From Actinocorallia herbida (lineage in GTDB: Bacteria > Actinomycetota > Actinomycetes > Streptosporangiales > Streptosporangiaceae), in assembly GCF_003751225.1 (NCBI RefSeq), contig NZ_RJKE01000001.1, positions 8,928,001-8,992,000 on the forward strand: 64,000 nucleotides of DNA, in the 5' to 3' direction. The notes below the pieces were generated by a model. That model worked only from the letters and a program-made list of their open reading frames with translations, was not told where the DNA came from and ran no database searches. Position numbers and translations under genes: made by a program. Shown in pieces: positions 1-64,000 of this stretch (positions within the stretch are counted from its first letter, which is position 1; each line of letters starts with the position of its first letter).

Positions 1-171
1 GTGCTGGAACTGCTCGCCGGCGCGCAGCAGCAGCATCGCGCGGGTCAGGCCCTCATCCGTGGTGGCGTTGTCCGCCCAGTCGGCGAAGGTCACGGCTGCG
101 GAGCGGTGATCTCCCGTCCGCAGGCTGTCGAACTCCAGGTCGTCGAGGTCGCCTTCGGTCACGTGGGTCAC
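1..171 (-). CDS. Hypothetical protein, N-terminal fragment (runs off left edge)
   Basis: The first 57 residues of a protein read leftwards across the window edge are visible. The frame opens at a GTG (169-171), with a second GTG three codons in, and has strong GC bias at the third codon position. The peptide is acidic at first (EGDLDDLEFDSLRTGDH) and then helical (TRAMLLLRAGEQFQH), which could be the first helices of a TPR-like fold. No family is recognised and no clear Shine-Dalgarno sequence precedes either start. It lies just downstream of the NYN gene on the same strand, so the two may be co-transcribed. Confidence 0.55.
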   Translation of the reverse strand, partial: MTHVTEGDLDDLEFDSLRTGDHRSAAVTFADWADNATTDEGLTRAMLLLRAGEQFQH

Positions 172-244
172 GGCTTAGACGTTACCCGCGCTCCCCCGGC
201 AAAACCGGGAGATTACTCAAGATCAGCGGAAGGTGGCGGCGAGG

Positions 245-1630
245 TCACCGACGGGAGCGCTCGAGCGCGTCCCAGAATCCGCGGCGCAGGGAGTGCCGAA
301 CCTCGTCGTGCAGCAGGAAGTCGATCGGCAGCGCCGAGCCTTGGAGCAGCCGGGCCTCGAGGTCGGAGGGCATACGCGGCTTGCGGGCGAGCACGGCCTC
401 CAACCACAGGGCCGGCGCGTCGCGGGCCACCGACTCGCCGAAGTCCTGACCCTCGGTGTGCGCCGCCTTCACCGCGTCGGAAAGGCTCGGCCCGGGTGAG
501 GGCACCGCCGGCTGCGGCACGACCGGCAGCGCGGGCGAGGCGCTGTAGGCCGAGTGGACGGGCGCGGCAGGGGTCGGCGGGGGCGTGAGCGGATAGGAGG
601 AGGGCGGCAGGGAGCCGAAGGGCGAGGACGTGGTGCCGAACTGTGCTGACGCCGTGCCGTAGGAAGAGGGCGCCGGGGCCGGAACCGCGAACGGATTGGG
701 GGTGACCGTGCCCGAGGTCAGATAGCTCGGCTCCGCCACGGGACTGGCGTAGCTCGCCTCCGCGACAGGACTGGCATAGGTCGGCTCCGCGACGGGGGTG
801 GCGTAACTCGGCTGGGTGGGCGGCGCGGGAGCCGGCGCGGCCGACGGGGTGGAGAAGGGGATGCCGCTGAGGACATTGGAGCCGGTGGTGGACGGCGCCG
901 GGAGCTGCGGCGCCACGACGGGCGCGGGAGCCGGAGTGTGGTGCGCGACCGGGGCCGAGGCCGCCGAGGTCAGGCCGTTGGTCAGGGAGCTGAGGGAGGA
1001 GCCGTTCGAAGAGGCGGCGAGCACGCTCGCCAGGGAGGCGGGCATGGACGAGGGCACCGGGCTCTGCGCCGGAGGCTCGGCCGGACGCTCGGCGGCTGGC
1101 GCGGCCGAGGCGTAGGGCCGCAGGTGCCCGGCGCCGATCTCGATGAGGTCGTCGCACTCCTGGCGGAGCACCCGGGAGATGGTCCAGTTGCCTTCCACCG
1201 CGACGTGCACGACGGTGACCCGGATGCCGAGGTCCTGGGCGTCCTGGAGCACGGCGGCGAGGTCCTCGTCTCCGCTCACCACGACGGCGTCGGCGATGGC
1301 CCCGTTGCGGGCGAGGGTCATGAGGTCCCGGTGCAGCTCGGCGTCGACGCTCTCGCGGCGGCCCGGACGGCTCCGGCTCAGCCGCAGCTTCAGCCCGGGG
1401 AGGTCGGCGAGCGCCTCGTGCTCGGGAGTCCGGCGCCCTTCCACGCTGGTCTCGTACCAGTAGCAGCGCAGCAGCGGCATTCCGGCGCGTTCCCGGGCGA
1501 GGTTGCCCAGCAGTTGGAGCAGCCCGGGGAAGTCCCAGGACACCTGCTCGCGCTGGCGGACTCCGTGCACCGCCATCGCGCCGTCAGCCAGCAGGTAACC
1601 GGCGTCTACGAAGAGCGCACAGCGTTCCAC
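245..1630 (-). CDS. NYN domain protein with long Pro/Ser-rich linker
   Basis: Residues 1-165 form a NYN (LabA/DUF88, PIN-like) domain, a fold typical of metal-dependent RNases. Visible acidic residues include D9 in FVDAGY and the SGDED motif at 119-123. From about residue 180 to 390 the chain is rich in Pro, Ala, Ser and Thr and contains near-repeats of YASPVAEP. The last 80 residues are again charged and helical and look like a small folded domain. The start is the GTG at 1628-1630, preceded by GGAGAGGTG. RNase activity on an unknown RNA is inferred from the family. Single gene; nothing around it indicates a partner. Confidence 0.85.
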   Translation of the reverse strand: MERCALFVDAGYLLADGAMAVHGVRQREQVSWDFPGLLQLLGNLARERAGMPLLRCYWYETSVEGRRTPEHEALADLPGLKLRLSRSRPGRRESVDAELHRDLMTLARNGAIADAVVVSGDEDLAAVLQDAQDLGIRVTVVHVAVEGNWTISRVLRQECDDLIEIGAGHLRPYASAAPAAERPAEPPAQSPVPSSMPASLASVLAASSNGSSLSSLTNGLTSAASAPVAHHTPAPAPVVAPQLPAPSTTGSNVLSGIPFSTPSAAPAPAPPTQPSYATPVAEPTYASPVAEASYASPVAEPSYLTSGTVTPNPFAVPAPAPSSYGTASAQFGTTSSPFGSLPPSSYPLTPPPTPAAPVHSAYSASPALPVVPQPAVPSPGPSLSDAVKAAHTEGQDFGESVARDAPALWLEAVLARKPRMPSDLEARLLQGSALPIDFLLHDEVRHSLRRGFWDALERSRR

Positions 1631-1895
1631 AAGGCAACACCTCTCCGACCCCGAGTGGAGGTCTGCGACCCGAATCGACCCAGCTCAGAGCCCGGGCGGC
1701 TCTAGCCTAATGAAAGCCACTCCCGCCGTAAGCCGTTCCGGTGATTCGCCATCCTCTTACCGCGCGCATGCCGGGCGCAAGGGTGAGGAGGCAGGTGGAG
1801 TGGCCGATGACGGTGGCTGAGCGCGGACGCTACCAGCCGTTCCGGACTGTCCGTTAAGGAGTTCACACGTTCTTTACGGCGGATCTCGACAACGG

Positions 1896-4286
1896 TCAGC
1901 TCCGCAGGGGAGCCGTTACCGTCACCACACCGGCCACATAGGCATCGGCCTTGGTGGTGAGGGCGACGGATGACTTCCCGCCGAGTTCCGCGTCGTGCCC
2001 CACCACGTCGACGCCGAAAGTGAGGGATTGCCCGAGTGCTCCTTCCGCGACGCTCCTGAACGCGTTGGGGCCGCCGAGCTTCTTGCCGTCCAGGACGATC
2101 CCGTCGTCGGCCAGCTCCTCGTCCCCCTCCCAGGCGACGAAGCCGAGTTCGGCGGGGATCGCCGCGGGCAGGAGGCCGTCCAACGGCACCTGGAGGGTGT
2201 CGGCTCCGGTGGGTCCGAGCGCGCGCGCTCCGTCGAGCACCATCGCGCGGCTGAGCGGGGCCGAGACGTCCTCTGACACGACGACGAGGCTCCAGCCCGC
2301 GTAGTGGCCGACGCCTTCGCCGCCCTGCACGTCCGCGACCGTCCAGTCGCCTGTGCCGCCCGCCTTCACCTGCGCGGTCACGTCGGCGAAGGACTGATAG
2401 GCCGGGAAGCCCGGGAGGTCGACGATGTCCGTCTCCTCCGCTTCGACCGCCTTGTAGCCACCGGAGGGGGCGCGCAGCTTGGCCATGGCGCCTTCCCGGC
2501 CCGTGCCGGACCAGTACAGGCCCGCGAAGAGCACCCGTCCGGGCAGGGCGAGGCGCGCCGAGCTGGACCGGGTGGTGGCCGGGTCCTCGTCGAGGTCGAG
2601 GGAGGCCATCTTCCACAGGTCGTTGTCGAGCCTGCCGCCTTTGCGCTGCCTGGCCTCGGCGCAGCCGTGCTCGGCCTCGCGGCAGCTCAGCAGGGCGTTG
2701 CCGACCCGCTGGACGCGCACCCGTCCGTCCACCGCGTACCGCGCGGGAAGCCCTGCGGCCAGGACGCCCGCCTTGCCTCGCGCCGTCACCCGGGTGCCGG
2801 AGGATCGGACCGCGACGGACGGGACCACGCCCCGCTGGGCGCCCGGCGCTACGTTCACGTGAAGGTAGGCCGCCGAAGAACGTCCGGCGGGAAGGCCCGC
2901 ACGGGTGCAGCGCAGGGCTTCGGCCGCGGGGCGGCAGGACCAGCCGTCGCCGAAAGGCACCCGGGACACCCACCGGGCCGAGGCCCGTCCGGTGCCCGCC
3001 CCGTCGAGGACGACTCCGGAGGGGAGGGTCACGTCGGCGATGAGGTCGCCGGACCTGCCGCGCCCCTCGTTCCGGACGGCCAGGGCGATGATCCCCCGGC
3101 TGCCGGGCAGCAGGGCCCCGACCGTCCCGATCTCCGCGCGCAGCACCGGGGAGGGCGGGGCGGACGTGACGGCCGGGGACGTCGAGGTCACCGCGGGCAC
3201 GGCAGGCGCCCCCGGCGCCCCGGGCACCGCGGGCGCGGCGGGCGGGTCGGGCACGGCGAACTGGACCGGCGGCCCGGGAGGCTTCGCGGGTTGTGCGCCC
3301 GCGGAAGGGTCCGCGGGCGCCTGGGACGGCTGAGGGTCCGCGACGGCCGGGGGAGCGCCGGGCGCCCCGGGCGAGGCCGGCTCGGTGTTCGAGGCGGGCC
3401 AGGCCATGGCCGCCGCGGCCACCAGGGCGGCCGCGACGCCCGCGGCGGTGGCCCTGCGGCCCTGCTTCGGGACCCGGCCCCAGAGCAGGCCGAGGGCCGC
3501 GAAAGCGCCCTTGGTGAGGTAGGAGGACGCGGCGAGGCCGAGGACGAGAGGCCCCACGGTCACGCCGAGCCCGTCGTTGAGCGAGGACAGCTCCTCGTAG
3601 ATGCCCTTGCAGAAGGGACATTCGCGCAGGTGCCTGTCCATCCGCTCCCGGCCGCGCGACCTCGCGGGTTCGCGGACGAGCGCGGGGAGCATGTCGAGCA
3701 CGGGCGCGCAGGCCGCGTCCGGGTGGGCCGGGGCGTGCATCCTCAGGTAGGCGCGGCGCAGCCCTTCCCGGGCGCGGAGCGCGAGCACGGCGGTGCCGTT
3801 GGCGCTGAGCCCGAGGACCTTGCCCGCCTCAGCGGGCTTCTCCCCCTCGACGACGGTGTGCCACAGCACCGCCTGCCACCGGTCCGGCAGGGAGAGGTAC
3901 GCCCGGACGATCAGCTCGTTCTCCAGCCCTGCCAGTGCCGGATCGACGAACGGAACGCCCGGGTCGTAGCTCTCGATGGCGTCGGTGCTCGTCTCGCGGG
4001 AGCGCCGCCGGTAGCGGTCGACGACGGTCCTGCGAAGCGAGGTGAGCAGATAGGGCCGGAACGCGTCCTCCGGGCCTCCGCCGCGTTGGAGCACGGCGAG
4101 GACCCTCGTGAAGGTGTCGGCGACGGCGTCGTCGGCCTCGGCGTCGCCGTCCACGAGCGACCGCGCGAGGCGTCGCGCCGCCTCCTTGTGCCGTTCGTAC
4201 AGCACCCCGTACCCAGCGGTCTCGCCTTGCCGAATCCGCTCGATGAGCTCGGCGTCGCTCGGCCCGACGGCCTTCTGCTCCCCCAT
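1896..4286 (-). CDS. ECF sigma factor fused to zinc finger, membrane segments and surface-type domain
   Basis: This is a 796-residue multi-domain protein. Residues 10-95 resemble sigma region 2 and 125-183 sigma region 4, as in extracytoplasmic-function sigma factors. Next comes a zinc-binding anti-sigma-type motif HLRECPFC (H219, C223, C226), then hydrophobic stretches at about 243-270 and 281-297, and a Pro/Ala-rich spacer to about 385. A DUF11-like beta region follows. The last 260 residues carry the pattern of actinobacterial DUF11-type surface proteins (LFAGLYWSG, FADVTAQV, WTVADVQ, YAGWSLVVVSED). The start ATG has AAAGGGGG 5 bases upstream. A normal ECF factor is about 180-200 residues, so the fusion is real unless an assembly error joined two genes; no internal stop supports a split. 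A membrane-tethered sigma factor with an external sensor is inferred. ECF groups with C-terminal membrane extensions are known in actinobacteria. Confidence 0.88.
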   Translation of the reverse strand: MGEQKAVGPSDAELIERIRQGETAGYGVLYERHKEAARRLARSLVDGDAEADDAVADTFTRVLAVLQRGGGPEDAFRPYLLTSLRRTVVDRYRRRSRETSTDAIESYDPGVPFVDPALAGLENELIVRAYLSLPDRWQAVLWHTVVEGEKPAEAGKVLGLSANGTAVLALRAREGLRRAYLRMHAPAHPDAACAPVLDMLPALVREPARSRGRERMDRHLRECPFCKGIYEELSSLNDGLGVTVGPLVLGLAASSYLTKGAFAALGLLWGRVPKQGRRATAAGVAAALVAAAAMAWPASNTEPASPGAPGAPPAVADPQPSQAPADPSAGAQPAKPPGPPVQFAVPDPPAAPAVPGAPGAPAVPAVTSTSPAVTSAPPSPVLRAEIGTVGALLPGSRGIIALAVRNEGRGRSGDLIADVTLPSGVVLDGAGTGRASARWVSRVPFGDGWSCRPAAEALRCTRAGLPAGRSSAAYLHVNVAPGAQRGVVPSVAVRSSGTRVTARGKAGVLAAGLPARYAVDGRVRVQRVGNALLSCREAEHGCAEARQRKGGRLDNDLWKMASLDLDEDPATTRSSSARLALPGRVLFAGLYWSGTGREGAMAKLRAPSGGYKAVEAEETDIVDLPGFPAYQSFADVTAQVKAGGTGDWTVADVQGGEGVGHYAGWSLVVVSEDVSAPLSRAMVLDGARALGPTGADTLQVPLDGLLPAAIPAELGFVAWEGDEELADDGIVLDGKKLGGPNAFRSVAEGALGQSLTFGVDVVGHDAELGGKSSVALTTKADAYVAGVVTVTAPLRS

Positions 4287-4419
4287 GGCACCCCCTTTGC
4301 AGCCGCAGAGTAATCTATTGGCTACGGACAGTGCTTAGGGGTGTTTCCGCGAACGAGGTCATGACCCGTAGTCGCGGGGATCTTTACCCGATCTTCTCCT
4401 ACCGCGCCCCGGGCCGCCC

Positions 4420-4447
4420 CGCGACACGCGACACGCGACACGCGACG
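4420..4447. repeat. Four tandem copies of CGCGACA
   Basis: The heptamer CGCGACA occurs at 4420-4426, 4427-4433 and 4434-4440, with a fourth copy CGCGACG at 4441-4447 that runs into the left arm of the adjacent hairpin. It lies between the sigma-factor gene and the hydrolase-like gene. It is probably a slippage repeat; no function is claimed. Confidence 0.85.
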
Positions 4448-4480
4448 AGCGCGGCACGTCGCACGTGCCGCGCTCGTCGC
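4442..4480 (-). terminator. 18-bp perfect hairpin, likely terminator of the hydrolase-like gene
   Basis: Positions 4442-4459 and 4463-4480 are perfect inverted repeats with a 3-base loop, starting 22 bases beyond the stop codon of the minus-strand hydrolase-like gene. There is no clear T-run, which is common for actinobacterial terminators. Confidence 0.7.
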
Positions 4481-4502
4481 GCCCGCCGGGAAGGCGGCCG
4501 GT

Positions 4503-4952
4503 TCAGAGTTGGGCGATCAGCTTGCTGAGCGTCTCCGACAGGTTCTCCGGAGCCGTATGGGCGGTCTCCCAGGCACGGGCCCTGGCCGCCTTCAACCTGA
4601 CGTCGTCGGGCGACGTGGCGAGGAACGCGCAGGGCGCGTCCGGCCAGTCGCCGCCGTGGGCCGGCAGATCGGCGTCGAGGAAGACGTAGCCGCCCACCAG
4701 CCTGTGCGCGGCCTTCTGGGCCCCGGCGAGCGAGGGCAGCAAGGGTCCGGCGCACCCGTGCCCGACCAGCACCAGCGGGGCCTCCGGGGCCGCGGCGGCG
4801 ATGGCCAGGGACGAGCCCGCGATGTAGCGGGCGCCGGTGGCCGGATCATCTGTGGGCTGCGGAACGACGACGTGCAGCCCTTGCGTACGCAGTTCGTCGG
4901 CCAGCCCACCGGGAAGCGGTGCGCCGAGGAGAACGAGAGTGCCTGGCGTCAT
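4503..4952 (-). CDS. Small alpha/beta-hydrolase-like protein lacking the nucleophile serine
   Basis: A 149-residue protein (ATG 4950-4952) with the beta-alpha-beta opening of alpha/beta hydrolases (TLVLLGAPLPGG) and a strand leading to LVLVGHGCAG. Related actinobacterial proteins usually show GHSGAG here, so the expected Ser is Gly and a Cys follows. It is short for a hydrolase (usually 220 or more residues) and lacks most of the lid. It is divergent from pyrE with 68 bases between. A non-catalytic or regulatory role is possible; activity cannot be assigned. Confidence 0.7.
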   Translation of the reverse strand: MTPGTLVLLGAPLPGGLADELRTQGLHVVVPQPTDDPATGARYIAGSSLAIAAAAPEAPLVLVGHGCAGPLLPSLAGAQKAAHRLVGGYVFLDADLPAHGGDWPDAPCAFLATSPDDVRLKAARARAWETAHTAPENLSETLSKLIAQL

Positions 4953-5020
4953 GGACCCATCGTTACATCCCGCACCCACCCGAGTGCCGACCGGGACCCC
5001 GTCGACCCTAGGCTTGACGC

Positions 5021-5554
5021 GTGAGTGACCGCGAAGAGCTACTGCAAGAGATCAAGACGAAGGCCGTGGTGCACGGCGACTTCACCCTTTCCTCCGGCCG
5101 GAAGGCCGCGTTCTACGTGGACCTGCGGAGGGTCACCCTTGACGGCCAGGCCGCCCCGCTGATCGGCAAGGTCATGCTCGACCTGACGACCGACCTCGAT
5201 TACACCGCCGTCGGCGGCCTCACCCTCGGCGCCGACCCTGTCGCCACGGCGATGCTCCACGCGGCGGCCGCGCGCGGTCAGCGGCTCGACGCGTTCGTGG
5301 TGCGCAAGGCCGCCAAGCAGCACGGGATGCAGCGGCGGATCGAGGGCCCGGACATCGCCGGGAAGCGGGTGCTCATCGTGGAGGACACCTCGACGACCGG
5401 TGGATCCCCGCTCACCGCGGTCGAGGCGGCCCGCGAGGCCGGGGCCACGGTCGTCGGCGTGGCCACCGTGGTGGAGCGCAGCGCGGCCGAGCCGATCACC
5501 GCGGCGGGCCTGGAGTACCGGTACGCCTATGACCTGGCGGCCCTGGGCCTGTAG
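5021..5554 (+). CDS. pyrE: Orotate phosphoribosyltransferase
   Basis: PyrE joins orotate and PRPP to give orotidine 5'-phosphate in pyrimidine synthesis in the cytoplasm. The 177-residue length fits the family. The PRPP-binding loop VLIVEDTSTTGGS sits near residues 117-129, and the flexible-loop region holds VVRKAAKQHG. The GTG start at 5021 gives the usual short N-terminus (MSDREELLQEI). It lies upstream of the fba-DUF3151-purA block, a neighbourhood I recall from other actinobacteria. It converges with the membrane protein gene at 5591. Confidence 0.96.
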   Translation: MSDREELLQEIKTKAVVHGDFTLSSGRKAAFYVDLRRVTLDGQAAPLIGKVMLDLTTDLDYTAVGGLTLGADPVATAMLHAAAARGQRLDAFVVRKAAKQHGMQRRIEGPDIAGKRVLIVEDTSTTGGSPLTAVEAAREAGATVVGVATVVERSAAEPITAAGLEYRYAYDLAALGL

Positions 5555-5590
5555 GGCGCGGAAGACGCCCATCCCCGCCGGGGTCCGCGG

Positions 5591-6043
5591 TCAGCTTTCG
5601 ACGCTGCGGGCCTTGGCGGAGCCCTTGACGAAGGAGATCGTGATCTTGCCGGAGGGGAGCTCGATCGCCTTGCCGTCGACCTTCACCTGGACGGCCGCGG
5701 AGTCGCCGATCGTGACGTCCACGTCGGGCCACAGCACCTCGCGCTCGTCGCCCTTGCCGAATTGCCCGCGCCAGTAGACGGGCGAATTGCCGGGGCCTGC
5801 CGCGAAGACGTCGACTTTTTTCACGAATTTGATCGTCGCGTAGACCGTGCGCTTGCCCTCGATGGACGCGCTCATCGAGGCCGAGGACCCGGGGTCCGAC
5901 TCCGAGGGGCCCACCGCCTCGGATTTCATCGAACTCACCAGGGCTGTACCACCGACCACCACCAGACCGAGGGCGAGCGCTACGCCCACGGCGATGATCA
6001 GGATGTTGACGAGACCACGAGGGTCATTTCGGTGACGGCCCAC
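5591..6043 (-). CDS. Single-pass membrane protein with extracytoplasmic beta-domain
   Basis: A 150-residue protein. A short basic N-terminus (MGRHRNDPRG) precedes one membrane helix at about residues 12-35 and a Ser/Pro-rich stretch, so the rest should face outside. The C-terminal 90 residues look beta-rich (VYWRGQFGKGDEREVLW; DVTIGDSAAVQVKVDGKAI) and resemble in outline the DUF4115/RodZ C-terminal type, but this is weak. Function unknown. It converges with pyrE and is divergent from fba, with 243 bases to the fba start. Confidence 0.75.
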   Translation of the reverse strand: MGRHRNDPRGLVNILIIAVGVALALGLVVVGGTALVSSMKSEAVGPSESDPGSSASMSASIEGKRTVYATIKFVKKVDVFAAGPGNSPVYWRGQFGKGDEREVLWPDVDVTIGDSAAVQVKVDGKAIELPSGKITISFVKGSAKARSVES

Positions 6044-6286
6044 GGGATGAGACTAGCGACACAAGTGGGGTCCGGCGAACGAAACTACACATCCGTGACC
6101 CATGAGACCAACCAGTGTTCACTACCCCAGTCACGGCTTTCCACCCGACCCCCGCCAAACCCCATCCGGGGCCGCTCCGAAGGCGTACGAGATAGTAGGA
6201 GGCAGAGGCAGACCATCGCCGCACCCTCCTGCGGCACCGTCGTGCGTGCACGGCGGCTGACCTGCCCCGGATGAGAGGAACGCAGC

Positions 6287-7306
<1,020 letters not shown>

Positions 7307-7351
7307 GGCCCTGCGGCCAAGGGCGGGGGCCGGGATGCCTAGCATGCGGGT

Positions 7352-7759
7352 ATGAGCCAGAACCTGCTGGGCGGCCCGGCCCCCACCCTTCTTCCCGATG
7401 AGCCCGAGGCGGCGAAGCTCCTCGCCGACGGCGTCGAGCCGCACGAGGTGGCCGCCAAGTTCCCGACCTACGCGGCGGCCTGGGCGGTCCTCGCCGAAGG
7501 CGCCTTCGAGCGCGGAGACGTCATCGAGTCCTACGCGTTCGCCCGCACCGGCTACCACCGCGGCCTGGACGCGCTGCGCCGCAACGGCTGGAAGGGCCAC
7601 GGGCCGGTTCCGTGGGAGCACGTGCCCAACCGCGGCTTCCTGCGGGCGCTGGCCGCACTCGGCCGGGCGGCCGCCGCGATCGGTGAGGACGGAGAGGCCG
7701 AGCGCTGCCGGACGTTCCTCCGGGACTCCAGTGAGACCGCCGCGCAGGCCCTGGCCTGA
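7352..7759 (+). CDS. DUF3151 family protein
   Basis: A 135-residue helical protein with the family features ALAEGAFERGDVIESYAFAR-like core (here WAVLAEGAF, ESYAFARTGYHRGLDALRR) and the C-terminal WEHVPNRGFLRALAALG. DUF3151 proteins sit between fba and purA in many actinobacteria; their role is not known to me. There are two tryptophans and a GYHRGLDALR motif that are probably structural. The purA leader begins directly downstream. Confidence 0.9.
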   Translation: MSQNLLGGPAPTLLPDEPEAAKLLADGVEPHEVAAKFPTYAAAWAVLAEGAFERGDVIESYAFARTGYHRGLDALRRNGWKGHGPVPWEHVPNRGFLRALAALGRAAAAIGEDGEAERCRTFLRDSSETAAQALA

Positions 7760-7790
7760 CGTCGCAGTTTCCCTGCCGGACTGCGCCGGG

Positions 7791-9150
<1,360 letters not shown>

Positions 9151-9153
9151 CCC

Positions 9154-9173
9154 GGGGCGGCCTCGGCCGCCCC
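9154..9173 (+). terminator. purA terminator hairpin
   Basis: GGGGCGGCC (9154-9162) and GGCCGCCCC (9165-9173) pair across a 2-base spacer (4-base effective loop), 3 bases after the purA stop codon. No T-run. Confidence 0.75.
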
Positions 9174-9313
9174 GCACACATCGGGTGTCCTCTCTCACAC
9201 CCCCCGATCGACCGGCGGCTAGAAGGCCTCTCCTACCCTGGCCAGGAGTTGTTCTTCCGCAGGCAACCGGCACGATCGGGGGGCGTTACATTACTGTGCG
9301 TAATCTTGAGCGC

Positions 9314-10222
9314 ATGGACCGATGTGTCGAACTCCAGGGGCATCGGGGTGCTCGCGGACTTCGTCCCGAGAACACCCTTCCGGCCTTCGCACACGCCCTC
9401 GCGCTCGGCGTCGACGCCGTCGAGTTCGATGTCGGGTTCTCCGCGGACGGCGTCGTGGTGCTGCACCACGACCAGACCGTCTCACCGCTGACGACCCGGG
9501 ACACCGGACCGGCCTTCCCCGGGGACCCGCAGTTCCCGTACGTCGGGCGGCCCATCCGGACGCTGCGGCTCGACCAGCTCAAGACCCTGGACTCCGGGGT
9601 GCGCGCCGCGGATCCCGCCGATCCCTACCGCCGCACCGCGCTCGCGCTGCCGGGCACGCCGCTCGCGACGCTGGACGAGGCGTGCGCGCTGCTCGCCCCC
9701 GCCGGGAGCGTAAGGCTGTGCGTCGAGTTGAAGACCGACCCGTCCTGGCCGGACGCGGAGGTCGCCTACTTCGTCTCCGAGGTGCTCGCCGTCCTCGCCG
9801 CGCACGGCCTGCTGCACCGCACCCGGCTGCTCGGCTTCGACTGGCGGTTCCTCAAGCACACGCGGCGGCTGGAGCCGTCGGTGGCCCGGGTGGCGCTGGC
9901 CGAGCCGCCGACCCTGGCCGACCCGTCCTGGCTGGCCGGCGCGGACCCGCGCGACCCCGCCCTGTCGGCGCTCGCCGAGGGCGCGACGATCTTCTCGCCG
10001 CAGTACACGATGCTCGACGAGGCCCTGTTCGAGCGGGCCGCCGGGCTCGGCCTCCCGGTGACGGTCTGGACGGTCAACACCCCCGAGGCGATGGCCAGGT
10101 ACCTCGGCATGGGCGTCGCCGCGATCGTCACGGACTACCCGGATCTGCTCCGCGTCGTCATGACCGCCCATGGGCATGCCGTTCCCGAGCCGTACCGTAC
10201 GGTCGAGGCCGCCGCCTCATGA
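9314..10222 (+). CDS. Glycerophosphodiester phosphodiesterase
   Basis: The GDPD family hydrolyses glycerophosphodiesters to glycerol 3-phosphate and an alcohol. The catalytic opening GHRGARGLRPENTLPAF is near residues 8-24, EFDVGFSADG supplies metal ligands, and LHHD the second histidine. ELKTD and the C-terminal TVNTPEAMARYLGMGVAAIVTDYP complete the TIM barrel. I chose ATG 9314 because it gives the usual start just before the HRG motif; a GTG at 9296 in the same frame is possible. No signal peptide, so it is probably cytoplasmic. Confidence 0.92.
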   Translation: MDRCVELQGHRGARGLRPENTLPAFAHALALGVDAVEFDVGFSADGVVVLHHDQTVSPLTTRDTGPAFPGDPQFPYVGRPIRTLRLDQLKTLDSGVRAADPADPYRRTALALPGTPLATLDEACALLAPAGSVRLCVELKTDPSWPDAEVAYFVSEVLAVLAAHGLLHRTRLLGFDWRFLKHTRRLEPSVARVALAEPPTLADPSWLAGADPRDPALSALAEGATIFSPQYTMLDEALFERAAGLGLPVTVWTVNTPEAMARYLGMGVAAIVTDYPDLLRVVMTAHGHAVPEPYRTVEAAAS

Positions 10223-10288
10223 CGCCCACGACCCGGTGATCTTTGCGACCGGGAAGCTCATAAATGTCGTTGCATGACCGTTTCGTTG

Positions 10289-10301
10289 TTGTCTGAGACA
10301 A
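10289..10301. promoter_or_regulatory. Operator-like inverted repeat TTGTCT-N-AGACAA
   Basis: A perfect 13-base inverted repeat lies 30 bases before the start of the importer's binding-protein gene, just downstream of a possible promoter (TTGCAT at 10270). It could be a repressor site controlling the whole downstream run of genes to 17183. No regulator gene is adjacent. Confidence 0.5.
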
Positions 10302-10330
10302 AGGCTGGGACCTAGGGGTACAACCCACCT

Positions 10331-11668
10331 ATGCGGTCGCATGACGGTCCCTCCCCCGCCAGGTCGCTCTCCCGCCGCGGCGTCCTCGGGCTCGGCGCCC
10401 AGGCGCTGGCCGGCGCCGCCCTCGCCGGATGCGCGAAGCCCGCCCGGCACAACGGCGAGCTGACCGTGATGACGCACGCGAACGAGTTCGACGAGGCCGC
10501 GCGCAAGGAGGCGGAACGGGTCCTCGGCGTCCGGGTCCGCCGGCTCGACCCCGATCTCACCCGGCTCACCGCGATGCTCGCCGAAGGCGGTCCCCCGGAC
10601 GTCATCCGGGGGAGCGGGACCATCGACGCGCCCTTCCTCGCCGCGTCCCGGCTCGCCCTCGACCTCGATCCCCACCTCACGGCGAGCAAGGCCATCGACG
10701 CGGCCGACCTCGACCCCGTGGGCGACGCGTGGCGGTTCGACGGAGTCCGGCAGGGAGCCGGGCCCCGGTACGGACTCGTCAAGGACTACTCCCAAGACGG
10801 GATGTTCTGGTGCGACGCCTCCCTTTTCGACCGCGCCGGGGTGGCCCTGCCCGACCCGTCCCGGCCTCTCGGCCACGACGCCTGGCTGGACCTGGCCCGC
10901 GACCTGACCGTCCGCAGCGGTGGCCGGACCACCACCTACGGCCTCGACGTGTCCGGACTCGGCGGATTCCTCCACCTGATGGGGATGACGGCGTCGGCGG
11001 GCGGCCGGATCTTCGGCGACGACCTCGCGACCGTCGACTTCTCCGCGCCCGAGCCCAGGGAGGTCCTGCGCTGGTATCTCGCCTACATCCGGGCGCGGAC
11101 CGGTTTCAGCCCCGTCGACCTGAACCCCGACGGGTGGCCGTGGCCCGCCTTCCAGGCGCGGCGGATGGCGATGGTCATGGCCGGGTACTGGCTCGGCGCC
11201 CTCATCGCCGACGAGCCCGCCCTGCCCGCGGACGCCCGGCTCATGCCCGCGCCGTCGTTCGGAGGGCCGCGTGTCAGCCCCTGCTACGCCGCGGCGGGCC
11301 TGTGGATCCCGCGGACCTGCCCCATCCCCGAGACCGCCTGGGCGTTCTTCGAGTGGTACTTCGCCGGGGCGCCCGCCCGCGACCGCGCCGACCGCGGCTT
11401 CGGCGTGCCGCCGCTCACCTCGCTGCGGTCGCGGCTGCCCGCCGCCGAGCCGTTCCAGACGCGAGCGCTGGAGGTCCAGCGCGCGGAGCTGCCCCATCTC
11501 ACGGTCCTGTCCTTCACCCCCTACGCCCGGGAGGAGGCGCTGGACGCCGTCATCAACCGGGTCGTCCCCGAGGCGTTCGCGCGTGACGCGTCGCCCGGCG
11601 CCCTCGCCGAACTGCTGACCACCGAGATCAACGAGGTCCTCGCGCGCGGGAGGGAGCGGGTCGGGTGA
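10331..11668 (+). CDS. ABC importer sugar-type solute-binding lipoprotein
   Basis: The N-terminus has a twin-arginine signal (LSRRGVLGLG, residues 13-22) and a lipobox LAGC with C34, so it should be exported folded and lipid-anchored. The rest is a family 1 extracellular solute-binding fold of normal length (445 residues), with GMTASAGGRI and DGWPWPAFQARRMAMVM segments typical of sugar-binding proteins. The ligand is not predictable. The stop overlaps the start of the first permease by 4 bases. No ATPase gene is nearby, so a shared MsiK-type ATPase is likely. Confidence 0.92.
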   Translation: MRSHDGPSPARSLSRRGVLGLGAQALAGAALAGCAKPARHNGELTVMTHANEFDEAARKEAERVLGVRVRRLDPDLTRLTAMLAEGGPPDVIRGSGTIDAPFLAASRLALDLDPHLTASKAIDAADLDPVGDAWRFDGVRQGAGPRYGLVKDYSQDGMFWCDASLFDRAGVALPDPSRPLGHDAWLDLARDLTVRSGGRTTTYGLDVSGLGGFLHLMGMTASAGGRIFGDDLATVDFSAPEPREVLRWYLAYIRARTGFSPVDLNPDGWPWPAFQARRMAMVMAGYWLGALIADEPALPADARLMPAPSFGGPRVSPCYAAAGLWIPRTCPIPETAWAFFEWYFAGAPARDRADRGFGVPPLTSLRSRLPAAEPFQTRALEVQRAELPHLTVLSFTPYAREEALDAVINRVVPEAFARDASPGALAELLTTEINEVLARGRERVG

Positions 11669-12591
11669 GCGCTCCCGCAGGGACGGCCCGCAAGAGCCGC
11701 GTCTTCTACGTGTTCGTCCTTCCGTGGGTCATCGGGTTCCTCACCCTCACCGCCTTCCCCCTGGCGTACGCCTTCTGGCTGAGCCTCACCAGCGCCGACG
11801 TGCTCTCCCAGGACAGCGACTTCGTCGGAGCCGCCAACTACACCGAACTCCTCCACGACGCGCGAGCGGGCGAAGCCTTCGCCCGTACCGCCCTGTTCAC
11901 CTTGGCGACCGTTCCGGCGAGCGTCCTTGGCGGACTTCTCTTGGCCGTTCTCGTGCAGCGCCCCCTACCGGGCCGGGCCTTCTACCGCGCCGCGTTCTTC
12001 CTTCCCTCCGTGGTGCCTCCGGTGGCGACGGCGATCGCGTTCAAGGCGCTGTTCGCGCGCGACACCGGGGCCGTCAACGGGGTCCTCGGGCTCGCCGGGG
12101 CCGAGGCCGTCACCTGGACGGAGGGGCCGCACATGACCGCCGTGCTGGTCTGCCTGGCGCTGTGGGGCGTCGGCAGCTTCATGACGATCTCGCTCGCCGC
12201 CCTCCAGGACGTGCCGCGCGACCTCTTCGACGCCGCCCTGGTGGACGGCGCGGGGGCGCTGCGCACGTTCACCGCGGTCACCCTGCCGCTCATCTCACCC
12301 GTCCTGCTGTTCCAGGCCGTCACCGGGGTCACCGCGGGACTCCAGACGTTCCTGCCCGCGCTGCTCCTGGCCCCCGGATCCGGCGGGGGCGACCTCACCA
12401 CGATGCCGCAGGGCGGCTACTTCTTCATGATCCACGTCTATGTGGCCTACTTCGCCGAAGGGCGCTTCGGATACGCCTCGGCTCTGCTGTGGGTGCTCTT
12501 CCTGCTCACCCTCGCGTGCACAGGAGTGCTGTTCAGGCTCTCCCGAAGGTTCGTCTTCACCTTGGTCGGCCCCGGGGGTGGTCGTCCTTGA
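11665..12591 (+). CDS. ABC importer permease 1 (MalF/UgpA type)
   Basis: A 308-residue inner-membrane subunit with six predicted helices (first at about 12-32, FYVFVLPWVIGFLTLTAFPL). The EAA loop that contacts the ATPase reads AALVDGAGALRTFTAVTLPL. The GTG start overlaps the preceding stop (GTGA), so translation is coupled. Together with the next gene it forms the channel of a carbohydrate-type importer. Confidence 0.93.
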   Translation: MSAPAGTARKSRVFYVFVLPWVIGFLTLTAFPLAYAFWLSLTSADVLSQDSDFVGAANYTELLHDARAGEAFARTALFTLATVPASVLGGLLLAVLVQRPLPGRAFYRAAFFLPSVVPPVATAIAFKALFARDTGAVNGVLGLAGAEAVTWTEGPHMTAVLVCLALWGVGSFMTISLAALQDVPRDLFDAALVDGAGALRTFTAVTLPLISPVLLFQAVTGVTAGLQTFLPALLLAPGSGGGDLTTMPQGGYFFMIHVYVAYFAEGRFGYASALLWVLFLLTLACTGVLFRLSRRFVFTLVGPGGGRP

Positions 12592-13394
12592 GGCATCCCC
12601 TCCTGCACTTCGCCCTGATCTGCCTGGCGGTGCTCTTCCTCAGCCCTCTCCTGTGGCTGTTCCTCGCGGCGCTGAAGAGCCCCGATGAGCGGGCGTCGGA
12701 CCACTGGCTGCCCGCGCAGCCCCGCTGGGGGAACTTCGCCGACGCGTTCACCCGGATCGACTTCTCCGGGCACCTCCTGAACTCCGTCATCCTGGCCTGC
12801 CTCTACTCGGTGCTCACGACGGCGAGTTCCGTCTGCGCGGGCTACGGCTTCGCGCGCCTCACCGCACGCGGGGAGAAGCCCCTGTTCGCGCTGCTCGTGA
12901 TGACCATGATGACGCCCGGCATCGTCACCCTCGTGCCGACGTACCTGCTGTTCGCGAGACTCGGCCTCGTCGGCACGTACTGGCCGTGGGTCCTGTGGGG
13001 GCTCGGCGGGAACGCCTACATCATCTTCCTCTTCCGGCAGTTCTTCGCCGCCGTCCCCAGGGAGCTCGAAGAGGCCGCCTTCATCGACGGCTGCGGGCAC
13101 GTCCGCCTGTTCCTGCGCGTCGTGCTGCCCCAGTCCGGCCCCGCCCTGACCGCCTCCGCGGTGCTCACCTTCGCCTGGGCCTGGGGCGACTGGACGGGCC
13201 CGCGCCTGCTCCTCGACGAGAGGACGACGACGCTGGCGGTGGCCGTCCCGATGGGGTACGCGGACCCGTCCGGGCACGGCGTGGACAACCTCCTCGCCGC
13301 GGGATCCCTGCTGTACGTGCTCCCTTTGCTCCTGCTCTTCCTGTTCGCCCAGCGGTACTTCACCGCGGGCGCCTACGCCTCCTGGATGCGGTAG
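12588..13394 (+). CDS. ABC importer permease 2 (MalG type)
   Basis: A 268-residue membrane subunit of the carbohydrate uptake CUT1 class, with helices from the start (HFALICLAVLFLSPLLWLFL) and the EAA loop EEAAFIDGCGHVRLFLRVVL. The start is a TTG at 12588, the only start in frame near the upstream stop; it overlaps that stop as TTGA and has GGGGGTGG 8 bases upstream. A non-ATG/GTG start here is unusual, but the frame, the helices at once after it and the coupling support it. Confidence 0.9.
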   Translation: MRHPLLHFALICLAVLFLSPLLWLFLAALKSPDERASDHWLPAQPRWGNFADAFTRIDFSGHLLNSVILACLYSVLTTASSVCAGYGFARLTARGEKPLFALLVMTMMTPGIVTLVPTYLLFARLGLVGTYWPWVLWGLGGNAYIIFLFRQFFAAVPRELEEAAFIDGCGHVRLFLRVVLPQSGPALTASAVLTFAWAWGDWTGPRLLLDERTTTLAVAVPMGYADPSGHGVDNLLAAGSLLYVLPLLLLFLFAQRYFTAGAYASWMR

Positions 13395-13397
13395 CCG

Positions 13398-15509
13398 ATG
13401 CGCGTCCAGATCGGATCGGTCGTCGTCGAGACCGGAGCCGCCGCCCCGGAAGGCGGGCCGCCCTGGACGCTGCCGCGCCGTCCCGCGGCCTTCACCGGAC
13501 GCGCCGAGGAACTCGAAGAGATCGTCGCCCAGGCGTCATCGGCCGGGGCGCCCTCGATCATCTGCCTGTGCGGCCGTCCCGGGGTCGGCAAGACCGCGCT
13601 GGCGCTGGAGGCGGCGCACCGGCTCCGCGGGCGCTTCCCCGGCGGCGCCCTGTTCGCCGAGGCGCGCGCGCACAGCGGCGGCGAACGGCTGGGCGCGATG
13701 GAGGTCCTGGAGCGCCTCCTCAGCGATCTCGGGCACTCCCCCGCGCACATCCCCGGCGACCGCGAGGCCCGCGCGGCGGCGTTCCGGGAGGTCACCGCCG
13801 GCCGCCGGATGGTCGTGGTCGTCGACGACGTCGTCTCCCCCGCCGAGCTGCCGCTGCTGCGCCCGGCCCGCGGCTCGCTGCTGCTGGCGACGGGCAGGCG
13901 CGTCATGACCGCGCCGGACGCGCTGACCTTCGCCCTCGACGGGCTGCGCCCCCGCGACGCCGTCCGGCTGCTCACCGCGGCCGGGGCGGGGGAGGAGACC
14001 GCCGAGGACATCGCGCGCGCCTGCGGCAGGCTCCCGCTGGCGCTGCGGATCGCCGCGGCGCGGCTGGCGCTCGACCCCGGCCTGCGCGCCGCCGACCTCG
14101 CCGCGGCCCTCGCCCGCCCCGACGGGCGGCTGTTCGCGCTCAGCGACGGCATGGGCGACCGGGCGGTCCGGGCGACCTTCGCCTCCTCCTACGCCTCGCT
14201 CGACCCCTCGGCGCGGCGCTTCTTCCGGCTGCTCGCGGCACTGCCGCTGGCCGACCTCACCGCGGGCTCCGCGGCCGTGCTCACCGGCGCGCCCGACGCG
14301 GGGGAGCGGCTGCGCGGCCTCGCCGACCTGCACCTGCTCGACGTCCGGGACGGCCACGGCGGCCCCCGCTACCGGATGCACGACCTCGTCGCGCTCTACG
14401 CGCGCGAACTGCTCGGTCCCGGCCGGGGCGACGCGGCGGCCGACCGCACCGCGGTCTGGTACGCGGCCCGCACCGCCGAGCACCGCGCCGCCCTCGACGG
14501 GCCGGACACCCGCGAGGCCCGGCAGTGGTACCTGGAGGAATGGGACAACATCGTCGCGGCCGGGAGCCGGCTGTTCCGCAGCGGGCTCGTCGAGGAGCTC
14601 TGGGCCCTCGTCCGCGCGGTGACCTCCGACGTCGACGTGCACTCGCCGTTCGGCGACTGGGAGCGGCTGCACCGCTGGGGGGCGCGGCTGTGCGCCCAGG
14701 CCGGGCAGCCGGACCGCGCGGCGCGGCTGCACGAGAGGCTGGCGCTCGCCTACCGCGAGGGCATGCGGATGAAGGAGGCCTTCGAGGAGGTCGCGGCGAT
14801 GCGGGAGCTGACCGCCGGGGACCCGCGCGGGACCGCCGACGCCGACCACGCCGAGGCGAACCTGCTGCGCGACGAGGGAGACCTGGACCGGGCCCTGTGG
14901 CTGACCCTGCGCGCGCACGGGGTCTTCGTGGCCGACCGCGACTGGACCGCCGTCGGGTGGGCGCTGCACGGGCAGGCCGACCTCGTGCGCGCGCAGGGGC
15001 ACGCGCTGCACTCCCTGCGCCTCCGCGTCACCGAGATCGCCGCGTTCACGCGCGGCGACGACCGCTTCGGCCTCGCCTGGGCGTACCACGGGCTGGGGGA
15101 GGCGTACGTGGACCTCGGACGGTACGCGGAGGCTGAGGCCAACCTTCGGACGGCCCTGCGCGTGCTGGCCGAACTGGGCGCCTTCAAGAGCGAAGGCTGG
15201 ACCCTGGAACTCCTCGCGAAGGTGCTGCTATCGCGGGGCCGTGAAGACGACGCGCTCGTCCTGTTCGAAAGGGCGCTGCGCTCCTACGAGACGCGCGGCA
15301 ACCGCGGCGACCAGGCCCGAGCACTGCTCCTGCTCGGGGACGCCGCCGCGCGTCGAGGGCGGGACGCGGAGGCGGCGACGCTGTGGCGCACCGCAAGGGC
15401 GCGGCTCGCCTCCCTCGACGGCGGACGTGTCGAGGACGTATCGGAGCGGCTTCGGTCCCGTCTCGAGGCGCTGACCGAGCCGGACGGGCACGGCGATACT
15501 GGGCCGTGA
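13398..15509 (+). CDS. NB-ARC/TPR NLR-like protein with N-terminal VQIG motif
   Basis: A 703-residue STAND protein. It begins MRVQIGSVVVETG, where V3-G6 match the RHIM core (V/I)Q(V/I)G. The entry motif FTGR (32-35) is followed by the P-loop GRPGVGKT (59-66), Walker B VVVVDD (139-144), the GxP-type LPLAL (212-216) and a clean MHD motif (327-329). TPR-like helical repeats fill about 470-690 (YHGLGEAYVDLGRYAEAEANL). There is no DNA-binding domain, unlike AfsR/SARP regulators, and no effector domain, so it should act through a partner. It begins 3 bases after the permease stop and is followed by a cyclase-fold gene 28 bases on. ATP-driven oligomerisation is inferred from the family. Confidence 0.92.
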   Translation: MRVQIGSVVVETGAAAPEGGPPWTLPRRPAAFTGRAEELEEIVAQASSAGAPSIICLCGRPGVGKTALALEAAHRLRGRFPGGALFAEARAHSGGERLGAMEVLERLLSDLGHSPAHIPGDREARAAAFREVTAGRRMVVVVDDVVSPAELPLLRPARGSLLLATGRRVMTAPDALTFALDGLRPRDAVRLLTAAGAGEETAEDIARACGRLPLALRIAAARLALDPGLRAADLAAALARPDGRLFALSDGMGDRAVRATFASSYASLDPSARRFFRLLAALPLADLTAGSAAVLTGAPDAGERLRGLADLHLLDVRDGHGGPRYRMHDLVALYARELLGPGRGDAAADRTAVWYAARTAEHRAALDGPDTREARQWYLEEWDNIVAAGSRLFRSGLVEELWALVRAVTSDVDVHSPFGDWERLHRWGARLCAQAGQPDRAARLHERLALAYREGMRMKEAFEEVAAMRELTAGDPRGTADADHAEANLLRDEGDLDRALWLTLRAHGVFVADRDWTAVGWALHGQADLVRAQGHALHSLRLRVTEIAAFTRGDDRFGLAWAYHGLGEAYVDLGRYAEAEANLRTALRVLAELGAFKSEGWTLELLAKVLLSRGREDDALVLFERALRSYETRGNRGDQARALLLLGDAAARRGRDAEAATLWRTARARLASLDGGRVEDVSERLRSRLEALTEPDGHGDTGP

Positions 15510-15537
15510 GGCGACTTGCGTTAGCGGAGGAGGCTCT

Positions 15538-16317
15538 GTGGACCCTGCCCTTGCCGCGCGGCGGATCTGTGTCGCGGTGGACGTCGAGAACTACAGCGGA
15601 CGCGGTGATCTCGCGCAGGAGGAGGTGCAGCGCGGCCTAGCGGCGCTGCTCCGGGGGGCGCACGCCGCGGCGGCCCCGGCCGTCGCCCTCGCGCGGCAGC
15701 CTTCCGGCGACGGAGAGGTCGCGCTGGTCGACCCTCCGGCCGACGAGGCGCGCTTCCTCGCGGACTTTGTCCACAGCCTGTGGACAGGACTCGGCGCGGA
15801 GGGCGAAGCCGTGCCTTTCCGGTTGCGCGTGTCCGTCCACTGCGGGATCGCGTGGCTCGGCGACAACGGGTTCGTCGGCCGGGCGGTGGTGAAGACCTGC
15901 CGGATGCTCGACTCGGCGGTGCTGCGCGCCGCCTTGCGCGACGACCCGGGCACCCGCCTTGCGCTCATGGTCTCCGACTCCTTCTACGACGACGTGGTCC
16001 GGCGCGATCCTCCGGGCCTGGCCGCCGCCCGCTTCACCGCCGCGCGCGTCGGCGGGCCCTTCGACGCCGACGCCTGGATCTGGACCGGTGGACGGCCCAT
16101 CGCGGCGGACGGCGAGCTCGTCCCCCGGACCACGCCCCCGGCGCCCCGGCCCGCGGCGCCGGACGAGATCAAGATCCCGCAGCCCGCCCCGGCCGCGCCG
16201 CTCGCCGCGATGTCGGTGACGGTCCACCCCGACGCCCGGGTCGGCACCCTGATCCAGGCCGCCGAGATCATCGGCGGGGTGCACCTGAGCGCCGCGCCGC
16301 CCCCCGGAGCGCCGTGA
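15538..16317 (+). CDS. Class III cyclase-fold protein with C-terminal amyloid-like motif
   Basis: Residues 8-185 resemble the class III nucleotide cyclase fold common as stand-alone degenerate proteins in actinobacteria: AVDVENYS (D15) at the first strand, SGDGE (56-60) at the metal site, and LRVSVHCGIA and MVSDSFYDDVV later. Only part of the catalytic set is evident, so activity is uncertain. A Pro-rich linker (about 190-225) leads to a C-terminal motif around 232-250 with the core LIQAAEIIGGVHL, which fits the G-x-x-x-Q-A-x-x-I-x-G-G-V-H pattern of BASS3/RHIM-like amyloid motifs. The GTG start has a strong GGAGGAGG 5 bases upstream. The stop overlaps the next start (GTGA). A likely effector or signalling partner of the NB-ARC protein. 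Confidence 0.85.
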   Translation: MDPALAARRICVAVDVENYSGRGDLAQEEVQRGLAALLRGAHAAAAPAVALARQPSGDGEVALVDPPADEARFLADFVHSLWTGLGAEGEAVPFRLRVSVHCGIAWLGDNGFVGRAVVKTCRMLDSAVLRAALRDDPGTRLALMVSDSFYDDVVRRDPPGLAAARFTAARVGGPFDADAWIWTGGRPIAADGELVPRTTPPAPRPAAPDEIKIPQPAPAAPLAAMSVTVHPDARVGTLIQAAEIIGGVHLSAAPPPGAP

Positions 16318-17183
16318 CGGCCTCCGAACCCGCCCTCCATCTGGAGGTGCACGGCCCCGTGGACACCGCGGTGCAGGTCGGCCGCCTGGTCCTGCGGCTG
16401 CCCGCGCCGTTCCCCGACCATCCGCCGTCACGCGCGGCCCGCGGCACGGAACTCGCCGCGCTGTGGCGGGCCGCCTCCGAGGCCGAGCCTCCCCCGGGCG
16501 TCGTGCTCACCGGGCCGTCCGGGAGCGGCAAGAGCACCCTCGCGCTCCAATGGGCCCACCAGGCGCACGGGCTGTTCCCGGGTGGACTACGGCACGCCGA
16601 CCTCTGTGCCGCTCCCGCGCCCGCGCCCACCGACCCGCCTGAGGGGCCGCGCAGCCTCCTCATCCTCGACAACGTGCCCGATGACTTCGATGTGGTGGCT
16701 CACCTTCCCGCCGCCGAATCCTGCTTCACCCTCATCACCACCCGCGTCCCGCGCCCTTCCCTCATCGTGGACGGGTTCCGCGCCCTCGCCGTCACGCCGC
16801 CGCCCCCTCCGTCGGCGCCTCTCCTCACCCTCCTGCACGATCTGCCCCACCTCGCCGACCCGGCCGGCCTCCCCTCCGACGCCCTGACGCCCCTGCTCCG
16901 GGCCGCGCAGGCCGAGGCCGAGGACACCCGCGACCTCCGCACCCACGCCGCCGTCAGCCTCCGCCTCGCCCGCCTCGACGCCGAAGCCGACCGCCCCGCC
17001 TCCGCCCTCCACTCCTACGCCCAAGCCCTCCACTCCTACGCCCACCTGGGAGACACCTCTTCCTACGCCCTCGCCCTCCGCGAGGCCACTCACCTCCACA
17101 GCTCCCTCCCGAAGGATCCGAACCGCCCCTCCCCACCGGAAGGGACGGCCCGGAGGCCCGCTCAGGACTCGGGGACGATGTAG
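16314..17183 (+). CDS. Short P-loop ATPase with N-terminal VQVG motif
   Basis: A 289-residue protein whose N-terminus carries EVHGPVDTAVQVGRLVLRLP (11-30), with V20-G23 matching the RHIM core. A P-loop GPSGSGKS (67-74) and Walker B SLLILDN (114-120) follow, but the ARC helical part and MHD motif of the upstream NB-ARC protein are missing. The end has one or two TPR-like helices (RPASALHSYAQALHSYAHLG). It could be a truncated NLR, or a regulator that co-assembles with the longer one. It starts inside the stop of the cyclase-fold gene, so the two are translated together. Confidence 0.85.
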   Translation: MTASEPALHLEVHGPVDTAVQVGRLVLRLPAPFPDHPPSRAARGTELAALWRAASEAEPPPGVVLTGPSGSGKSTLALQWAHQAHGLFPGGLRHADLCAAPAPAPTDPPEGPRSLLILDNVPDDFDVVAHLPAAESCFTLITTRVPRPSLIVDGFRALAVTPPPPPSAPLLTLLHDLPHLADPAGLPSDALTPLLRAAQAEAEDTRDLRTHAAVSLRLARLDAEADRPASALHSYAQALHSYAHLGDTSSYALALREATHLHSSLPKDPNRPSPPEGTARRPAQDSGTM

Positions 17184-17290
17184 GAGCAGACGACCTCGAT
17201 GACGTGCCGGTCGTGCCCCCGCCGACGAAGACGCGGACGTTGCCCGCGCCGTCGCGCAGGTAGTGGCCGCTCACGTCGATGGGCGCCTCG
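17162..17290 (-). pseudogene. Possible small frameshifted gene fragment
   Basis: On the minus strand a protein-like stretch (APIDVSGHYLRDGAGNVRVF) runs to a five-G run (plus-strand C run at 17216-17220). After a one-base shift the frame continues as GHDRHVIEVVCSYIVPES and stop. Joined, the two parts look like the end of one small protein. It may be a decayed gene, a sequencing slip in the homopolymer, or chance. Not recognised. Confidence 0.3.
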
Positions 17291-17400
17291 GTGGAGGCTC
17301 GGGAGGGGCTGCCGGGGTGGCCGGGCTGAAACCGTTCCTTTCCTGAGGGCGCGGGGCGCGTCGGAGGGGCGGGGGAAGGCGGCGGGCGGATACTGGAGGC

Positions 17401-19881
17401 GTGGGGGAGCGGGGGCCGGGGGCGATCCGGGTGACCGGCGCGCGCGTGCACAATCTGCGATCCGTGGATGTGGACGTGCCGCTCTGGCGGGTCGTGGGCG
17501 TCACGGGGCTCTCCGGGTCGGGCAAGTCGTCTCTGGCAATGGGGGTGCTGTACGCGGAGGGATCGCGGCGGTTCCTGGACGGGCTGAGCACCTTCACCCG
17601 CCGCAGGATCGAGCAGGCGGCCAAACCCGACGTGGACCGGGTTGACTTCCTGCCCGCCGCGCTCGCTCTCCGACAGCGTCCCCCCGTGCCCGGCAGGCGC
17701 AGCACGGTCGGGACGATGAGCGAGGTGCTCAGCATCGTTCGGCTGATGGTCTCCCGGCTCGGCGCGCACGTGTGCCCGAACGGCCACCGCAATCCCCCGT
17801 CCCTGGCCGCCGCGGCCGACGAGTGGACCTCGTGCGTCGAGTGCGGGGTGCGGTTCCGCCTGCCGGGCGCGGAGTCCTTCGCGTTCAACTCGCTCGGCGC
17901 CTGCCCGGTCTGCCACGGCATGGGGACCCGCGACGAGGTCGATGAGGACTCACTCGTCCCGGATCCGGCCAAGACCCTGGCCGAGGGGGCCGTGACGCCC
18001 TGGAACAGCGCGGGCCGCAGCTACATGCCGCAGGTGGCCGCGGAGCTCGGGGTCAGGATCGACGTCCCGTACGCCGAGCTCACGGCCGCGGAGAAGGAGA
18101 TCGTCCTGCACGGCCCGCCCGAGCAGCGGGAGGTGACGCTCCCTTCGAAGAAGGGCCGCGCGTTCAAACTGAACATGACGTTCGAGAACGCGGTGGCCTC
18201 GGTCGCCCAGGCGGGCAGCAGCGGCAGCGAGACGACGCGCAGCAGGCTCAGCAGGTTCTTCACCACGCACGTCTGCCCGGCCTGCCACGGCACCAGGTAC
18301 CGGCCGGAGGCCCTCGCCTCGCACCTGGACGGGCGGACGATCGCCGAGATCACCGCCTTGGATCTGGAGCGGCTCGACGCGTTCGCCGCCGACCTGCCCG
18401 GCTGCCTGCCCGAGCCGGTGCGCGCCCTCGCCTCGCGGCTCGCCGGGGAGCTGCGCGACTCGGTACAGCCGCTACGCCGGCTCGGCCTCGACTACCTGTC
18501 TCTGGACCGCTCGGGCGACTCCCTCTCCACCGGGGAAAGGCAGCGCGTCCAGCTCGCCCGGACGGTACGGGAGCGTTCTACCGGGCTGCTGTACGTGCTG
18601 GACGAGCCGTCGGTGGGCCTGCACCCGGCGAACGTCGCGGGGGTGCGTGACCTGGTCGGCGTCCTGGCCGGCAACGGCAACTCCGTCGTGGTGGTCGACC
18701 ACGACGTCGACCTTCTGCGGGCCGCCGACCACCTCATCGAGATGGGTCCCGGCGCGGGCAGCCTGGGCGGGACCGTCACCGCGCAAGGCACCCCGCAGGA
18801 GGTGGCCGCCGACCCGGCCTCCGTGACGGGGCCGTTCTTGTCGGGCGAAGCCGAGCCCGTCGTACGGACCCGGAGGGCGGAAAAGGAGGACGGACGGCTT
18901 TCGCTCACCGTGGGCGAGCTGTACAACCTCCGCGACATCGCCGTGCACGTCCCGCTGCGAAGACTGACGCTCGTGACGGGCGTCTCCGGGTCGGGCAAGA
19001 CCGCCCTCGTGCTCGACAGCCTCGTGCCCGCGCTGCGCCGCCGGCTCGCCGGGCAGCCGCTCCCCCCGCACGTCCAGGACCTCGACGCGGGCGGGATCAC
19101 CCGGCTGGTCGAGATCGACGCGACCCCGATCGGCAAGAACGCCCGCTCGACGCCCGCGACGTACTCGGGCGTGTTCGATCCCGTGCGGCAGCTCTTCGCG
19201 GCGTCTCCGGACGCCGCCGAACGCGGCTGGAAACCCGGGCATTTCTCTTACAACACCCGCGACGGTCAGTGCCACCGCTGCGAGGGGCTGGGCGAACTGT
19301 CGCTGGACATCCAGTACCTGCCCGATATGACGATCCGCTGCCCCGACTGCGACGGCGGCCGGTACAACCCGCAGACCCTTCAAGTCCGCGTGGACGACCG
19401 GACCATCGCCGACGTCCTTTCCCTCACCGTGGACGAGGCGGCTGAGGCGTTCTCCGGCCGTCCCGCCATCGCGGGCCGCCTATCCGCACTCCACTCGGTC
19501 GGTCTCGGCTACCTCACCCTCGGCGAGCCCACCCCGACGCTCTCCGGCGGCGAAGCCCAGCGCCTCCGCCTCGCCGAAGCCCTCCGCACCGACCAGGACG
19601 GGGCGCTCTACGTCTTCGACGAGCCGTCGATCGGCCTGCACCCGCTCGACGTCCGCACCCTCCTCAGCGCCCTCGACGGCCTCCTCGCGGCGGGCGCCAC
19701 GGTCCTGGTCATCGACCACGACCTCGACCTCATCGCGAACGCCGACCGCGTCGTCGACCTCGGCCCCGGCGCGGGACCGCACGGCGGGCGGATCGTCGCG
19801 GCGGGCACGCCGGAAGAGGTCGCGGCGGATCCGGGGAGCCCTACGGGGGTCTACTTGGCACGGCATCTTCGGCGGGGTTGA
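17401..19881 (+). CDS. UvrA2-type excinuclease-like ABC protein
   Basis: A cytoplasmic twin ABC ATPase of the UvrA family. Both P-loops are present (GLSGSGKSS near 36; GVSGSGKT near 529), with two signature motifs LSTGERQR and LSGGEAQR (the first has T for G). Zinc-finger cysteines appear in CPVCHG, CPACHG, CHRCEG and CPDC. At 826 residues it is shorter than true UvrA (about 950) and lacks most of the UvrB-binding region, which fits UvrA2/DrrC-like proteins linked to damage or drug tolerance rather than core repair. The start is GTG 17401. Single gene, downstream of the NLR-like block. Confidence 0.9.
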   Translation: MGERGPGAIRVTGARVHNLRSVDVDVPLWRVVGVTGLSGSGKSSLAMGVLYAEGSRRFLDGLSTFTRRRIEQAAKPDVDRVDFLPAALALRQRPPVPGRRSTVGTMSEVLSIVRLMVSRLGAHVCPNGHRNPPSLAAAADEWTSCVECGVRFRLPGAESFAFNSLGACPVCHGMGTRDEVDEDSLVPDPAKTLAEGAVTPWNSAGRSYMPQVAAELGVRIDVPYAELTAAEKEIVLHGPPEQREVTLPSKKGRAFKLNMTFENAVASVAQAGSSGSETTRSRLSRFFTTHVCPACHGTRYRPEALASHLDGRTIAEITALDLERLDAFAADLPGCLPEPVRALASRLAGELRDSVQPLRRLGLDYLSLDRSGDSLSTGERQRVQLARTVRERSTGLLYVLDEPSVGLHPANVAGVRDLVGVLAGNGNSVVVVDHDVDLLRAADHLIEMGPGAGSLGGTVTAQGTPQEVAADPASVTGPFLSGEAEPVVRTRRAEKEDGRLSLTVGELYNLRDIAVHVPLRRLTLVTGVSGSGKTALVLDSLVPALRRRLAGQPLPPHVQDLDAGGITRLVEIDATPIGKNARSTPATYSGVFDPVRQLFAASPDAAERGWKPGHFSYNTRDGQCHRCEGLGELSLDIQYLPDMTIRCPDCDGGRYNPQTLQVRVDDRTIADVLSLTVDEAAEAFSGRPAIAGRLSALHSVGLGYLTLGEPTPTLSGGEAQRLRLAEALRTDQDGALYVFDEPSIGLHPLDVRTLLSALDGLLAAGATVLVIDHDLDLIANADRVVDLGPGAGPHGGRIVAAGTPEEVAADPGSPTGVYLARHLRRG

Positions 19882-20021
19882 GCGCCGTTCGCGGTCTCGT
19901 TCCGGCGGTGGCGGGCGCCCGGTGGGTGTTCTCGGCGGGAGGCGTCGGTCGGTTTGGCCGCCCTGTCGTGGCTCGGCACCGTCCGTCGAAATGAAGTCCG
20001 GCGGGGCCGGCGGAGGATCTG

Positions 20022-20033
20022 CTACATATGTAG
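20022..20033. promoter_or_regulatory. Operator-like palindrome CTACATATGTAG
   Basis: A perfect 12-base palindrome lies 83 bases before the DUF21/CBS gene in a non-coding leader. It matches the TACA-N2-TGTA pattern known for BlaI/MecI-family repressors. No blaI homologue is in the window, so the regulator would act in trans. Confidence 0.5.
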
Positions 20034-20116
20034 TTGATCGTTCTCGGACCCGCGCTGTGCCGCGACGCACGGCCGCGACGGGGATGCGGGGCGCGGCCAC
20101 GGGGGAGGGAGCAGGG

Positions 20117-21418
20117 ATGAGCGCCTATCTGGGGAACATCGTGCTCGTCCTTGTGCTGATCGGCGTCAACGCGGTGCTCGCCGGCAGCGAGATCGCCCTG
20201 GTGTCGCTCCGCGAAGGCCAGCTCCGCAAGCTGGACCGGCGCAAGGGCCGGTCCGCGAGGGCCCTCGTCCGGCTCGCGCGCGACCCCAACCGGTTCCTCG
20301 CCACCATCCAGATCGGCATCACCCTCGCCGGGTTCCTCGCCTCGGCGACCGCCGCGGTCACCCTGTCGCGCCCGCTCGTCGAGCCGCTGGCCTTCCTCGG
20401 CGGCGCCGCGGACGCCGTCGCCATCGCGCTGGTCACTCTCATCCTGACCTTCTTCACGCTGGTCCTCGGCGAACTGGCGCCCAAGCGGGTGGCGATGCAG
20501 CGAGCCGAGGGCTGGTCGCTGTTCGTCGCCCGGCCGCTGAACTTCATCGCCGTGCTGTCCCGGCCCATCGTCTGGGCGCTCGGCAAGGCCACCGACGGCG
20601 TAGTGCGGCTCCTGGGCGGCGACCCCGAGGCCGCCAAGGAGCAGCTCGGGGCCGAGGAACTGCGCGACCTCGTCGCCGGGCAGCGCGGCCTGACCGCGGA
20701 GCAGCGCACGATCATCACGGGCGCGCTCGACATCCACGAGCGCACCCTGCGGTCGGTCCTGCGACCCCGAAGGCAAGTGTTCGTCTTGCGCGCCGACCTT
20801 CCCGTCGCCGAGGCGCGCGCCGCCCTGGCCGAGTCCGGCCACTCGCGCGCGCCGGTCGCCGCCGCCCGGCACGTCGACGACATCGTCGGCGTCGCCAACC
20901 TCCGCGAGCTCATCTCCGCCGACGGAGCGCTGCCCGTCGCGCGTGCCTGCCGGCCCGCCCTGACGTTCCCCGAGTCCCTGAAGGTGGCCGCGGCGCTGCG
21001 CAGGTTCCGGATCGAACGCCAGCAGTTCGCCCTGGTCATGGATGAATACGGCACGGTCGCCGGGATCGTCACCCTGGAGGACCTGCTGGAGGAGATCGTC
21101 GGCGAGATCTACGACGAGAACGACCGGGACGTTCTGGCCGTCACCGCCGACGACGGCGCCCTGGCCGTCCCCGGATCGTTCCCGCTGCACGATCTGCCGG
21201 ACGTCGGGGTCAAGCTCGCCCCGCACGGCCACGCCGACTACACGACCGTCGCGGGGCTGGTGCTCGCCTTGCTCGGCCGCATCCCCGACGCGCCGGGCGA
21301 CACCGTCCAGGCCGAGGGCTGGGAGTTCGAGGTCACCGGGGTCGACCGGCACGCGATCACCAGCGTGCGGATCAGGCCCGCCGCCATGCCGCGGAACGAG
21401 GCGACCGAAAACGCCTAG
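20117..21418 (+). CDS. DUF21/CBS-domain membrane protein (CorC/TlyC, hemolysin-like)
   Basis: A 433-residue protein. The N-terminal DUF21 region has about four membrane helices (NIVLVLVLIGVNAVLAGSEI at the start), with GITLAGFLASATAAV and LGELAPKRVAMQ as family hallmarks. Two CBS domains follow at about 215-330 (ILRPRRQVFVLRADL-like; FALVMDEYGTVAGIVTLEDL), then a CorC_HlyC domain (LPDVGVKLAPHGHADYTTVAGLVLALLG). The family is linked to magnesium or other cation efflux and membrane integrity. ATG 20117 is preceded by GGGGGAGGGAGCAGG. A BlaI-like site lies upstream. Confidence 0.92.
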   Translation: MSAYLGNIVLVLVLIGVNAVLAGSEIALVSLREGQLRKLDRRKGRSARALVRLARDPNRFLATIQIGITLAGFLASATAAVTLSRPLVEPLAFLGGAADAVAIALVTLILTFFTLVLGELAPKRVAMQRAEGWSLFVARPLNFIAVLSRPIVWALGKATDGVVRLLGGDPEAAKEQLGAEELRDLVAGQRGLTAEQRTIITGALDIHERTLRSVLRPRRQVFVLRADLPVAEARAALAESGHSRAPVAAARHVDDIVGVANLRELISADGALPVARACRPALTFPESLKVAAALRRFRIERQQFALVMDEYGTVAGIVTLEDLLEEIVGEIYDENDRDVLAVTADDGALAVPGSFPLHDLPDVGVKLAPHGHADYTTVAGLVLALLGRIPDAPGDTVQAEGWEFEVTGVDRHAITSVRIRPAAMPRNEATENA

Positions 21419-21444
21419 AGCCGGAAAAAGAGCCGACGGAAGGG

Positions 21445-21834
21445 GTGTCCAAGGTGCACCATGAAGACAGGGGGAGCGTGCCGGGGGACACGAGCGACAC
21501 GAAGGACCGGACGAAGGACTGGGCGATGGGCAACGAACCGGGGGCCGGCGGAGAGTCGCTGCTGTGGCTGGGCACCCAGATGACCGAGGTCGAGGCGCTG
21601 CTCGCGCTGGCACTGACCGCGCCGTCACTGATCGCCGAGCGGCGCGCGCTCGTCGAGCTCGCCGACGCCGCGGAACGCCTGGCGCTGAACGCGCGCTACG
21701 CGGCCCTGGGCGACACCCTGTGGCACCGCGAGCGCATCCGCGCGCTGCCCCGCAGCCGCCGGGCGCGCCGCCGCGCCGCCAGCGCCGACCGCGGCGCCGA
21801 CAAGATCCTCGGCTGGCTCAACCGCTCCGCCTGA
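21445..21834 (+). CDS. Small hypothetical protein
   Basis: A 129-residue protein, acidic then strongly basic, not recognised. The central part is helical (MTEVEALLALALTAPSLIAERRALVELADAAERLALNARY, here seen as two amphipathic helices) and the C-terminus is Arg-rich (LPRSRRARRRAASADRG). It starts 26 bases after the DUF21/CBS gene at a GTG with GGAAGGG upstream; an ATG at 21526 is an alternative. Probably co-transcribed with the preceding gene. The basic tail could bind nucleic acid or membranes, but nothing shows which. Confidence 0.55.
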   Translation: MSKVHHEDRGSVPGDTSDTKDRTKDWAMGNEPGAGGESLLWLGTQMTEVEALLALALTAPSLIAERRALVELADAAERLALNARYAALGDTLWHRERIRALPRSRRARRRAASADRGADKILGWLNRSA

Positions 21835-21934
21835 CACCGCGCCGCACCGGGCGGTGAAGGCTCACCCGGAGGCGGCCTCCGTGGGCGGCACCCCCGGTGC
21901 CACACTGGACTTCCCCCACCCCCTCGGAGGCCGC

Positions 21935-23533
21935 ATGTCCGGGCCCGCCCTTCCCTCCCCCCGTCCCCGGGCCGTCCGCGGGGCTTCCGCGGGCGCGTGG
22001 CAGACCGTCGCGACGGTCACGCTCGGCACCGTCATGCTCGTGCTGAACTCCTCGGCGCTGAACATCGCGCTGCCTCTCGTCGCCGAGCACTACGAGGCGG
22101 GACCGCTCGCCGCGACCTGGACGATCCTCGGCTTCATGCTCGTGCAGACGTGCCTGCTCGTGGTGGCCGGACGCGTCGCCGACAGGTTCGACCGGCGCCG
22201 GATCTACCTGCTCGGCATCGTCCTGTTCACCGCGGCGAGCCTCGTCGCGGGCTTCGCCCCGTCGATCGGGGTGCTGATCGCGCTGCGCGTGGTGCAGGGC
22301 GTCGCGGCGGCGCTGGTGATGGCCAACGGCACGGCGCTCATCGCCGCCGCGGTGCCGCCGTCGCGGCTGAGCCAGAGCATGGGCTTCTACCTGGGCCTGA
22401 TGGCCGCGGCCCCGCTCATCGGCCCGTCACTCGGCGGCTATCTCGCGGAGAACGTCGGTTGGGAGTGGGTCTTCTGGCTGAACGTCCCGGCCGGGGCCGC
22501 CGCGCTGGTCTGGGGCATGCTCGTGCTGCCGCGCTCGCGCGCCCTGTCCCACGACCCGATCGACGCGGTCGGCGCGGCCCTCCTCACCGGCTGGCTGGGC
22601 ATGCTGGTGCTCGCGGTGTCCCAGGCCGGATCGCAGGAGAGCGCGGGCTCCGGCTGGCTGCCCGCGGTGGCCGGTCCGCTCCTCTTCCTGGGATTCGTCC
22701 TGCGGCAGCGCAAGGCCAAGGTTCCTCTCGTCGACCCATCGCTGTTCGCCGACCGGCCGTTCACCCTGAGCGGGCTCGCCACGACGCTGAGCGCGATGGG
22801 CTGGATCGGCAACGTCTTCCTGCTCGCGCTGTACTTCCAGAACGTCCAGGGCATGTCGACGGCCGAGGCGGGCCTCGCGGTGCTGCCCGGCCCGATCATC
22901 GGCATGATCGCCTCGCCGATCGGCGGGCAGCTCGGCCGCTGGTTCCGGGCCGACCGGATCGCGGTGGCCGGGGCGCTCACCTCGATGACGGGCCTCACCC
23001 TCCCCGTGCTCCTGCTGGAACGTGACACTCCCTACCCGGTGATCGCCGCGGCGATGATGCTGGTGTCGGCCGGCAGCGGCGTCTTCTACACCGCGAACAC
23101 CACGATGATCATGATGGGCGTGCCCGGCGACCGGCTCGGCGTCGTCAACGGCGTCCGGCTGACCCTGCACAACCTCGGCACGGTGCTCGGCCCCGCCGTC
23201 GCCGTCGCGGTCGCGACCTCCCGGCTCGCCGCGGCCGACCGGCACCTGCTGTACGCGACGGCCGACGCCCGCCCCTCCGCCGACGCCCTCGCCGGACTCG
23301 TCACGGGATACCGCCTGGCCTTCGCCGTCTTCGCCGTCGCCTCCCTCTGCGCGACGGCCCTCCTCATCGCCGCGGTCCGCACCAGGACCCGCGCGGCCGC
23401 CGAGCCCGTCGGCGACGCGTCCGGAACGCACGATGCCGTCCCGATTCCGAACCACGACGCGCAGACCGGACCCCGCACGGAGCCCGCCGGACGCGACACC
23501 GCCGACGCCCCACCGTCGGAGCGCGGAGCGTAG
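21935..23533 (+). CDS. MFS drug efflux transporter, DHA2 type
   Basis: A 532-residue membrane transporter of the EmrB/QacA (14-helix, proton-drug antiport) class. Family motifs include LNIALPLVAEHY, the loop 2-3 GRVADRFDRRRIY and motif C-like LMAAAPLIGPSLGGYLAE, followed by VGWEWVFWLNVP. ATG 21935 has GGAGG 5 bases upstream; the extended frame to 21854 looks like leader. A TetR gene follows 41 bases on and is its likely regulator. The tail after the last helix is Pro/Thr-rich and cytoplasmic. Confidence 0.93.
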   Translation: MSGPALPSPRPRAVRGASAGAWQTVATVTLGTVMLVLNSSALNIALPLVAEHYEAGPLAATWTILGFMLVQTCLLVVAGRVADRFDRRRIYLLGIVLFTAASLVAGFAPSIGVLIALRVVQGVAAALVMANGTALIAAAVPPSRLSQSMGFYLGLMAAAPLIGPSLGGYLAENVGWEWVFWLNVPAGAAALVWGMLVLPRSRALSHDPIDAVGAALLTGWLGMLVLAVSQAGSQESAGSGWLPAVAGPLLFLGFVLRQRKAKVPLVDPSLFADRPFTLSGLATTLSAMGWIGNVFLLALYFQNVQGMSTAEAGLAVLPGPIIGMIASPIGGQLGRWFRADRIAVAGALTSMTGLTLPVLLLERDTPYPVIAAAMMLVSAGSGVFYTANTTMIMMGVPGDRLGVVNGVRLTLHNLGTVLGPAVAVAVATSRLAAADRHLLYATADARPSADALAGLVTGYRLAFAVFAVASLCATALLIAAVRTRTRAAAEPVGDASGTHDAVPIPNHDAQTGPRTEPAGRDTADAPPSERGA

Positions 23534-23574
23534 GGTGGAAGGGCCGCGGCGGTCGGCGGGACGGGAGGCCGGGA

Positions 23575-24249
23575 GTGGGCAGGACGGTTCCCCAGCGGAT
23601 CATGCGGGTGGTCCTCACCCGCGAGCTGATCGTGCACACCGCCGTCGAACTGGTCGAGCGCGACGGTCCTGACGCCCTGTCGATGCGCGCGGTCGGCGAG
23701 GAGCTCGGCGTCAGCGCGATGGCGATGTACCGGCACGTGGAGAGCAAGGAAGACCTGATCCAGGGCATGGCCGAGTACGTCATGGCGACGCTCGACGTGC
23801 CCGACGAGCAGGAGGGCGCCTGGCGGGACGAGGCCCGGGAGCTGGTCCGGGCGTTCCGGGCGATCGCTCGCGAGTTCCCCCGCAGCCTCGCCCTCGTGCT
23901 GGAGAGCCGCACCCGCATCCCGGTGACGTTCCGGGCGATCGAAAGGGCGCTGAGCCTCTGCGTCCGGGCCGGTCTCGACGGGCCGACGGCGATCGCGGTG
24001 ATGCGCTCGATGATGGCGTTCACCCTCGGCTCGCAGCTGCGCGAGGCGGGCCTCGGCAGGGTACTGGCCCGGGAGCCCGGCGACCCCGCCGCGGCGATGC
24101 GCGCCCTCGGCGCGGCCCGCTTCCCCCACGTCGTGGCCCAGCACGAGGCCCTGCTGGACCCGGACGCGGACGCCGACTTCGAGTTCGGCCTCGAACTCTT
24201 CCTCGCCGCCATCGAAGCAGGCGCCACCCCTCACCGAGACCCCCTCTGA
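23575..24249 (+). CDS. TetR/AcrR family regulator
   Basis: A 224-residue repressor-type protein. The N-terminal helix-turn-helix is seen in TRELIVHTAVELVERDG and MRAVGEELGVSAMAMYRHVE (about residues 12-60), and the remainder is the helical ligand-binding domain. The GTG start at 23575 follows GGGAGGCCGGGA. Position directly after the MFS gene on the same strand suggests it controls that transporter, but it may be auto-regulated separately. Confidence 0.92.
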   Translation: MGRTVPQRIMRVVLTRELIVHTAVELVERDGPDALSMRAVGEELGVSAMAMYRHVESKEDLIQGMAEYVMATLDVPDEQEGAWRDEARELVRAFRAIAREFPRSLALVLESRTRIPVTFRAIERALSLCVRAGLDGPTAIAVMRSMMAFTLGSQLREAGLGRVLAREPGDPAAAMRALGAARFPHVVAQHEALLDPDADADFEFGLELFLAAIEAGATPHRDPL

Positions 24250-24379
24250 CCACCCCGCCTCCCGCCCCGTCCCGACCCGGCTGCCCCGCGGCCAAGCCGA
24301 TCGCGACGGTGCGCGGATCCGCGGCCCGTCCGGGGTCCGGGCGATAGCCGTCCAGGCCCGCGGGCCGGGCGATCGGGAT

Positions 24380-25009
24380 TCAGGGGGTTCGGGTGCGGAG
24401 GGCGTCGAGGGCGGCGAGAAGGAGTTCCAAGCCGATGTCGAAGTCGCCGGCGAGGTCGGTGCGGAGGAACTCGGCGGGGAGGCCGGTCTGCTTGAGGCGG
24501 GCGGCGGTCTCGGGCGGTTCCGGCATTTTCAGGGCGCCGCTCATCATCATCTGCGCCCCGATCGCGTAAGACATCAGGCAGCGCAGGGCGCGCACGGACG
24601 TCTCGGCGTCGAATCCCGCCTCTTCCAGGACGGTCAGGGCGCGTTCCGTGGTCCGCATGGGGAACTCCAGGTCCACCCGGCTGGTGAGGACGAGGTGCAT
24701 CGTCCGCGGATGCCTGCGGGCCGCCTCGCCGAACGCCCCGACCAGCGCCCGCGCCCCCGCCTTCCAGTCGCCCGCGTCGGCCGCGGCCTCGGTGTCGAGT
24801 TCGGCGAAGACCTCTTGCGCGATGCCTTCGAGAAGGTTGTCGCGGTCGGGCACATGGTTGTACAGCGACATCGTCCCGACGCCGAGCTCAGCGGCCACCT
24901 TCCGCATCGTCAGCGCCTTGGCGCCTTCCCGCTCGACGAGCGCGATGGCCGTCCCGACGATGAGGCCGCGTGTGAGCGCCGGACGCCCCGCCGTCCCCTT
25001 CGCCGCCAT
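24380..25009 (-). CDS. TetR/AcrR family regulator
   Basis: A 209-residue protein with an HTH in ALTRGLIVGTAIALVEREG and MRKVAAELGVGTMSLYNHVP (about 10-55) and a helical C-terminal domain. ATG 25009 is used because AAAGGGG lies 5 bases upstream; six more codons are open before it. It converges with the other TetR gene. It shares overall plan with it (VEREG, MR-VA-ELGV), which suggests an old duplication. Target unknown; efflux genes on both sides are candidates. Confidence 0.92.
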   Translation of the reverse strand: MAAKGTAGRPALTRGLIVGTAIALVEREGAKALTMRKVAAELGVGTMSLYNHVPDRDNLLEGIAQEVFAELDTEAAADAGDWKAGARALVGAFGEAARRHPRTMHLVLTSRVDLEFPMRTTERALTVLEEAGFDAETSVRALRCLMSYAIGAQMMMSGALKMPEPPETAARLKQTGLPAEFLRTDLAGDFDIGLELLLAALDALRTRTP

Positions 25010-25156
25010 GGAACCCCTTTCCCGCACCGTCCAAAACGCTAGCAGCGCCCCGCCTCGAAAAGGTCTCGCGATGCGGCGGGACCGGCGCCGCCGAGACTTC
25101 GGCCGGGCACGAGCGCGGCATGGGCGCGAGGTCGTGCGGGCAGGGGCGGGCCCCGG

Positions 25157-25663
25157 TCAGGGTTCGCGGAGACGGGCGGCCAGGGCGGTGAGGGCCGGGA
25201 CCGCGTCCGCGATGGCCGTGATCTGGGCGTCGGAGAGGGTCGCGAGGGCGTCGCGGGTGTAGGTGGTGATGAGGGCGTCGACCTCGGCGAGGCGGGCTCG
25301 GGCGCGGGGGGTGATGTGGAGGTGGGCGACGCGCTTGTCGGCGGGGTCCTGGAGGCGGATCAACTCGCCCTCGGCGACCAGGAGGGAGACCAGGGAGCTC
25401 ACGTTGTTGGGCTTCATGCGGAGCGCCTCGGCGGCCTCGCGGACGGTGATGCCGTCGCGTTCGCCGACGAGCCGCATGAGGGCGAGCTGGGTCTCCGGCG
25501 GTTTGGGATGGGGGAACTCATCGTCGAGACGGCGCTCGATCGCACGGATCAGCAGCGGCAGGATCGGCCCGAGACCGGCCGAGATGTCTTGGAGTTCCTT
25601 CCGGGAAGGCACAGACGCATGGTACCCATGCGCCGGATAGGTATCCGGAACATGGGTATCCAT
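25157..25663 (-). CDS. MarR family regulator
   Basis: A 168-residue winged-helix protein. The recognition region is GITVREAAEALRMKPNNVSSLVSLLVAEG and the wing RLQDPADKRVAHLHITPRARARL, both typical of MarR proteins that sense phenolic or toxic ligands. ATG 25663 starts 20 bases after the MFS stop on the same strand, so the pair forms an operon in which the regulator is second. A GTG at residue 18 is an alternative start. Just inside its start the DNA reads ATAGGTATCC, close to the repeat in the MFS promoter. Confidence 0.9.
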   Translation of the reverse strand: MDTHVPDTYPAHGYHASVPSRKELQDISAGLGPILPLLIRAIERRLDDEFPHPKPPETQLALMRLVGERDGITVREAAEALRMKPNNVSSLVSLLVAEGELIRLQDPADKRVAHLHITPRARARLAEVDALITTYTRDALATLSDAQITAIADAVPALTALAARLREP

Positions 25664-25683
25664 GGGCGGGTCAGCCGGCGGGT

Positions 25684-27282
25684 CTAGTGGGCCGCGGGGA
25701 CGTCGACGGGGCTCTGGCCCCGGCGCACGACCACGATCGCGACGACCGCGCCGATCAGGCACAGGGCGCCCGCGGTGCCGGCGGCGGCGTGCACCCCGGT
25801 GACGAACGCCTCGCCCGTCGCCTGGGTGATCGCCGTGGCGAGTCCGGGGTCCGCGCCCGGCGGCACCAGGGCGACCCCGAGCGCGACGGTCTCGCGGGCG
25901 TGCCCGGTGAGCTCCGCGCCGACGTCGGCCGGCACGCCCGCGTCGGTGAACGCGCTGCCGATCGTCCCCGCGGCACGGGAGCCGAGCACCGACAGCAGCA
26001 CCGAGGTGCCGAGCGCGCCTCCGATCTGGAGCGCCGTCGCCTGCAGGCCGCCCGCGACGCCCGCGTCCTTGACCGGCGCGTTCCCGACGATCGCCTCCGA
26101 CGACGCCGCCATCACCATGCCGACGCCGAGGCCGAGTCCGACGAACGGCGGCCACAGGAGGTGGTAGGACGAGTCCACGGCGAGGAGCATCAGCGTGAGC
26201 GCCGAGGCGCCCTGGAGCACCATGCCGAGCGGCATGGTGAGCCGCGGCCCGAACCTGTCGGTGAGCGCGGCGCCGACCGGCGAGGCGACCACGGACGCGA
26301 TGCTCAGCGGCAGGATGAGCACGCCCGCCATGAGCGCCGAGTGCCCGCGCACGTTCTGCTGGTAGAGCATGATGAAGAAGATCGACCCGAGCAGGGTGAA
26401 GAAGTTGATCGCGGTGATCAGCGTGCCGACCGTCAGCGACGGGTTGCGGAACAGCCGCATCGGCAGCAGCGGGTGCTCGGTGCGGTTCTCGACGAGCCCG
26501 AAGACGAGCAGGAGCACCAGGCCGAGGATGAGCACGCCGTAGGTGCGGCCGTCGCTCCAGCCCCAGCTCTCGCCCTTGACGATGCCGAAGACGAGCGCGA
26601 CCATGCCGAGCGCCAGCAGGATCACGCCGGGCACGTCGAACCTGTGGTGGCCGGTGCTGTTGCGCGTCTCGGGCAGCACCCAGAGGCCGTAGACGAGGCC
26701 GATCACGCCGATCGGGACGTTGATGTAGAAGACCCACTCCCAGCCGACCTGCTCGACCAGCGCGCCGCCGATGATCGGGCCGAGCGCGGTGGAGACCGAG
26801 GACACCATGGCCCAGATGCCGACGGCGATGCCGAACCGCCGCGGCGGGAAGACCGCGCGCAGGATGCCGAGGGTGTTCGGCATGAGCAGCGCGCCGAAGG
26901 CGCCCTGGAGCGCCCGGAAGACGATGACGCCTTCGATGGAGCCGACGAGGCCGATGATCGCGGACGTCACGGTGAAGCCCACGAGGCCGATGAGGAAGAA
27001 CCTGCGCCGTCCGTAGCGGTCGCCGAGCTTGCCGCCGAGGACGAGCAGGGCCGCGAGGGCCAGCAGGTAGGCGTTGGTCACCCATTGGAGCTGGGACAGC
27101 GAGGTGTCGAGTGCCGCACCGATGTACGGGTTGGCCACGGAGACGACGCTGCCGTCGAGACCGACCATGAACAGGCCGAACGCGACGGCTGCGAGCGCGG
27201 CCCAGGGGCTGGACCGCAGCTTGCGCGGGGCTTTTTCCGCCTCGCCCTTTGCGGGAGCCTTCGCGGGGCTCTGAAGATCCAT
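25684..27282 (-). CDS. MFS drug efflux transporter, EmrB/QacA type
   Basis: A 532-residue, 14-helix proton-drug antiporter. Signatures are FMVGLDGSVVSVANPYIGAAL in helix 1, LGGKLGDRYGRRRFFLIG in the 2-3 loop, and SVSTALGPIIGGALVEQVGWEWVF at motif C; each is only cited in part here (GDRYGRRR; GPIIGG). The start is ATG 27282. It is transcribed with the MarR gene behind it. Its upstream region carries tandem ACATACCTAT repeats, likely the MarR operator. Confidence 0.94.
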   Translation of the reverse strand: MDLQSPAKAPAKGEAEKAPRKLRSSPWAALAAVAFGLFMVGLDGSVVSVANPYIGAALDTSLSQLQWVTNAYLLALAALLVLGGKLGDRYGRRRFFLIGLVGFTVTSAIIGLVGSIEGVIVFRALQGAFGALLMPNTLGILRAVFPPRRFGIAVGIWAMVSSVSTALGPIIGGALVEQVGWEWVFYINVPIGVIGLVYGLWVLPETRNSTGHHRFDVPGVILLALGMVALVFGIVKGESWGWSDGRTYGVLILGLVLLLVFGLVENRTEHPLLPMRLFRNPSLTVGTLITAINFFTLLGSIFFIMLYQQNVRGHSALMAGVLILPLSIASVVASPVGAALTDRFGPRLTMPLGMVLQGASALTLMLLAVDSSYHLLWPPFVGLGLGVGMVMAASSEAIVGNAPVKDAGVAGGLQATALQIGGALGTSVLLSVLGSRAAGTIGSAFTDAGVPADVGAELTGHARETVALGVALVPPGADPGLATAITQATGEAFVTGVHAAAGTAGALCLIGAVVAIVVVRRGQSPVDVPAAH

Positions 27283-27346
27283 GGGTGGGGAGCACCTTTC
27301 CTTTCGACGTGCGGAGGCGCACGTCGGCTCAAAGAAGACTCCGCAA

Positions 27347-27370
27347 ACATACCTATAGGTACATACCTAT
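27347..27370 (-). promoter_or_regulatory. Tandem ACATACCTAT repeats and TACCTATAGGTA palindrome in the MFS promoter region
   Basis: ACATACCTAT occurs at 27347-27356 and 27361-27370, 14 bases apart, and the first copy is part of the palindrome TACCTATAGGTA (27350-27361). The site lies 65-90 bases upstream of the MFS-MarR operon in AT-rich sequence where the promoter is expected. The symmetry suits a dimeric MarR-type repressor. Confidence 0.65.
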
Positions 27371-27420
27371 AATGTACGAGGAAAGCTGAGACATCCGCCA
27401 CAACCTCGCGGATCAGGCGG

Positions 27421-28197
27421 TCACGGCGCGCGACAGACCAAGACCATCCGGGCACCGTGGGGGTCGGTGATCAGCGAGATCAGCCCTGCGGCGCCGTCCT
27501 CGGGGCCGCTGAGGATCCTGCCCCCGGCCGCCTCCGCGCGGTCCGCCGCCGACGCGCAGTCGGAGACGCCGAAATAAGGCAACCAGTGCGGGTCCTCCTC
27601 CGACGAGACGGCGCTGGCCACGGGCCGTCCGTCATCGGTGGTCCACTCCAGGCGCTCCCCCGCGCCGTCACGCGCCAGCGCGCTGACCCGCCAGTCCAAA
27701 GCGTGCACGTAGAAGGCCGACACCTCTTCCGGGTCGGCTCCGGCCAGCTCGATCCAGGCGAGCGCGCCCGGTTCGTCGATGCGGGCCGCGCCCTGGTGCC
27801 GGTAGGGCTGCCAGAGGCCGAACTCCAGGCCATAAGGGTCCTGCGCGGTGCCCATCCGGCCGAGGTCGCCCACGTCGACGCCGGACAGCATGACCTGCCC
27901 CCCTGCCTCGGTGACCCGCTTGAGCCCGGTCTCGATGTCCGGCGTCTGGAAGAAGAACATCCAGGAGGGCCGCTCGACCGGGTCGGCGAGCTGCAGGAGC
28001 CCCGCGACCTCGGGCCCGTCCGCGCCGTCCTGGGTGAAGATCTCGTAGTCACCCAGTCGGTCGCTGGCCAGGACGTAGGTGCCCCAGCCGAACAGTTCGG
28101 CGTAGAAGCGCTTCGACTCCTCCACGTCGGGGGAGTTCAGCTCCACCCACGAAGGCGTGTTCCAGGCGTACTCGACGACTTCCGGCACAGATCTCAA
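27421..28197 (-). CDS. Two-domain VOC (glyoxalase-like) protein
   Basis: A 258-residue protein with two VOC modules (about 10-128 and 138-256), each opening with a W-(V/I)-E-L strand (PSWVELNSPDVEESKRFYAE; LAWIELAGADPEEVSAFYVH). It resembles the mycobacterial CFP30B/glyoxalase-like antigens of the same length. VOC proteins bind metals and act as dioxygenases, glyoxalases or drug-binding proteins; which applies is unclear. Gene order with the efflux pump hints at resistance, as inference. Confidence 0.88.
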   Translation of the reverse strand: MRSVPEVVEYAWNTPSWVELNSPDVEESKRFYAELFGWGTYVLASDRLGDYEIFTQDGADGPEVAGLLQLADPVERPSWMFFFQTPDIETGLKRVTEAGGQVMLSGVDVGDLGRMGTAQDPYGLEFGLWQPYRHQGAARIDEPGALAWIELAGADPEEVSAFYVHALDWRVSALARDGAGERLEWTTDDGRPVASAVSSEEDPHWLPYFGVSDCASAADRAEAAGGRILSGPEDGAAGLISLITDPHGARMVLVCRAP

Positions 28198-28271
28198 CCT
28201 CCCCCTCCGACGCTACAGATCGCCACCTAGAGGGCGGCTCACGTCATTTCCACAGGAAGCCCAAACCGCGA

Positions 28272-28778
28272 TCAACGCCGTTGGAGGAGGCCCTTGACAT
28301 AGGCGGCCTGGCCCGCGTGCTGGAGATCGTCGGCGATGACGCTCACCAGCCGGACGGCCAGGGTGACGGGCGGATCCCAGGACGTGTCGACGACCTCGTC
28401 GAGGTCCTCGGCGGTGAGGCCCCGCACGTAGGCGATCGTCTCCCGGTGAACGGCGTCGTGATACCCGCGCAGGGACCTCGCGTCGGCGACGACGGCGGCG
28501 ACCTGCGCGGCGTCGTGGCCGAAGCCCGTGTCGTAGGGGTCGAGGGGCAGGCCGAACCTCTCGGCCCAGCCGCCGGTGATCCAGACCTGGTCGCGTTCCG
28601 CGACGTCGGCCACGTGGTCGTCCTGCACCCGCGTCAGATGCCAGACCAGCCAGGCGATCGAGTTGGCCTCCGGATCCACCTGGACGGCCAGATCGTCCTT
28701 CGACAGCCCTTCGACGGCCTCGTGCACGACCTCCTTGATCCGCGCGAACCCGTCCTCGAGCACGCCCACGGCGTCCAT
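28272..28778 (-). CDS. DinB/DUF664 family protein (mycothiol-transferase-like)
   Basis: A 168-residue four-helix-bundle protein. The metal-binding histidines of the DinB/DUF664 family appear in WLVWHLTRVQDDH and DDLQHAGQAAYV. Family members in actinobacteria include mycothiol-dependent S-transferases for detoxification. The start is ATG 28778. No operon partner; the Dyp peroxidase is divergent. Confidence 0.88.
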   Translation of the reverse strand: MDAVGVLEDGFARIKEVVHEAVEGLSKDDLAVQVDPEANSIAWLVWHLTRVQDDHVADVAERDQVWITGGWAERFGLPLDPYDTGFGHDAAQVAAVVADARSLRGYHDAVHRETIAYVRGLTAEDLDEVVDTSWDPPVTLAVRLVSVIADDLQHAGQAAYVKGLLQRR

Positions 28779-28956
28779 GGCGCTCCCCTCCCGCGATCGG
28801 CCTTCTTGGGGAGGTTCCTCTCCACTCCCCGTTCCGCTACTCCGGCACCCGTCCGACGCGGGGGTCGAGACCCAGGTGATCTTGTAGTCGTCCGTTTTGT
28901 CGGGAAAGTCGGTGACCAGGCCTTACTTCGGTGCAAGAAACGGGTGTTATGTCGAT

Positions 28957-29889
28957 ATGGTGCCGGTCATGGATGCGCAGCCCATGGCCGGACCGCTCAC
29001 GAGCGCGGCGGTCTTCCTGGTGTTCACCCTCGAACCCGGCGGCGAAGAGACCGCGCGCGATCTCCTGCGCGACCTCGACGGGCTGCGGCGCGCGATCGGC
29101 TTCCGGGCCGCGTCCGGCGGGCTGACCTGTGTCGCGGGCATCGGCTCGGACGCCTGGGACCGCCTCTACGGCGGAAAGCGCCCGGCGCTGCTGCACCCGT
29201 TCCAGGAACTGCGCGGACCGGCGCACACCGCCCCGGCGACCCCGGGCGACCTCCTCTTCCACCTCCGCGCGGAACGCCAGGACCTCTGCTTCGAACTCGC
29301 GCGGCAGATCCACCACAGGCTCGGCGCGCACGTCACGCTCGCCGACGAGACGCACGGATTCCGCTACTTCGACCGGCGCGACCTCCTCGGCTTCGTCGAC
29401 GGCACCGAGAACCCCGAGGGCGAGGACGCGGTCGCCGCGGCGACGGTCGGCGCGGAAGATCCGGAGTTCGCGGGCGGCGGTTACGCGGTCGTGCAGAAGT
29501 ACCTGCACGACCTGGAGTCCTGGAACGCCCTGCCGGTCGAGGCGCAGGAGCGCGCGATCGGCCGCACCAAGCTCGACGACATCGAACTCGACGACAAGCC
29601 CGCCGACGCCCATCTCTCGCTCAACGTCATCACCGACGAGGACGGCGAGGAACTCGAGGTCGTGCGTTACGGCATGCCTTTCGGCGGCGCGGCCAACGGC
29701 GCGGGCGGCCTCTACTACCTGGCTTACGCACGCGATCCCCGCATCCTCGAACGCATGCTCCGGAACATGTTCCTCGGCGACGGCGCCGCCGAGCACGACC
29801 GTATTCTCGACTTTTCCACCGCCATCACCGGCGGCCTTTTCTTCATCCCCCCGGCAGGCCTCCTGGAGTCCACGGACCCCGCTCCCTGA
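28957..29889 (+). CDS. Dyp-type heme peroxidase
   Basis: DyP enzymes oxidise dyes, phenolics or lignin-like compounds with hydrogen peroxide using heme. The catalytic GFVDGTENP motif (Asp and Gly conserved) is present near residue 150, the proximal histidine in DDKPADAH, and the distal arginine in VVRYGMPFGG. Length is about 310 residues with no Tat or Sec signal, which fits the cytoplasmic or encapsulin-loaded B-type class; no encapsulin gene is here. ATG 28957 was chosen, with 28969 equally possible; neither has a clear ribosome-binding site. Confidence 0.9.
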   Translation: MVPVMDAQPMAGPLTSAAVFLVFTLEPGGEETARDLLRDLDGLRRAIGFRAASGGLTCVAGIGSDAWDRLYGGKRPALLHPFQELRGPAHTAPATPGDLLFHLRAERQDLCFELARQIHHRLGAHVTLADETHGFRYFDRRDLLGFVDGTENPEGEDAVAAATVGAEDPEFAGGGYAVVQKYLHDLESWNALPVEAQERAIGRTKLDDIELDDKPADAHLSLNVITDEDGEELEVVRYGMPFGGAANGAGGLYYLAYARDPRILERMLRNMFLGDGAAEHDRILDFSTAITGGLFFIPPAGLLESTDPAP

Positions 29890-30081
29890 GCCGCGTTGCG
29901 GCGCCCTCCGGCCGTACCGGGCGCGGGCCGAAAAGGAGAGCGCGTTGCCTCACGCTTAATCGAAATAATAGGACTTGCATCACATTTCTTCACTGCATTG
30001 CCTCTTTCTCAAACGAAATCGCCGGTCAAGACCTACGATCGCGGCGCATAAGGCGGATTCGTTCAGAGAAAGGCACGCGCC

Positions 30082-30906
30082 ATGAGCAGCACCTCCCGGG
30101 GGCCCGGGGTCGGCCCCTGGACCGGAGCCGAGGTCGACCCGACGGCCGCGCACTCGGCCCGGATGTGGAACTACTGGCTCGGCGGCAAGGACAACTTCGA
30201 GATCGACCGCCAGGTGGCCGAGGAGCACGCCGCCAAGTTCCCCGGCATCGTGCACGTCGCCCGCCAGGTGCGCGCCTTCCTCGTCAGATCCGTGACGCTG
30301 CTGGCCGCCGAGGCGGGCGTCCGGCAGTTCCTCGACATCGGCACCGGGCTGCCGACCGCGAACAACACCCACGAGGTCGCCCAGCGGGTCTCCCCCGACG
30401 CCCGGATCGTCTACGTCGACAACGACCCGCTCGTCCTCGTGCACGCCCAGGCACTGCTCGTCGGCACGGCGGAGGGCCTGACCGACTACATCGAGGCCGA
30501 CGTCCGCGAACCGGAGCGCATCCTCGCCGAAGCCGCCCGAACGCTCGACTTCAACGAGCCGATCGGGCTGATGATGCTCGGCGTGCTCGGCCAGATTCCC
30601 GACGCCGACGACCCGCGCGGCATCGTCCGGACCCTCGTGGACGCGCTCCCCTCCGGCAGCTTCGTCGTGATCGAGGACGGCGTCGACACCGACACGGCCC
30701 AGAACGACGCCATCGGCGACTACAACGAGAACCCCGACTCGACCGCCTCCTACCACCTGCGCAGCGTCGGCTTCCTCACCTCCTACTTCGACGGGCTCGA
30801 CCTCCTGCCCCCGGGCGTCGTCTCCTGCTCGCGCTGGCGCCCCGACATGCGCGCCCTCGCCGCCCCGGAAGTGCCCGACTACGGCGGCGTCGCCCGCAAA
30901 CCCTGA
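30082..30906 (+). CDS. S-adenosylmethionine-dependent methyltransferase, PF04672 family
   Basis: A 274-residue protein with the family's opening WNYWLGGKDNFEIDRQVAEE, the SAM-binding FLDIGTGLPTANNTHEVAQ and VYVDNDPLVLVHAQALL, each shown only in part. PF04672 proteins are numerous in actinomycetes and their substrates are mostly unknown. ATG 30082 has AGAAAGG upstream. The 190 bases before it are markedly AT-rich (29940-30060) for this genome. A second, divergent member lies at 58797. Confidence 0.92.
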   Translation: MSSTSRGPGVGPWTGAEVDPTAAHSARMWNYWLGGKDNFEIDRQVAEEHAAKFPGIVHVARQVRAFLVRSVTLLAAEAGVRQFLDIGTGLPTANNTHEVAQRVSPDARIVYVDNDPLVLVHAQALLVGTAEGLTDYIEADVREPERILAEAARTLDFNEPIGLMMLGVLGQIPDADDPRGIVRTLVDALPSGSFVVIEDGVDTDTAQNDAIGDYNENPDSTASYHLRSVGFLTSYFDGLDLLPPGVVSCSRWRPDMRALAAPEVPDYGGVARKP

Positions 30907-31183
30907 CCCACCCATTCCGGACCACCACGAAACCCCCACGAAACAAGCCCTAACCCACCCCTCCCCCTCCCCCCCTCCGCCGCACCGCCACCATCACCCG
31001 CCGACCGCCCGCACGGCTCAGGTCCACCGCAGCGGGCGGAGGCGCCGGGCTCGGCCGATCCGCCCGGCGGCCGCGCCCGCGAGGACCACATGCCGTCACC
31101 GGCAGGTTACGCCGATCTCGTCGGCCGCGCTCTCGCGCCTGTGGATAACCTCGGCACCAGGATCTGGATCGGCGGGAGGCGCG

Positions 31184-32194
31184 GTGTTCGCAGGGAGCGT
31201 TGACGAGCATGTGATCGTGAGTGAGCGGCTGCGGGGGAATCCGCTGGGCGATCCGCACGAGCGGCCGCTGTGGGTGTACACGCCGCCCGGTTATGCGACG
31301 GGGGCCGGGCGTTACCCCGTCGTCTATGTGATCCAGGGGTACACGGGGCGGATCGGGACCTGGCGGCAGGGGGCGCCCTGGCGGGCCAGCTATCCCGAGA
31401 TGATCGACGCGCTGTTCGCGTCCGCCGAGGTGCCGCCCGCGCTCGTGGTGTTCATCGACGCCTGGACGCGCGTCGGCGGCAGCCAGTACCTGGACTCGCC
31501 GGGCACCGGCGACTACCACTCCTACCTCTGCGACGAGGTCGTCGCGTTCGTGGACGAGCGCTACCGGACGCTGCCCGAGGCGCGGCACCGGGCGATCACC
31601 GGCAAGTCCAGCGGGGGCTACGGCGCGATGGTCACGCCGCTGCTGCGGCCCGACGTGTTCGGCTCGCTCGCCACCCACGCCGGCGACGCCCTGTTCGAGC
31701 TCTCCTACCAGCCGTTCTTCCCGGAGGCGGCGCGGACGCTCCGCGACTCCTACGACGGCGACTGGAACGCCTTCCTTTCGGACTTCTACAGCGGTCGGCC
31801 TGCGGGGTCCAAGGCGAGCGACATGACCCTGATCGAGTTGTACGGGTACGCGGCCTGCTACTCGGCCCTGCCCGACGGAACCGTCCAGCTGCCCTTCGAC
31901 GACCTGGGCGTCCCCGTCCAGGACGTCTGGTCGCGCTGGCTCGCCCTCGACCCCGTCCGGATGGTCCCGGCGCGCGCGGAGGCCGCCCGTTCCCTGCACG
32001 CCGTGTGGATCGACGCGGGAAACGCCGACGAGTACCACCTGGACTCCGGGGCGATCGCCTACCGGCGCGCCCTCCAGGCCGCCGGGCTTCCCGACTCCCG
32101 GATCAACTTCGAGCTCTTCCCGGCCAAGCACGGGGCCATCGAGTACCGCTACCCCCTCGCCCTGCGCTGGCTCGCCCCGCGCCTGGCCCCCTGA
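31184..32194 (+). CDS. Putative esterase (PF00756, enterochelin esterase/antigen 85-like)
   Basis: A 336-residue alpha/beta hydrolase. The nucleophile elbow is GKSSGGYG, the acid is probably in DAGNADEYHLD, and the histidine in AKHGAIEY. The oxyanion strand YPVVYVIQGYTG and CDEVVAFVDERYRT are typical of PF00756. No signal peptide is seen, so a cytoplasmic enzyme is likely. The GTG start at 31184 follows GGCGGGAGGCGC. Substrate unknown. A single perfect DnaA-box-like 9-mer (31140-31148) lies just upstream. Confidence 0.85.
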   Translation: MFAGSVDEHVIVSERLRGNPLGDPHERPLWVYTPPGYATGAGRYPVVYVIQGYTGRIGTWRQGAPWRASYPEMIDALFASAEVPPALVVFIDAWTRVGGSQYLDSPGTGDYHSYLCDEVVAFVDERYRTLPEARHRAITGKSSGGYGAMVTPLLRPDVFGSLATHAGDALFELSYQPFFPEAARTLRDSYDGDWNAFLSDFYSGRPAGSKASDMTLIELYGYAACYSALPDGTVQLPFDDLGVPVQDVWSRWLALDPVRMVPARAEAARSLHAVWIDAGNADEYHLDSGAIAYRRALQAAGLPDSRINFELFPAKHGAIEYRYPLALRWLAPRLAP

Positions 32195-32205
32195 CCCCAC
32201 GGCGC

Positions 32206-32241
32206 CGCCGGGCACCGAGCCTTGACGCCCGATGCCCGGCG
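32206..32241. terminator. Terminator hairpin between convergent genes
   Basis: CGCCGGGCA (32206-32214) pairs with TGCCCGGCG (32233-32241). It lies in the 87-base gap between the esterase and the carboxymuconolactone decarboxylase-like gene, so it can serve both. Confidence 0.55.
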
Positions 32242-32281
32242 TGCCCGAGGAAGCCCCGAAGGAAGCGCGGTGGCCGGTGGC

Positions 32282-32698
32282 CTATCCCGGGGATCCTCCC
32301 TTGCGGGCGGCCTTCTGATACCGGGCTATATGGGTCTCCGCCTGACCGTTGAGCCGGGCGCCCTGCGGCCAACCGGTGTAATGCGTGAGGAACAGCACAA
32401 TCTCCCGCAACTCGTCCGGAGTGATCTCCGCGTTGGCCAGCGCGGCGGGCATCTGGAGGTCGAGGACGTCGTTGAGGTGCTGGCCCGCGAGCAGCCCGAT
32501 GAGGAGGAGCCGCCGGTCGCGGAAGCTCAGGCCGGGACGGCTCCAGATATCGCCGAACAGGTGGTCGACCGTCGTCTCCATGAAGTCCCCGCGGGCTTCG
32601 TCGACGTCGAAGCCGTAGACCCGGGACATCATCTCCAGGCCGCGTGCGCGGCGTTCGTCCTGGCCGTTGGGCGAGCCGTCGACTTCGTGAGCCGTCAT
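32282..32698 (-). CDS. Carboxymuconolactone decarboxylase family protein
   Basis: A 138-residue helical protein with the family core FRDRRLLLIGLLAGQ and ELREIVLFLTHYTGWPQGA, close to PcaC-like proteins. It lacks the CxxC of the AhpD peroxidase branch, so a decarboxylase-like or ring-modifying role is more likely. The start ATG overlaps the stop of the dehydrogenase gene (ATGA), and both are downstream of the P450, forming one operon. Confidence 0.9.
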   Translation of the reverse strand: MTAHEVDGSPNGQDERRARGLEMMSRVYGFDVDEARGDFMETTVDHLFGDIWSRPGLSFRDRRLLLIGLLAGQHLNDVLDLQMPAALANAEITPDELREIVLFLTHYTGWPQGARLNGQAETHIARYQKAARKGGSPG

Positions 32699-33546
32699 GA
32701 CTCCTTCTCCGGGATGCCCAGGGCCGCGGCCAGAAGCGGGGCTGCCATACGCGTCAGCGGGAGGTCCACGCCCAGCTCGTCGGCAAGGTCGAAGGCCAAG
32801 GACAAGTCCTTCTCTCCGAGCGCGAGTGCGTGCCGCATCGCGTCGTAGAGGGGGTCGTCCGGGGCCATGGGGTCCGTCGTGCCGCGGAGGATGACCGATC
32901 CAGGGCCGCCGCTGACGCTGTCGGAGTGCCGGACGAGCCTTCCGAGCCTGCGCAGTGAGATCCCCGCGGCCTCGGCCAGCCGCTGCGCCTCGGCCGCCGC
33001 GGCGAACCCGGTGAACTGGAGGATGTTGCGGGCCAGCTTCGCGCGGGTGCCCGCGCCGATCGGCCCCACGTGCAGGGCGAGCCCCGACCAGGCCGCGAAC
33101 GGGCCCTGGACCCGCGCGAAGGCCTCCTCGGTCCCGCCGACCATCACCGCGAGCGTCCCGGCGATCGCGCCGAACGCGCTGCCGCTGACCGGCGCGTCGA
33201 CCACTTCGACGCCGAGCTCGCGTGCCCGCTCGGCCAGCTCCTCGGCGGTCCGCGGCCGGATCGTGGAGTGCACCGCGAGGACCGTGCCGGGCCGCAGCGC
33301 CGGGGCCATCGCCTCGAACACCGCGACCACCTGCGCGTCGTCCCTGACCATCACGGAGATGACGTCCGCGGCGGCCGCCACCTCCGCAGGGCCGGCCGCC
33401 GCCTTCGCGCCCTTCGCCACGAGCTGTTCCACGGCCTCAGGCGACACGTCGTAGACGATCGCGGCAGGGCCGTGCGCGGCCATCGGGCCGCCCATCTGGC
33501 CGAGCCCTATGAAGCCGTAGACGGGGTCCTTCTTCTGGTCTTCCAT
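32695..33546 (-). CDS. NAD(P)-dependent 3-hydroxyisobutyrate-dehydrogenase-type oxidoreductase
   Basis: A 283-residue beta-hydroxyacid dehydrogenase. The nucleotide loop GLGQMGGPMA, the substrate motif DAPVSGS and the catalytic lysine in GTRAKLARN are present. The first Rossmann helix seems about four residues shorter than usual (PMAAHGPAAIVYD), which may affect cofactor binding. ATG 33546 is preceded by GAAGGGATG. It sits between the P450 and the decarboxylase-like gene, suggesting oxidation of a hydroxylated intermediate, as inference. Confidence 0.9.
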   Translation of the reverse strand: MEDQKKDPVYGFIGLGQMGGPMAAHGPAAIVYDVSPEAVEQLVAKGAKAAAGPAEVAAAADVISVMVRDDAQVVAVFEAMAPALRPGTVLAVHSTIRPRTAEELAERARELGVEVVDAPVSGSAFGAIAGTLAVMVGGTEEAFARVQGPFAAWSGLALHVGPIGAGTRAKLARNILQFTGFAAAAEAQRLAEAAGISLRRLGRLVRHSDSVSGGPGSVILRGTTDPMAPDDPLYDAMRHALALGEKDLSLAFDLADELGVDLPLTRMAAPLLAAALGIPEKES

Positions 33547-33598
33547 GGCATCCCTTCGCCGGCGCTCCTTGCGGAGGCGGGTGGACAGGCGGTCTACG

Positions 33599-34855
33599 TC
33601 AGCGCGTGCGCACGCGTACGGGGAGTCGCGCGAAGCCCCGCACGTTCGCTGAATGCACCCGTCGGGCGGCGGCCTCGTCCACCTCGTAGGAGGCGACGCG
33701 GCGCGCGAACTCCGTCAGGGCGATGCGCGCTTCGAGCCGCGCGAGGTTGGCCCCGAGACAGAAGTGCCTGCCTCCGCCGAAGCTGATGAGCGCGGAGGTG
33801 TCCCGGGAGAGGTCGTAGACGTCGGGGTCGGCGAAGGCGCGCGGGTCACGGTTGGCAGAGCCGACGAGCAGAAGCAGCCGGTCGCCGGGCCGCAGAAGGC
33901 TCCCGTGCAGCTCGGTCTCGCGGGTGACCGTCCGGGCGAGCATCTGGCTCGAGGTGTCGTAGCGCAGCGTCTCCTCGACCCAGCGGCTTGTCCACTCGGG
34001 CCCGTCGAGGGGATCGTCGGGCGCCTGCGCGAGGTGACCCGCCATGCCGTCAGGGGTGCGCCCTCCCCAGTACAGGGCGTTGGCGAGGAGCTTGGTCGTG
34101 GTCTCGTTGCCCGCGACGACCATGAGGAACAGGAACGCGATGACCTCGTGGTCGGCGAGCCTGTCCCCGTCCTCCGTGCCCGCCTCCAGGAGGGCCGTCG
34201 TGAGGTCGTCGCCGAAGGAGCCGCCGCGCCTGCGCTCGGTCACCATGTCCTGGTAGTAGCCGACGAGGGTGAGCGCGGCTTCCATGCCCTCGGGCGGCAC
34301 GTCGTTGAGCCCTTCGACGCGGTGCACGACGAGGTCGGCGAGCCTGCGCAGTTCGTCCCGGTCGGCCACGGGCACCCCGGTCAGCTCGCAGATGACGTCC
34401 ATCGGGAGCTTCCCGGCGAAGTCCGCGACGAAGTCGAAGTCCCCGGACGCGAGCGCGGGCTCCAGGTGCAGCCTGGTGAGGCGAAGGATGTCGTTGGAGA
34501 GGTCGCGTACCCGGCGGGGGGTGAAGCCCTTCGAGACCAGGGTGCGCATCCGCGTGTGGTCCGGCGGGTCGAGCGCGAGGAACGACATCGTGCGGTGCGC
34601 GGTGGGCCCCCACGCGGACGCGTCGAGGGTGACCCCGTTCCCGCTGGAGTACCGCGCGTGGTCGCGGAAGGCCGCGGACACGTCGGCGTGCCGGGAGACC
34701 GCCCAGAAGTCCAGATCGTCGTTCCGGTAGAGGGGCGCCTCCTCCCGGAGCCGCGCGTAGAACGGATACGGATCCTCGTGGACCGCGTAGTCGTACGGGC
34801 TGAACACCAGCGGTCCCTGCCCTGCGGGCGGGGACTGGGCGGGCGGAGTGCGCAT
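33599..34855 (-). CDS. Cytochrome P450
   Basis: A 418-residue soluble P450 monooxygenase. The I-helix oxygen-binding motif is VVAGNETTT, the K-helix ExxR is EETLR, and the heme loop FGGGRHFCLG holds the thiolate Cys at about residue 366. ATG 34855 has GAGGTGA upstream. It is first in an operon with the dehydrogenase and the decarboxylase-like protein. A KstR2-like operator lies in its promoter, which points to CoA-linked or steroid-type breakdown, though the enzyme itself does not show its substrate. No ferredoxin gene is adjacent. Confidence 0.94.
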   Translation of the reverse strand: MRTPPAQSPPAGQGPLVFSPYDYAVHEDPYPFYARLREEAPLYRNDDLDFWAVSRHADVSAAFRDHARYSSGNGVTLDASAWGPTAHRTMSFLALDPPDHTRMRTLVSKGFTPRRVRDLSNDILRLTRLHLEPALASGDFDFVADFAGKLPMDVICELTGVPVADRDELRRLADLVVHRVEGLNDVPPEGMEAALTLVGYYQDMVTERRRGGSFGDDLTTALLEAGTEDGDRLADHEVIAFLFLMVVAGNETTTKLLANALYWGGRTPDGMAGHLAQAPDDPLDGPEWTSRWVEETLRYDTSSQMLARTVTRETELHGSLLRPGDRLLLLVGSANRDPRAFADPDVYDLSRDTSALISFGGGRHFCLGANLARLEARIALTEFARRVASYEVDEAAARRVHSANVRGFARLPVRVRTR

Positions 34856-34920
34856 GGCCGTCACCTCGGACTCGTCACTGTCTAACCGGCCCGCGCGGGG
34901 TGCTTCCGCGCTTCGCATAC

Positions 34921-34948
34921 TTTATACAAGCAAGCGCTTGGTGAACAA
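34921..34948 (-). promoter_or_regulatory. P450 operon promoter with KstR2-consensus operator in the spacer
   Basis: On the minus strand TTGTTC (34943-34948) and TATAAA (34921-34926) are separated by 16 bases. The spacer region contains AGCAAGCGCTTGGT (plus-strand 34929-34942), an exact match to AnCAAGnnCTTGnT, the published KstR2 motif. A repressor there would block the polymerase. Confidence 0.7.
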
Positions 34949-35102
34949 GGCCGGGGTCCCGGGCCCGGCCGACCGCGATCGCGGGCCCTCCCGGGTCCAG
35001 TAGGGTCGGAATGCGCCCTTGGCCGTCTTCGGTCGGCCCCAATTTCGACGAGCCGGGGCGAGGCCACGCGCCCGCCCGGCGTGCCCAGACTCCGGGAGTC
35101 GC

Positions 35103-36077
35103 ATGTTCTCCGGCAGCAGCGGACGCGGTTCCGCCCGCGCCCTCCTCCTCGGCCTCACGATCACGATGGCCGCCGCACTGGCCGCGTGCTCATCCGAGCC
35201 CGACCCGGCGCCGTCGGCGCCTCCTGCGGCCTCTCAGGCCGCGCCCGGGCAGACGCCCGCCGACTTCTGGGGCGACACCTCGGCGATTCCCGCCGCCGCG
35301 AACGTCCTCACCGTCAAGGTACTGAACCGGACGAACGGCAAATACCCCGACGACCAGGTCTTCTGGCGCTTCAACGACCAGGTCCACTCGATCGCCGAAC
35401 AGCCCTACGTGGACATGCCCGCCAACAGTTCGGGCCGCATGTACTTCTCCCTCGGCTCGCCCGACTCCCAGTACACGGACTTCATCGAGTTCACCGTCGG
35501 CCCCGACGTCTTCCACGGCAACACCACTCGGGTCGACGCGTTCGGCCTGAAGCTCGCCATGCGGCTGCACTCCCACGACGGCTTCGACGTCGAGGTCGGC
35601 GAGGACCGGAAGCTCTTCGCCGAATCACGCGAGGCGACCTTCCAGCGCTTCGTCGACGAGGTGCCCGGCCCGTTCAAGGACCTCGCCCGCGTCGAGGCGC
35701 CTTACCGGATCGTCGCGCCGCGCACCGCGGCGCCCTTCCAGCCCGGAGGCTCCGCCGCCGGCTACTTCACCGCCTACGCCAAGAAGCACGGGGTCAAGGC
35801 GACCACGGCGGAGGTCGTCGGCTGCGCGGGGCCGCTCGCCGAGTCCGCCGCGCTGTGCGCGGCGCTCAACCGGCATACCGCGGGAAAGCCGGAAGCGGTC
35901 CAGCGCGACCCGGCGGCCTTCTACAAGAAGGGCCCGGCGAACCACTACGCGGCCTTCTGGCACGCCCACTCCCTCGGCGGGCTGTCTTACGGCTTCCCCT
36001 ACGACGACCACGCCGAGCAGTCGTCGTTCGTCTCCCACGGCGACCCGGCCTGGCTGCTCGTGGCCGTCGGCTGGTAG
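35103..36077 (+). CDS. GH64-type beta-1,3-glucanase lipoprotein
   Basis: A 324-residue exported protein. The signal peptide ends in a lipobox (LAAC, Cys near residue 21-24), so it is lipid-anchored. The body matches the GH64/thaumatin-like glucanase family, which cuts beta-1,3-glucan of fungal walls: FWRFNDQVHSIAEQPYVDMP near the start and NHYAAFWHAHSLGGLSYGFPYDDH near the end, each given in part. ATG 35103 starts right at the signal peptide. Membrane tethering of a glucanase is less common than secretion. Confidence 0.87.
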   Translation: MFSGSSGRGSARALLLGLTITMAAALAACSSEPDPAPSAPPAASQAAPGQTPADFWGDTSAIPAAANVLTVKVLNRTNGKYPDDQVFWRFNDQVHSIAEQPYVDMPANSSGRMYFSLGSPDSQYTDFIEFTVGPDVFHGNTTRVDAFGLKLAMRLHSHDGFDVEVGEDRKLFAESREATFQRFVDEVPGPFKDLARVEAPYRIVAPRTAAPFQPGGSAAGYFTAYAKKHGVKATTAEVVGCAGPLAESAALCAALNRHTAGKPEAVQRDPAAFYKKGPANHYAAFWHAHSLGGLSYGFPYDDHAEQSSFVSHGDPAWLLVAVGW

Positions 36078-36087
36078 GCGACGGGGC

Positions 36088-36786
36088 CTAGTCCAGCGAG
36101 GCGGGGGAGCCGGACTCCAGTGGCCTGGACGCCCCCGCAAGGTGCGTCGTCCCTCCGCCGACCAGACGGAACCCGTAGGGGCCGTGCGGCCTCCACAGTT
36201 CGGTGATCGAGCAGTTGGGGACATCGCACGAACCCACGAACCGGCGGAACGCCCGCATCTGCGCGACGTCGGGCGCCGCCTCCCGGCCCATGGCCAGCGT
36301 CCAGATCACCGCCTTCATGAACAGGCCGTGGGTGAACACCGCGACGAGTCCATCGCCGGGCAGGGCGGCGAGCCTGTCCAGCAGGGCGTGAACGCGGGCG
36401 ATGAGCGCGACGTAAGACTCGCCATCCCCTCCGTGCCTGTACTCGGGGTCCATGCGTTCCCAGTAGGCGGTGATGTCCGGCTGCCGTTGGGCGTTGGTCG
36501 TACGCGGCGCGTGCAGTCGGCCCAGATAGGTGAACTCCTGTACGGGCCACTCTTCGTACGGCGTCGCGGGGAACCTCGCGACGGTGTCCTCCGCCGTCTG
36601 CCTCGCCCGCACGAACGTGGAGCTGACGATGAGCTCGGGCGGCTCCGCGAAGGCCGCGGCCGCCAGCGCCGCCTGCTCCCTGCCGAGCGGCGTCAGTGGC
36701 GCCGCCCCGGGCCCGTTCGTCGGGAGCCCCGCGTTCGACTCGCTCTCGCCATGCCTGATCAGCCACACCCGCCGCGCGTCAACCAT
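36088..36786 (-). CDS. Histidine phosphatase family protein
   Basis: A 232-residue member of the phosphoglycerate-mutase-like superfamily. The phosphohistidine motif is RHGES (residues 11-15), the second histidine is in FTHGLF, and STFVRARQTAE gives the conserved arginine. It has a longer-than-usual C-terminal part. The start ATG 36786 gives MVDARRVWLIRHG. It converges with the glucanase, 10 bases apart. Substrate unknown. Confidence 0.9.
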   Translation of the reverse strand: MVDARRVWLIRHGESESNAGLPTNGPGAAPLTPLGREQAALAAAAFAEPPELIVSSTFVRARQTAEDTVARFPATPYEEWPVQEFTYLGRLHAPRTTNAQRQPDITAYWERMDPEYRHGGDGESYVALIARVHALLDRLAALPGDGLVAVFTHGLFMKAVIWTLAMGREAAPDVAQMRAFRRFVGSCDVPNCSITELWRPHGPYGFRLVGGGTTHLAGASRPLESGSPASLD

Positions 36787-36930
36787 GTCGCCAGGCTCGC
36801 ACGCCCGCCCCCGTCGGCGGAAGCGCACACCGCGTGCGCGTGGGAGCCGGGTGCGGCGGGTCCTGGGATTTCGGCGCGGAGGCCGGGTAGGGCGTGGGGT
36901 ACAGGCCGCCGGTCTGGGACGGGGGGACGC

Positions 36931-38736
36931 ATGCCGCGCATCGGGATACCGCGGGCGAGGAGAACCGCGCTGGTCGCCTCTGCGCTCCTGGCCGGGACCC
37001 TCCTCGGTGTGCCCGGAAGGCCGACGGAGGCCGGAGGCGGCCTTCCCGGAACGGCCACGGGCCGCGGCGGCGCGGTCGCCACGGTCGACGCCACGGCGAG
37101 CGGCACGGCCATCGAAGTGCTCCGCCAAGGCGGGAACGCGGTGGACGCGGCGGTGGCGGCGGCCGCCACCCTCGGCGTGACCGAGCCGTACGTCGCCGCA
37201 CTGGGCGGCGGCGGCTTCTTCCTCTACTACGACCCGCGCACACGCGACGTCCACACCGTGGACGGCCGGGAGAGCGCTCCCGCCGCGATGCGCGCCGACT
37301 CCTTCACCGACCCGTCCACGGGGCGGCCCATCCCCCTGGAAGAGGCCATCACCAGCGGCCTGTCCGTCGGGGTGCCGGGCACGCTCCGCCAATGGGACCT
37401 CCTCCTGCGACGGCACGGGACACGGCCCCTGGGCGACCTTCTCCGCCCGGCGATCAAGGTCGCGGAACGCGGCTTTCCCGTGGACCAGGAGTTCCACGAC
37501 CAGACCGCGCGCAACGCCGCCCGCTTCGCCGACTTCGTCCCGACCCGAAAACTCTTCCTCCCCGGTGGCGCGCCTCCCGCCGTCGGCACGACCTTCCGCA
37601 ACCCCGACCTCGCCGCGACCTACCGCGGCATCGCCGAGAAGGGGATCGGCTGGTTCTACGAGGGCGGCCTCGCCCGCGAGATCGTCCGGACGGTCCGGCG
37701 CCCGCCCCTCGTCGAAGGAGCGGCCCGCAAGGTGCGTCCCGGCCTTCTGACGGCCTCCGACCTCGCGTCCTATCGCGCCGTGTCCCGGGACCCTGTGCGC
37801 ACCCGGTACCGGGGGCTCGATGTCTACGGCATGGCGCCCCCGTCGTCAGGCGGCAGCACCGTCGGGGAGGCGCTCAACATCCTCGACCGGCTTCCGCGCC
37901 CGGCGAGCGATCCCGTCCAGACGCTGCACTCTTACCTGGAGGCGTCGAAGCTCGCCTACGCCGACCGAGAGCGGTATGTGGGCGACGTCCCCGGGGTGCC
38001 GCTGAAGGAGCTGCTCTCCGAGGACTACGGAAGGGAACGCGCCTGTCTGGTGAGTCCGACGAGCGCCCTGAAGCCTCCCGTAGCGGCGGGCTCTCCTGAC
38101 GGGCAGTACGAGACCTGCGCCTCCGCCTCCGGTACGGGAGGCCCCCTCGCCTATGAAGGCCCGCAGACCACCAACCTCGTCGTCTCCGACCGGTGGGGCG
38201 GCGTCGCCGTCTACACGCTGACGATCGAGCAGTGGGGCGGCAGCGGCATCACCGTGCCCGGCCGCGGGTTCCTGCTCAACAACGAGCTCACCGATTTCAG
38301 CCTCGCGCCGCGCCCCGGCGACCCCAACGCCGCAGCGCCGGGCAAGCGCCCGCGCAGCAGCATCGCGCCGACCGTCGTGCTCCGCGACGGCCTGCCCTTC
38401 CTCGCGCTCGGCTCGCCGGGCGGCTCCACGATCATCACCACGGTGCTCCAGATCCTGGTGCACCGGCTCGACCTCGGCATGGACCTGCCCGGCTCCGTCG
38501 CGGCGCCGCGCGCCACCCAGCGGAACACGCCCACGACCCTCGCCGAACGGGCGTTCCTCGACGCTTACGGCCCCGCGCTGACCACCCGGGGCCAGATCCT
38601 GGAGCCCTATCCCGGGCCGCCCCCGGAGATCGGGGCCGCGACCGCGCTGGAGTTCCTCGGGGACGGGCTCGTCCAGGCCGTCGCCGAACCCGTCAGGCGG
38701 CACGGGGGTAGCGCGCGCACGGTCCGCCCGGACTGA
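36931..38736 (+). CDS. ggt: Gamma-glutamyltransferase, exported
   Basis: A 601-residue N-terminal-nucleophile hydrolase that self-cleaves into two subunits and breaks gamma-glutamyl bonds. A signal peptide of about 38 residues precedes GGAVATVDATASGTAIEVLRQGGNAVDAAVAAA (in part). The autocleavage site is at QTTNLVVSD, with the second Thr the likely nucleophile, followed by GSGITVPGRGFLLNNE and the SPGGS loop. The usual TTH is TTN here. The start is ATG 36931 after GGGGGGACGC. Actinomycetes often use this family outside the cell on glutathione-like or poly-glutamyl substrates. Confidence 0.92.
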   Translation: MPRIGIPRARRTALVASALLAGTLLGVPGRPTEAGGGLPGTATGRGGAVATVDATASGTAIEVLRQGGNAVDAAVAAAATLGVTEPYVAALGGGGFFLYYDPRTRDVHTVDGRESAPAAMRADSFTDPSTGRPIPLEEAITSGLSVGVPGTLRQWDLLLRRHGTRPLGDLLRPAIKVAERGFPVDQEFHDQTARNAARFADFVPTRKLFLPGGAPPAVGTTFRNPDLAATYRGIAEKGIGWFYEGGLAREIVRTVRRPPLVEGAARKVRPGLLTASDLASYRAVSRDPVRTRYRGLDVYGMAPPSSGGSTVGEALNILDRLPRPASDPVQTLHSYLEASKLAYADRERYVGDVPGVPLKELLSEDYGRERACLVSPTSALKPPVAAGSPDGQYETCASASGTGGPLAYEGPQTTNLVVSDRWGGVAVYTLTIEQWGGSGITVPGRGFLLNNELTDFSLAPRPGDPNAAAPGKRPRSSIAPTVVLRDGLPFLALGSPGGSTIITTVLQILVHRLDLGMDLPGSVAAPRATQRNTPTTLAERAFLDAYGPALTTRGQILEPYPGPPPEIGAATALEFLGDGLVQAVAEPVRRHGGSARTVRPD

Positions 38737-38770
38737 CCAGCCGGGCATACTTTCCTTCACCGGCGGAACC

Positions 38771-39466
38771 ATGCTCTATCGTCCGATCGTGGCTACGGTA
38801 CTGCTCGTCGAGGACGACGCTCACGTCAGACAGGCGCTGTTGCGGGAGCTGCGCGCCCTGGGACACGCGGTGAGCAGCGCCGGACGGGCGCTGGACGCGC
38901 TGCGCGAGGTCGCCGCGGGCGGCCCCGAGGTCGTCGTGCTCGATCTGGGCCTGCCCGACCTCGACGGCGGCGAGGCGCTCAAGATGATGCGGGCGGTCTC
39001 CGACGTCCCCGTCATCGTGGCCACCGCGCGCGACGGCGAGCAGGAGATCATCCGGCTGCTCGGCTCCGGTGCCGACGACTATCTGACGAAGCCGTTCTCC
39101 GCGGTCCACCTGCACGCCCGTATCGAGGCCGTCCTACGCCGGACCCGTACGGCCCCGCGCAACGAGGCCCTCGTCGTCGGCGACCTAAGGGTCGACGCCG
39201 ACCGGCGCGAGGCGAGCCTCGCGGGGACCCCGCTCCAACTGTCGCGCCGAGAGTTCGACCTGCTCGCCCATCTCGCCCGGCACGCGGGCCGGGTCGTGCG
39301 CCGCCAGGAACTGCTCGCCGAGGTGTGGCGGCAGCCCCACGGCGACGACCAGACGATCGACGTCCATCTCTCCTGGCTCCGCCGCAAACTGGGCGAGAGC
39401 GCGGCCCGCCCCCGGTACCTGCACACCGTCCGGGGCGTCGGCGTGATGCTCATGGCCCCGGAATAG
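38771..39466 (+). CDS. OmpR/PhoB-type response regulator
   Basis: A 231-residue regulator. The receiver domain has VLLVEDDAHVR, the phosphorylation site VVLDLGLPDLDG and KPF; the C-terminal winged helix ends with DDQTIDVHLSWLRRKLGE and YLHTVRGVGVML. A GTG at 38789 would give the common MATVLLVEDD start. No kinase follows it; an orphan histidine kinase with a matching style is at 44295, about 4.8 kb away. It probably binds 11-base direct repeats. Confidence 0.93.
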   Translation: MLYRPIVATVLLVEDDAHVRQALLRELRALGHAVSSAGRALDALREVAAGGPEVVVLDLGLPDLDGGEALKMMRAVSDVPVIVATARDGEQEIIRLLGSGADDYLTKPFSAVHLHARIEAVLRRTRTAPRNEALVVGDLRVDADRREASLAGTPLQLSRREFDLLAHLARHAGRVVRRQELLAEVWRQPHGDDQTIDVHLSWLRRKLGESAARPRYLHTVRGVGVMLMAPE

Positions 39467-39495
39467 CCGGCGGCCCGGGAAGGCTTGAAGCGGGT

Positions 39496-40521
39496 ATGAG
39501 CGACGAAATCAAACCGATCCGCAAGGTCACGCTGGGGACGGGCGGGCCCGTCGTAGGAGTCCAGGGCTTCGGGGCCATGGGCATCAGCGAGTTCTACGGT
39601 CCGACGGACGCCGAAGCGGCCCGCGACACGCTGGAGGCCGCCGTCAAGGCGGGCGTCACCCTGATCGACACCGCGGACGTCTACGGCAGCGGTGCCAACG
39701 AGGAGTTCCTCGCCCCGTTCGTCGCGGCGCACCGGGACGAGATCACGCTGGCCACGAAGTTCGCCATCGAGCGGCGGGCGGACGACCCGCGGTTCCGGGG
39801 CGTCCGCAACGATCCCGCCTACATCAAGGCGGCCGTCGAAGGGAGCCTGCGCCGCCTGGGCGTCGAGGTCATCGACCTGTACTACATGCACCGCCGGGAC
39901 CCGGCCGTCCCGTTCGCCGAGTCGGTGGGCGCGATGGCCGAGCTGGTGCGGGAGGGCAAGGTGCGGCACCTCGGCCTGAGCGAGGTCACCGGCGCCGAAC
40001 TGCGCGAGGCGCACGCCGTCCACCCGATCGCCGCGCTCCAGTCGGAGTGGTCGGTCTTCAGCCGCGACGTCGAGCGCAGCGCCGTGGGCGCGGCCGCCGA
40101 GCTCGGGGTCGCGTTCGTGCCGTACTCGCCGCTCGGCCGCGGCTTCCTGACGGGCTCCTTCACCAACGCGAGCACCGACCTTTCCGGCGGCGACTTCCGC
40201 CAGTGGCAGCCGCGCTTCACCGGCGACAACGCCAAGGCCAACGCCGCGCTCCTGGCTCCGCTGCGCGAGATCGCCGCCGCCCACGACGCGACGACCGCGC
40301 AGATCGCGCTGGCCTGGGTGCAGCAGCGGGCCGACGTGCACGGCCTGACCGTCGTGCCCATTCCCGGCACCCGCAAGCGCGGCCGCCTTCTGGAGAACGC
40401 CGCGGCCACCCGCATCGCCCTCACCGCCGCCGAACTCGCGCTGCTCGAGCCGATCGCGGCGCAGGTCGCGGGCGACCGGTACCCGGACATGTCCAGCACC
40501 TCCGCGGCCCGCGAGGCCTAG
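39496..40521 (+). CDS. Aldo/keto reductase
   Basis: A 341-residue TIM-barrel NADPH-dependent oxidoreductase. The catalytic tetrad is visible as D in LIDTADVYG, Y in VYG, K in LATKF and H in YYMHR. The cofactor end has VVPIPGTRKRGRLLENA. The length and SPLGRGFLTG match AKR families that reduce aldehydes. The ATG at 39496 lies 29 bases after the response regulator stop, so the two may be co-transcribed. Confidence 0.93.
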   Translation: MSDEIKPIRKVTLGTGGPVVGVQGFGAMGISEFYGPTDAEAARDTLEAAVKAGVTLIDTADVYGSGANEEFLAPFVAAHRDEITLATKFAIERRADDPRFRGVRNDPAYIKAAVEGSLRRLGVEVIDLYYMHRRDPAVPFAESVGAMAELVREGKVRHLGLSEVTGAELREAHAVHPIAALQSEWSVFSRDVERSAVGAAAELGVAFVPYSPLGRGFLTGSFTNASTDLSGGDFRQWQPRFTGDNAKANAALLAPLREIAAAHDATTAQIALAWVQQRADVHGLTVVPIPGTRKRGRLLENAAATRIALTAAELALLEPIAAQVAGDRYPDMSSTSAAREA

Positions 40522-40566
40522 CGGCGAAAGGCCCCCGCGGCGAGCCGCCGCTCGGGCGCGGACGGG

Positions 40567-40597
40567 CCGGGGAGCGGCCCCCGAGACCGCTCCCCGG
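40567..40597. terminator. Terminator hairpin between convergent genes
   Basis: CCGGGGAGCGG (40567-40577) pairs with CCGCTCCCCGG (40587-40597), 11 bp with a 9-base loop, midway between the aldo/keto reductase and the esterase genes. Confidence 0.7.
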
Positions 40598-40603
40598 CAC
40601 GGG

Positions 40604-41566
40604 TCACGGGTGCAGGGCGGCCTTCAGGGTCGACGCGGCGAGCGCGACCGCGGCCTTGGCGGCCTGGGTGTCGTGCAGGGAGTTCACCATGACGAAGTCG
40701 TGGACGATGCCGGTGAACCGGACCGCCGTCACCGGGACGCCCGCCCGGCGAAGATTCGCGGCGTAGGCCTCGCCCTCGTCGCGCAGGACGTCGGCCTCGG
40801 CGGTGACCACCAGGGCCGGGGGAAGCCCGGTGAGCTGGTCGGGGGTGGCGCGCAGCGGCGAGACCGTGATCCGGGCGCGGTCCTCCTCGCTCGTCGTGTA
40901 CTGGTCCCAGAACCACTTCATGCCGTCGCGGGTGAGGAAGTAGCCCTCGGCGAACTCCGCGTAGGAGGCGGTGTCGAAGGCCGCGTCCGTGACGGGGTAG
41001 AAGAGCACCTGCTGCACGAACGAAAGGTCGCCGCGTTCCTTCGCCATGAGCGTGAGCGCGATGGCCATGTTGCCGCCTACGGAGTCGCCCGCGAGCGCGA
41101 TGCGCGAGCCGTCCAGGTTCTTGGCCGCACCCTCCTGAGCCGCCCACTGGGCGACGCGGTAGGACTGCTCGTTCGCTACCGGGTAGCGCACGTCGGGCGA
41201 GCGGTCGTACTCGGGGAACACGACGGCCGCGTGCGCGCCGACGGCCAGGTCGCGCACGAGCCGGTCGTGGGTGTGCGCGTCGCCGAAGACCCAGCCGGCG
41301 CCGTGCGTGTAGACGATGATCGGGAGCGGGCCCTCGGCGCCCTTCGGCCGGACGATCCTGGCCCGCACCGAGCCGGTGGGCCCGCCTTCGACGGTGATCC
41401 ACTCCTCGTCGACCTCGGGCTTGAAGATCGGGGCGTCCTGCACGCCGTCGACGGCCTTGCGGCCCTCTTCGGGGGCGAGCTGGTAGAGGAACGGGGGCTC
41501 GGACGTCGCGTCGACGAACTCCTGGGCCGCCTGCTCCAGCGCCAGTCCGTGCGGGTTTCCTGCCAT
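40604..41566 (-). CDS. Alpha/beta hydrolase, hormone-sensitive-lipase type
   Basis: A 320-residue esterase. The oxyanion motif HGAGW (a variant of HGGG) and the nucleophile elbow GDSVGG mark the HSL family; the acid is probably in ADVLRDEG and the histidine in GIVHDF. The start ATG 41566 has only a weak ribosome-binding site. It is second or third in a minus-strand run (AraC-type regulator, hydrolase, esterase) that may form one regulon. Confidence 0.92.
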   Translation of the reverse strand: MAGNPHGLALEQAAQEFVDATSEPPFLYQLAPEEGRKAVDGVQDAPIFKPEVDEEWITVEGGPTGSVRARIVRPKGAEGPLPIIVYTHGAGWVFGDAHTHDRLVRDLAVGAHAAVVFPEYDRSPDVRYPVANEQSYRVAQWAAQEGAAKNLDGSRIALAGDSVGGNMAIALTLMAKERGDLSFVQQVLFYPVTDAAFDTASYAEFAEGYFLTRDGMKWFWDQYTTSEEDRARITVSPLRATPDQLTGLPPALVVTAEADVLRDEGEAYAANLRRAGVPVTAVRFTGIVHDFVMVNSLHDTQAAKAAVALAASTLKAALHP

Positions 41567-41602
41567 GGGCTTTCGGTGCCTTTCGAGAGGGAGTGCGGTG
41601 GG

Positions 41603-42319
41603 TCAGCCGAGGTCGGCGAGCGCGGCTTCGATGAACGCGACGAGCTCGGCCGGGTGGGTCTGCATGACCAGGTGCGGCGCGTCGAGCTCCATCACCTCGC
41701 GCAGACCGGCCCTCTTGTAGCCGAAGCGCTCGACGTCGGGGTTGATGGTCTTGTCGGCGGCCGACACGACGCCCCAGGCGGGCTTCTCCCGCCAGGCCGC
41801 CGCGCCCGCGGGCTCACCGAACGCGAACGCCGAGAGCGGACGCTGGGAGACGGCGAACACCTTGGCCGTGTCCTCGTCCACCCCCTCGGCGAAGACCGAC
41901 GGAAACGCCTCGATCTTCACGGACACGTCGGTGCCGGGCTCCCCGCCGTCCACCGGATAGGGCGCGTAGACGAGGTTCGCGGCGAGCTCGGAGTCGGGGA
42001 ACCCGCCTTGGAGCTGACCAAGGCTCTCGCCTTCCTCCAGCGCGTAGCCCGACACGTACACGAGCCCGACGACGTTCTCGGCCACTCCGGCCACGGTGAT
42101 CACGGCCCCGCCGTAGGAGTGCCCGACGAGCAGGACGGGACCGTCGATCTGCTCGGCGACCGACCGGATGTAGGCGGCGTCGCCCGAAAGGCTCCGGTTC
42201 GCGACGGGCGGGACGAGCACGTCGTGCCCCCGCTCCAGGAGCCGGAGTGTGACGGGCGCCCAGCTCGCACCGTCCGCGAAAGCCCCATGGACCAGGACGA
42301 TGGTGGTTTTCTGCAACAT
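41603..42319 (-). CDS. Alpha/beta hydrolase
   Basis: A 238-residue hydrolase. LVHGAFADGASW is the oxyanion strand, GHSYGG (about 72-77) the nucleophile elbow, and LDAPHLVMQTHP the histidine region. It matches the common small alpha/beta hydrolases of actinobacteria that handle esters or act like haloalkane or salicylate esterases; the substrate is unclear. It is 36 bases upstream of the HSL-type esterase on the same strand. Confidence 0.92.
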   Translation of the reverse strand: MLQKTTIVLVHGAFADGASWAPVTLRLLERGHDVLVPPVANRSLSGDAAYIRSVAEQIDGPVLLVGHSYGGAVITVAGVAENVVGLVYVSGYALEEGESLGQLQGGFPDSELAANLVYAPYPVDGGEPGTDVSVKIEAFPSVFAEGVDEDTAKVFAVSQRPLSAFAFGEPAGAAAWREKPAWGVVSAADKTINPDVERFGYKRAGLREVMELDAPHLVMQTHPAELVAFIEAALADLG

Positions 42320-42482
42320 GTCTTAAGTCTCCGCTCCGCCCGTCGCCCGGCGCCCCCCTTCACGGGCCACGAATGCCGCTGATCAGGACATCCATAAAGG
42401 CGGCATCAAGGCGCCGGCCTGGGACGACGGGTCGGCGCACGCCGGTCGGCGGAACGGGGGGACGGCCCGAAGCGCGGCCGGA

Positions 42483-43445
42483 TCAGGCGGAGCGGAGGGT
42501 GGAGCGGAACCGCTGCTGGTACTTGCGCGGGGAGATCCCGAGACGCGCCACGAACGCGCGGCGCATGGCCTCGCTGGTGCCGTAGCCCGCGGCGGTCGCC
42601 GACTCGGTGACCGTGCACCCGGCGTCGAGCTTCTCCCGCGCCACCGAGAACCGGACATAGGCCACGTACTCGGCGGGCGAGCTCTCCAGGTCGGCGCGGA
42701 ACAACCGGGTCAGATGCCGGACGCTCACGCCGCCGAGGGAGGCGAGCTCCTGAACCGTGTAGGGATGCGCGGGATCGGCCCAGACCAGCCCGGCCACCGC
42801 CCGCACCAGCGGCGTGCGGGGCGCGGGACCGCTCAGCGACGCCGAGAACTGCGACTGGCCCCCGGACCGCTGCATGTAGACCAGCAGCGACTGGGCGACG
42901 GCGCGGGCCGCGTCCGCCCCGTGGTCGTCCTCGACGAGCGCCAGCGCGAGATCGACGCCCGCGGCGACCCCCGCCGAGGTGAAGACGCGGCCGTCCCTGA
43001 CGAAGATCGGATCGGGCTCGACCCGGATCTCCGGATACCGCTGCGCCAGCTCCCTGGTGAACTTCCAGTGGGTGGTGGCCCGCTTTCCGTTCAGCAGGCC
43101 GAGTTCGGCGAGCACGAAGGCGCCGCTGCAGATCGAGGTGAGCCGCCGTGTCCTCCCGGCCAGGCTCCGCGCGGCCTCCAGCAGCTCGGGGGTGACGAAC
43201 TCCCGCGGCGCCAGCTCACTGCCGGGGATCACCACGGTGTCGAACCACCCCGCCTCGTGCGCCGCGCAGGCCACCGAGACGCGCGCGCCGATGGACGTAC
43301 CGACCTCACGCCCGTCGGCCGAGACCGGCACCACTTCGTAGGCGTCCAGCGTCTGGTTGGCCTCGACGAACACCTCGGCGGGCCCGGCGAAATCGAGCAT
43401 CTTGACGCCGTCGAACACCAGGAACCCGATGCGACGGCGACTCAC
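42483..43445 (-). CDS. GlxA-type AraC family regulator (DJ-1/PfpI plus AraC HTH)
   Basis: A 320-residue transcription factor. Residues 5-170 are a DJ-1/PfpI-like amidase fold (IGFLVFDGVKMLDFAGPAEVF in part; SICSGAFVLAELGLLNGKRATTHW with the nucleophile-elbow Cys in CSGA). Residues 215-315 carry two HTH motifs of AraC type (ASLGGVSVRHLTRLFRADL; AGYGTSEAMRRAF). The GTG start at 43445 follows GGTGGGGG and removes an unlikely extension. It heads a run of hydrolase genes and probably controls them. Confidence 0.9.
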   Translation of the reverse strand: MSRRRIGFLVFDGVKMLDFAGPAEVFVEANQTLDAYEVVPVSADGREVGTSIGARVSVACAAHEAGWFDTVVIPGSELAPREFVTPELLEAARSLAGRTRRLTSICSGAFVLAELGLLNGKRATTHWKFTRELAQRYPEIRVEPDPIFVRDGRVFTSAGVAAGVDLALALVEDDHGADAARAVAQSLLVYMQRSGGQSQFSASLSGPAPRTPLVRAVAGLVWADPAHPYTVQELASLGGVSVRHLTRLFRADLESSPAEYVAYVRFSVAREKLDAGCTVTESATAAGYGTSEAMRRAFVARLGISPRKYQQRFRSTLRSA

Positions 43446-43566
43446 GAAACCCCCACCGCGCCTCGGACCGCCACCCCTTAAGAGTACCTTGACCTGCGTT
43501 TCCATCGTGTGAACGGCGTCCGGGGGCCGGCTGCCGCCCGCGTGGGGGCTCTGGGCGCTGGGGCGA

Positions 43567-44127
43567 CTAGTACTCGTAGACCTCGACGAGGGGCGGGTGC
43601 CCGTTCCAGGTGGCGAACACGGCGGAGCCGCGAACGCCGTCGGTGAGGTCGACGCGCAGCCACTCGGTCTGCTTCCAGACCTTGACCTCGAAGCCGCTGT
43701 CGGGGGTCGCGGAGACGAGTTTCGCCGCGTCCTCGGTGAACGACAGGACCACTCGGCCTGACGCGACCACGTAGGTGCGGACTTCTCCTTGCGGGGCAGG
43801 CGACGGCTCGGGCCGGCTCGTCGGCGACTGCTGGACCGTCGGTTTCACCGGCTTCGTCGGCTTCGCCGGGCCGGGGCCGGGGGTCGACGCCTTGGGCCAG
43901 GGCCGCGCCGACGAGCGGGTCGGGCTCGGCGTGGACGCCGCCGGATCCCGGACCGGATCCGCGGTCGCGCTCGGCGGGCGGCCCTGGATGACCGGGACCT
44001 CGGCCGCCGCGTCGGGGACCGGCAGCGCGGTGCCGCGCATCGCGTCGCCGACGCCGACCCAGGTGATCCCGACGCCCGCGGCCGTCGTGGCGGTCCACAC
44101 CGCGAGAAATCCGAGTCGCACGCGCAT
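43567..44127 (-). CDS. Exported or membrane-anchored hypothetical protein
   Basis: A 186-residue protein. One hydrophobic helix at about residues 5-25 acts as signal or anchor, then comes a long Pro/Thr/Ala linker to about residue 115 and a C-terminal beta-type domain (VVLSFTEDAAKLVSATPDSG; WKQTEWLRVDL; FATWNGHPPLVEVYEY). It is divergent from the histidine kinase gene with about 167 bases between. Not recognised; it may be a surface protein linked to the kinase. Confidence 0.7.
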   Translation of the reverse strand: MRVRLGFLAVWTATTAAGVGITWVGVGDAMRGTALPVPDAAAEVPVIQGRPPSATADPVRDPAASTPSPTRSSARPWPKASTPGPGPAKPTKPVKPTVQQSPTSRPEPSPAPQGEVRTYVVASGRVVLSFTEDAAKLVSATPDSGFEVKVWKQTEWLRVDLTDGVRGSAVFATWNGHPPLVEVYEY

Positions 44128-44294
44128 GCCGCCATTATCGGGGCGTCCGGGCATTCGCGCGACCGTAAGGCTCCTCGCACCCTTCCGAGAATTCCCCGGG
44201 AGTACCGAAAGAAGTTATCCACAGGCGGGAATCCGTCGTCGCGCGCATTCCTGTAGCGTCGCGGCAGGACCGGGCGGGAAGGAGGGCCGCGAAA

Positions 44295-45704
44295 ATGAGA
44301 AGTGCGTTGGCGCGGGTGGCGACGGCGGTGACCGCGATGGTCGCGCTGTCGTTCGTCATCCCGCTGGGGCTGCTGAACGGCCAGATGGCCTACGACCGGG
44401 CGATCACCGCGGCCGAGCGGCAGGCGTCCTCGCTGGTGCCGGTGCTCACCGTCACCGGCGACCCGGCGCAACTCGAGGCAGCGCTCGGCTCGACCCCTGC
44501 GGGGGCCGCCGGGGTGATGGCGCTGCACCTGCCGGGGGGCGGGCCGCTCGGCTCCTCGCACGCCCCACGCGCGAAGCTCGCCGAGGCCGCGCGGCTGAAA
44601 CGGACCTTCACCGCCGACGCCGAGGGCGGCAAGGTGCTGCTGCGCCCCGTCGTCCTGGACGCCGATCGCACGGCCGTCATCGAGGTCTTCGTGCCCTCGG
44701 CCGAGCTGGGCCAGGGGGTGCGGAAATCCTGGCTGATCCTCGTGCTCGTGGCGCTCGCGCTGGTCGGGGTGTCGGTGGCCATGGCGGATCGCCTGGCGAT
44801 CCGGGTCGTGCGGGCCGCGGACCGGCTCGCCGAGGCGGTCACCCGGGTGTCCGGCGGCGATCTCAAGGCGCGGATCGCGCCAGACGGGCCACGCGAGCTG
44901 CGCGTGGCGGGCGAGGCGTTCAACCACATGGTCGGCGAACTCGCGCGGCTGCTGGCCGCCGAGCGGGAGGCCGGCGCGGACCTCTCGCACCGGCTCCGGA
45001 CCCCGCTCACCGCGCTGCGGATCAACCTCGGCGGGCTGGCCGCCCACCCGGGCGATCCAGCCAGGCTCGCGCAGAGCCACGAGGCGCTCGGGCGGCTGGA
45101 GGACGCCGTCGACGAGATCATCGCGGCCGCGCGCAGGACCGACCGGGAACCCGCGCCCGACCAGGCGTGCGACGCCGCGGAGGTCGTCCGGGCCCGGCTG
45201 GAGTTCTGGTCGGCGCTGGCCGAGGACCAGGGCCGCGAGTGCCGGCTGACCGCCCCCGAGGCGGGCGCGCCCGTTCCTGTCGCGGCCGCGGAGCTGTCGG
45301 CGGTCGTGGACGCGCTGCTCGGCAACGTCTTCCGGCACACCCCGCACGGGGCCGCGCTCCAGGTCACCGTGCACCGCGGCAGGCACGCCACCGGCCTGCT
45401 CGTCGGCGACGCGGGCCAGGGGATCGCCGATCCACAGGCCGCCGCGCGGCGCGGCAGCAGCGGCGGCGGGTCGACCGGCCTCGGCCTGGACATCGCACGC
45501 CGCCTCGCGGAGTCCACCGGCGGCTCGCTCCGCGTCGGCACGTCCCTGCTGGGCGGCGCCCAGGTGGAGGTCTGGCTCCGCACCGACCAGCGCCCGGCCT
45601 CCGGCCGCACCGTCCGCCACGCGGCCCGCCGCGTCAGCCGCCGCACCGCCCCCTGGCGCAGACCCCGCGCCGACCGCGCCCCCCACCCCACCGACCCCTC
45701 TTAA
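44295..45704 (+). CDS. Sensor histidine kinase
   Basis: A 469-residue membrane kinase. Helix 1 is at about 8-27 and helix 2 at 144-164, flanking a sensor of about 115 residues, then a HAMP domain. The dimerisation motif is LSHRLRTPLTALRINL with the phospho-His. In the ATPase part, the N-box is in LLGNVFRHTPHG, G1 is GDAGQGI and G2 GSTGLGLDIARR. The C-terminal 40 residues are Arg/Pro-rich. No response regulator is next to it; the one at 38771 is the probable partner. Confidence 0.92.
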   Translation: MRSALARVATAVTAMVALSFVIPLGLLNGQMAYDRAITAAERQASSLVPVLTVTGDPAQLEAALGSTPAGAAGVMALHLPGGGPLGSSHAPRAKLAEAARLKRTFTADAEGGKVLLRPVVLDADRTAVIEVFVPSAELGQGVRKSWLILVLVALALVGVSVAMADRLAIRVVRAADRLAEAVTRVSGGDLKARIAPDGPRELRVAGEAFNHMVGELARLLAAEREAGADLSHRLRTPLTALRINLGGLAAHPGDPARLAQSHEALGRLEDAVDEIIAAARRTDREPAPDQACDAAEVVRARLEFWSALAEDQGRECRLTAPEAGAPVPVAAAELSAVVDALLGNVFRHTPHGAALQVTVHRGRHATGLLVGDAGQGIADPQAAARRGSSGGGSTGLGLDIARRLAESTGGSLRVGTSLLGGAQVEVWLRTDQRPASGRTVRHAARRVSRRTAPWRRPRADRAPHPTDPS

Positions 45705-46078
45705 GCCCAGCCCCCACCTCGCCCGCTCCGCACGCGGCCAGGCTCGGCGGGGGCGTGCGGCCTGGCTCGGGTGAGGGTGGCAGGGGGTGGGTGGGGTGCG
45801 GAGGAGGGCCGGGTGGGGGACGAGGGGTGGTCCGGGGATGGGAAGTGGGATGGAGAATGGTCTTAGGGGTGTCTTAAGGAATTGATATGGGGGCGTTAAG
45901 GGGAGGGGATTCGAGGGGGGTGGGATTGGTGGGTGGAAGGGATTTTTAGGCGGCTCTGATGGGTGGGTTAAGAGCGTCTGAAGGATGAAGAAAGGGGGGT
46001 TCCAGGGGCCTAGCATCGCGGTTGCCGCAGCGAATCGGTGCGGCGATTCAGGCAGCGGTGAGCCGTCGAGGAGGCCCC
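45705..46078 (+). other. Non-coding, G-rich spacer between the kinase and LPMO genes
   Basis: This 374-base gap has no convincing gene. From about 45760 to 46016 the plus strand is strongly G-biased with many runs of three to five G, so G-quadruplex formation is possible. It holds two GTCTTA boxes 11 bases apart and further TTAAG boxes (45876, 45895 and 45968 regions). It should contain the LPMO promoter. Confidence 0.6.
45860..45876 (+). promoter_or_regulatory. GTCTTA direct repeat with 11-base spacing
   Basis: GTCTTA is at 45860-45865 and 45871-45876, one helical turn apart. OmpR-type response regulators typically bind such tandem sites. It lies directly downstream of the kinase gene and upstream of the LPMO gene. 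Confidence 0.45.
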
Positions 46079-47095
46079 ATGAACAGGCACGCGAAGTTCT
46101 TTGTCCGAGCTGCCGCGGCGGTGACGGCGGCCGCCGCGCCGGTGGCGCTGAGCGGTGCGCCGGCGTTGGCGCACGGGTCGATGGAGTTCCCGCTGAGCCG
46201 GGTCCTCACGTGCTACCAGGAGAACCCGGAGAACCCGAGTTCGGCGGCGTGCAAGGCTGCGGTCGCGGCGGGCGGCGCCCAGCAGTTCTACGACTGGAAC
46301 GGGGTGCGGATCGGCGACGCCGCGGGACGGCACCGGCAGATCATCCCCGACGGGAAGCTGTGCAGCGCGGGCAACCCGGCCTTCCCCGGGCTCGACCTGG
46401 CCCGGGCGGACTGGCCCGCCACCCAGCTCAAGGCGGGGACGGACTACACCCTCAAGTTCCGGGTGACCGCGATCCACAAGGGCGGCTTCGAGCTGTACAT
46501 CACCAAGAACGGGTACGACGCCGCGAAGCCGCTCACGTGGGCGGACCTGGAGGCCGCGCCGTTCGCGTCGGCCACGAACCCGTCGGCGTCGGGCGGCTAC
46601 TACCAGCTGTCCGGCAAGATCCCCGCGGGCAAGACGGGCCGCCACCTCATCTACGCGATCTGGCAGCGGACCGACAGCCCCGAGGCCTTCTACTCGTGCT
46701 CCGACATCGTCCTCGGCGCCGGAGGCGGCGGCACGACCACCGAGACGGGCGGCGGCACCACCACGGGCGGCGGCACCACGGCCTCCCCCTCGCCGACCGC
46801 GACCTCGAGCACCGGTTCCGGCGCGGGATCGGGCACGGCCTCCCCCACGACCAAGCCCACCAAGACGGGCAAGCCCAAGCCCACGCAGTCGTGCGCGCCC
46901 GCGTCCACCGGGCACGACCACGACCATGGCGTGACCCCGCTCACCGACTCCACCCCGGCCTCCGGCACCTCCGCCCTCGGTCCCGACCCCAAGGGCACCG
47001 CGCTCATGGCCGGTGCCGCGGGCCTCGCCCTCGGCGGTGTCGCTGGCCTCCTGCTCACCGCCCGCCGCCGCAACGCGAGCCACGCGAAGTCCTGA
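46079..47095 (+). CDS. AA10 lytic polysaccharide monooxygenase with C-terminal membrane anchor
   Basis: A 338-residue copper enzyme that cuts chitin or cellulose oxidatively outside the cell. The signal peptide ends at ALA, leaving H32 (HGSMEFPLSR) as the mature first residue; H133 (AIHKGGFELY) completes the histidine brace. The catalytic domain ends near residue 222, followed by a Gly/Thr then Pro/Thr/Lys linker, a HDHDH cluster, and a last hydrophobic helix (MAGAAGLALGGVAGLLL) with a basic tail. There is no LPxTG motif, so it is held by the helix itself. No carbohydrate-binding module is seen. The start ATG has GAGGAGG upstream. Confidence 0.92.
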   Translation: MNRHAKFFVRAAAAVTAAAAPVALSGAPALAHGSMEFPLSRVLTCYQENPENPSSAACKAAVAAGGAQQFYDWNGVRIGDAAGRHRQIIPDGKLCSAGNPAFPGLDLARADWPATQLKAGTDYTLKFRVTAIHKGGFELYITKNGYDAAKPLTWADLEAAPFASATNPSASGGYYQLSGKIPAGKTGRHLIYAIWQRTDSPEAFYSCSDIVLGAGGGGTTTETGGGTTTGGGTTASPSPTATSSTGSGAGSGTASPTTKPTKTGKPKPTQSCAPASTGHDHDHGVTPLTDSTPASGTSALGPDPKGTALMAGAAGLALGGVAGLLLTARRRNASHAKS

Positions 47096-47109
47096 CCGGA
47101 TCACGTCGA

Positions 47110-47163
47110 GTCCGGGCCCTGCCCTCTCGTCACCGCAGCGGGACGAGAGGGCAGGGCCCGGAC
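47110..47163 (+). terminator. 21-bp perfect hairpin after the LPMO gene
   Basis: Positions 47110-47130 and 47143-47163 are perfect inverted repeats with a 12-base loop, 15 bases after the LPMO stop. No T-run. CGTCGAGTCC is repeated on both sides (47104-47113 and 47178-47187), so the unit might also be a repeat element. Confidence 0.7.
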
Positions 47164-47439
47164 CTCCGAGTCCGGCGCGTCGAGTCCTGACCCCGTCGTC
47201 CGCCGCCGGAGGCGGGGTCCTCCCCTCCCGTCCCGTCCGCCCCGGCCGTGCAGGGCCGGTGTGCGAGACGGGGCGGGAGTGATGTGTGGGGCGGCCGGAT
47301 GCGGCTGCGCAGGAGATGGGGTGCGAGAACGTGAATACTTCTTGATAAGAGGGGTATTCCGGGCGGCATCGATCACCTGTTTAACTCCCCCGAAGAGCCT
47401 GCGGCCCCGCGGGAGACCCCCCATGGAACGGAGAGTGGA
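47164..47439 (+). other. Upstream region of the subtilisin-like protease gene
   Basis: No gene is seen in these 276 bases. An AT-rich stretch (47330-47395) has inverted GAATAC (47333-47338) and GTATTC (47354-47359), and is the likely promoter and operator area of the protease gene. Confidence 0.4.
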
Positions 47440-49104
47440 GTGCGCAGCACTCTGGTGAGCACGGCGCTGGTCGGCGTGCTGGCGGTAACGCTGAGCGCGG
47501 TCCCGGCCGAAGCCGAGCCCGTGAAGTCGAAGGAGTACGTCGTCCTCTACGGCGAGGGCGTGACCACGGCGAAGGCGCGCGCGGCGGTCAAGGCCGCCGG
47601 AGGCACGATCGTCGACGAGAACGCGGTGCTCGGCGTCGCCACGGTCACCTCGGACGAGGCCGGCTTCACCGACGCCGTCGCCTCGTCGGGCGCCCTCGAC
47701 GGCGCCGCCGAGAACCGGGCCGTCGGCTACGTGCCGAAGACGCCCCGCGCGGCGAACCCGGCGGAGGACGTCGAGAAGGTCCGCGGGACGGGCAAGTCCC
47801 CGAAGGCCAAGGGCAAGTCCGAGCCCCTGGACAACCTCCAGTGGGACATGGCGCAGATCGACGCGGCGGCCGCCCACAAGGTCACCAAGGGCAGCAAGGA
47901 CGTCCTCGTCGGCATCATGGACACCGGCGTCGACGCCTACCACCCGGACATCCGGCCGAACTTCGACTTCAAGCTCAGCCGGAACTTCACCGTGGACCTG
48001 CCCGCCGACGCCAACGGCACCGAGATCGACGGCGCCTGCGCCGACGACCCCGACGGCTCCTGCGAGGACCCCGCGACGGTCGACGAGAACGAGCACGGCA
48101 CGCACGTCGCGTCCACCATCGCGTCCCCGAGCAACGGCGAGGGCATCGCGGGTGTCGCGCCGAACGTCCGGATCGTCAACCTGCGCACCGGCCAGGACTC
48201 CGGCTACTTCTTCCTCAAGCCGACCCTCGACGCGCTCGCCTACGCCGCGGACAACGGCGTCGACGTCGTGAACATGTCGTACTACGTGGACCCCTGGCTC
48301 TGGAACTGCTCGGCGAACCCCGCCGACAGCGCGGACGAGCAGGAGCAGCAGCGCGTCATCGTCCGGGCCGCCAACCGCGCGCTGAACTACGCGCACCGCA
48401 AGGGCGTGACGCTCGTGGCCGCGGCGGGCAACGACCTCGTCGACTACACCAAGACGAACGAGGACTCCGGCCCCGACTACGCGACGTTCCCCGGCCAGCA
48501 GCCGCGGCCGCGCGAGGTCCCGGCCTCGTGCGTGTCGATCCCCTCCGAGGGCGACCATGTCATCCCCGTCTCCTCGACCGGGATCTCCGAGCGCAAGGCG
48601 TACTACTCCAGCTTCGGCAAGGGCTATGTCGCCGTGGCGGCGCCGGGCGGCGACAAGGTCGACACCGCCGACAAGCACGTGGACGACGCCGTGGGCATCT
48701 GGGCCGCTTACCCCGAGAGCGTCGGGCGCGCGTCCGGCTCCATCGCGGCGGACGGGACCCCGACCGTGCCGTGGGTCGTCAAGCAGGGCGACGCCTACTA
48801 CCAGTCCCTCCAGGGCACCTCGATGGCCTCGCCGCACGCGGCGGGCGTCGCGGCCCTGATCGTCAGCCGGTACGGCAAGCGCGACAGGGCGAACGGCGGC
48901 CTCACCTACAGCCCCGACCTCGTGGAGGCCCGCCTGCGCCGCACGGCGGTCCCGCACCCCTGCCCGGCCCCCGCGACCTTCACCTACGAGTGGTACACCC
49001 GCGGCGGAGCCCTCAGCACGTCCACCCAGACGTGTGAAGGCTCCCGCTCCAACAACGGCTTCTACGGCAACGGCATCATCAACGCCTTCCGCGCCGTGAA
49101 GTAA
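47440..49104 (+). CDS. S8 family subtilisin-like serine protease, secreted
   Basis: A 554-residue exported protease. A signal peptide of about 25 residues (ending AEA) is followed by an I9-type inhibitor-like propeptide (YVVLYGEGVTTAKARAAVKA) and the catalytic domain. The triad is D161 (IMDTGVD), H219 (EHGTHVAS) and S461 (GTSMASPH). A Cys-containing tail (from about 505) ends the protein, possibly stabilised by a disulfide. The GTG start at 47440 sits in a purine-rich GGAGAGTGGA context. Single gene between two strong hairpins. Confidence 0.94.
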   Translation: MRSTLVSTALVGVLAVTLSAVPAEAEPVKSKEYVVLYGEGVTTAKARAAVKAAGGTIVDENAVLGVATVTSDEAGFTDAVASSGALDGAAENRAVGYVPKTPRAANPAEDVEKVRGTGKSPKAKGKSEPLDNLQWDMAQIDAAAAHKVTKGSKDVLVGIMDTGVDAYHPDIRPNFDFKLSRNFTVDLPADANGTEIDGACADDPDGSCEDPATVDENEHGTHVASTIASPSNGEGIAGVAPNVRIVNLRTGQDSGYFFLKPTLDALAYAADNGVDVVNMSYYVDPWLWNCSANPADSADEQEQQRVIVRAANRALNYAHRKGVTLVAAAGNDLVDYTKTNEDSGPDYATFPGQQPRPREVPASCVSIPSEGDHVIPVSSTGISERKAYYSSFGKGYVAVAAPGGDKVDTADKHVDDAVGIWAAYPESVGRASGSIAADGTPTVPWVVKQGDAYYQSLQGTSMASPHAAGVAALIVSRYGKRDRANGGLTYSPDLVEARLRRTAVPHPCPAPATFTYEWYTRGGALSTSTQTCEGSRSNNGFYGNGIINAFRAVK

Positions 49105-49115
49105 CCGACCCTACG

Positions 49116-49151
49116 AAGGCGCCCGGCCGTCGGTGTACGGCCGGGCGCCTT
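49116..49151 (+). terminator. 15-bp perfect terminator hairpin
   Basis: Positions 49116-49130 and 49137-49151 pair perfectly around a 6-base loop, 11 bases after the protease stop; the 3' arm ends in CCTT. Confidence 0.8.
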
Positions 49152-49218
49152 ATGCAGTCCCCAGAACGTGCGCAGGGGCCGTCCGCTCTTCCGCACGCGA
49201 TCCGGACGGGAGTCGCCG

Positions 49219-50445
49219 ATGTCCGACGAGCAGATCGACCTGCTGTTCCACGCGGCGGTGGAACTCCAGCAGCGCGGGATGTGGGAGCAGGCGCTCACCC
49301 AGCAGCGCGAGGCCGAGGGACTGCTGCGCGGGCAGCCTTCCGGTGCCCGCCGCGACGAGCGGCTCGCCGCGCTCCTGTACGGGACGGGCGGGTCGCTGAA
49401 CGCGCTCGGCCGCCACGCGGAGTCCGCCGGGGTGCTCGAGGAGAGCCTGGCGCGCTACACCGAGCTGGGCGCCGCGCCCACGCTGATCGCGGACGTGCGG
49501 ATGCGCCGGGCGGTCGCGCTCGCGGCCACCGGGCGGGGCGCATCGGCGGTCATCGAGGCCGACGCCGCGGTCCGCACCCACCTCGACGTCGGCCGGCCGT
49601 CCGATCTCGCCCGGGTCCTCCAGCTCAACGCCGATGTCCTGGCCGACCACGGCGATCCCGACCTCGCCGTCGCGTCCGCCGACAGGTGCCTGAGGATCCT
49701 GCTCCAGCCGGGCCGGCCCGGCGCGGCCGACGCGCGGTACCTGTTCCTCGCCGCGCGCCGCGCCTCGGACCTGCACGCCGCTGCGGGCCGCCCCGACCCG
49801 GCCCTCGCCGCCGCCGAGATCGCCTGGACCTCCGGGCGCGAACAAGGATTCGCGATGCCCTCCGACGGGCTGCGCATGGTCGTCCGGCTGCGGGAGTCCG
49901 GCGACCTGAGGACCGCGGACCGCTTCCTCAAGGAGCTCCGCGGCCTTGTCCCCGATGCGGACCCCGCTTCTTACCCGACGCCCGAGCCGTCCGTCACGCT
50001 CGCGCAGGCGATGGCCGCCACGGGTGCCACCGGAGTGCCCGCTCTCGACCCGCGTGACGCCGAAGCACCCTTCGTTCCGTCCCAGCGCAGCGCAGCGCCC
50101 TTCCTTGCGACGGCCCACGCGACCGCCCTCTCGGCGGTTTGCCTTAGCGCCCTCCCGGAGGACGTCCCCCACGGTGTCCGCCTCGGCCTGGAAGCCCACT
50201 ACCTCTTCGCCTACGCCTCCGAGGCGCAGGATTCCGACCTGCGCTACCGGTTCGTCACGCACGGAGCCCTGTGGGCGCGGGTGCTCCTGGCCCTCACCCT
50301 CGCCCTGCGGCCTGGCGACCCCGCTCTCGCCGACGACCTCACCGGGTGGGCGCGGGCCGTCGTGGCCCGACTGCCGCCGACCACCGCGGAGGCCGTCGAG
50401 ATCATCGCCGCCTGGATCCCCTTCCTGGACGCCCAGGACGCCTGA
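49219..50445 (+). CDS. TPR-like helical-repeat protein
   Basis: A 408-residue cytoplasmic protein made of helix pairs (LFHAAVELQQRGMWEQALTQ; ALLYGTGGSLNALGRHAESA; ADARYLFLAARRASDLHAAA). The pattern is TPR-like, which suggests protein binding. No catalytic domain is seen. ATG 49219 follows GGACGGGAGTC. The partner is unknown; it stands alone between a terminator and the minus-strand MazF-like gene. Confidence 0.75.
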   Translation: MSDEQIDLLFHAAVELQQRGMWEQALTQQREAEGLLRGQPSGARRDERLAALLYGTGGSLNALGRHAESAGVLEESLARYTELGAAPTLIADVRMRRAVALAATGRGASAVIEADAAVRTHLDVGRPSDLARVLQLNADVLADHGDPDLAVASADRCLRILLQPGRPGAADARYLFLAARRASDLHAAAGRPDPALAAAEIAWTSGREQGFAMPSDGLRMVVRLRESGDLRTADRFLKELRGLVPDADPASYPTPEPSVTLAQAMAATGATGVPALDPRDAEAPFVPSQRSAAPFLATAHATALSAVCLSALPEDVPHGVRLGLEAHYLFAYASEAQDSDLRYRFVTHGALWARVLLALTLALRPGDPALADDLTGWARAVVARLPPTTAEAVEIIAAWIPFLDAQDA

Positions 50446-50453
50446 GAATCGCG

Positions 50454-50969
50454 TCAGGCGGGGTGGACACGGCGGACCCGCGACCAGATCCTCGCGGGCA
50501 CCGCTCCGGCATGACGCCGCATGCGCCCGGCGTCGAACGTGCGCTGCTCGCGCAGTTCCAGCCAGCTGTCGCGGTTCGCGCCGGTCGGATCGTCGATGAT
50601 CCCGGCGGGGAGGCGCAGGCAGTCCGCACGGCCGCTGCGGTCCTTGCTCGTGATCTTCAACGCGGTGACGCGGCGGCCCGTCACGTCCAGGACGAGGCAC
50701 GGCCGGTCCTTGCTCGCGCGGCTGTCCTCGTACGGAATGTCCGCCCACCAGACCTGGCCCGGCCTCGGCCCTTCCGCACCGGGTTCCGGGTGCCCCCTGC
50801 GCCGCTCCGACGCGGTCCCGGACACCTTCTCGACCACGGCGTACACGAGGCCGACCAGGAACAGGAGCAGGAACAGGGAGGTGAGACCCCCCGACACGTC
50901 ACCCGTCACGATGATGCCGACGACGCAGAGAACGACGACGACCAGCATCGCCACGCGCAGAATCTTCAA
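50454..50969 (-). CDS. Membrane-anchored PemK/MazF-like protein
   Basis: A 171-residue protein. Residues 1-46 form two membrane helices (VAMLVVVVLCVVGIIV; SLFLLLFLVGLVYAVV), then a short charged linker and a PemK/MazF-type barrel from about 68: PGQVWWADIPYEDSRASKDRP, CLVLDV and TSKDRSGRADCLRL (in part). MazF toxins cut RNA, with a conserved R after the first strand; here the likely equivalent is in KDRPCLVL. There is no antitoxin gene on either side. The domain probably faces the cytoplasm. An RNase held at the membrane or a non-toxic relative are both possible. Confidence 0.82.
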   Translation of the reverse strand: MKILRVAMLVVVVLCVVGIIVTGDVSGGLTSLFLLLFLVGLVYAVVEKVSGTASERRRGHPEPGAEGPRPGQVWWADIPYEDSRASKDRPCLVLDVTGRRVTALKITSKDRSGRADCLRLPAGIIDDPTGANRDSWLELREQRTFDAGRMRRHAGAVPARIWSRVRRVHPA

Positions 50970-51036
50970 GCGCAGACCCTTCGAGACCTTCCCGGACCGG
51001 CGACCCGGAAGAACATCCGATTGAACCCGGTGGACA

Positions 51037-51077
51037 CGACGGGCGAAAGAGAAGATCCCCCTCCGCTTCGCCCGTCG
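51037..51077 (-). terminator. Terminator hairpin after zwf
   Basis: CGACGGGCGAA (51037-51047) pairs with TTCGCCCGTCG (51067-51077), 11 bp with a 19-base loop, 14 bases beyond the minus-strand zwf stop. Confidence 0.55.
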
Positions 51078-51090
51078 CGGCCGTCGCCGG

Positions 51091-52464
51091 TCAGTCGAAG
51101 GTCGTGGAGATGGGGTGCCAGCCGTCGGGGACCAGGGCGGAGCCGGCCTCGGGGCCCCAGGTGCCCTTGGCGTAGGGGAGAGGCTGAGACGGATCGTCGA
51201 GGAGCGGCTGGACGATGCGCCAGGATTCCTCGGCGAGGTCGAAGCGGACGAACCGGCGCGGGTCGCCCGTGACGGCGTCGGTGAGGATGCGCTGGTAGGC
51301 CGCCTCCATGGGGCCGAGGGCCTTGGTGAAGTCGACGTGCAGGGGGATCCGGCGGGTCGAGTCGGCGCCGGGCTCCTTGGCCAGGACGTCGAGGGTGATG
51401 CCCGCGTCGGGCTGGATGCGGAACCTGATCAGGTTCGGCTGGAGGTCCCCGTCGAAAAGGTGGACGGGCGGGGCGGCGAGTTCGGCGACGACCTCGAGAT
51501 CGGTCTCCGGCAGCGCCTTGCCCGAACGGAGGTAGAAGGGCACGCCCGCCCAGCGCCAGTTGTCGATGAACAGGCGCATCGCCACATACGTCTCGGTGGT
51601 CGAGCCCTCCTGAACGCCCTCGGTGTCGAGGTAGCCCTCGTACTGTCCGCGCACCACATCGTCGGGTCCGGGCGATCGGACCGCGCGCAGGACCCGCCAC
51701 TTCTCGTCGATGAACGCGCGCGCGTCCCGTGACGGCGGCGCGTCCATCGCCAGGATCGCGAGGATCTGGAGGAGGTGGTTCTGGACGACGTCGCGGATCG
51801 TCCCGTTGGCGTCGTAGAACGAGCCGCGGTCGGACACGTCGAAGTCCTCGGCCATGGTGATCTGCACGTTCCGGACGACCGTGCGGTTCCAGATCGGCTC
51901 GAGGAACATGTTGCCGAAGCGGAAGACCAGGAGGTCCTCGATGGGCTCCTTGCCGAGGAAGTGGTCGACGCGGCGCAGGTGGTCCTCGTCGAAGTGGCGG
52001 AGCATCTCGAGATTGAGCGCCTTCGCCGACTCCAGGTCGTGGCCGAACGGCTTCTCCACGACGAGCCGCGCGTTCTCGTTCAGCCCTTCCGCGGCGAGCC
52101 CCTCGGCGACGGTCGCGAAGAGCGCGGGCGGAATCGCCAGGTAGTGGGTGACGAATCCGGCGCCCGCGACGGCCTCGCGGACCGCCGTGAACGTCGCCGG
52201 GTCGGCGTAGTCGCCCGAGATGAGCTGAAGATTCCCGGCGAACTTCGCGAACGCGGCGTCGTCCACCTCGCTGCCGCAGGCGCCGCGTGCCCGCGCGAGC
52301 AGCGCGTCGAGATCGAGATCGGTCTTCGCGACCCCGATGATGGGCAGGTCGAGCACGCCGTTGGCGGTCAGCCGGTAGAGCGCGGGCAGCAGCATCTTGA
52401 AAGCGAGGTTGCCCGTGATGCCGAACAGGACGAGCGCTTGCGCCCGCTGCGGAGCCTCCGTCAT
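51091..52464 (-). CDS. zwf: Glucose-6-phosphate dehydrogenase
   Basis: Zwf makes 6-phosphogluconolactone and NADPH at the entry of the pentose phosphate pathway. The substrate signature RVDHFLGKE is intact. The nucleotide motif reads [18 protein letters not shown], where most family members have GASGDLA. At 457 residues it is slightly short. The ATG at 52464 overlaps the pgi stop (ATGA), so it is coupled to pgi. No opcA, tal or tkt is adjacent, which suggests this is a second, non-standard copy, as inference. Confidence 0.94.
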
Positions 52465-54092
52465 ACCCGTCGCCCCCTTAGCGCGCGGTAGCGACGGACA
52501 AGGCTCTCGGTGGAGGCGTCCGCGAAATCGCCGGGCGGTTCCTCCGACGTCAGCGCGGGCTCCAGGCCGAGCGCCATCTTCTTGCCGAGCTCGACGCCCC
52601 ACTGGTCGAACGAGTCGATGCCCCAGATGACGCCTTCGACGAACACGACATGCTCGTACAGGGCGACGAGTTCCCCCAGGACGCGCGGGGTCAGCTTCGG
52701 CGCGAGGATCGTCGACGTCGGGCGGTTCCCCGGCATCACCTTGTGCGGCACGATCTCGGGCGGTGTCCCCTCGGCGGCGATCTCCGCCGCGGTCTTGCCG
52801 AACGCCAGCGCCGACGTCTGGGCCAGCAGGTTCGCGGTCAGGATGTCGTGCATGCCCGCCTGGTCGGCGAACGGCTCGGCGAACCCGATGAAGTCGGCCG
52901 GAACCAGCCGGGTGCCCTGGTGCAGCAGCTGGTAGAACGCGTGCTGCCCGTTCGTGCCGGGTTCGCCCCAGAAGATCTCGCCGGTGTCGACCTCCACAGG
53001 GCTCCCGTCCGCCTTCACGGACTTGCCATTGGACTCCATGGTGAGCTGCTGAAGGTAAGCCGGGAACCTGTGCAGCCGCTGCGCGTACGGAAGGACGGCC
53101 CTGGTCTGCGCGCCGAAGAAGTCGGTGTACCAGATGCCGAGCATCCCCATCAGGACCGGCATGTTCTTCTCGAACGGGGTCGTGCGGAAGTGCTCGTCGA
53201 TCGTGTGGAAGCCGTCGAGCATCTCGCGGAAGCGCGCCGGGCCGATCGCCACCATCAGCGACAGCCCGATGGCGCCGTCGTAGGAGTAGCGGCCGCCTAC
53301 CCAGTCCCAGAAGCCGAACATGTTCGCGGTGTCGATACCGAATTCCGCGACCTTCTCCGCGTTGGTCGACACCGCAGCGAAGTGCTTGCCTACCGCGTCC
53401 TCACCGAGCGCGTCGACGAGCCAGCTCCGCGCCACCCTGGCGTTCGTGAGCGTCTCGATCGTGGTGAACGTCTTGGAGCTGACCACGAACAGCGTCGTCG
53501 CCGGGTCGAGGCCGCGCAGCTTCCCGTCGAGGTCGGCGGGGTCGATGTTCGAGACGAACCGGGCGGTGATGCCCGCGTCCGCGTAGTCCAGGAGCGCCTC
53601 GTACGCCATCGCCGGCCCGAGGTCGGACCCGCCGATCCCGATGTTGACGACCGTCGCGATCGGCTCCCCCGTCGCGCCCCGCCACTCCTTCGACCGGATC
53701 TTCTCCGCGAAGGCCCCCATCTTGTCCAGCACCTCGTGCACATCGGCGACGACGTCCTGCCCGTCGACGTGCAGGGAGGCGTCCGCGGGCAGCCGCAGCG
53801 CGGTGTGCAGCACCGCGCGGTCCTCACTGACGTTGATGTGCTCCCCGCTGAACATCCGCTCGACGGCGTCCCGCAGCCCCGCCTTCTCCGCGAGCGCCAC
53901 GAGCAGCCCGACCGTCTCGTCGGTGACCCGGTGCTTGGAGTAGTCGAGGAACAGATCCCCCGCCTGCACCCCCATCCGCGCCACCCGCCCGGGATCCTCC
54001 GCGAACAGCTCCCTGAGGGTCCTGCCTTCCACCTCCCCGAAGTGCTTCCGCAGCCCCTCCCACTCCACACCCCGCACAACCTCGCCGCCCAC
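52461..54092 (-). CDS. pgi: Glucose-6-phosphate isomerase
   Basis: Pgi interconverts glucose 6-phosphate and fructose 6-phosphate in the cytoplasm. The signatures [24 protein letters not shown] and [18 protein letters not shown] are intact, and length (543) is normal. The GTG start at 54092 has GAGGGGAG 6 bases upstream; the longer frame to 54128 is less likely. Coupling with zwf lets one transcript shift glucose 6-phosphate between glycolysis and the pentose phosphate pathway. It is divergent from the NBR1-like gene. Confidence 0.96.
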
Positions 54093-54314
54093 GGCTCTCC
54101 CCTCACCGGTCGTCCGGCCACCGCACACCCGCGATGCCCCTCCCGCGATGATCCCCTACCCACCTGCCCCGAAGCACCGCCTCCCGCCCACGAACTGTGC
54201 CCGACATCTCCCCTCGGCCGGGCCCCAGCGGGCTGCCCTGGTGTCCCACTCGTCCTCAACGGTCGGTTCCGGTGTGAGTTGAGGGAAGACCCGAAGTGCT
54301 GTTAGCTTCGTCCG

Positions 54315-55322
54315 GTGGACGACAGGCGTGCACAGGCGGAGGCGATAGAGGGCTTCGCGAAGGCGCTGCGGGAACTGCGCGATTCGGTCGGCAACCCTCC
54401 CTTCCGCGAGATGTCCGGCCGGTCCGGGGCCATCTCCCACACGACACTGCACGAAGCCACCAAGGGCAACCGGCTCCCGAGCTGGGGCACCACCGTCGAG
54501 TTCGTCAAGGCGTGCGGCGCGGACCCCGCCGCGTACCGCGATCACTGGGAGCGCGCGAACCGGACGTTCAGGCCGACGAGCGCCGAGGACCCCCCGATCC
54601 GGGTCGACGGCTCGGTGGGCACTCCGCCCGGTGGGCTCACGGCGGCCGCCGTCGCGCCGCAGGCCGCGCAGGTCGCTCTGGCGCCTCTCGGCGAGACCGG
54701 GGCGTCCGTTCCCGCTCAGCCGCCGCCGCCCGACGAAGTCGTGGGCCGCGTCCCCGCGCCGAGGGGTCCGAGGCGGTTCCGGCCTGCCCTTCCGACCGTG
54801 CTCGCCGCCGCGGCCGTCTGCGCGGGGGCGGTGATCCTCGTGGTGGCCGTCATCGACGGCGGGCCCGACGAGCCGGGTCCCGGCCCGTCCGCGGATCCGG
54901 CGGCTCCCGCGCTGACCGCGGCCGACTGCCCGGTGACACCGACCAACCCGCCGTCCGCTCCCCCGGCGAACAAGGGCGACGCCTCCATCTTCGTCGGCGA
55001 CCTCACGCTGCCCGACTGCACGCACGTCGGGCGCGGCCAGACCGTCACCAAGATCTGGCAGATCAAGAACGTCGGCACCGTCCCGTGGAGGGGATATTCA
55101 CTGCGCCGCCTCGACCAGCCGCAGCGGGCCGACCAATGCCAGACCATTCCCGAGATCCTGATCAAGGACACGCTCCCCGGCGAGATCGTCGACATCGAGA
55201 CCGAGATCACCACGCCGAAGAAGCCGGGCCTCTGCTACGTGCGGTTCAAGATGGCGAACGCCTCGGGAAAGCTCGTGTTCCCCGGAAGCCGCCCGGTCAA
55301 TTTCCAGATCATCGTCGACTGA
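54315..55322 (+). CDS. HTH-like, single-TM protein with NBR1-type Ig domain
   Basis: A 335-residue protein. Residues 10-85 resemble an XRE-like helical domain (FAKALRELRDSVGNPPF; SHTTLHEATKGNRLPSW) common at the N-terminus of actinobacterial signalling proteins. A Pro-rich linker leads to one membrane helix at 161-180. The outer part, about 205-335, is a NBR1-type Ig-like domain (TVTKIWQIKNVGTVPWRGY, then PGLCYVRFKMANASG) with the conserved tryptophans. Such an inside-DNA/outside-Ig layout suggests a surface sensor tied to transcription, as inference. The GTG at 54315 is the start. Confidence 0.82.
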   Translation: MDDRRAQAEAIEGFAKALRELRDSVGNPPFREMSGRSGAISHTTLHEATKGNRLPSWGTTVEFVKACGADPAAYRDHWERANRTFRPTSAEDPPIRVDGSVGTPPGGLTAAAVAPQAAQVALAPLGETGASVPAQPPPPDEVVGRVPAPRGPRRFRPALPTVLAAAAVCAGAVILVVAVIDGGPDEPGPGPSADPAAPALTAADCPVTPTNPPSAPPANKGDASIFVGDLTLPDCTHVGRGQTVTKIWQIKNVGTVPWRGYSLRRLDQPQRADQCQTIPEILIKDTLPGEIVDIETEITTPKKPGLCYVRFKMANASGKLVFPGSRPVNFQIIVD

Positions 55323-55326
55323 CGCC

Positions 55327-55359
55327 GATTCCCCGCCGCGTGTGACACGGCGGGGAATC
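55327..55359. terminator. Bidirectional terminator hairpin
   Basis: GATTCCCCGCCG (55327-55338) pairs with CGGCGGGGAATC (55348-55359) between the convergent NBR1-like and SpoIID-type genes. Confidence 0.8.
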
Positions 55360-55381
55360 GGGACCGGACGGCCTGCGGGCG

Positions 55382-56338
55382 TCAGGACTTGAAGGCGATC
55401 CCCTTGTAGTAGTACTTGAGGATCCTGCTGTAGCTCCAACCGGCCCTGGCCTTGTCGCGGGAGCCTTCCTGCGACATCCATTCGCCGTCACGCCACCAGG
55501 TGCGGCACGCCGTCGTGTTCTGGCAGTACTGCGCCTGGAAGATCTTCCCGCCGAGGGTCAGCCGGGTGCCCCACGTCGCGTTCACCGCGGCGTTGGTGGC
55601 CGGCTGCGCCGAGTTCGGCTTGTACATCTGGCTGTTCGTGTGGTCCCAGACGTCGAAGCACTTCCCGCTCGCGGTCTTGCGGGTCGAGTGCAGCGCCCAG
55701 TACCAGCCGTAGTTCTTGGCGGCGATCGCGCCGGCCTTCAGGGACTCCTTCGGCCAGCTCGCGTACCACTCGTTCGGCAGCACGTTCTTGACGTAGGTCT
55801 TGAACGGGATCCGCTGCACGATGCCCAGGTCCGCCCGGTAGACGAGGATCGTCGTGGGCGGCTTGGTGTGGGTGCCGTCGGTCTTGCAGCCGGTCGGCGT
55901 CGACGGGGTCGAGCTGAGGAACCTGTGCGAGGCGTTCTGGTTCTTCAGACCGGTCTCGAGGTTGCCTTTTCCACCGGGCTTGAAGTCCTGGTAGGAGCCC
56001 TTGTAGTTGCTGTTGAAATAGACGCGGACGGTCTTACCGCTGCGGTTCCAGACCGAGGCCGCCTCGTTCTTGATGCACTTGCCCTTGCCCGCGCCGGCTC
56101 CCTTGAAGTCGTAGCAGGAGGGCTGCGTGGTGCCGTAGTCGCCGACCGAAGTGGTGAAGTCGGAGACCGAGCCCTTGTTGCCGCTGTTGAAGTAGTAGCA
56201 GAACTCGCCGGTCTCGCACTTGCCGTTGCGGGTCGCCGCCGAGGCGGGCGAGGCCATGGCGAGCACCATCCCGCCGAGCGCCAGCGCGCCGGCGACCGCG
56301 GTGAGCCGCGAGAACAGCCGTGCAGTTCGTGTGGACAC
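55382..56338 (-). CDS. Secreted I36 inhibitor-like domain plus SpoIID/LytB-type domain
   Basis: A 318-residue exported protein. After a signal peptide (cut near ASA-ATRNG, residue 34) comes a peptidase inhibitor I36-like domain (about 35-139) with four cysteines (NGKC, GEFC, PSCYDF, GKCIKN). The second half matches SpoIID/LytB, which cleave or stimulate cleavage of peptidoglycan: TILVYRADLGIVQRIPFKTYV, VLPNEWYASWPKESLKAGAIAAK (in part). It is last of three cell-wall genes on this strand. Its I36 domain is nearly the same as that of the next gene. Confidence 0.9.
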   Translation of the reverse strand: MSTRTARLFSRLTAVAGALALGGMVLAMASPASAATRNGKCETGEFCYYFNSGNKGSVSDFTTSVGDYGTTQPSCYDFKGAGAGKGKCIKNEAASVWNRSGKTVRVYFNSNYKGSYQDFKPGGKGNLETGLKNQNASHRFLSSTPSTPTGCKTDGTHTKPPTTILVYRADLGIVQRIPFKTYVKNVLPNEWYASWPKESLKAGAIAAKNYGWYWALHSTRKTASGKCFDVWDHTNSQMYKPNSAQPATNAAVNATWGTRLTLGGKIFQAQYCQNTTACRTWWRDGEWMSQEGSRDKARAGWSYSRILKYYYKGIAFKS

Positions 56339-56372
56339 AGATGCCTTCCTCGTCGTCGGAGTCCGCGGGGCG

Positions 56373-57266
56373 TTATCGGACGTTGAAGCCCAGGGCGTTC
56401 CAGAACGGGGTCGGGTTCGGGTTGCTCAGGGTGTAGTCGTTGACGCTCGGGGCCGCGTACAGCTGCTTGCCGGGACGCACCTCGACGTGGGTGTGCGCGG
56501 CGCTGGGGGAGCTCACGCCGTGCCAGGCCTCGTCGGCGATGACCTGGCCGCGGGTGACCTTCTGACCGGCCGCCAGGCCGGCGCGCGGGGCGGTGTGCAG
56601 GTAGATGACCGTCTTCTTCGACGAGGCGACGTAGATGGCGATCGTGGAGAGGCCCGCGCCGCCGTTCGCGCCGCGCTTGACGCGGATGACCGTGCCGGTC
56701 ACCAGGGAGCGGACGTCCGCGCCCTTGCCTCGGATGAAGTCGATGCCCTCGTGCTTGCCCTTGGTGGTGGTGTAGCCGTCGTACTTGCAGCTGATGTAGC
56801 CGCCGCCACCGACGTAGAGGGCGTCCGACAGGTCGACGCGCGCGGAGGTCGACGGGCCGATCTTGTGCGAGGCGTTCTGGTTCTTCAGGGTGGCGTTCAG
56901 GTTGCCCTTGGCGCCGGCCTTGAAGTCCTGGTAGTTGCCCTGGTAGTTGCTGTTGAAGTAGACCCGGACGGTCTTGCTGGTCCGGTTCCAGACCGAGGCG
57001 GCCTCGTTCTTGATGCACTTGCCCTTGCCGGCGCCCGCGCCCTTGAAGTCGTAGCAGGAGGGCTGCTTGGTGCCGTAGTCGCCGACCGACGTGCTGAAGT
57101 CGGAGATGGAGCCCTTGTTGCCGCTGTTGAAGTAGTAGCAGAACTCGCCGGCGTCGCACTTGCCGTTGCGGGTGGCCGCCGAGGCGGGCGACGCGGTGGC
57201 GAGCACCATCCCGCCGAGCGCCACCGCAGCCGCGGACGCGCTGAGAACCTTGTTGAGCTTCGTCAT
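56373..57266 (-). CDS. Secreted I36 inhibitor-like domain plus M23 metallopeptidase
   Basis: A 297-residue exported protein. A signal peptide (to about residue 30) precedes an I36-like domain (31-135) and an M23 endopeptidase of the lysostaphin type. Zinc ligands are in HEGIDF (H and D) and HTHVEV (second H). M23 enzymes cut peptidoglycan cross-bridges. The I36 domain, normally a metalloprotease inhibitor fold, could bind the wall or guard the enzyme itself. It is 34 bases upstream of the SpoIID-type gene, in one transcript. Confidence 0.93.
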   Translation of the reverse strand: MTKLNKVLSASAAAVALGGMVLATASPASAATRNGKCDAGEFCYYFNSGNKGSISDFSTSVGDYGTKQPSCYDFKGAGAGKGKCIKNEAASVWNRTSKTVRVYFNSNYQGNYQDFKAGAKGNLNATLKNQNASHKIGPSTSARVDLSDALYVGGGGYISCKYDGYTTTKGKHEGIDFIRGKGADVRSLVTGTVIRVKRGANGGAGLSTIAIYVASSKKTVIYLHTAPRAGLAAGQKVTRGQVIADEAWHGVSSPSAAHTHVEVRPGKQLYAAPSVNDYTLSNPNPTPFWNALGFNVR

Positions 57267-57307
57267 GATCTGCTCCTTGTGTCTGTGCAGCCTGGGTTGG
57301 GGAGGAA

Positions 57308-58153
57308 TCAGCGGCGCTGGTATTCCTCCCAGGTGCGGATGGTCACCTTCGGGCCGTCGTCCGGACCGCGCCCGGCGAGCCCGTTCAGACCGAGGTAGTA
57401 GTCACCGACCTGGTGCTGGGACTGGGCGGAGAGGTCGGTGTCGCTGATGGCGACGGCGTGGATGTGCCACGGCCAGTCGGCCTGGTCGGGGTTGCGCACC
57501 CATGCCGCGAAGCCGACCTTGCGCAGCGCGCGGACGACCGCGGTACGAGTGGCCGCGTTCATCCCCTTGACGGAGATGTCGACCGTCCCGCCGCCGTCGT
57601 GGGTGCCCGCGGACGTGGGGTCGCCACCGGGGTTGTACGACCCCTGGTCCAACACGAGCTTGCGGCCCAGCAGCCGCTTCGCCTCGGCCAGCATGTTCCG
57701 CGTACGGGTGTTGATGATGACACCCCCGCTGGACACCTTGGCACCCGGGGTGATCGTCTTGGTGACCTTGAAACGTCCCGCGCCGAGCTTGGCGAGTGAC
57801 GTCTTTCCCGGCATGCCGTTGGCGGCGAGACCGGTGTAGCCGAGCGACTTCTGGTACTTCGCATAGGCGGCGACCGTCGTGGTGCCGAAGTACCCGTCCA
57901 CCCACTTCGCGGCGAGCAGCTTCCGGTCGCGCAGCGCCTTCTCCACGAGGAGCACGCTGGACTTCGCGCCCGGGGTCAACGTGTCGTCCGCCCGCCGCGG
58001 GTCGATCTGCGCCGCCTTGACGGTCGCTTCCATGTTCACGCTGGGCAACGCCCTCGCGTCCGCCGCCTGTGCCGCCGGCGACCCCGCCGCCCCCGTCAGA
58101 GGCGCAAGCAGAGCCGCCGCCGCAAGCGCGGCAGCACATGAGGTCAGCTTCAT
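57308..58153 (-). CDS. Secreted peptidoglycan-binding and M15-type carboxypeptidase-like protein
   Basis: A 281-residue exported protein. Signal peptide to about residue 30; a peptidoglycan-binding helical domain at about 50-125 (VLLVEKALRDRKLLAAKWVDGYFG, in part; TTTVAAYAKYQKSLGY); and a C-terminal domain with GTHDGGGTVDIS and WPWHIHAV, giving the H, D and H pattern of M15/VanY-type D-Ala carboxypeptidases. ATG 58153 has GGGAGAA upstream. First gene of the cell-wall trio; a palindrome 76 bases upstream may control all three. Confidence 0.87.
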   Translation of the reverse strand: MKLTSCAAALAAAALLAPLTGAAGSPAAQAADARALPSVNMEATVKAAQIDPRRADDTLTPGAKSSVLLVEKALRDRKLLAAKWVDGYFGTTTVAAYAKYQKSLGYTGLAANGMPGKTSLAKLGAGRFKVTKTITPGAKVSSGGVIINTRTRNMLAEAKRLLGRKLVLDQGSYNPGGDPTSAGTHDGGGTVDISVKGMNAATRTAVVRALRKVGFAAWVRNPDQADWPWHIHAVAISDTDLSAQSQHQVGDYYLGLNGLAGRGPDDGPKVTIRTWEEYQRR

Positions 58154-58796
58154 CGTTCTCCCGCGTCTCATCCGATGGTGGTCGTTTCCCGCAACGCCCC
58201 CACCGTCTCGACACCCCCGCCCCGTCCGCAACAAGATCTTGTTGTCAGCCTGTCCGACCAGCCCGCCTTACACCCCGACCCCCACCTGACAGCCTCCGAA
58301 CACCCCGAACGCCCGACCAGAACCCTGGTCTCCGTCGGTGCCCTCCCCGACGAAAGCGACCGTGTCCTCGCCTGAGGCATCCCTCGACGCCTCACCCGGC
58401 CGACGACAACAGGGACCGCGCCCGAACGCGCAAGGCGAACCGGACCACCGCAAAGAAGCGAACGCCATGACAGTCACTCACCGCAACGCTGGACAGAACG
58501 CCCGAACGGGAACGGCCGGCGCCGTTCGTCACGGCCGCCGAAGGCCGGACCCCGGTCCAGACGGACAAGCCGGGCGCCGACGAGAACTTGATGCTCGATC
58601 AAGTGGCCCGTACCAAGGACCTGACCGCCCGAACGGCGGCGTCCGGCTCAGCGGTGACGGTCTTCGTCACCGTGGCGGCGGGCGCTGAAGCGCCGACACC
58701 CTCCCGGTGGCAGGGTCTCCAAGTGGCAAGGCAGCCAGCCCGATCCGGCCGAAGGTCCCACTAGCCCCGATGACCGCCGGCGTCTACACATGGAAC
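58154..58796. other. Intergenic region upstream of the cell-wall trio; possible gene remnant
   Basis: No intact gene is supported in this 643-base gap. It holds the 16-base palindrome at 58229-58244. From ATG 58467 a small protein can be read only if one frameshift near 58520 is allowed, continuing as PFVTAAEGRTPVQTDKPG and ending at about 58760. Codon third positions are GC-rich in that second frame, so a decayed small gene is possible. Confidence 0.4.
58229..58244. promoter_or_regulatory. Perfect palindrome CAACAAGATCTTGTTG
   Basis: This 16-base perfect palindrome lies 76 bases upstream of the first cell-wall enzyme gene (minus strand), in the expected promoter area. It has the symmetry of a dimeric repressor site. 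No regulator gene is adjacent. Confidence 0.65.
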
Positions 58797-59567
58797 ATGA
58801 GCGACCCGAATGACGGCGATGGGGCCGGGACCGTCAGCCAGGCAGGCATCTACACGGCGCTTCAAGGCGGTGCCGACACCTACGTGGACGAGCGTGAAGC
58901 AGCCGCGATCATCCGCAGGGCGGCGTCGAACGCCGCGCAGCTCGCGACCGAGAACCGGGCATGGGTCATGCGGGCCGTCCGGTACATCGTCGGGCATCAG
59001 GGCGTCCGGCAGATCCTCGACCTCGGCTGCGGCAAGCCGCAGCGCACCAACGTGCACCAGGTCGCGCAGGCGATCGACCCTGAAGCGCGCGTCGTCTACG
59101 TCGACAACGACGTGCCGACCACCGGCCGCGCGCTCCTCGAGGCTCCGGGCACGATCTACCACCACGCGGATATCGCCGACGTCGAAGAGGTGCTGGCCGT
59201 GGCGGCCACCCACCTCGACCTCTGCCAGCCGACCGCGCTCCTCCTCGGCTCGGTCATGCACGTGGTGCCCGTCGACGACCCGGCCGGCCTCATCCGCCGG
59301 TACGTCCAGGCGCTCCCCTCGGGTTCGCTGCTCGCCCTGAGCCATGTCTCGAACGAAGGCGGCGCGACTCCGGCGCAACAGGAGGTGATCCGCAAGGCCT
59401 ACGCGGGCAGGCTGTGGGTGCGGACCTTCGAAGCGATCCACGACCTGTTCGGCGGTCTCGAGCTCGTCACGCCGGGCCTGGTCGACGTCTGGTCCTGGCC
59501 CCACATCACCGAGGTCGGGATCCCGGAGGGCGGGCTGAGAGTCGTCGGCGGGATCGCGCGGATCTAG
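58797..59567 (+). CDS. S-adenosylmethionine-dependent methyltransferase, PF04672 family, divergent
   Basis: A 256-residue relative of the methyltransferase at 30082. SQAGIYTALQGGADTYVDER corresponds to the family's YDYLLGGKDNF opening but with changed key residues; the SAM site reads ILDLGCGKPQRTNVHQVAQ and VVYVDNDVP. ATG 58797 is chosen so that the family start is kept; ATG 58770 is possible. Substrate unknown. It ends before a strong bidirectional hairpin. Confidence 0.88.
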   Translation: MSDPNDGDGAGTVSQAGIYTALQGGADTYVDEREAAAIIRRAASNAAQLATENRAWVMRAVRYIVGHQGVRQILDLGCGKPQRTNVHQVAQAIDPEARVVYVDNDVPTTGRALLEAPGTIYHHADIADVEEVLAVAATHLDLCQPTALLLGSVMHVVPVDDPAGLIRRYVQALPSGSLLALSHVSNEGGATPAQQEVIRKAYAGRLWVRTFEAIHDLFGGLELVTPGLVDVWSWPHITEVGIPEGGLRVVGGIARI

Positions 59568-59745
59568 CGCGCTTCCAACCCGGCCATAGGCCCGTCGGCA
59601 CCGGATACGACGGCTCCCTCACCTGCTTCGCGCGGGCCGCGACCACAAGAGGGCGCTTCGGGCGCGGAGCTTTTTTCCCCGGGTGTCGCAGGCCGCCGGG
59701 AGGCTCCGCACATCGTCGACCGGCGTCCCGTGCTGAGGGAGGGGA

Positions 59746-59780
59746 GCAAGAGGGGGCCGCGGATCGCGGCCCCCTCTTGC
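59746..59780. terminator. 15-bp bidirectional terminator hairpin
   Basis: Positions 59746-59760 and 59766-59780 pair perfectly around a 5-base loop, 10 bases from the stop of the minus-strand lipoprotein gene and downstream of the methyltransferase. Confidence 0.8.
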
Positions 59781-59789
59781 CTGTTCTTG

Positions 59790-60272
59790 TTACTGGGTCT
59801 CTCGGATGAGGGTGGCGCTTTGGCCGGAGAACTCCACGACGGCGTTGTGCGGTGCGTTCTGCACCCATTCGTCGAAACCGTCGAGGGAGCATTTGCTCTC
59901 GTCGGCCGGTACGGTGCCGTCGGGGCAGGTGCCGCCGGCGACGTAGAAAGCGGTGTCGGTGGCGGTGAAGAAGGCGACGTCGCCGACGAGGAACTTGCCC
60001 GGCGCCAGGTAGCTCAAGGTTCCCCACTTCTCGGTGATCTGCTGGCCCTGCTGCTCGCTCGAGGTGTCCGAACCGCCCGGGTTCTGCGGGGTGGAGGTTC
60101 CGCTCGGCGCGGAGGGCGCGTCCGGTGTGGAGATCTCACCCGGGGTCGCGGTGCCGCTCGGCGCGGGCGCGGAGGGCGGAGCCGCCGCGGAGCCGCCGTC
60201 GACCTCACCGTTGCAGGCCGTCAGGCCGAGCGCCAGTACCGCTGCCACGCCCGTGATCAGGATCTTCCGCAT
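59790..60272 (-). CDS. Lipoprotein, hypothetical
   Basis: A 160-residue lipoprotein. The signal peptide ends in the lipobox LTAC (Cys near residue 20), followed by a Pro/Ser/Thr/Gly-rich spacer to about 72 and a small C-terminal beta-type domain (WGTLSYLAPGKFLVGDVAFF) with two cysteines (GGTCPDG, SKCSLDG). Not recognised. ATG 60272 has ACGGGGA upstream. It is the last gene before the tRNA-Arg attachment remnant, in the ancestral flank. Confidence 0.75.
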   Translation of the reverse strand: MRKILITGVAAVLALGLTACNGEVDGGSAAAPPSAPAPSGTATPGEISTPDAPSAPSGTSTPQNPGGSDTSSEQQGQQITEKWGTLSYLAPGKFLVGDVAFFTATDTAFYVAGGTCPDGTVPADESKCSLDGFDEWVQNAPHNAVVEFSGQSATLIRETQ

Positions 60273-60541
60273 GGGTCCCCGTTCTCGTGCGCGATCCTTC
60301 ATGATCGCGTTATGCCGGGTGAGATGCGGGGCACGGCCCGATGGGTTCAGGCGCCGGGAAGTGATCAATCCGACCTGCCGCGTCCCGAACCCGCAGTCCG
60401 CCGGCGGCATCAGGATGCCCTGTCCGCACAGAGAAGTTCACACGCGCCCCCGAACTCTTCCCGGCCCCAGGGAAGAAGACCCGAGTGCACCGGTTTCCAC
60501 GCTCGCGAACCGAACAAAAACCATGCGCCCATCGAATACAA

Positions 60542-60574
60542 AAGGCCAGGTCGGCGTCACGCTGACCTGGCCTT
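60542..60574 (-). terminator. Intrinsic terminator downstream of the tRNA-Arg 3' fragment
   Basis: AAGGCCAGGTC (60542-60552) pairs with GACCTGGCCTT (60564-60574), and on the minus strand the hairpin is followed by a T-run (TTTTG). It lies just beyond the first tRNA-Arg 3' fragment, so it is likely the original tRNA terminator. Confidence 0.8.
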
Positions 60575-60580
60575 CTACCT

Positions 60581-60623
60581 GCGCACCCGAAGGGATTCGA
60601 ACCCCTAACCTTCTGATCCGTAG
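60581..60623 (-). tRNA. Truncated tRNA-Arg(ACG) 3' end, copy 1 (attachment-site remnant)
   Basis: On the minus strand these 43 bases begin with the anticodon loop CTACGGA (anticodon ACG) and run through the variable loop, the TTCGAAT T-loop and the acceptor 3' strand. The 5' half of the tRNA is missing: the sequence upstream on that strand is unrelated. It is therefore not a working tRNA but the kind of fragment left at one end of an element integrated in a tRNA gene. Confidence 0.85.
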
Positions 60624-61331
60624 TGATCAACTCATGTACGGTGTTTCGGCTGGTCAGATGGGGTTCGGCGCGGCAGGTCCTCCGGGTCGTGGGCGGGTAT
60701 CGGGCGGGACATGTCTTCTGGGGGCGGCCATGTGAGGGCTGTGGTGCGAGAAGACTGGTTGGCGTTACCGGGAACCCCACGGGCACCCCGTGCAGCCGGA
60801 AAGACGAAGGATGTTCACCTTGGTAGGTGAACATCCTGGTCGGAGCATGTTGAGCTTGCGCAGGTCAGCGGCCTGGCGAGGGTTGCGCCGCGAGGTCTGA
60901 TCGGCACAGCGATCGTGTTCCGAGGGTTGCCAGCAATTGAGCTCGCCGATCTGCGCGTGCGGCGGGAACGTCCTCGAGAAGTCGGATGAAGCGAGGTGTT
61001 ACAGGCGGAGGAGATGCCTTCTTCGCCGAGTCGGTCGACGTCCGGCTCAGGGACCAATAGCCGACCGCGGAGCAGGACGTCTTCTCTGTCGAGGTCCTGA
61101 TGGCGTTAGGGTCTGCGCACCCGGAGCCGGGCGATGAGTTCTTCGACCATTCGCGGGTCGAGATCGCTCAGGTGCGTGATTCCGGCGGCGCGATCGGTGT
61201 CTCCCGGGTGCGCCGTGGAGCCGTCACGGCAAGCGCGTAGGAGCCGGGGGGCGGTGATCGCCTCTTTTCCCGACTCCTTCCAGGAACGGACGGCCAACAC
61301 CGTCTACCTTGCTCGCCTCGGACCATCCTCG
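60624..61331. other. Accessory DNA between attachment remnants, no intact gene seen
   Basis: This 708-base stretch has no supported gene. Several short frames look protein-like over 30-50 codons (for example a minus-strand stretch near 61106-61200 ending EELIARLRVRRP), as expected of decayed genes. It contains the 12-bp perfect hairpin at 60809-60836. Confidence 0.45.
60809..60836. repeat. 12-bp perfect inverted repeat
   Basis: GGATGTTCACCT (60809-60820) and AGGTGAACATCC (60825-60836) flank a 4-base loop. It may be a terminator or part of the recombination region of an integrated element. Confidence 0.6.
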
Positions 61332-61559
61332 TCAGATTTTGTAGAGCCTGGGGAACGGGGTGGGAACGCACACCTGCAGGGTGCCGAAATCAACGGTCAC
61401 CGTGGCGGTGCCACTGATCGAGATCACCGTGCCGAGGCCGTGCTTGTCATGGCTCACCCGGTCGCCGACCGAGAAAACCTCGGGTGGCGGCGGAGGAGGA
61501 GGCGCTTTGAAGGGACTTGTCGGCAGGTAGCGCACTGTGGACGAGCGTGACTGGTTCAT
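61332..61559 (-). CDS. Small protein with UvrD/PcrA C-terminal tudor-like domain
   Basis: A 75-residue protein. After a Pro-run linker (KAPPPPPPPEVFS) it has FSVGDRVSHDKHGLGTV and TVDFGTLQV, matching the small tudor/SH3-like domain at the C-terminus of UvrD/PcrA helicases and similar stand-alone actinobacterial proteins. It may bind RNA polymerase or nucleic acid. ATG 61559 (MNQSRSSTVRYLP) is used. It lies between the two tRNA-Arg fragments, so it may be carried by the integrated DNA. Confidence 0.75.
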   Translation of the reverse strand: MNQSRSSTVRYLPTSPFKAPPPPPPPEVFSVGDRVSHDKHGLGTVISISGTATVTVDFGTLQVCVPTPFPRLYKI

Positions 61560-62001
61560 TGACTTCAGTATGCGCGCCGAACGCTCGTGGTCGGGTCTTC
61601 TGACCTCAGAAGCTTGGCCCGGTTCTCTGGGTGGGGCTGTCCTGGGCGCGGTTGCAACGGAGCGTTGGGGTGGGATTGGGACGGCGTAGGCGATCTTGTA
61701 GATCCTCATGCGGCCGGTCCCACTATCAGCCGGGGCTTCCTCAGGGATGGATGCCCGAACGACGCCCGATCGCCACAAACGAACACAGCCAGTCCTTCTC
61801 AAGTGAAGAACTGGCTGCTCAGGCCGTACTTAAAGCGCACCCGAAGGGATTCGAACCCCTAACCTTCTGATCCGTAGCGGACGCTGCTCATCCGCTCCGC
61901 CGCAGCTCAGAGGTTGGTAAGACCGGCCGGGAGGCCAACGCGGGAACGCATCGGGAACATCACACAGTTCGTGGCCGGGTGACCACAACATGGGTTCGAA
62001 C
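61560..62001. other. Spacer with second tRNA-Arg fragment, no gene seen
   Basis: No gene is supported in this 442-base region apart from the tRNA-Arg fragment. It includes a near-perfect stem CAGCCAGTCCTTC (61786-61798) / GAAGAACTGGCTG (61805-61817) that could end transcription from the tRNA side. Confidence 0.5.
61835..61877 (-). tRNA. Truncated tRNA-Arg(ACG) 3' end, copy 2 (attachment-site remnant)
   Basis: The same 43 bases as at 60581-60623, identical throughout and in the same orientation, 1,254 bases away. The flanks differ on both sides and the 5' half of the tRNA is again missing. With copy 1 it shows two recombination junctions made by an element using the tRNA-Arg anticodon-loop end as attachment site. 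Confidence 0.85.
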
Positions 62002-63330
62002 CTAGTGTCCTGCGCCTGAAATTCGTCGGCAAAATCGTGCGAGGGATTCGAGGATCTCTTCGGCGGTCTTGGTCCAGATGAAGGGCCGGGGGTTGCTGTT
62101 CCAGTCGTTGATCCAGTCGCGGATGTCGGCTTCCAGGGCCTGGACGCTTTTGTGGGCGCCACGGCGGATCTTCTGGTCGGCCAGGAAGCCGAACCAGCGT
62201 TCCACCTGGTTGATCCAGGAGGACCCCGTCGGGGTGAAGTGCATGTGGAAACGTGGGTGCTTGGCGAGCCACGCTTTGATCGCCGGGGTCTTGTGGGTGC
62301 CGTAGTTGTCCACGATGAGGTGGACGTCCAGGTCGGCGGGCACGGTCTTGTCGATGGTGATCAAGAACTTCTTGAACTCCGCGGCCCGGTGCTGGCGGTG
62401 CATCTGGCCGATGACGGTGCCGTCGGCGATGTCGAAGGCTGCGAACAGGGTGGTGGTGCCGTGCCGGGCATAGTCATGGGTGCGGCGCTCGGGCATGCCC
62501 GGCATCATCGGCAGAACAGGTTGCGACCGGTCCAGCGCCTGGATCTGCGACTTCTCGTCCGTGCACAGGACCACCGCCTTCTCGGGCGGGTCGTGGTAGA
62601 GGCCGACGATGTCGACGACCTTCTCGACCAGCAGCGGGTCGGTCGACAGCTTGAACGTCTCAGCCCGGTGCGGCTTGAGCCCGAAATCACGCCAGATCCG
62701 GCCGATCGTCGACTTCGACAGGCCGCTGCGCTCGGCCATCGACGCCCGCGACCAGTGTGTGGCGTTCTTCGGCGTCTCCTCCAACGTCGCCACCACCACT
62801 TCCTCCACCTGATCCAGAGTGATCGACGGAGGCCGGCCCGGCCGCTCCTCGTCCATCAACCCATCCAACCCCAGCCGGACGAACCGGCCACGCCACTTGG
62901 AGACGGTGGAGGCGTCCACCCCCAACCGGGCGGCGACGTCCTTGCTGCTCATCCCGTCCGCACACGCCAATATGATCTTCGCTCGCATCGCCAGGACCTG
63001 CGCGGACTTCGCCCGCCGAGCCCACCGCACCAGCACCACCCGCTCATCATCACCCACCCTCAGCACGGCCTTGGGCCGGCCCTCCCGAGGCGCATCCAGC
63101 AACCCCTCCACCCCACCGCGCGCGAACGCCGCCCGCCACTTGCGCACCGTCGTCACCGACACCCCTAGATCACGCGCCACCCGCGCGTTACTCGCCCCGG
63201 GCTCAGCACACGCCAGCACGATCCCCACCCGAAGAGCCAACGCCGACGACTCCACTGACACACCCACCAACCGCGCCCGCTCGACCTCACCCAGCTCGAT
63301 CTCGACCGCAGCAGGACCCCGATTCGCCAT
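62002..63330 (-). CDS. IS630-family transposase
   Basis: A 442-residue DDE transposase. Two HTH units at the N-terminus ([35 protein letters not shown]) bind the ends. The catalytic acids are in [19 protein letters not shown] and INQVERWF (D, D, E). ATG 63330 gives [16 protein letters not shown] 63345 is an alternative. The last sense codon CAC is inside the IS end, and the TAG stop is made by the TA target plus the first host base (62002), so the stop is not encoded by the IS alone. Confidence 0.93.
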
Positions 63331-63376
63331 AACAACACGATACATACTTAACCAACGAATTTCAGGCGCAGGACAC
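62005..63376 (-). mobile_element. IS630-family insertion sequence, complete
   Basis: A 1,372-base element. The ends are inverted repeats starting GTGTCCTGCGCCTGAAATTC and differing at one of 25 positions, and the element is flanked by TA on both sides (62003-62004, 63377-63378), the target site of the IS630/Tc1 superfamily. It has one transposase gene that fills nearly the whole length. Ends, target duplication and reading frame are all intact, so it may be active. Confidence 0.93.
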
Positions 63377-63378
63377 TA

Positions 63379-63833
63379 GTGGCGTGTCACGCAACCTTGG
63401 TCGGGTAGCTGGTCCAAGAGCTGATCGAGGATGTGCACCACGACCACCTCCCAGAACGAGCCTGGGGACAAGGCTGCCGCGCTCACCCTCCTAGATCAAA
63501 TAGCGCAGGAACGTTCGGGGACGGGCCACTAGACCGGGTACCGGTCAGACGGCTTTGCCGCTGGTGCCGTGTGCCCCCGCTGTTCGCCTCCGCTATCTGA
63601 CCGACTCAGTCTCGCGGCAGCTCCTTGACCCGCTGATCCGTGCCCTGGTGATCATCATGGTGGGGCGCGGCGTCCTTATGATCCATCCCGGACGGGGTCG
63701 CGTCCGGGAGCGGACTTGCATCTTATGGAAGCGAACAAGGTCGAGTTCGATCGGTACATCCGAGAATGTCGAGGCATCCTGGTTTGAGAGGTGAGACCAT
63801 GGTGCGTCCAGGATGGTCGTCTGCGGAGGTCGT
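63379..63833. other. Accessory DNA right of the IS, no intact gene seen
   Basis: No gene is supported in these 455 bases. Short protein-like stretches exist (LIEDVHHDHLPERAWGQG near 63420-63470; EPGDKAAALTLLDQIAQERS one frame over), as in decayed DNA. GC content is lower than in the rest of the window. Confidence 0.45.
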
Positions 63834-64000
63834 GTGTCTAGTACTTCTGTCTCTGATTCATCGAACTCGGCCAAGTCGCGCCTTGGGAGAGCGGTGCTCT
63901 TCCTGTGGCAACAAGAACCGATGATCACCCAGCAGGTTATACGCGCCGACATCGGAGTGTTGCTGCTCACCGGCCAGGCAATGGACTTCGCGACGCGACT
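63834..64000 (+). CDS. Hypothetical protein, N-terminal part (runs off right edge)
   Basis: A frame opens at GTG 63834 with GGAGG 4 bases upstream and stays open to the window end. It reads VSSTSVSDSSNSAKSRLGRA, followed by a partly hydrophobic region (VLFLWQQEP; IGVLLLTGQAMDF). Codon use is less GC-rich than in neighbouring core genes, as in acquired DNA. Not recognised; too short to confirm. Confidence 0.4.
   Translation, partial: MSSTSVSDSSNSAKSRLGRAVLFLWQQEPMITQQVIRADIGVLLLTGQAMDFATR

Follow-up and report, generated by a model that had tools for sequence, protein, structure and literature searches.

A putative NLR signalling cassette with a class III cyclase-fold protein as candidate effector in Actinocorallia herbida

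Organization and distribution of the locus

The window, a stretch of 64,000 nucleotides of Actinocorallia herbida DNA, carries three adjoining genes, designated A, B and C, on the plus strand at positions 13398..17183 (Table 1). The initial annotation had described them as a cassette of an NB-ARC/TPR protein, a cyclase-fold protein and a second P-loop ATPase, and our analysis bore this out. Gene A begins 3 nt past the end of the second permease gene of an ABC-transporter operon, and the transporter genes and the trio are likely to be on the same transcript; a scan for promoters and terminators was uninformative.

Table 1. Features of the three-gene locus and its upstream neighbors (window coordinates)
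Feature	Position	Strand	Basis
Upstream ABC-transporter genes (solute-binding protein, two permeases)	10331..13394	+	SBP_bac_1, BPD_transp_1 (Pfam, first two genes); gene calls
Gene A, NB-ARC/TPR protein (STAND, NLR-type), 703 aa, putative sensor	13398..15509	+	Pfam NB-ARC 6.3e-8, TPR_12 1.6e-13
A, N-terminal RHIM-like core VQIGSVV, residues 3-9	13404..13424	+	[IV]Q[IV]G scan; comparison with L041
Likely ribosome-binding site of B, GGAGGAGG	upstream of B	+	
Gene B, class III cyclase-fold protein, 259 aa, putative effector	15538..16317	+	
B, active-site region (D15, D58 (metal) and R122 kept; Q54, R115 and V118 replace Lys, Asp and Asn)	15580..15903	+	alignment to 3mr7
B, C-terminal tail with BASS-type motif, residues 223-250; core GTLIQAAEIIGGVHL, 236-250	16204..16287	+	profile searches
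Gene C, reduced P-loop STAND-like protein, 289 aa	16314..17183	+	AAA_16 4.6e-7, nSTAND_NTPase5 4.9e-5, both below Pfam cut-offs
C, N-terminal RHIM-like core AVQVGRLV, residues 19-26	16368..16391	+	aligned with VQIGSVVV of A

The P-loop, Walker B, LPLAL (GLPL-like) and MHD motifs were all located in A, with the TPRs at the C-terminal end, which is the architecture of a bacterial NLR. The best NCBIfam matches of A were NB-ARC/TPR proteins of the HaaT type (4.4e-53) and the AfsR/SARP type (9.6e-49), but its scores stayed far under both cut-offs (180.6 of 1125 bits for HaaT and 166.1 of 1430 bits for AfsR), and the N-terminal HTH/BTAD DNA-binding region of AfsR/SARP proteins is absent from A, in which just 24 residues lie ahead of LPRRP. 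By alignment, C is a paralogue of A from which the part with the MHD motif and the TPRs is missing.

The order A-B-C, the tail of B and the N-terminal strands are kept in a second genome, that of another Actinocorallia (locus L041), which is the only genome besides that of the window in which the trio was found. All three reading frames are intact in both genomes at 64-68% identity (64% for A and its L041 orthologue, 68% for C and its orthologue in genome G002). The expectation that the three genes would occur together in other genomes thus held for a second species, in which they are syntenic, but the arrangement is rare beyond it, as a sample of 297 genomes of the bacterial family contained a clear orthologue of C in just two, that of the window and one more. 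An alignment search of genome contigs with B yielded 27 loci. One of them (L091, 59% identical) coincides with locus L041 and holds the trio, while an A-like gene adjoining B was absent from the other 26 (18 loci inspected in this set and eight that duplicate loci inspected in another set); a scan of the contigs with the single B sequence gave no match. Within the window's own genome, neither the NB-ARC relatives nor two of three weak tail matches (all but a 69-aa frame) led to a second cassette.

Relatives of B are far more widespread, with matches in 171 of the 297 genomes. None of the 27 family members scanned individually gave a Pfam cyclase match, and such systems may therefore often be annotated just as hypothetical proteins. 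The initial annotation had named a cyclase-fold gene with unrelated neighbors as an observation that would speak against the cassette, and this was in part what we found, since B relatives often have other neighbors, a CRP-like gene lying no more than three genes away in 42 of 60. Against the models of known anti-phage systems in PADLOC-DB 2023, B had no match, and A and C had weak generic matches only.

Active site of gene B

Class III cyclases act as dimers, in which two aspartates bind metal, an arginine and an asparagine serve in the transition state, a lysine and an aspartate contact the purine, and a C-terminal lysine contacts the triphosphate. B has the class III cyclase homology fold and, as in Mycobacterium avium Ma1120 and 3mr7, retains both metal aspartates and the arginine, which are present in both trio genomes and in nearly all of 60 family members (D15 in 58, D58 in 59 and R122 in 58). 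In contrast to these cyclases, B is without four canonical residues, having V118 at the asparagine site, Q54 at the purine lysine and R115 at the aspartate, and it ends in an unstructured tail that carries a motif. The fourth residue, the C-terminal lysine, is missing, as the B segment FTAARVGGPFDADA contains no lysine; 56 of the 60 family members keep it. Q54 and V118 are shared by 52 and 44 of the 60 members, respectively. As judged from its residues, B would be either an unusual enzyme or a pseudoenzyme. Neither the missing canonical residues nor the tail motif had been part of the initial annotation.

The tail motif and the N-termini of A and C

The C-terminus of B, a separately encoded protein, carries a motif of the type found in bacterial amyloid signalling sequence (BASS) NLR signalosomes, which were reportedly described by Dyrka et al. 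in 2020. A profile of the motif from eight NLR N-termini ranked the B tail first of 710 proteins (E=1.4e-5, a score reached by none of 2000 shuffles), also when the NLR that had been found by the B tail was left out of the profile (E=5.1e-5). Applied to the window's own genome, the same profile gave the B tail as the best match at E=0.0014, which misses E<=0.001 for this genome-wide search, with the next match at 0.19. With an effector-side profile of 12 motifs, the tails of the two B proteins took the top two places among 710 proteins at E-values of 0.014 and 0.018, scores below the inclusion threshold of HMMER that were nevertheless not reached by any of 2000 shuffles. Between the trio genomes, 19 of 28 tail residues are identical vs 11 of 39 in the preceding linker. 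An unseeded tblastn search of 72,556 plasmids with the B tail had the N-terminus of a P-loop NLR as its best match (E=2, not significant alone); the remaining 52 records were from Xanthomonas.

In other actinomycete genomes, P-loop NLRs homologous to A carry the motif close to the N-terminus, and small proteins (106-178 aa, with a single one of 239 aa) carry it at the C-terminal end. One of the latter was predicted to form five helices followed by a disordered motif tail, and Bell is likewise described with helices and a motif tail in a part of PMC7889193. The small motif-tailed proteins are probably helical, and we call them Bell-like from their size, their position and the helices predicted for the one protein; Pfam found no domain in them except for one weak match below cut-off. 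No other cyclase with this motif was present among the 56 other-genome loci. The motif-bearing NLRs adjoin a variety of other genes, e.g. helicase and CRISPR genes, and tandem NLR pairs with the motif on both members occur on Streptomyces plasmids. Since its tail motif is found elsewhere at NLR N-termini and on the C-terminal ends of these small proteins, B looks like a BASS-type effector in which a cyclase fold replaces Bell.

The sequence [IV]Q[IV]G was present within the first 60 residues of just four of 513 called proteins, all of which are A or C proteins of the trio genomes. The N-terminus of A is identical to that at L041 in 12 of 13 residues, while only 2 of the following 11 agree. Its motif consists of the VQIG core only, an upstream extension being impossible, and 1644 of 2000 shuffles scored as high against the NLR-motif profile (1097 of 2000 for L041) and 833 of 2000 against the effector-side profile (for which L041 gave no score at all). 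Because A has just this core and fails the profiles, its coupling to B is one that we infer. The N-terminus of C was outscored by 5 of 2000 shuffles against the effector-side profile in each genome, and it was a weak match to the NLR-side profile (outscored by 83 of 2000 shuffles, and by 417 of 2000 for L041). Within the window, the alignment of the B tail was not above chance with either A (p=0.149) or C (p=0.34; z -0.2 and 0.6), and the pattern common to A, B and C was derived from these three after the fact. A second motif-bearing NLR was not found among the 150 of 174 first-look candidates scored in the same genome, which leaves B with no known partner if A is not the one.

A tblastn search of the plasmids with the N-terminus of C returned one match that was judged to be due to chance. 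The B tail was considered as BASS3 and this was rejected, as the peptide published in Table 2 of PMC8086366 has the VQVG of C and not the QA..I.GG of B.

Known systems, alternatives and proposed mechanism

Pycsar systems consist of a cUMP/cCMP cyclase and a nucleotide-gated effector; the trio differs in that neither A nor C has a cyclic-nucleotide-binding or TIR domain by Pfam scan, and an adjacent effector of this kind is absent. The BASS signalosomes resemble the trio in that an NLR adjoins a separate partner whose C-terminal homotypic motif sits elsewhere at NLR N-termini, but the trio has a class III cyclase fold as its putative effector, only the motif core in A and an additional truncated NLR, C. 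Effectors with BASS are mainly Bell domains and less often CHAT or TIR, according to a part of PMC7889193. The coupling logic is also similar to that of iSTAND2 ternary systems, of which a section of PMC8195603 (Kaur et al. 2021) reports that matching adaptor domains occasionally link a cNMP cyclase to a protein derived from STAND; these systems, however, have an iSTAND-type STAND, MoxR-vWA and the adaptor domains EAD and bDLD3, whereas the trio has an intact NB-ARC and a short beta-motif. In MoxR-vWA (VMAP) conflict systems, cyclase domains are similarly coupled via a small element common to neighboring proteins, as stated in part of PMC7159879 (Kaur et al. 2020). EAD2 is present in one distant B relative, but the Pfam scan found no MoxR, vWA, VMAP or EAD in A, B or C. 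The trio was not described in the literature retrieved for cyclases by title and start of abstract; the main BASS paper lies outside this scope and may contain an earlier description.

We give an even chance to the reading that the trio is an NLR signalling cassette in which a BASS-type homotypic beta-motif attaches the effector, a class III cyclase-fold protein. The proposal of a separately encoded cyclase-fold effector, already made in the initial annotation, gained support from the motif that the B tail has in common with small partner proteins and A-like NLRs and from the synteny in the second species. Other cyclase-fold relatives of B are built alike, which also speaks for this reading: a match between tail and downstream protein (z>=3) was observed for 17 of 37 B-family members vs 64 of 1332 non-cognate pairs, the pairs not being independent of each other. 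In an Amycolatopsis (L115), the tail-matched partner of the B relative was a 1446-aa nSTAND/TPR P-loop protein. It is rather unlikely, in our view, that B is instead a pseudoenzyme, a scaffold, decoy or nucleotide gauge that binds nucleotide without turnover and is monitored by A and C, with the motif just holding the complex together. The four absent cyclase residues agree with this, as do inactive cNMP cyclase domains reported for MoxR-vWA conflict systems in a part of PMC7159879, but both genomes keep the metal aspartates and the arginine, which hardly vary in the family, the CRP-like neighbors of B relatives point to a cyclic nucleotide, and glutamine and valine at the lysine and asparagine sites are the family norm, so that these proteins may use a chemistry of their own.

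The close spacing of A and the second permease gene would also fit a regulatory role of the trio for the ABC uptake operon ahead of it, perhaps together with the GDPD gene, in which the ATPases sense the state of a metabolite or the transporter, the output is a cyclic nucleotide and immunity plays no part, a reading that we rate lower still. The permeases are in the same order at L041 and the permease-A-B-C order is kept, the permease (64%) has diverged about as much as the trio, and a third genome of the genus is without close versions of both the permease (best 37%) and the trio (best match to B 1.9e-8). This linkage, however, was seen in two genomes only and may thus be shared ancestry, the motif-bearing NLRs elsewhere have other neighbors, and a Pfam scan found no domain common to the trio and the transporter. 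We regard as improbable a decayed coupling, in which the motif of B stems from a BASS system that either lost its NLR or retains it only in the degenerate form of A and C, leaving a cassette of little function; the reduction of A's motif to VQIG with no possible upstream extension, the truncation of C and the lack of a further motif-bearing NLR among those scored in the genome are in line with it, whereas the intact frames in both genomes and the conservation of the A strand and the B tail relative to their adjacent residues argue against it.

Nucleotide exchange and oligomerization through NB-ARC are established for the NLR family. If the trio is a signalling cassette with B as its effector, the TPR part of A would sense the trigger and A would exchange nucleotide and oligomerize like other members of the family, upon which the clustered N-terminal strands of A and C could template the flexible C-terminal tail of B and thereby concentrate its cyclase-fold domains. 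Clustered B might then cause cell arrest or death by a nucleotide signal or a nucleotide-binding action, while C, as a short paralogue without the MHD and TPR region, may tune the threshold as a helper or brake. The earlier suggestion that the small ATPase is a co-receptor or brake is plausible in light of its relation to A and the tandem motif NLR pairs on Streptomyces plasmids. With such an effector, amyloid templating and nucleotide second messengers, both themes of innate immunity, would meet in a single short operon, and a mode of bacterial signalling that is already known would gain a new type of effector.

A further-reaching version, which we consider doubtful, holds that RHIM-like strands of the NLR A and of C as a truncated decoy NLR exert amyloid templating on the B tail, that prion-like assembly and not a ligand controls second-messenger synthesis, and that the wider B family, with its tails matched by STAND-like and other partners and CRP-type receptors nearby, forms a large, as yet undescribed group of amyloid-gated cyclic-nucleotide systems among actinomycetes.

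Gene layout and spread of the trio

The genome of A. herbida consists of a single contig of 9.8 Mb. According to the gene calls, ORFs encoding a solute-binding protein and two permeases are followed by A, B and C, forming six tightly spaced genes on the same strand. A starts 3 nt past the stop of the second permease gene, with an in-frame stop immediately 5' of its ATG, and encodes NB-ARC motifs and TPRs, while scans with domain and defence-system profiles revealed no further domain above cut-off. B exhibits GGAGGAGG on its upstream side and overlaps with C by 4 bases. The alignment of C with A (31%) covers the N-terminal strand and P-loop of A, and C is without the MHD and TPR region. The GDPD gene and ABC uptake operon ahead of the trio are perhaps involved in glycerophosphodiester or sugar uptake, the substrate being a guess.

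Positions of the trio, its upstream genes and related loci
Feature	Location	Strand	Length (aa)	Description
GDPD gene and ABC uptake operon	window 9185-13394			5' of the trio
Solute-binding protein, two permeases	window 10331-13394	+		precede A
A	window 13398-15509	+	703	NB-ARC/TPR NLR-type protein, putative sensor
B	window 15538-16317	+	259	class III cyclase-fold protein, putative effector
C	window 16314-17183	+	289	reduced P-loop paralogue of A
UvrA-like gene, second genome	L041 / G002:C3:277059-279534			apparently in two parts, downstream of the trio
Amycolatopsis operon	L115:5267-11018			CRP-like regulator, cyclase-fold protein, nSTAND/TPR protein
Adjacent gene pair	L044:7540-9638			near a B paralogue in the A. 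herbida genome

Matches to the B family were present in 171 of the 297 genomes sampled from the bacterial family, including five in A. herbida itself (B counted). The closest relative, at about 64-65% identity (search of the 297 genomes and pairwise comparison), was the orthologue in L041, the trio locus of a second Actinocorallia genome (G002). The next relatives shared at most 43% identity among the top-scoring matches, and at the loci inspected their neighbours differ from those of the trio. The C orthologue in G002 exhibited 67.5-68% identity and 332.5 bits, while the next-best match reached 50.6 bits and those outside G002 were generic P-loops. The trio was accordingly detected in two of the three genus genomes examined. 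Between the two, the trio and the gene upstream of it diverged to a similar extent (one permease 64%, A 64%, B 64%, C 67.5%), and the UvrA-like gene 3' of the trio shared 84-85% identity. In G002 this gene appears to be split into two parts, of which one contains an internal TAA. The best matches by E-value in the third genus genome were distant for both the permease (at most 37%) and the UvrA-like gene (at most 41%).

A motif on the tail of B and candidate partners

The final 37 residues of B include GTLIQAAEIIGGVHL. An unseeded tblastn search with a 31-aa piece of this tail against 72,556 plasmids (E<=10) returned 53 records, 52 of them from Xanthomonas; the best match was the N-terminus of a Streptomyces NLR (E=2). 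The Xanthomonas matches were located in RepA, among the matches listed, and were taken as chance. Searching with the NLR N-terminus yielded five records including the query itself, and these provided the eight motifs of an NLR-side profile. This profile was compared with 710 called proteins, which originate from window 5001-28000, from 40 loci surrounding relatives of B (L041-L080) and from 18 out of 27 further such loci (the remaining nine were duplicates), and it ranked B first with E=1.4e-5. The value was 5.1e-5 after rebuilding without the seed NLR and 3.4e-5 without two NLRs, and 0 of 2000 shuffles were equally good. The L041 B tail took second place under the full eight-motif profile (E=0.16) and third place after the omission of two (0.47). 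In the whole A. herbida genome the B tail was the top match (E=0.0014; runner-up 0.19). An effector-side profile of 12 motifs gave the top two ranks among the 710 to the B tails of the two trio genomes, at E-values of 0.014 and 0.018 that remain below HMMER's inclusion threshold, followed by L055, also of the cyclase family (0.038); again, 0 of 2000 shuffles were equally good.

Both A and C contain [IV]Q[IV]G close to the N-terminus, a core that the amyloid motifs RHIM and PP have in common (PMC7885112). When the search was restricted to the N-terminal 60 residues, this core occurred in 4 of 513 proteins, namely A and C of both trio genomes; at any position it occurred eight times in 164,046 residues. 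A joint A/B/C pattern, derived post hoc from the same genes, occurred six times in 226,812 residues, all in trio genes. Direct pairwise alignments were weak (A-C p=0.013, A-B p=0.149, B-C p=0.34). Against the effector-side profile, 5 of 2000 shuffles were better than the N-terminus of C, the same in each trio genome, and the N-terminus of A had no match. Based on these alignments and profile results, we consider the motif on the B tail a firm finding, C a suggestive candidate carrier, and A a case of resemblance only.

Other hosts of the motif and relation to known systems

The motif was detected in 23 of 60 genomes at E<=0.01 (A. herbida counted) and in 27 of 296 genomes of the class at E<=0.001, a count that A. 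herbida (0.0014) falls outside. We inspected 30 loci (29 and the window's own) for the 49 matches of the former set and 27 new ones among the 41 matches of the latter. Most contained either P-loop proteins with the motif near the N-terminus, many of them homologous to A, or small proteins of 106-178 aa (one of 239) with the motif at the C-terminal end, and some of the other hits fitted neither type, were weak, or dropped out during gene calling. One small protein was predicted to form five helices and a disordered motif tail. No cyclase with the motif besides the window's B was found at these 30 and 27 loci. Tandem P-loop NLR pairs on Streptomyces plasmids (L133, L134 and L136; 726+755, 691+728 and 694+754 aa, respectively) carried an N-terminal motif on each member, and the L136 pair adjoins a helicase and a type I-E CRISPR gene.

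In the published layout of BASS (bacterial amyloid signalling sequence) systems, the motif occupies the N-terminus of the NLR and the C-terminus of the small helical Bell protein, with CHAT or TIR less often as the partner (PMC7889193). The motif hosts in other genomes resemble this arrangement. For the trio, the most suitable description is that of a BASS-like NLR signalosome whose effector has a cyclase fold; because A retains the [IV]Q[IV]G core but does not match the profiles, and the match of C is weak, it is not classed as a BASS member. The genes, the fold, their conservation, the tail motif of B and the usual hosts of this motif were observed; from these we infer that A and C would template B, which may activate it, with defence or cell death as the putative outcome. 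A published parallel to this coupling are the iSTAND2 systems, in which a cyclase is coupled to a STAND-derived protein via matching adaptors (PMC8195603); these use adaptor domains, whereas the trio would use a short motif.

Relatives of B and their neighbours

In a set that favours close B relatives, a CRP-like gene was located directly 5' of the B-family gene in 32 of 60 cases and within three genes in 42 of 60. The three CRP-like genes scanned contained the domains cNMP_binding and HTH_Crp_2, and the phosphate-cassette pattern fits 38 of the 42. B-family genes adjoin CRP/FNR-like cyclic-nucleotide-binding regulators in many of the actinomycetes at L050-L080 and L099-L117, where the downstream gene often encodes a large protein with a tail motif in common with the cyclase-fold protein. 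In the Amycolatopsis operon, a near-identical motif is present on the cyclase-fold protein and on the 1446-aa nSTAND/TPR P-loop protein. A tail together with a downstream neighbour at most 200 nt away was present for 37 B-family genes, and tail and partner matched at z>=3 in 17 of these 37 cognate pairs versus 64 of 1332 non-cognate ones. The pairs are not independent, since many share subfamilies. The window's B-C pair was outside the 17, with z of 0.6 in that test and -0.2 in another. Near a B paralogue in the A. herbida genome, two adjacent genes have a common repeat-like end (SVTITGSTITGSQINTG / SVHISGGTVSGGQINTG), which differs from the B tail motif and is possibly another homotypic motif pair.
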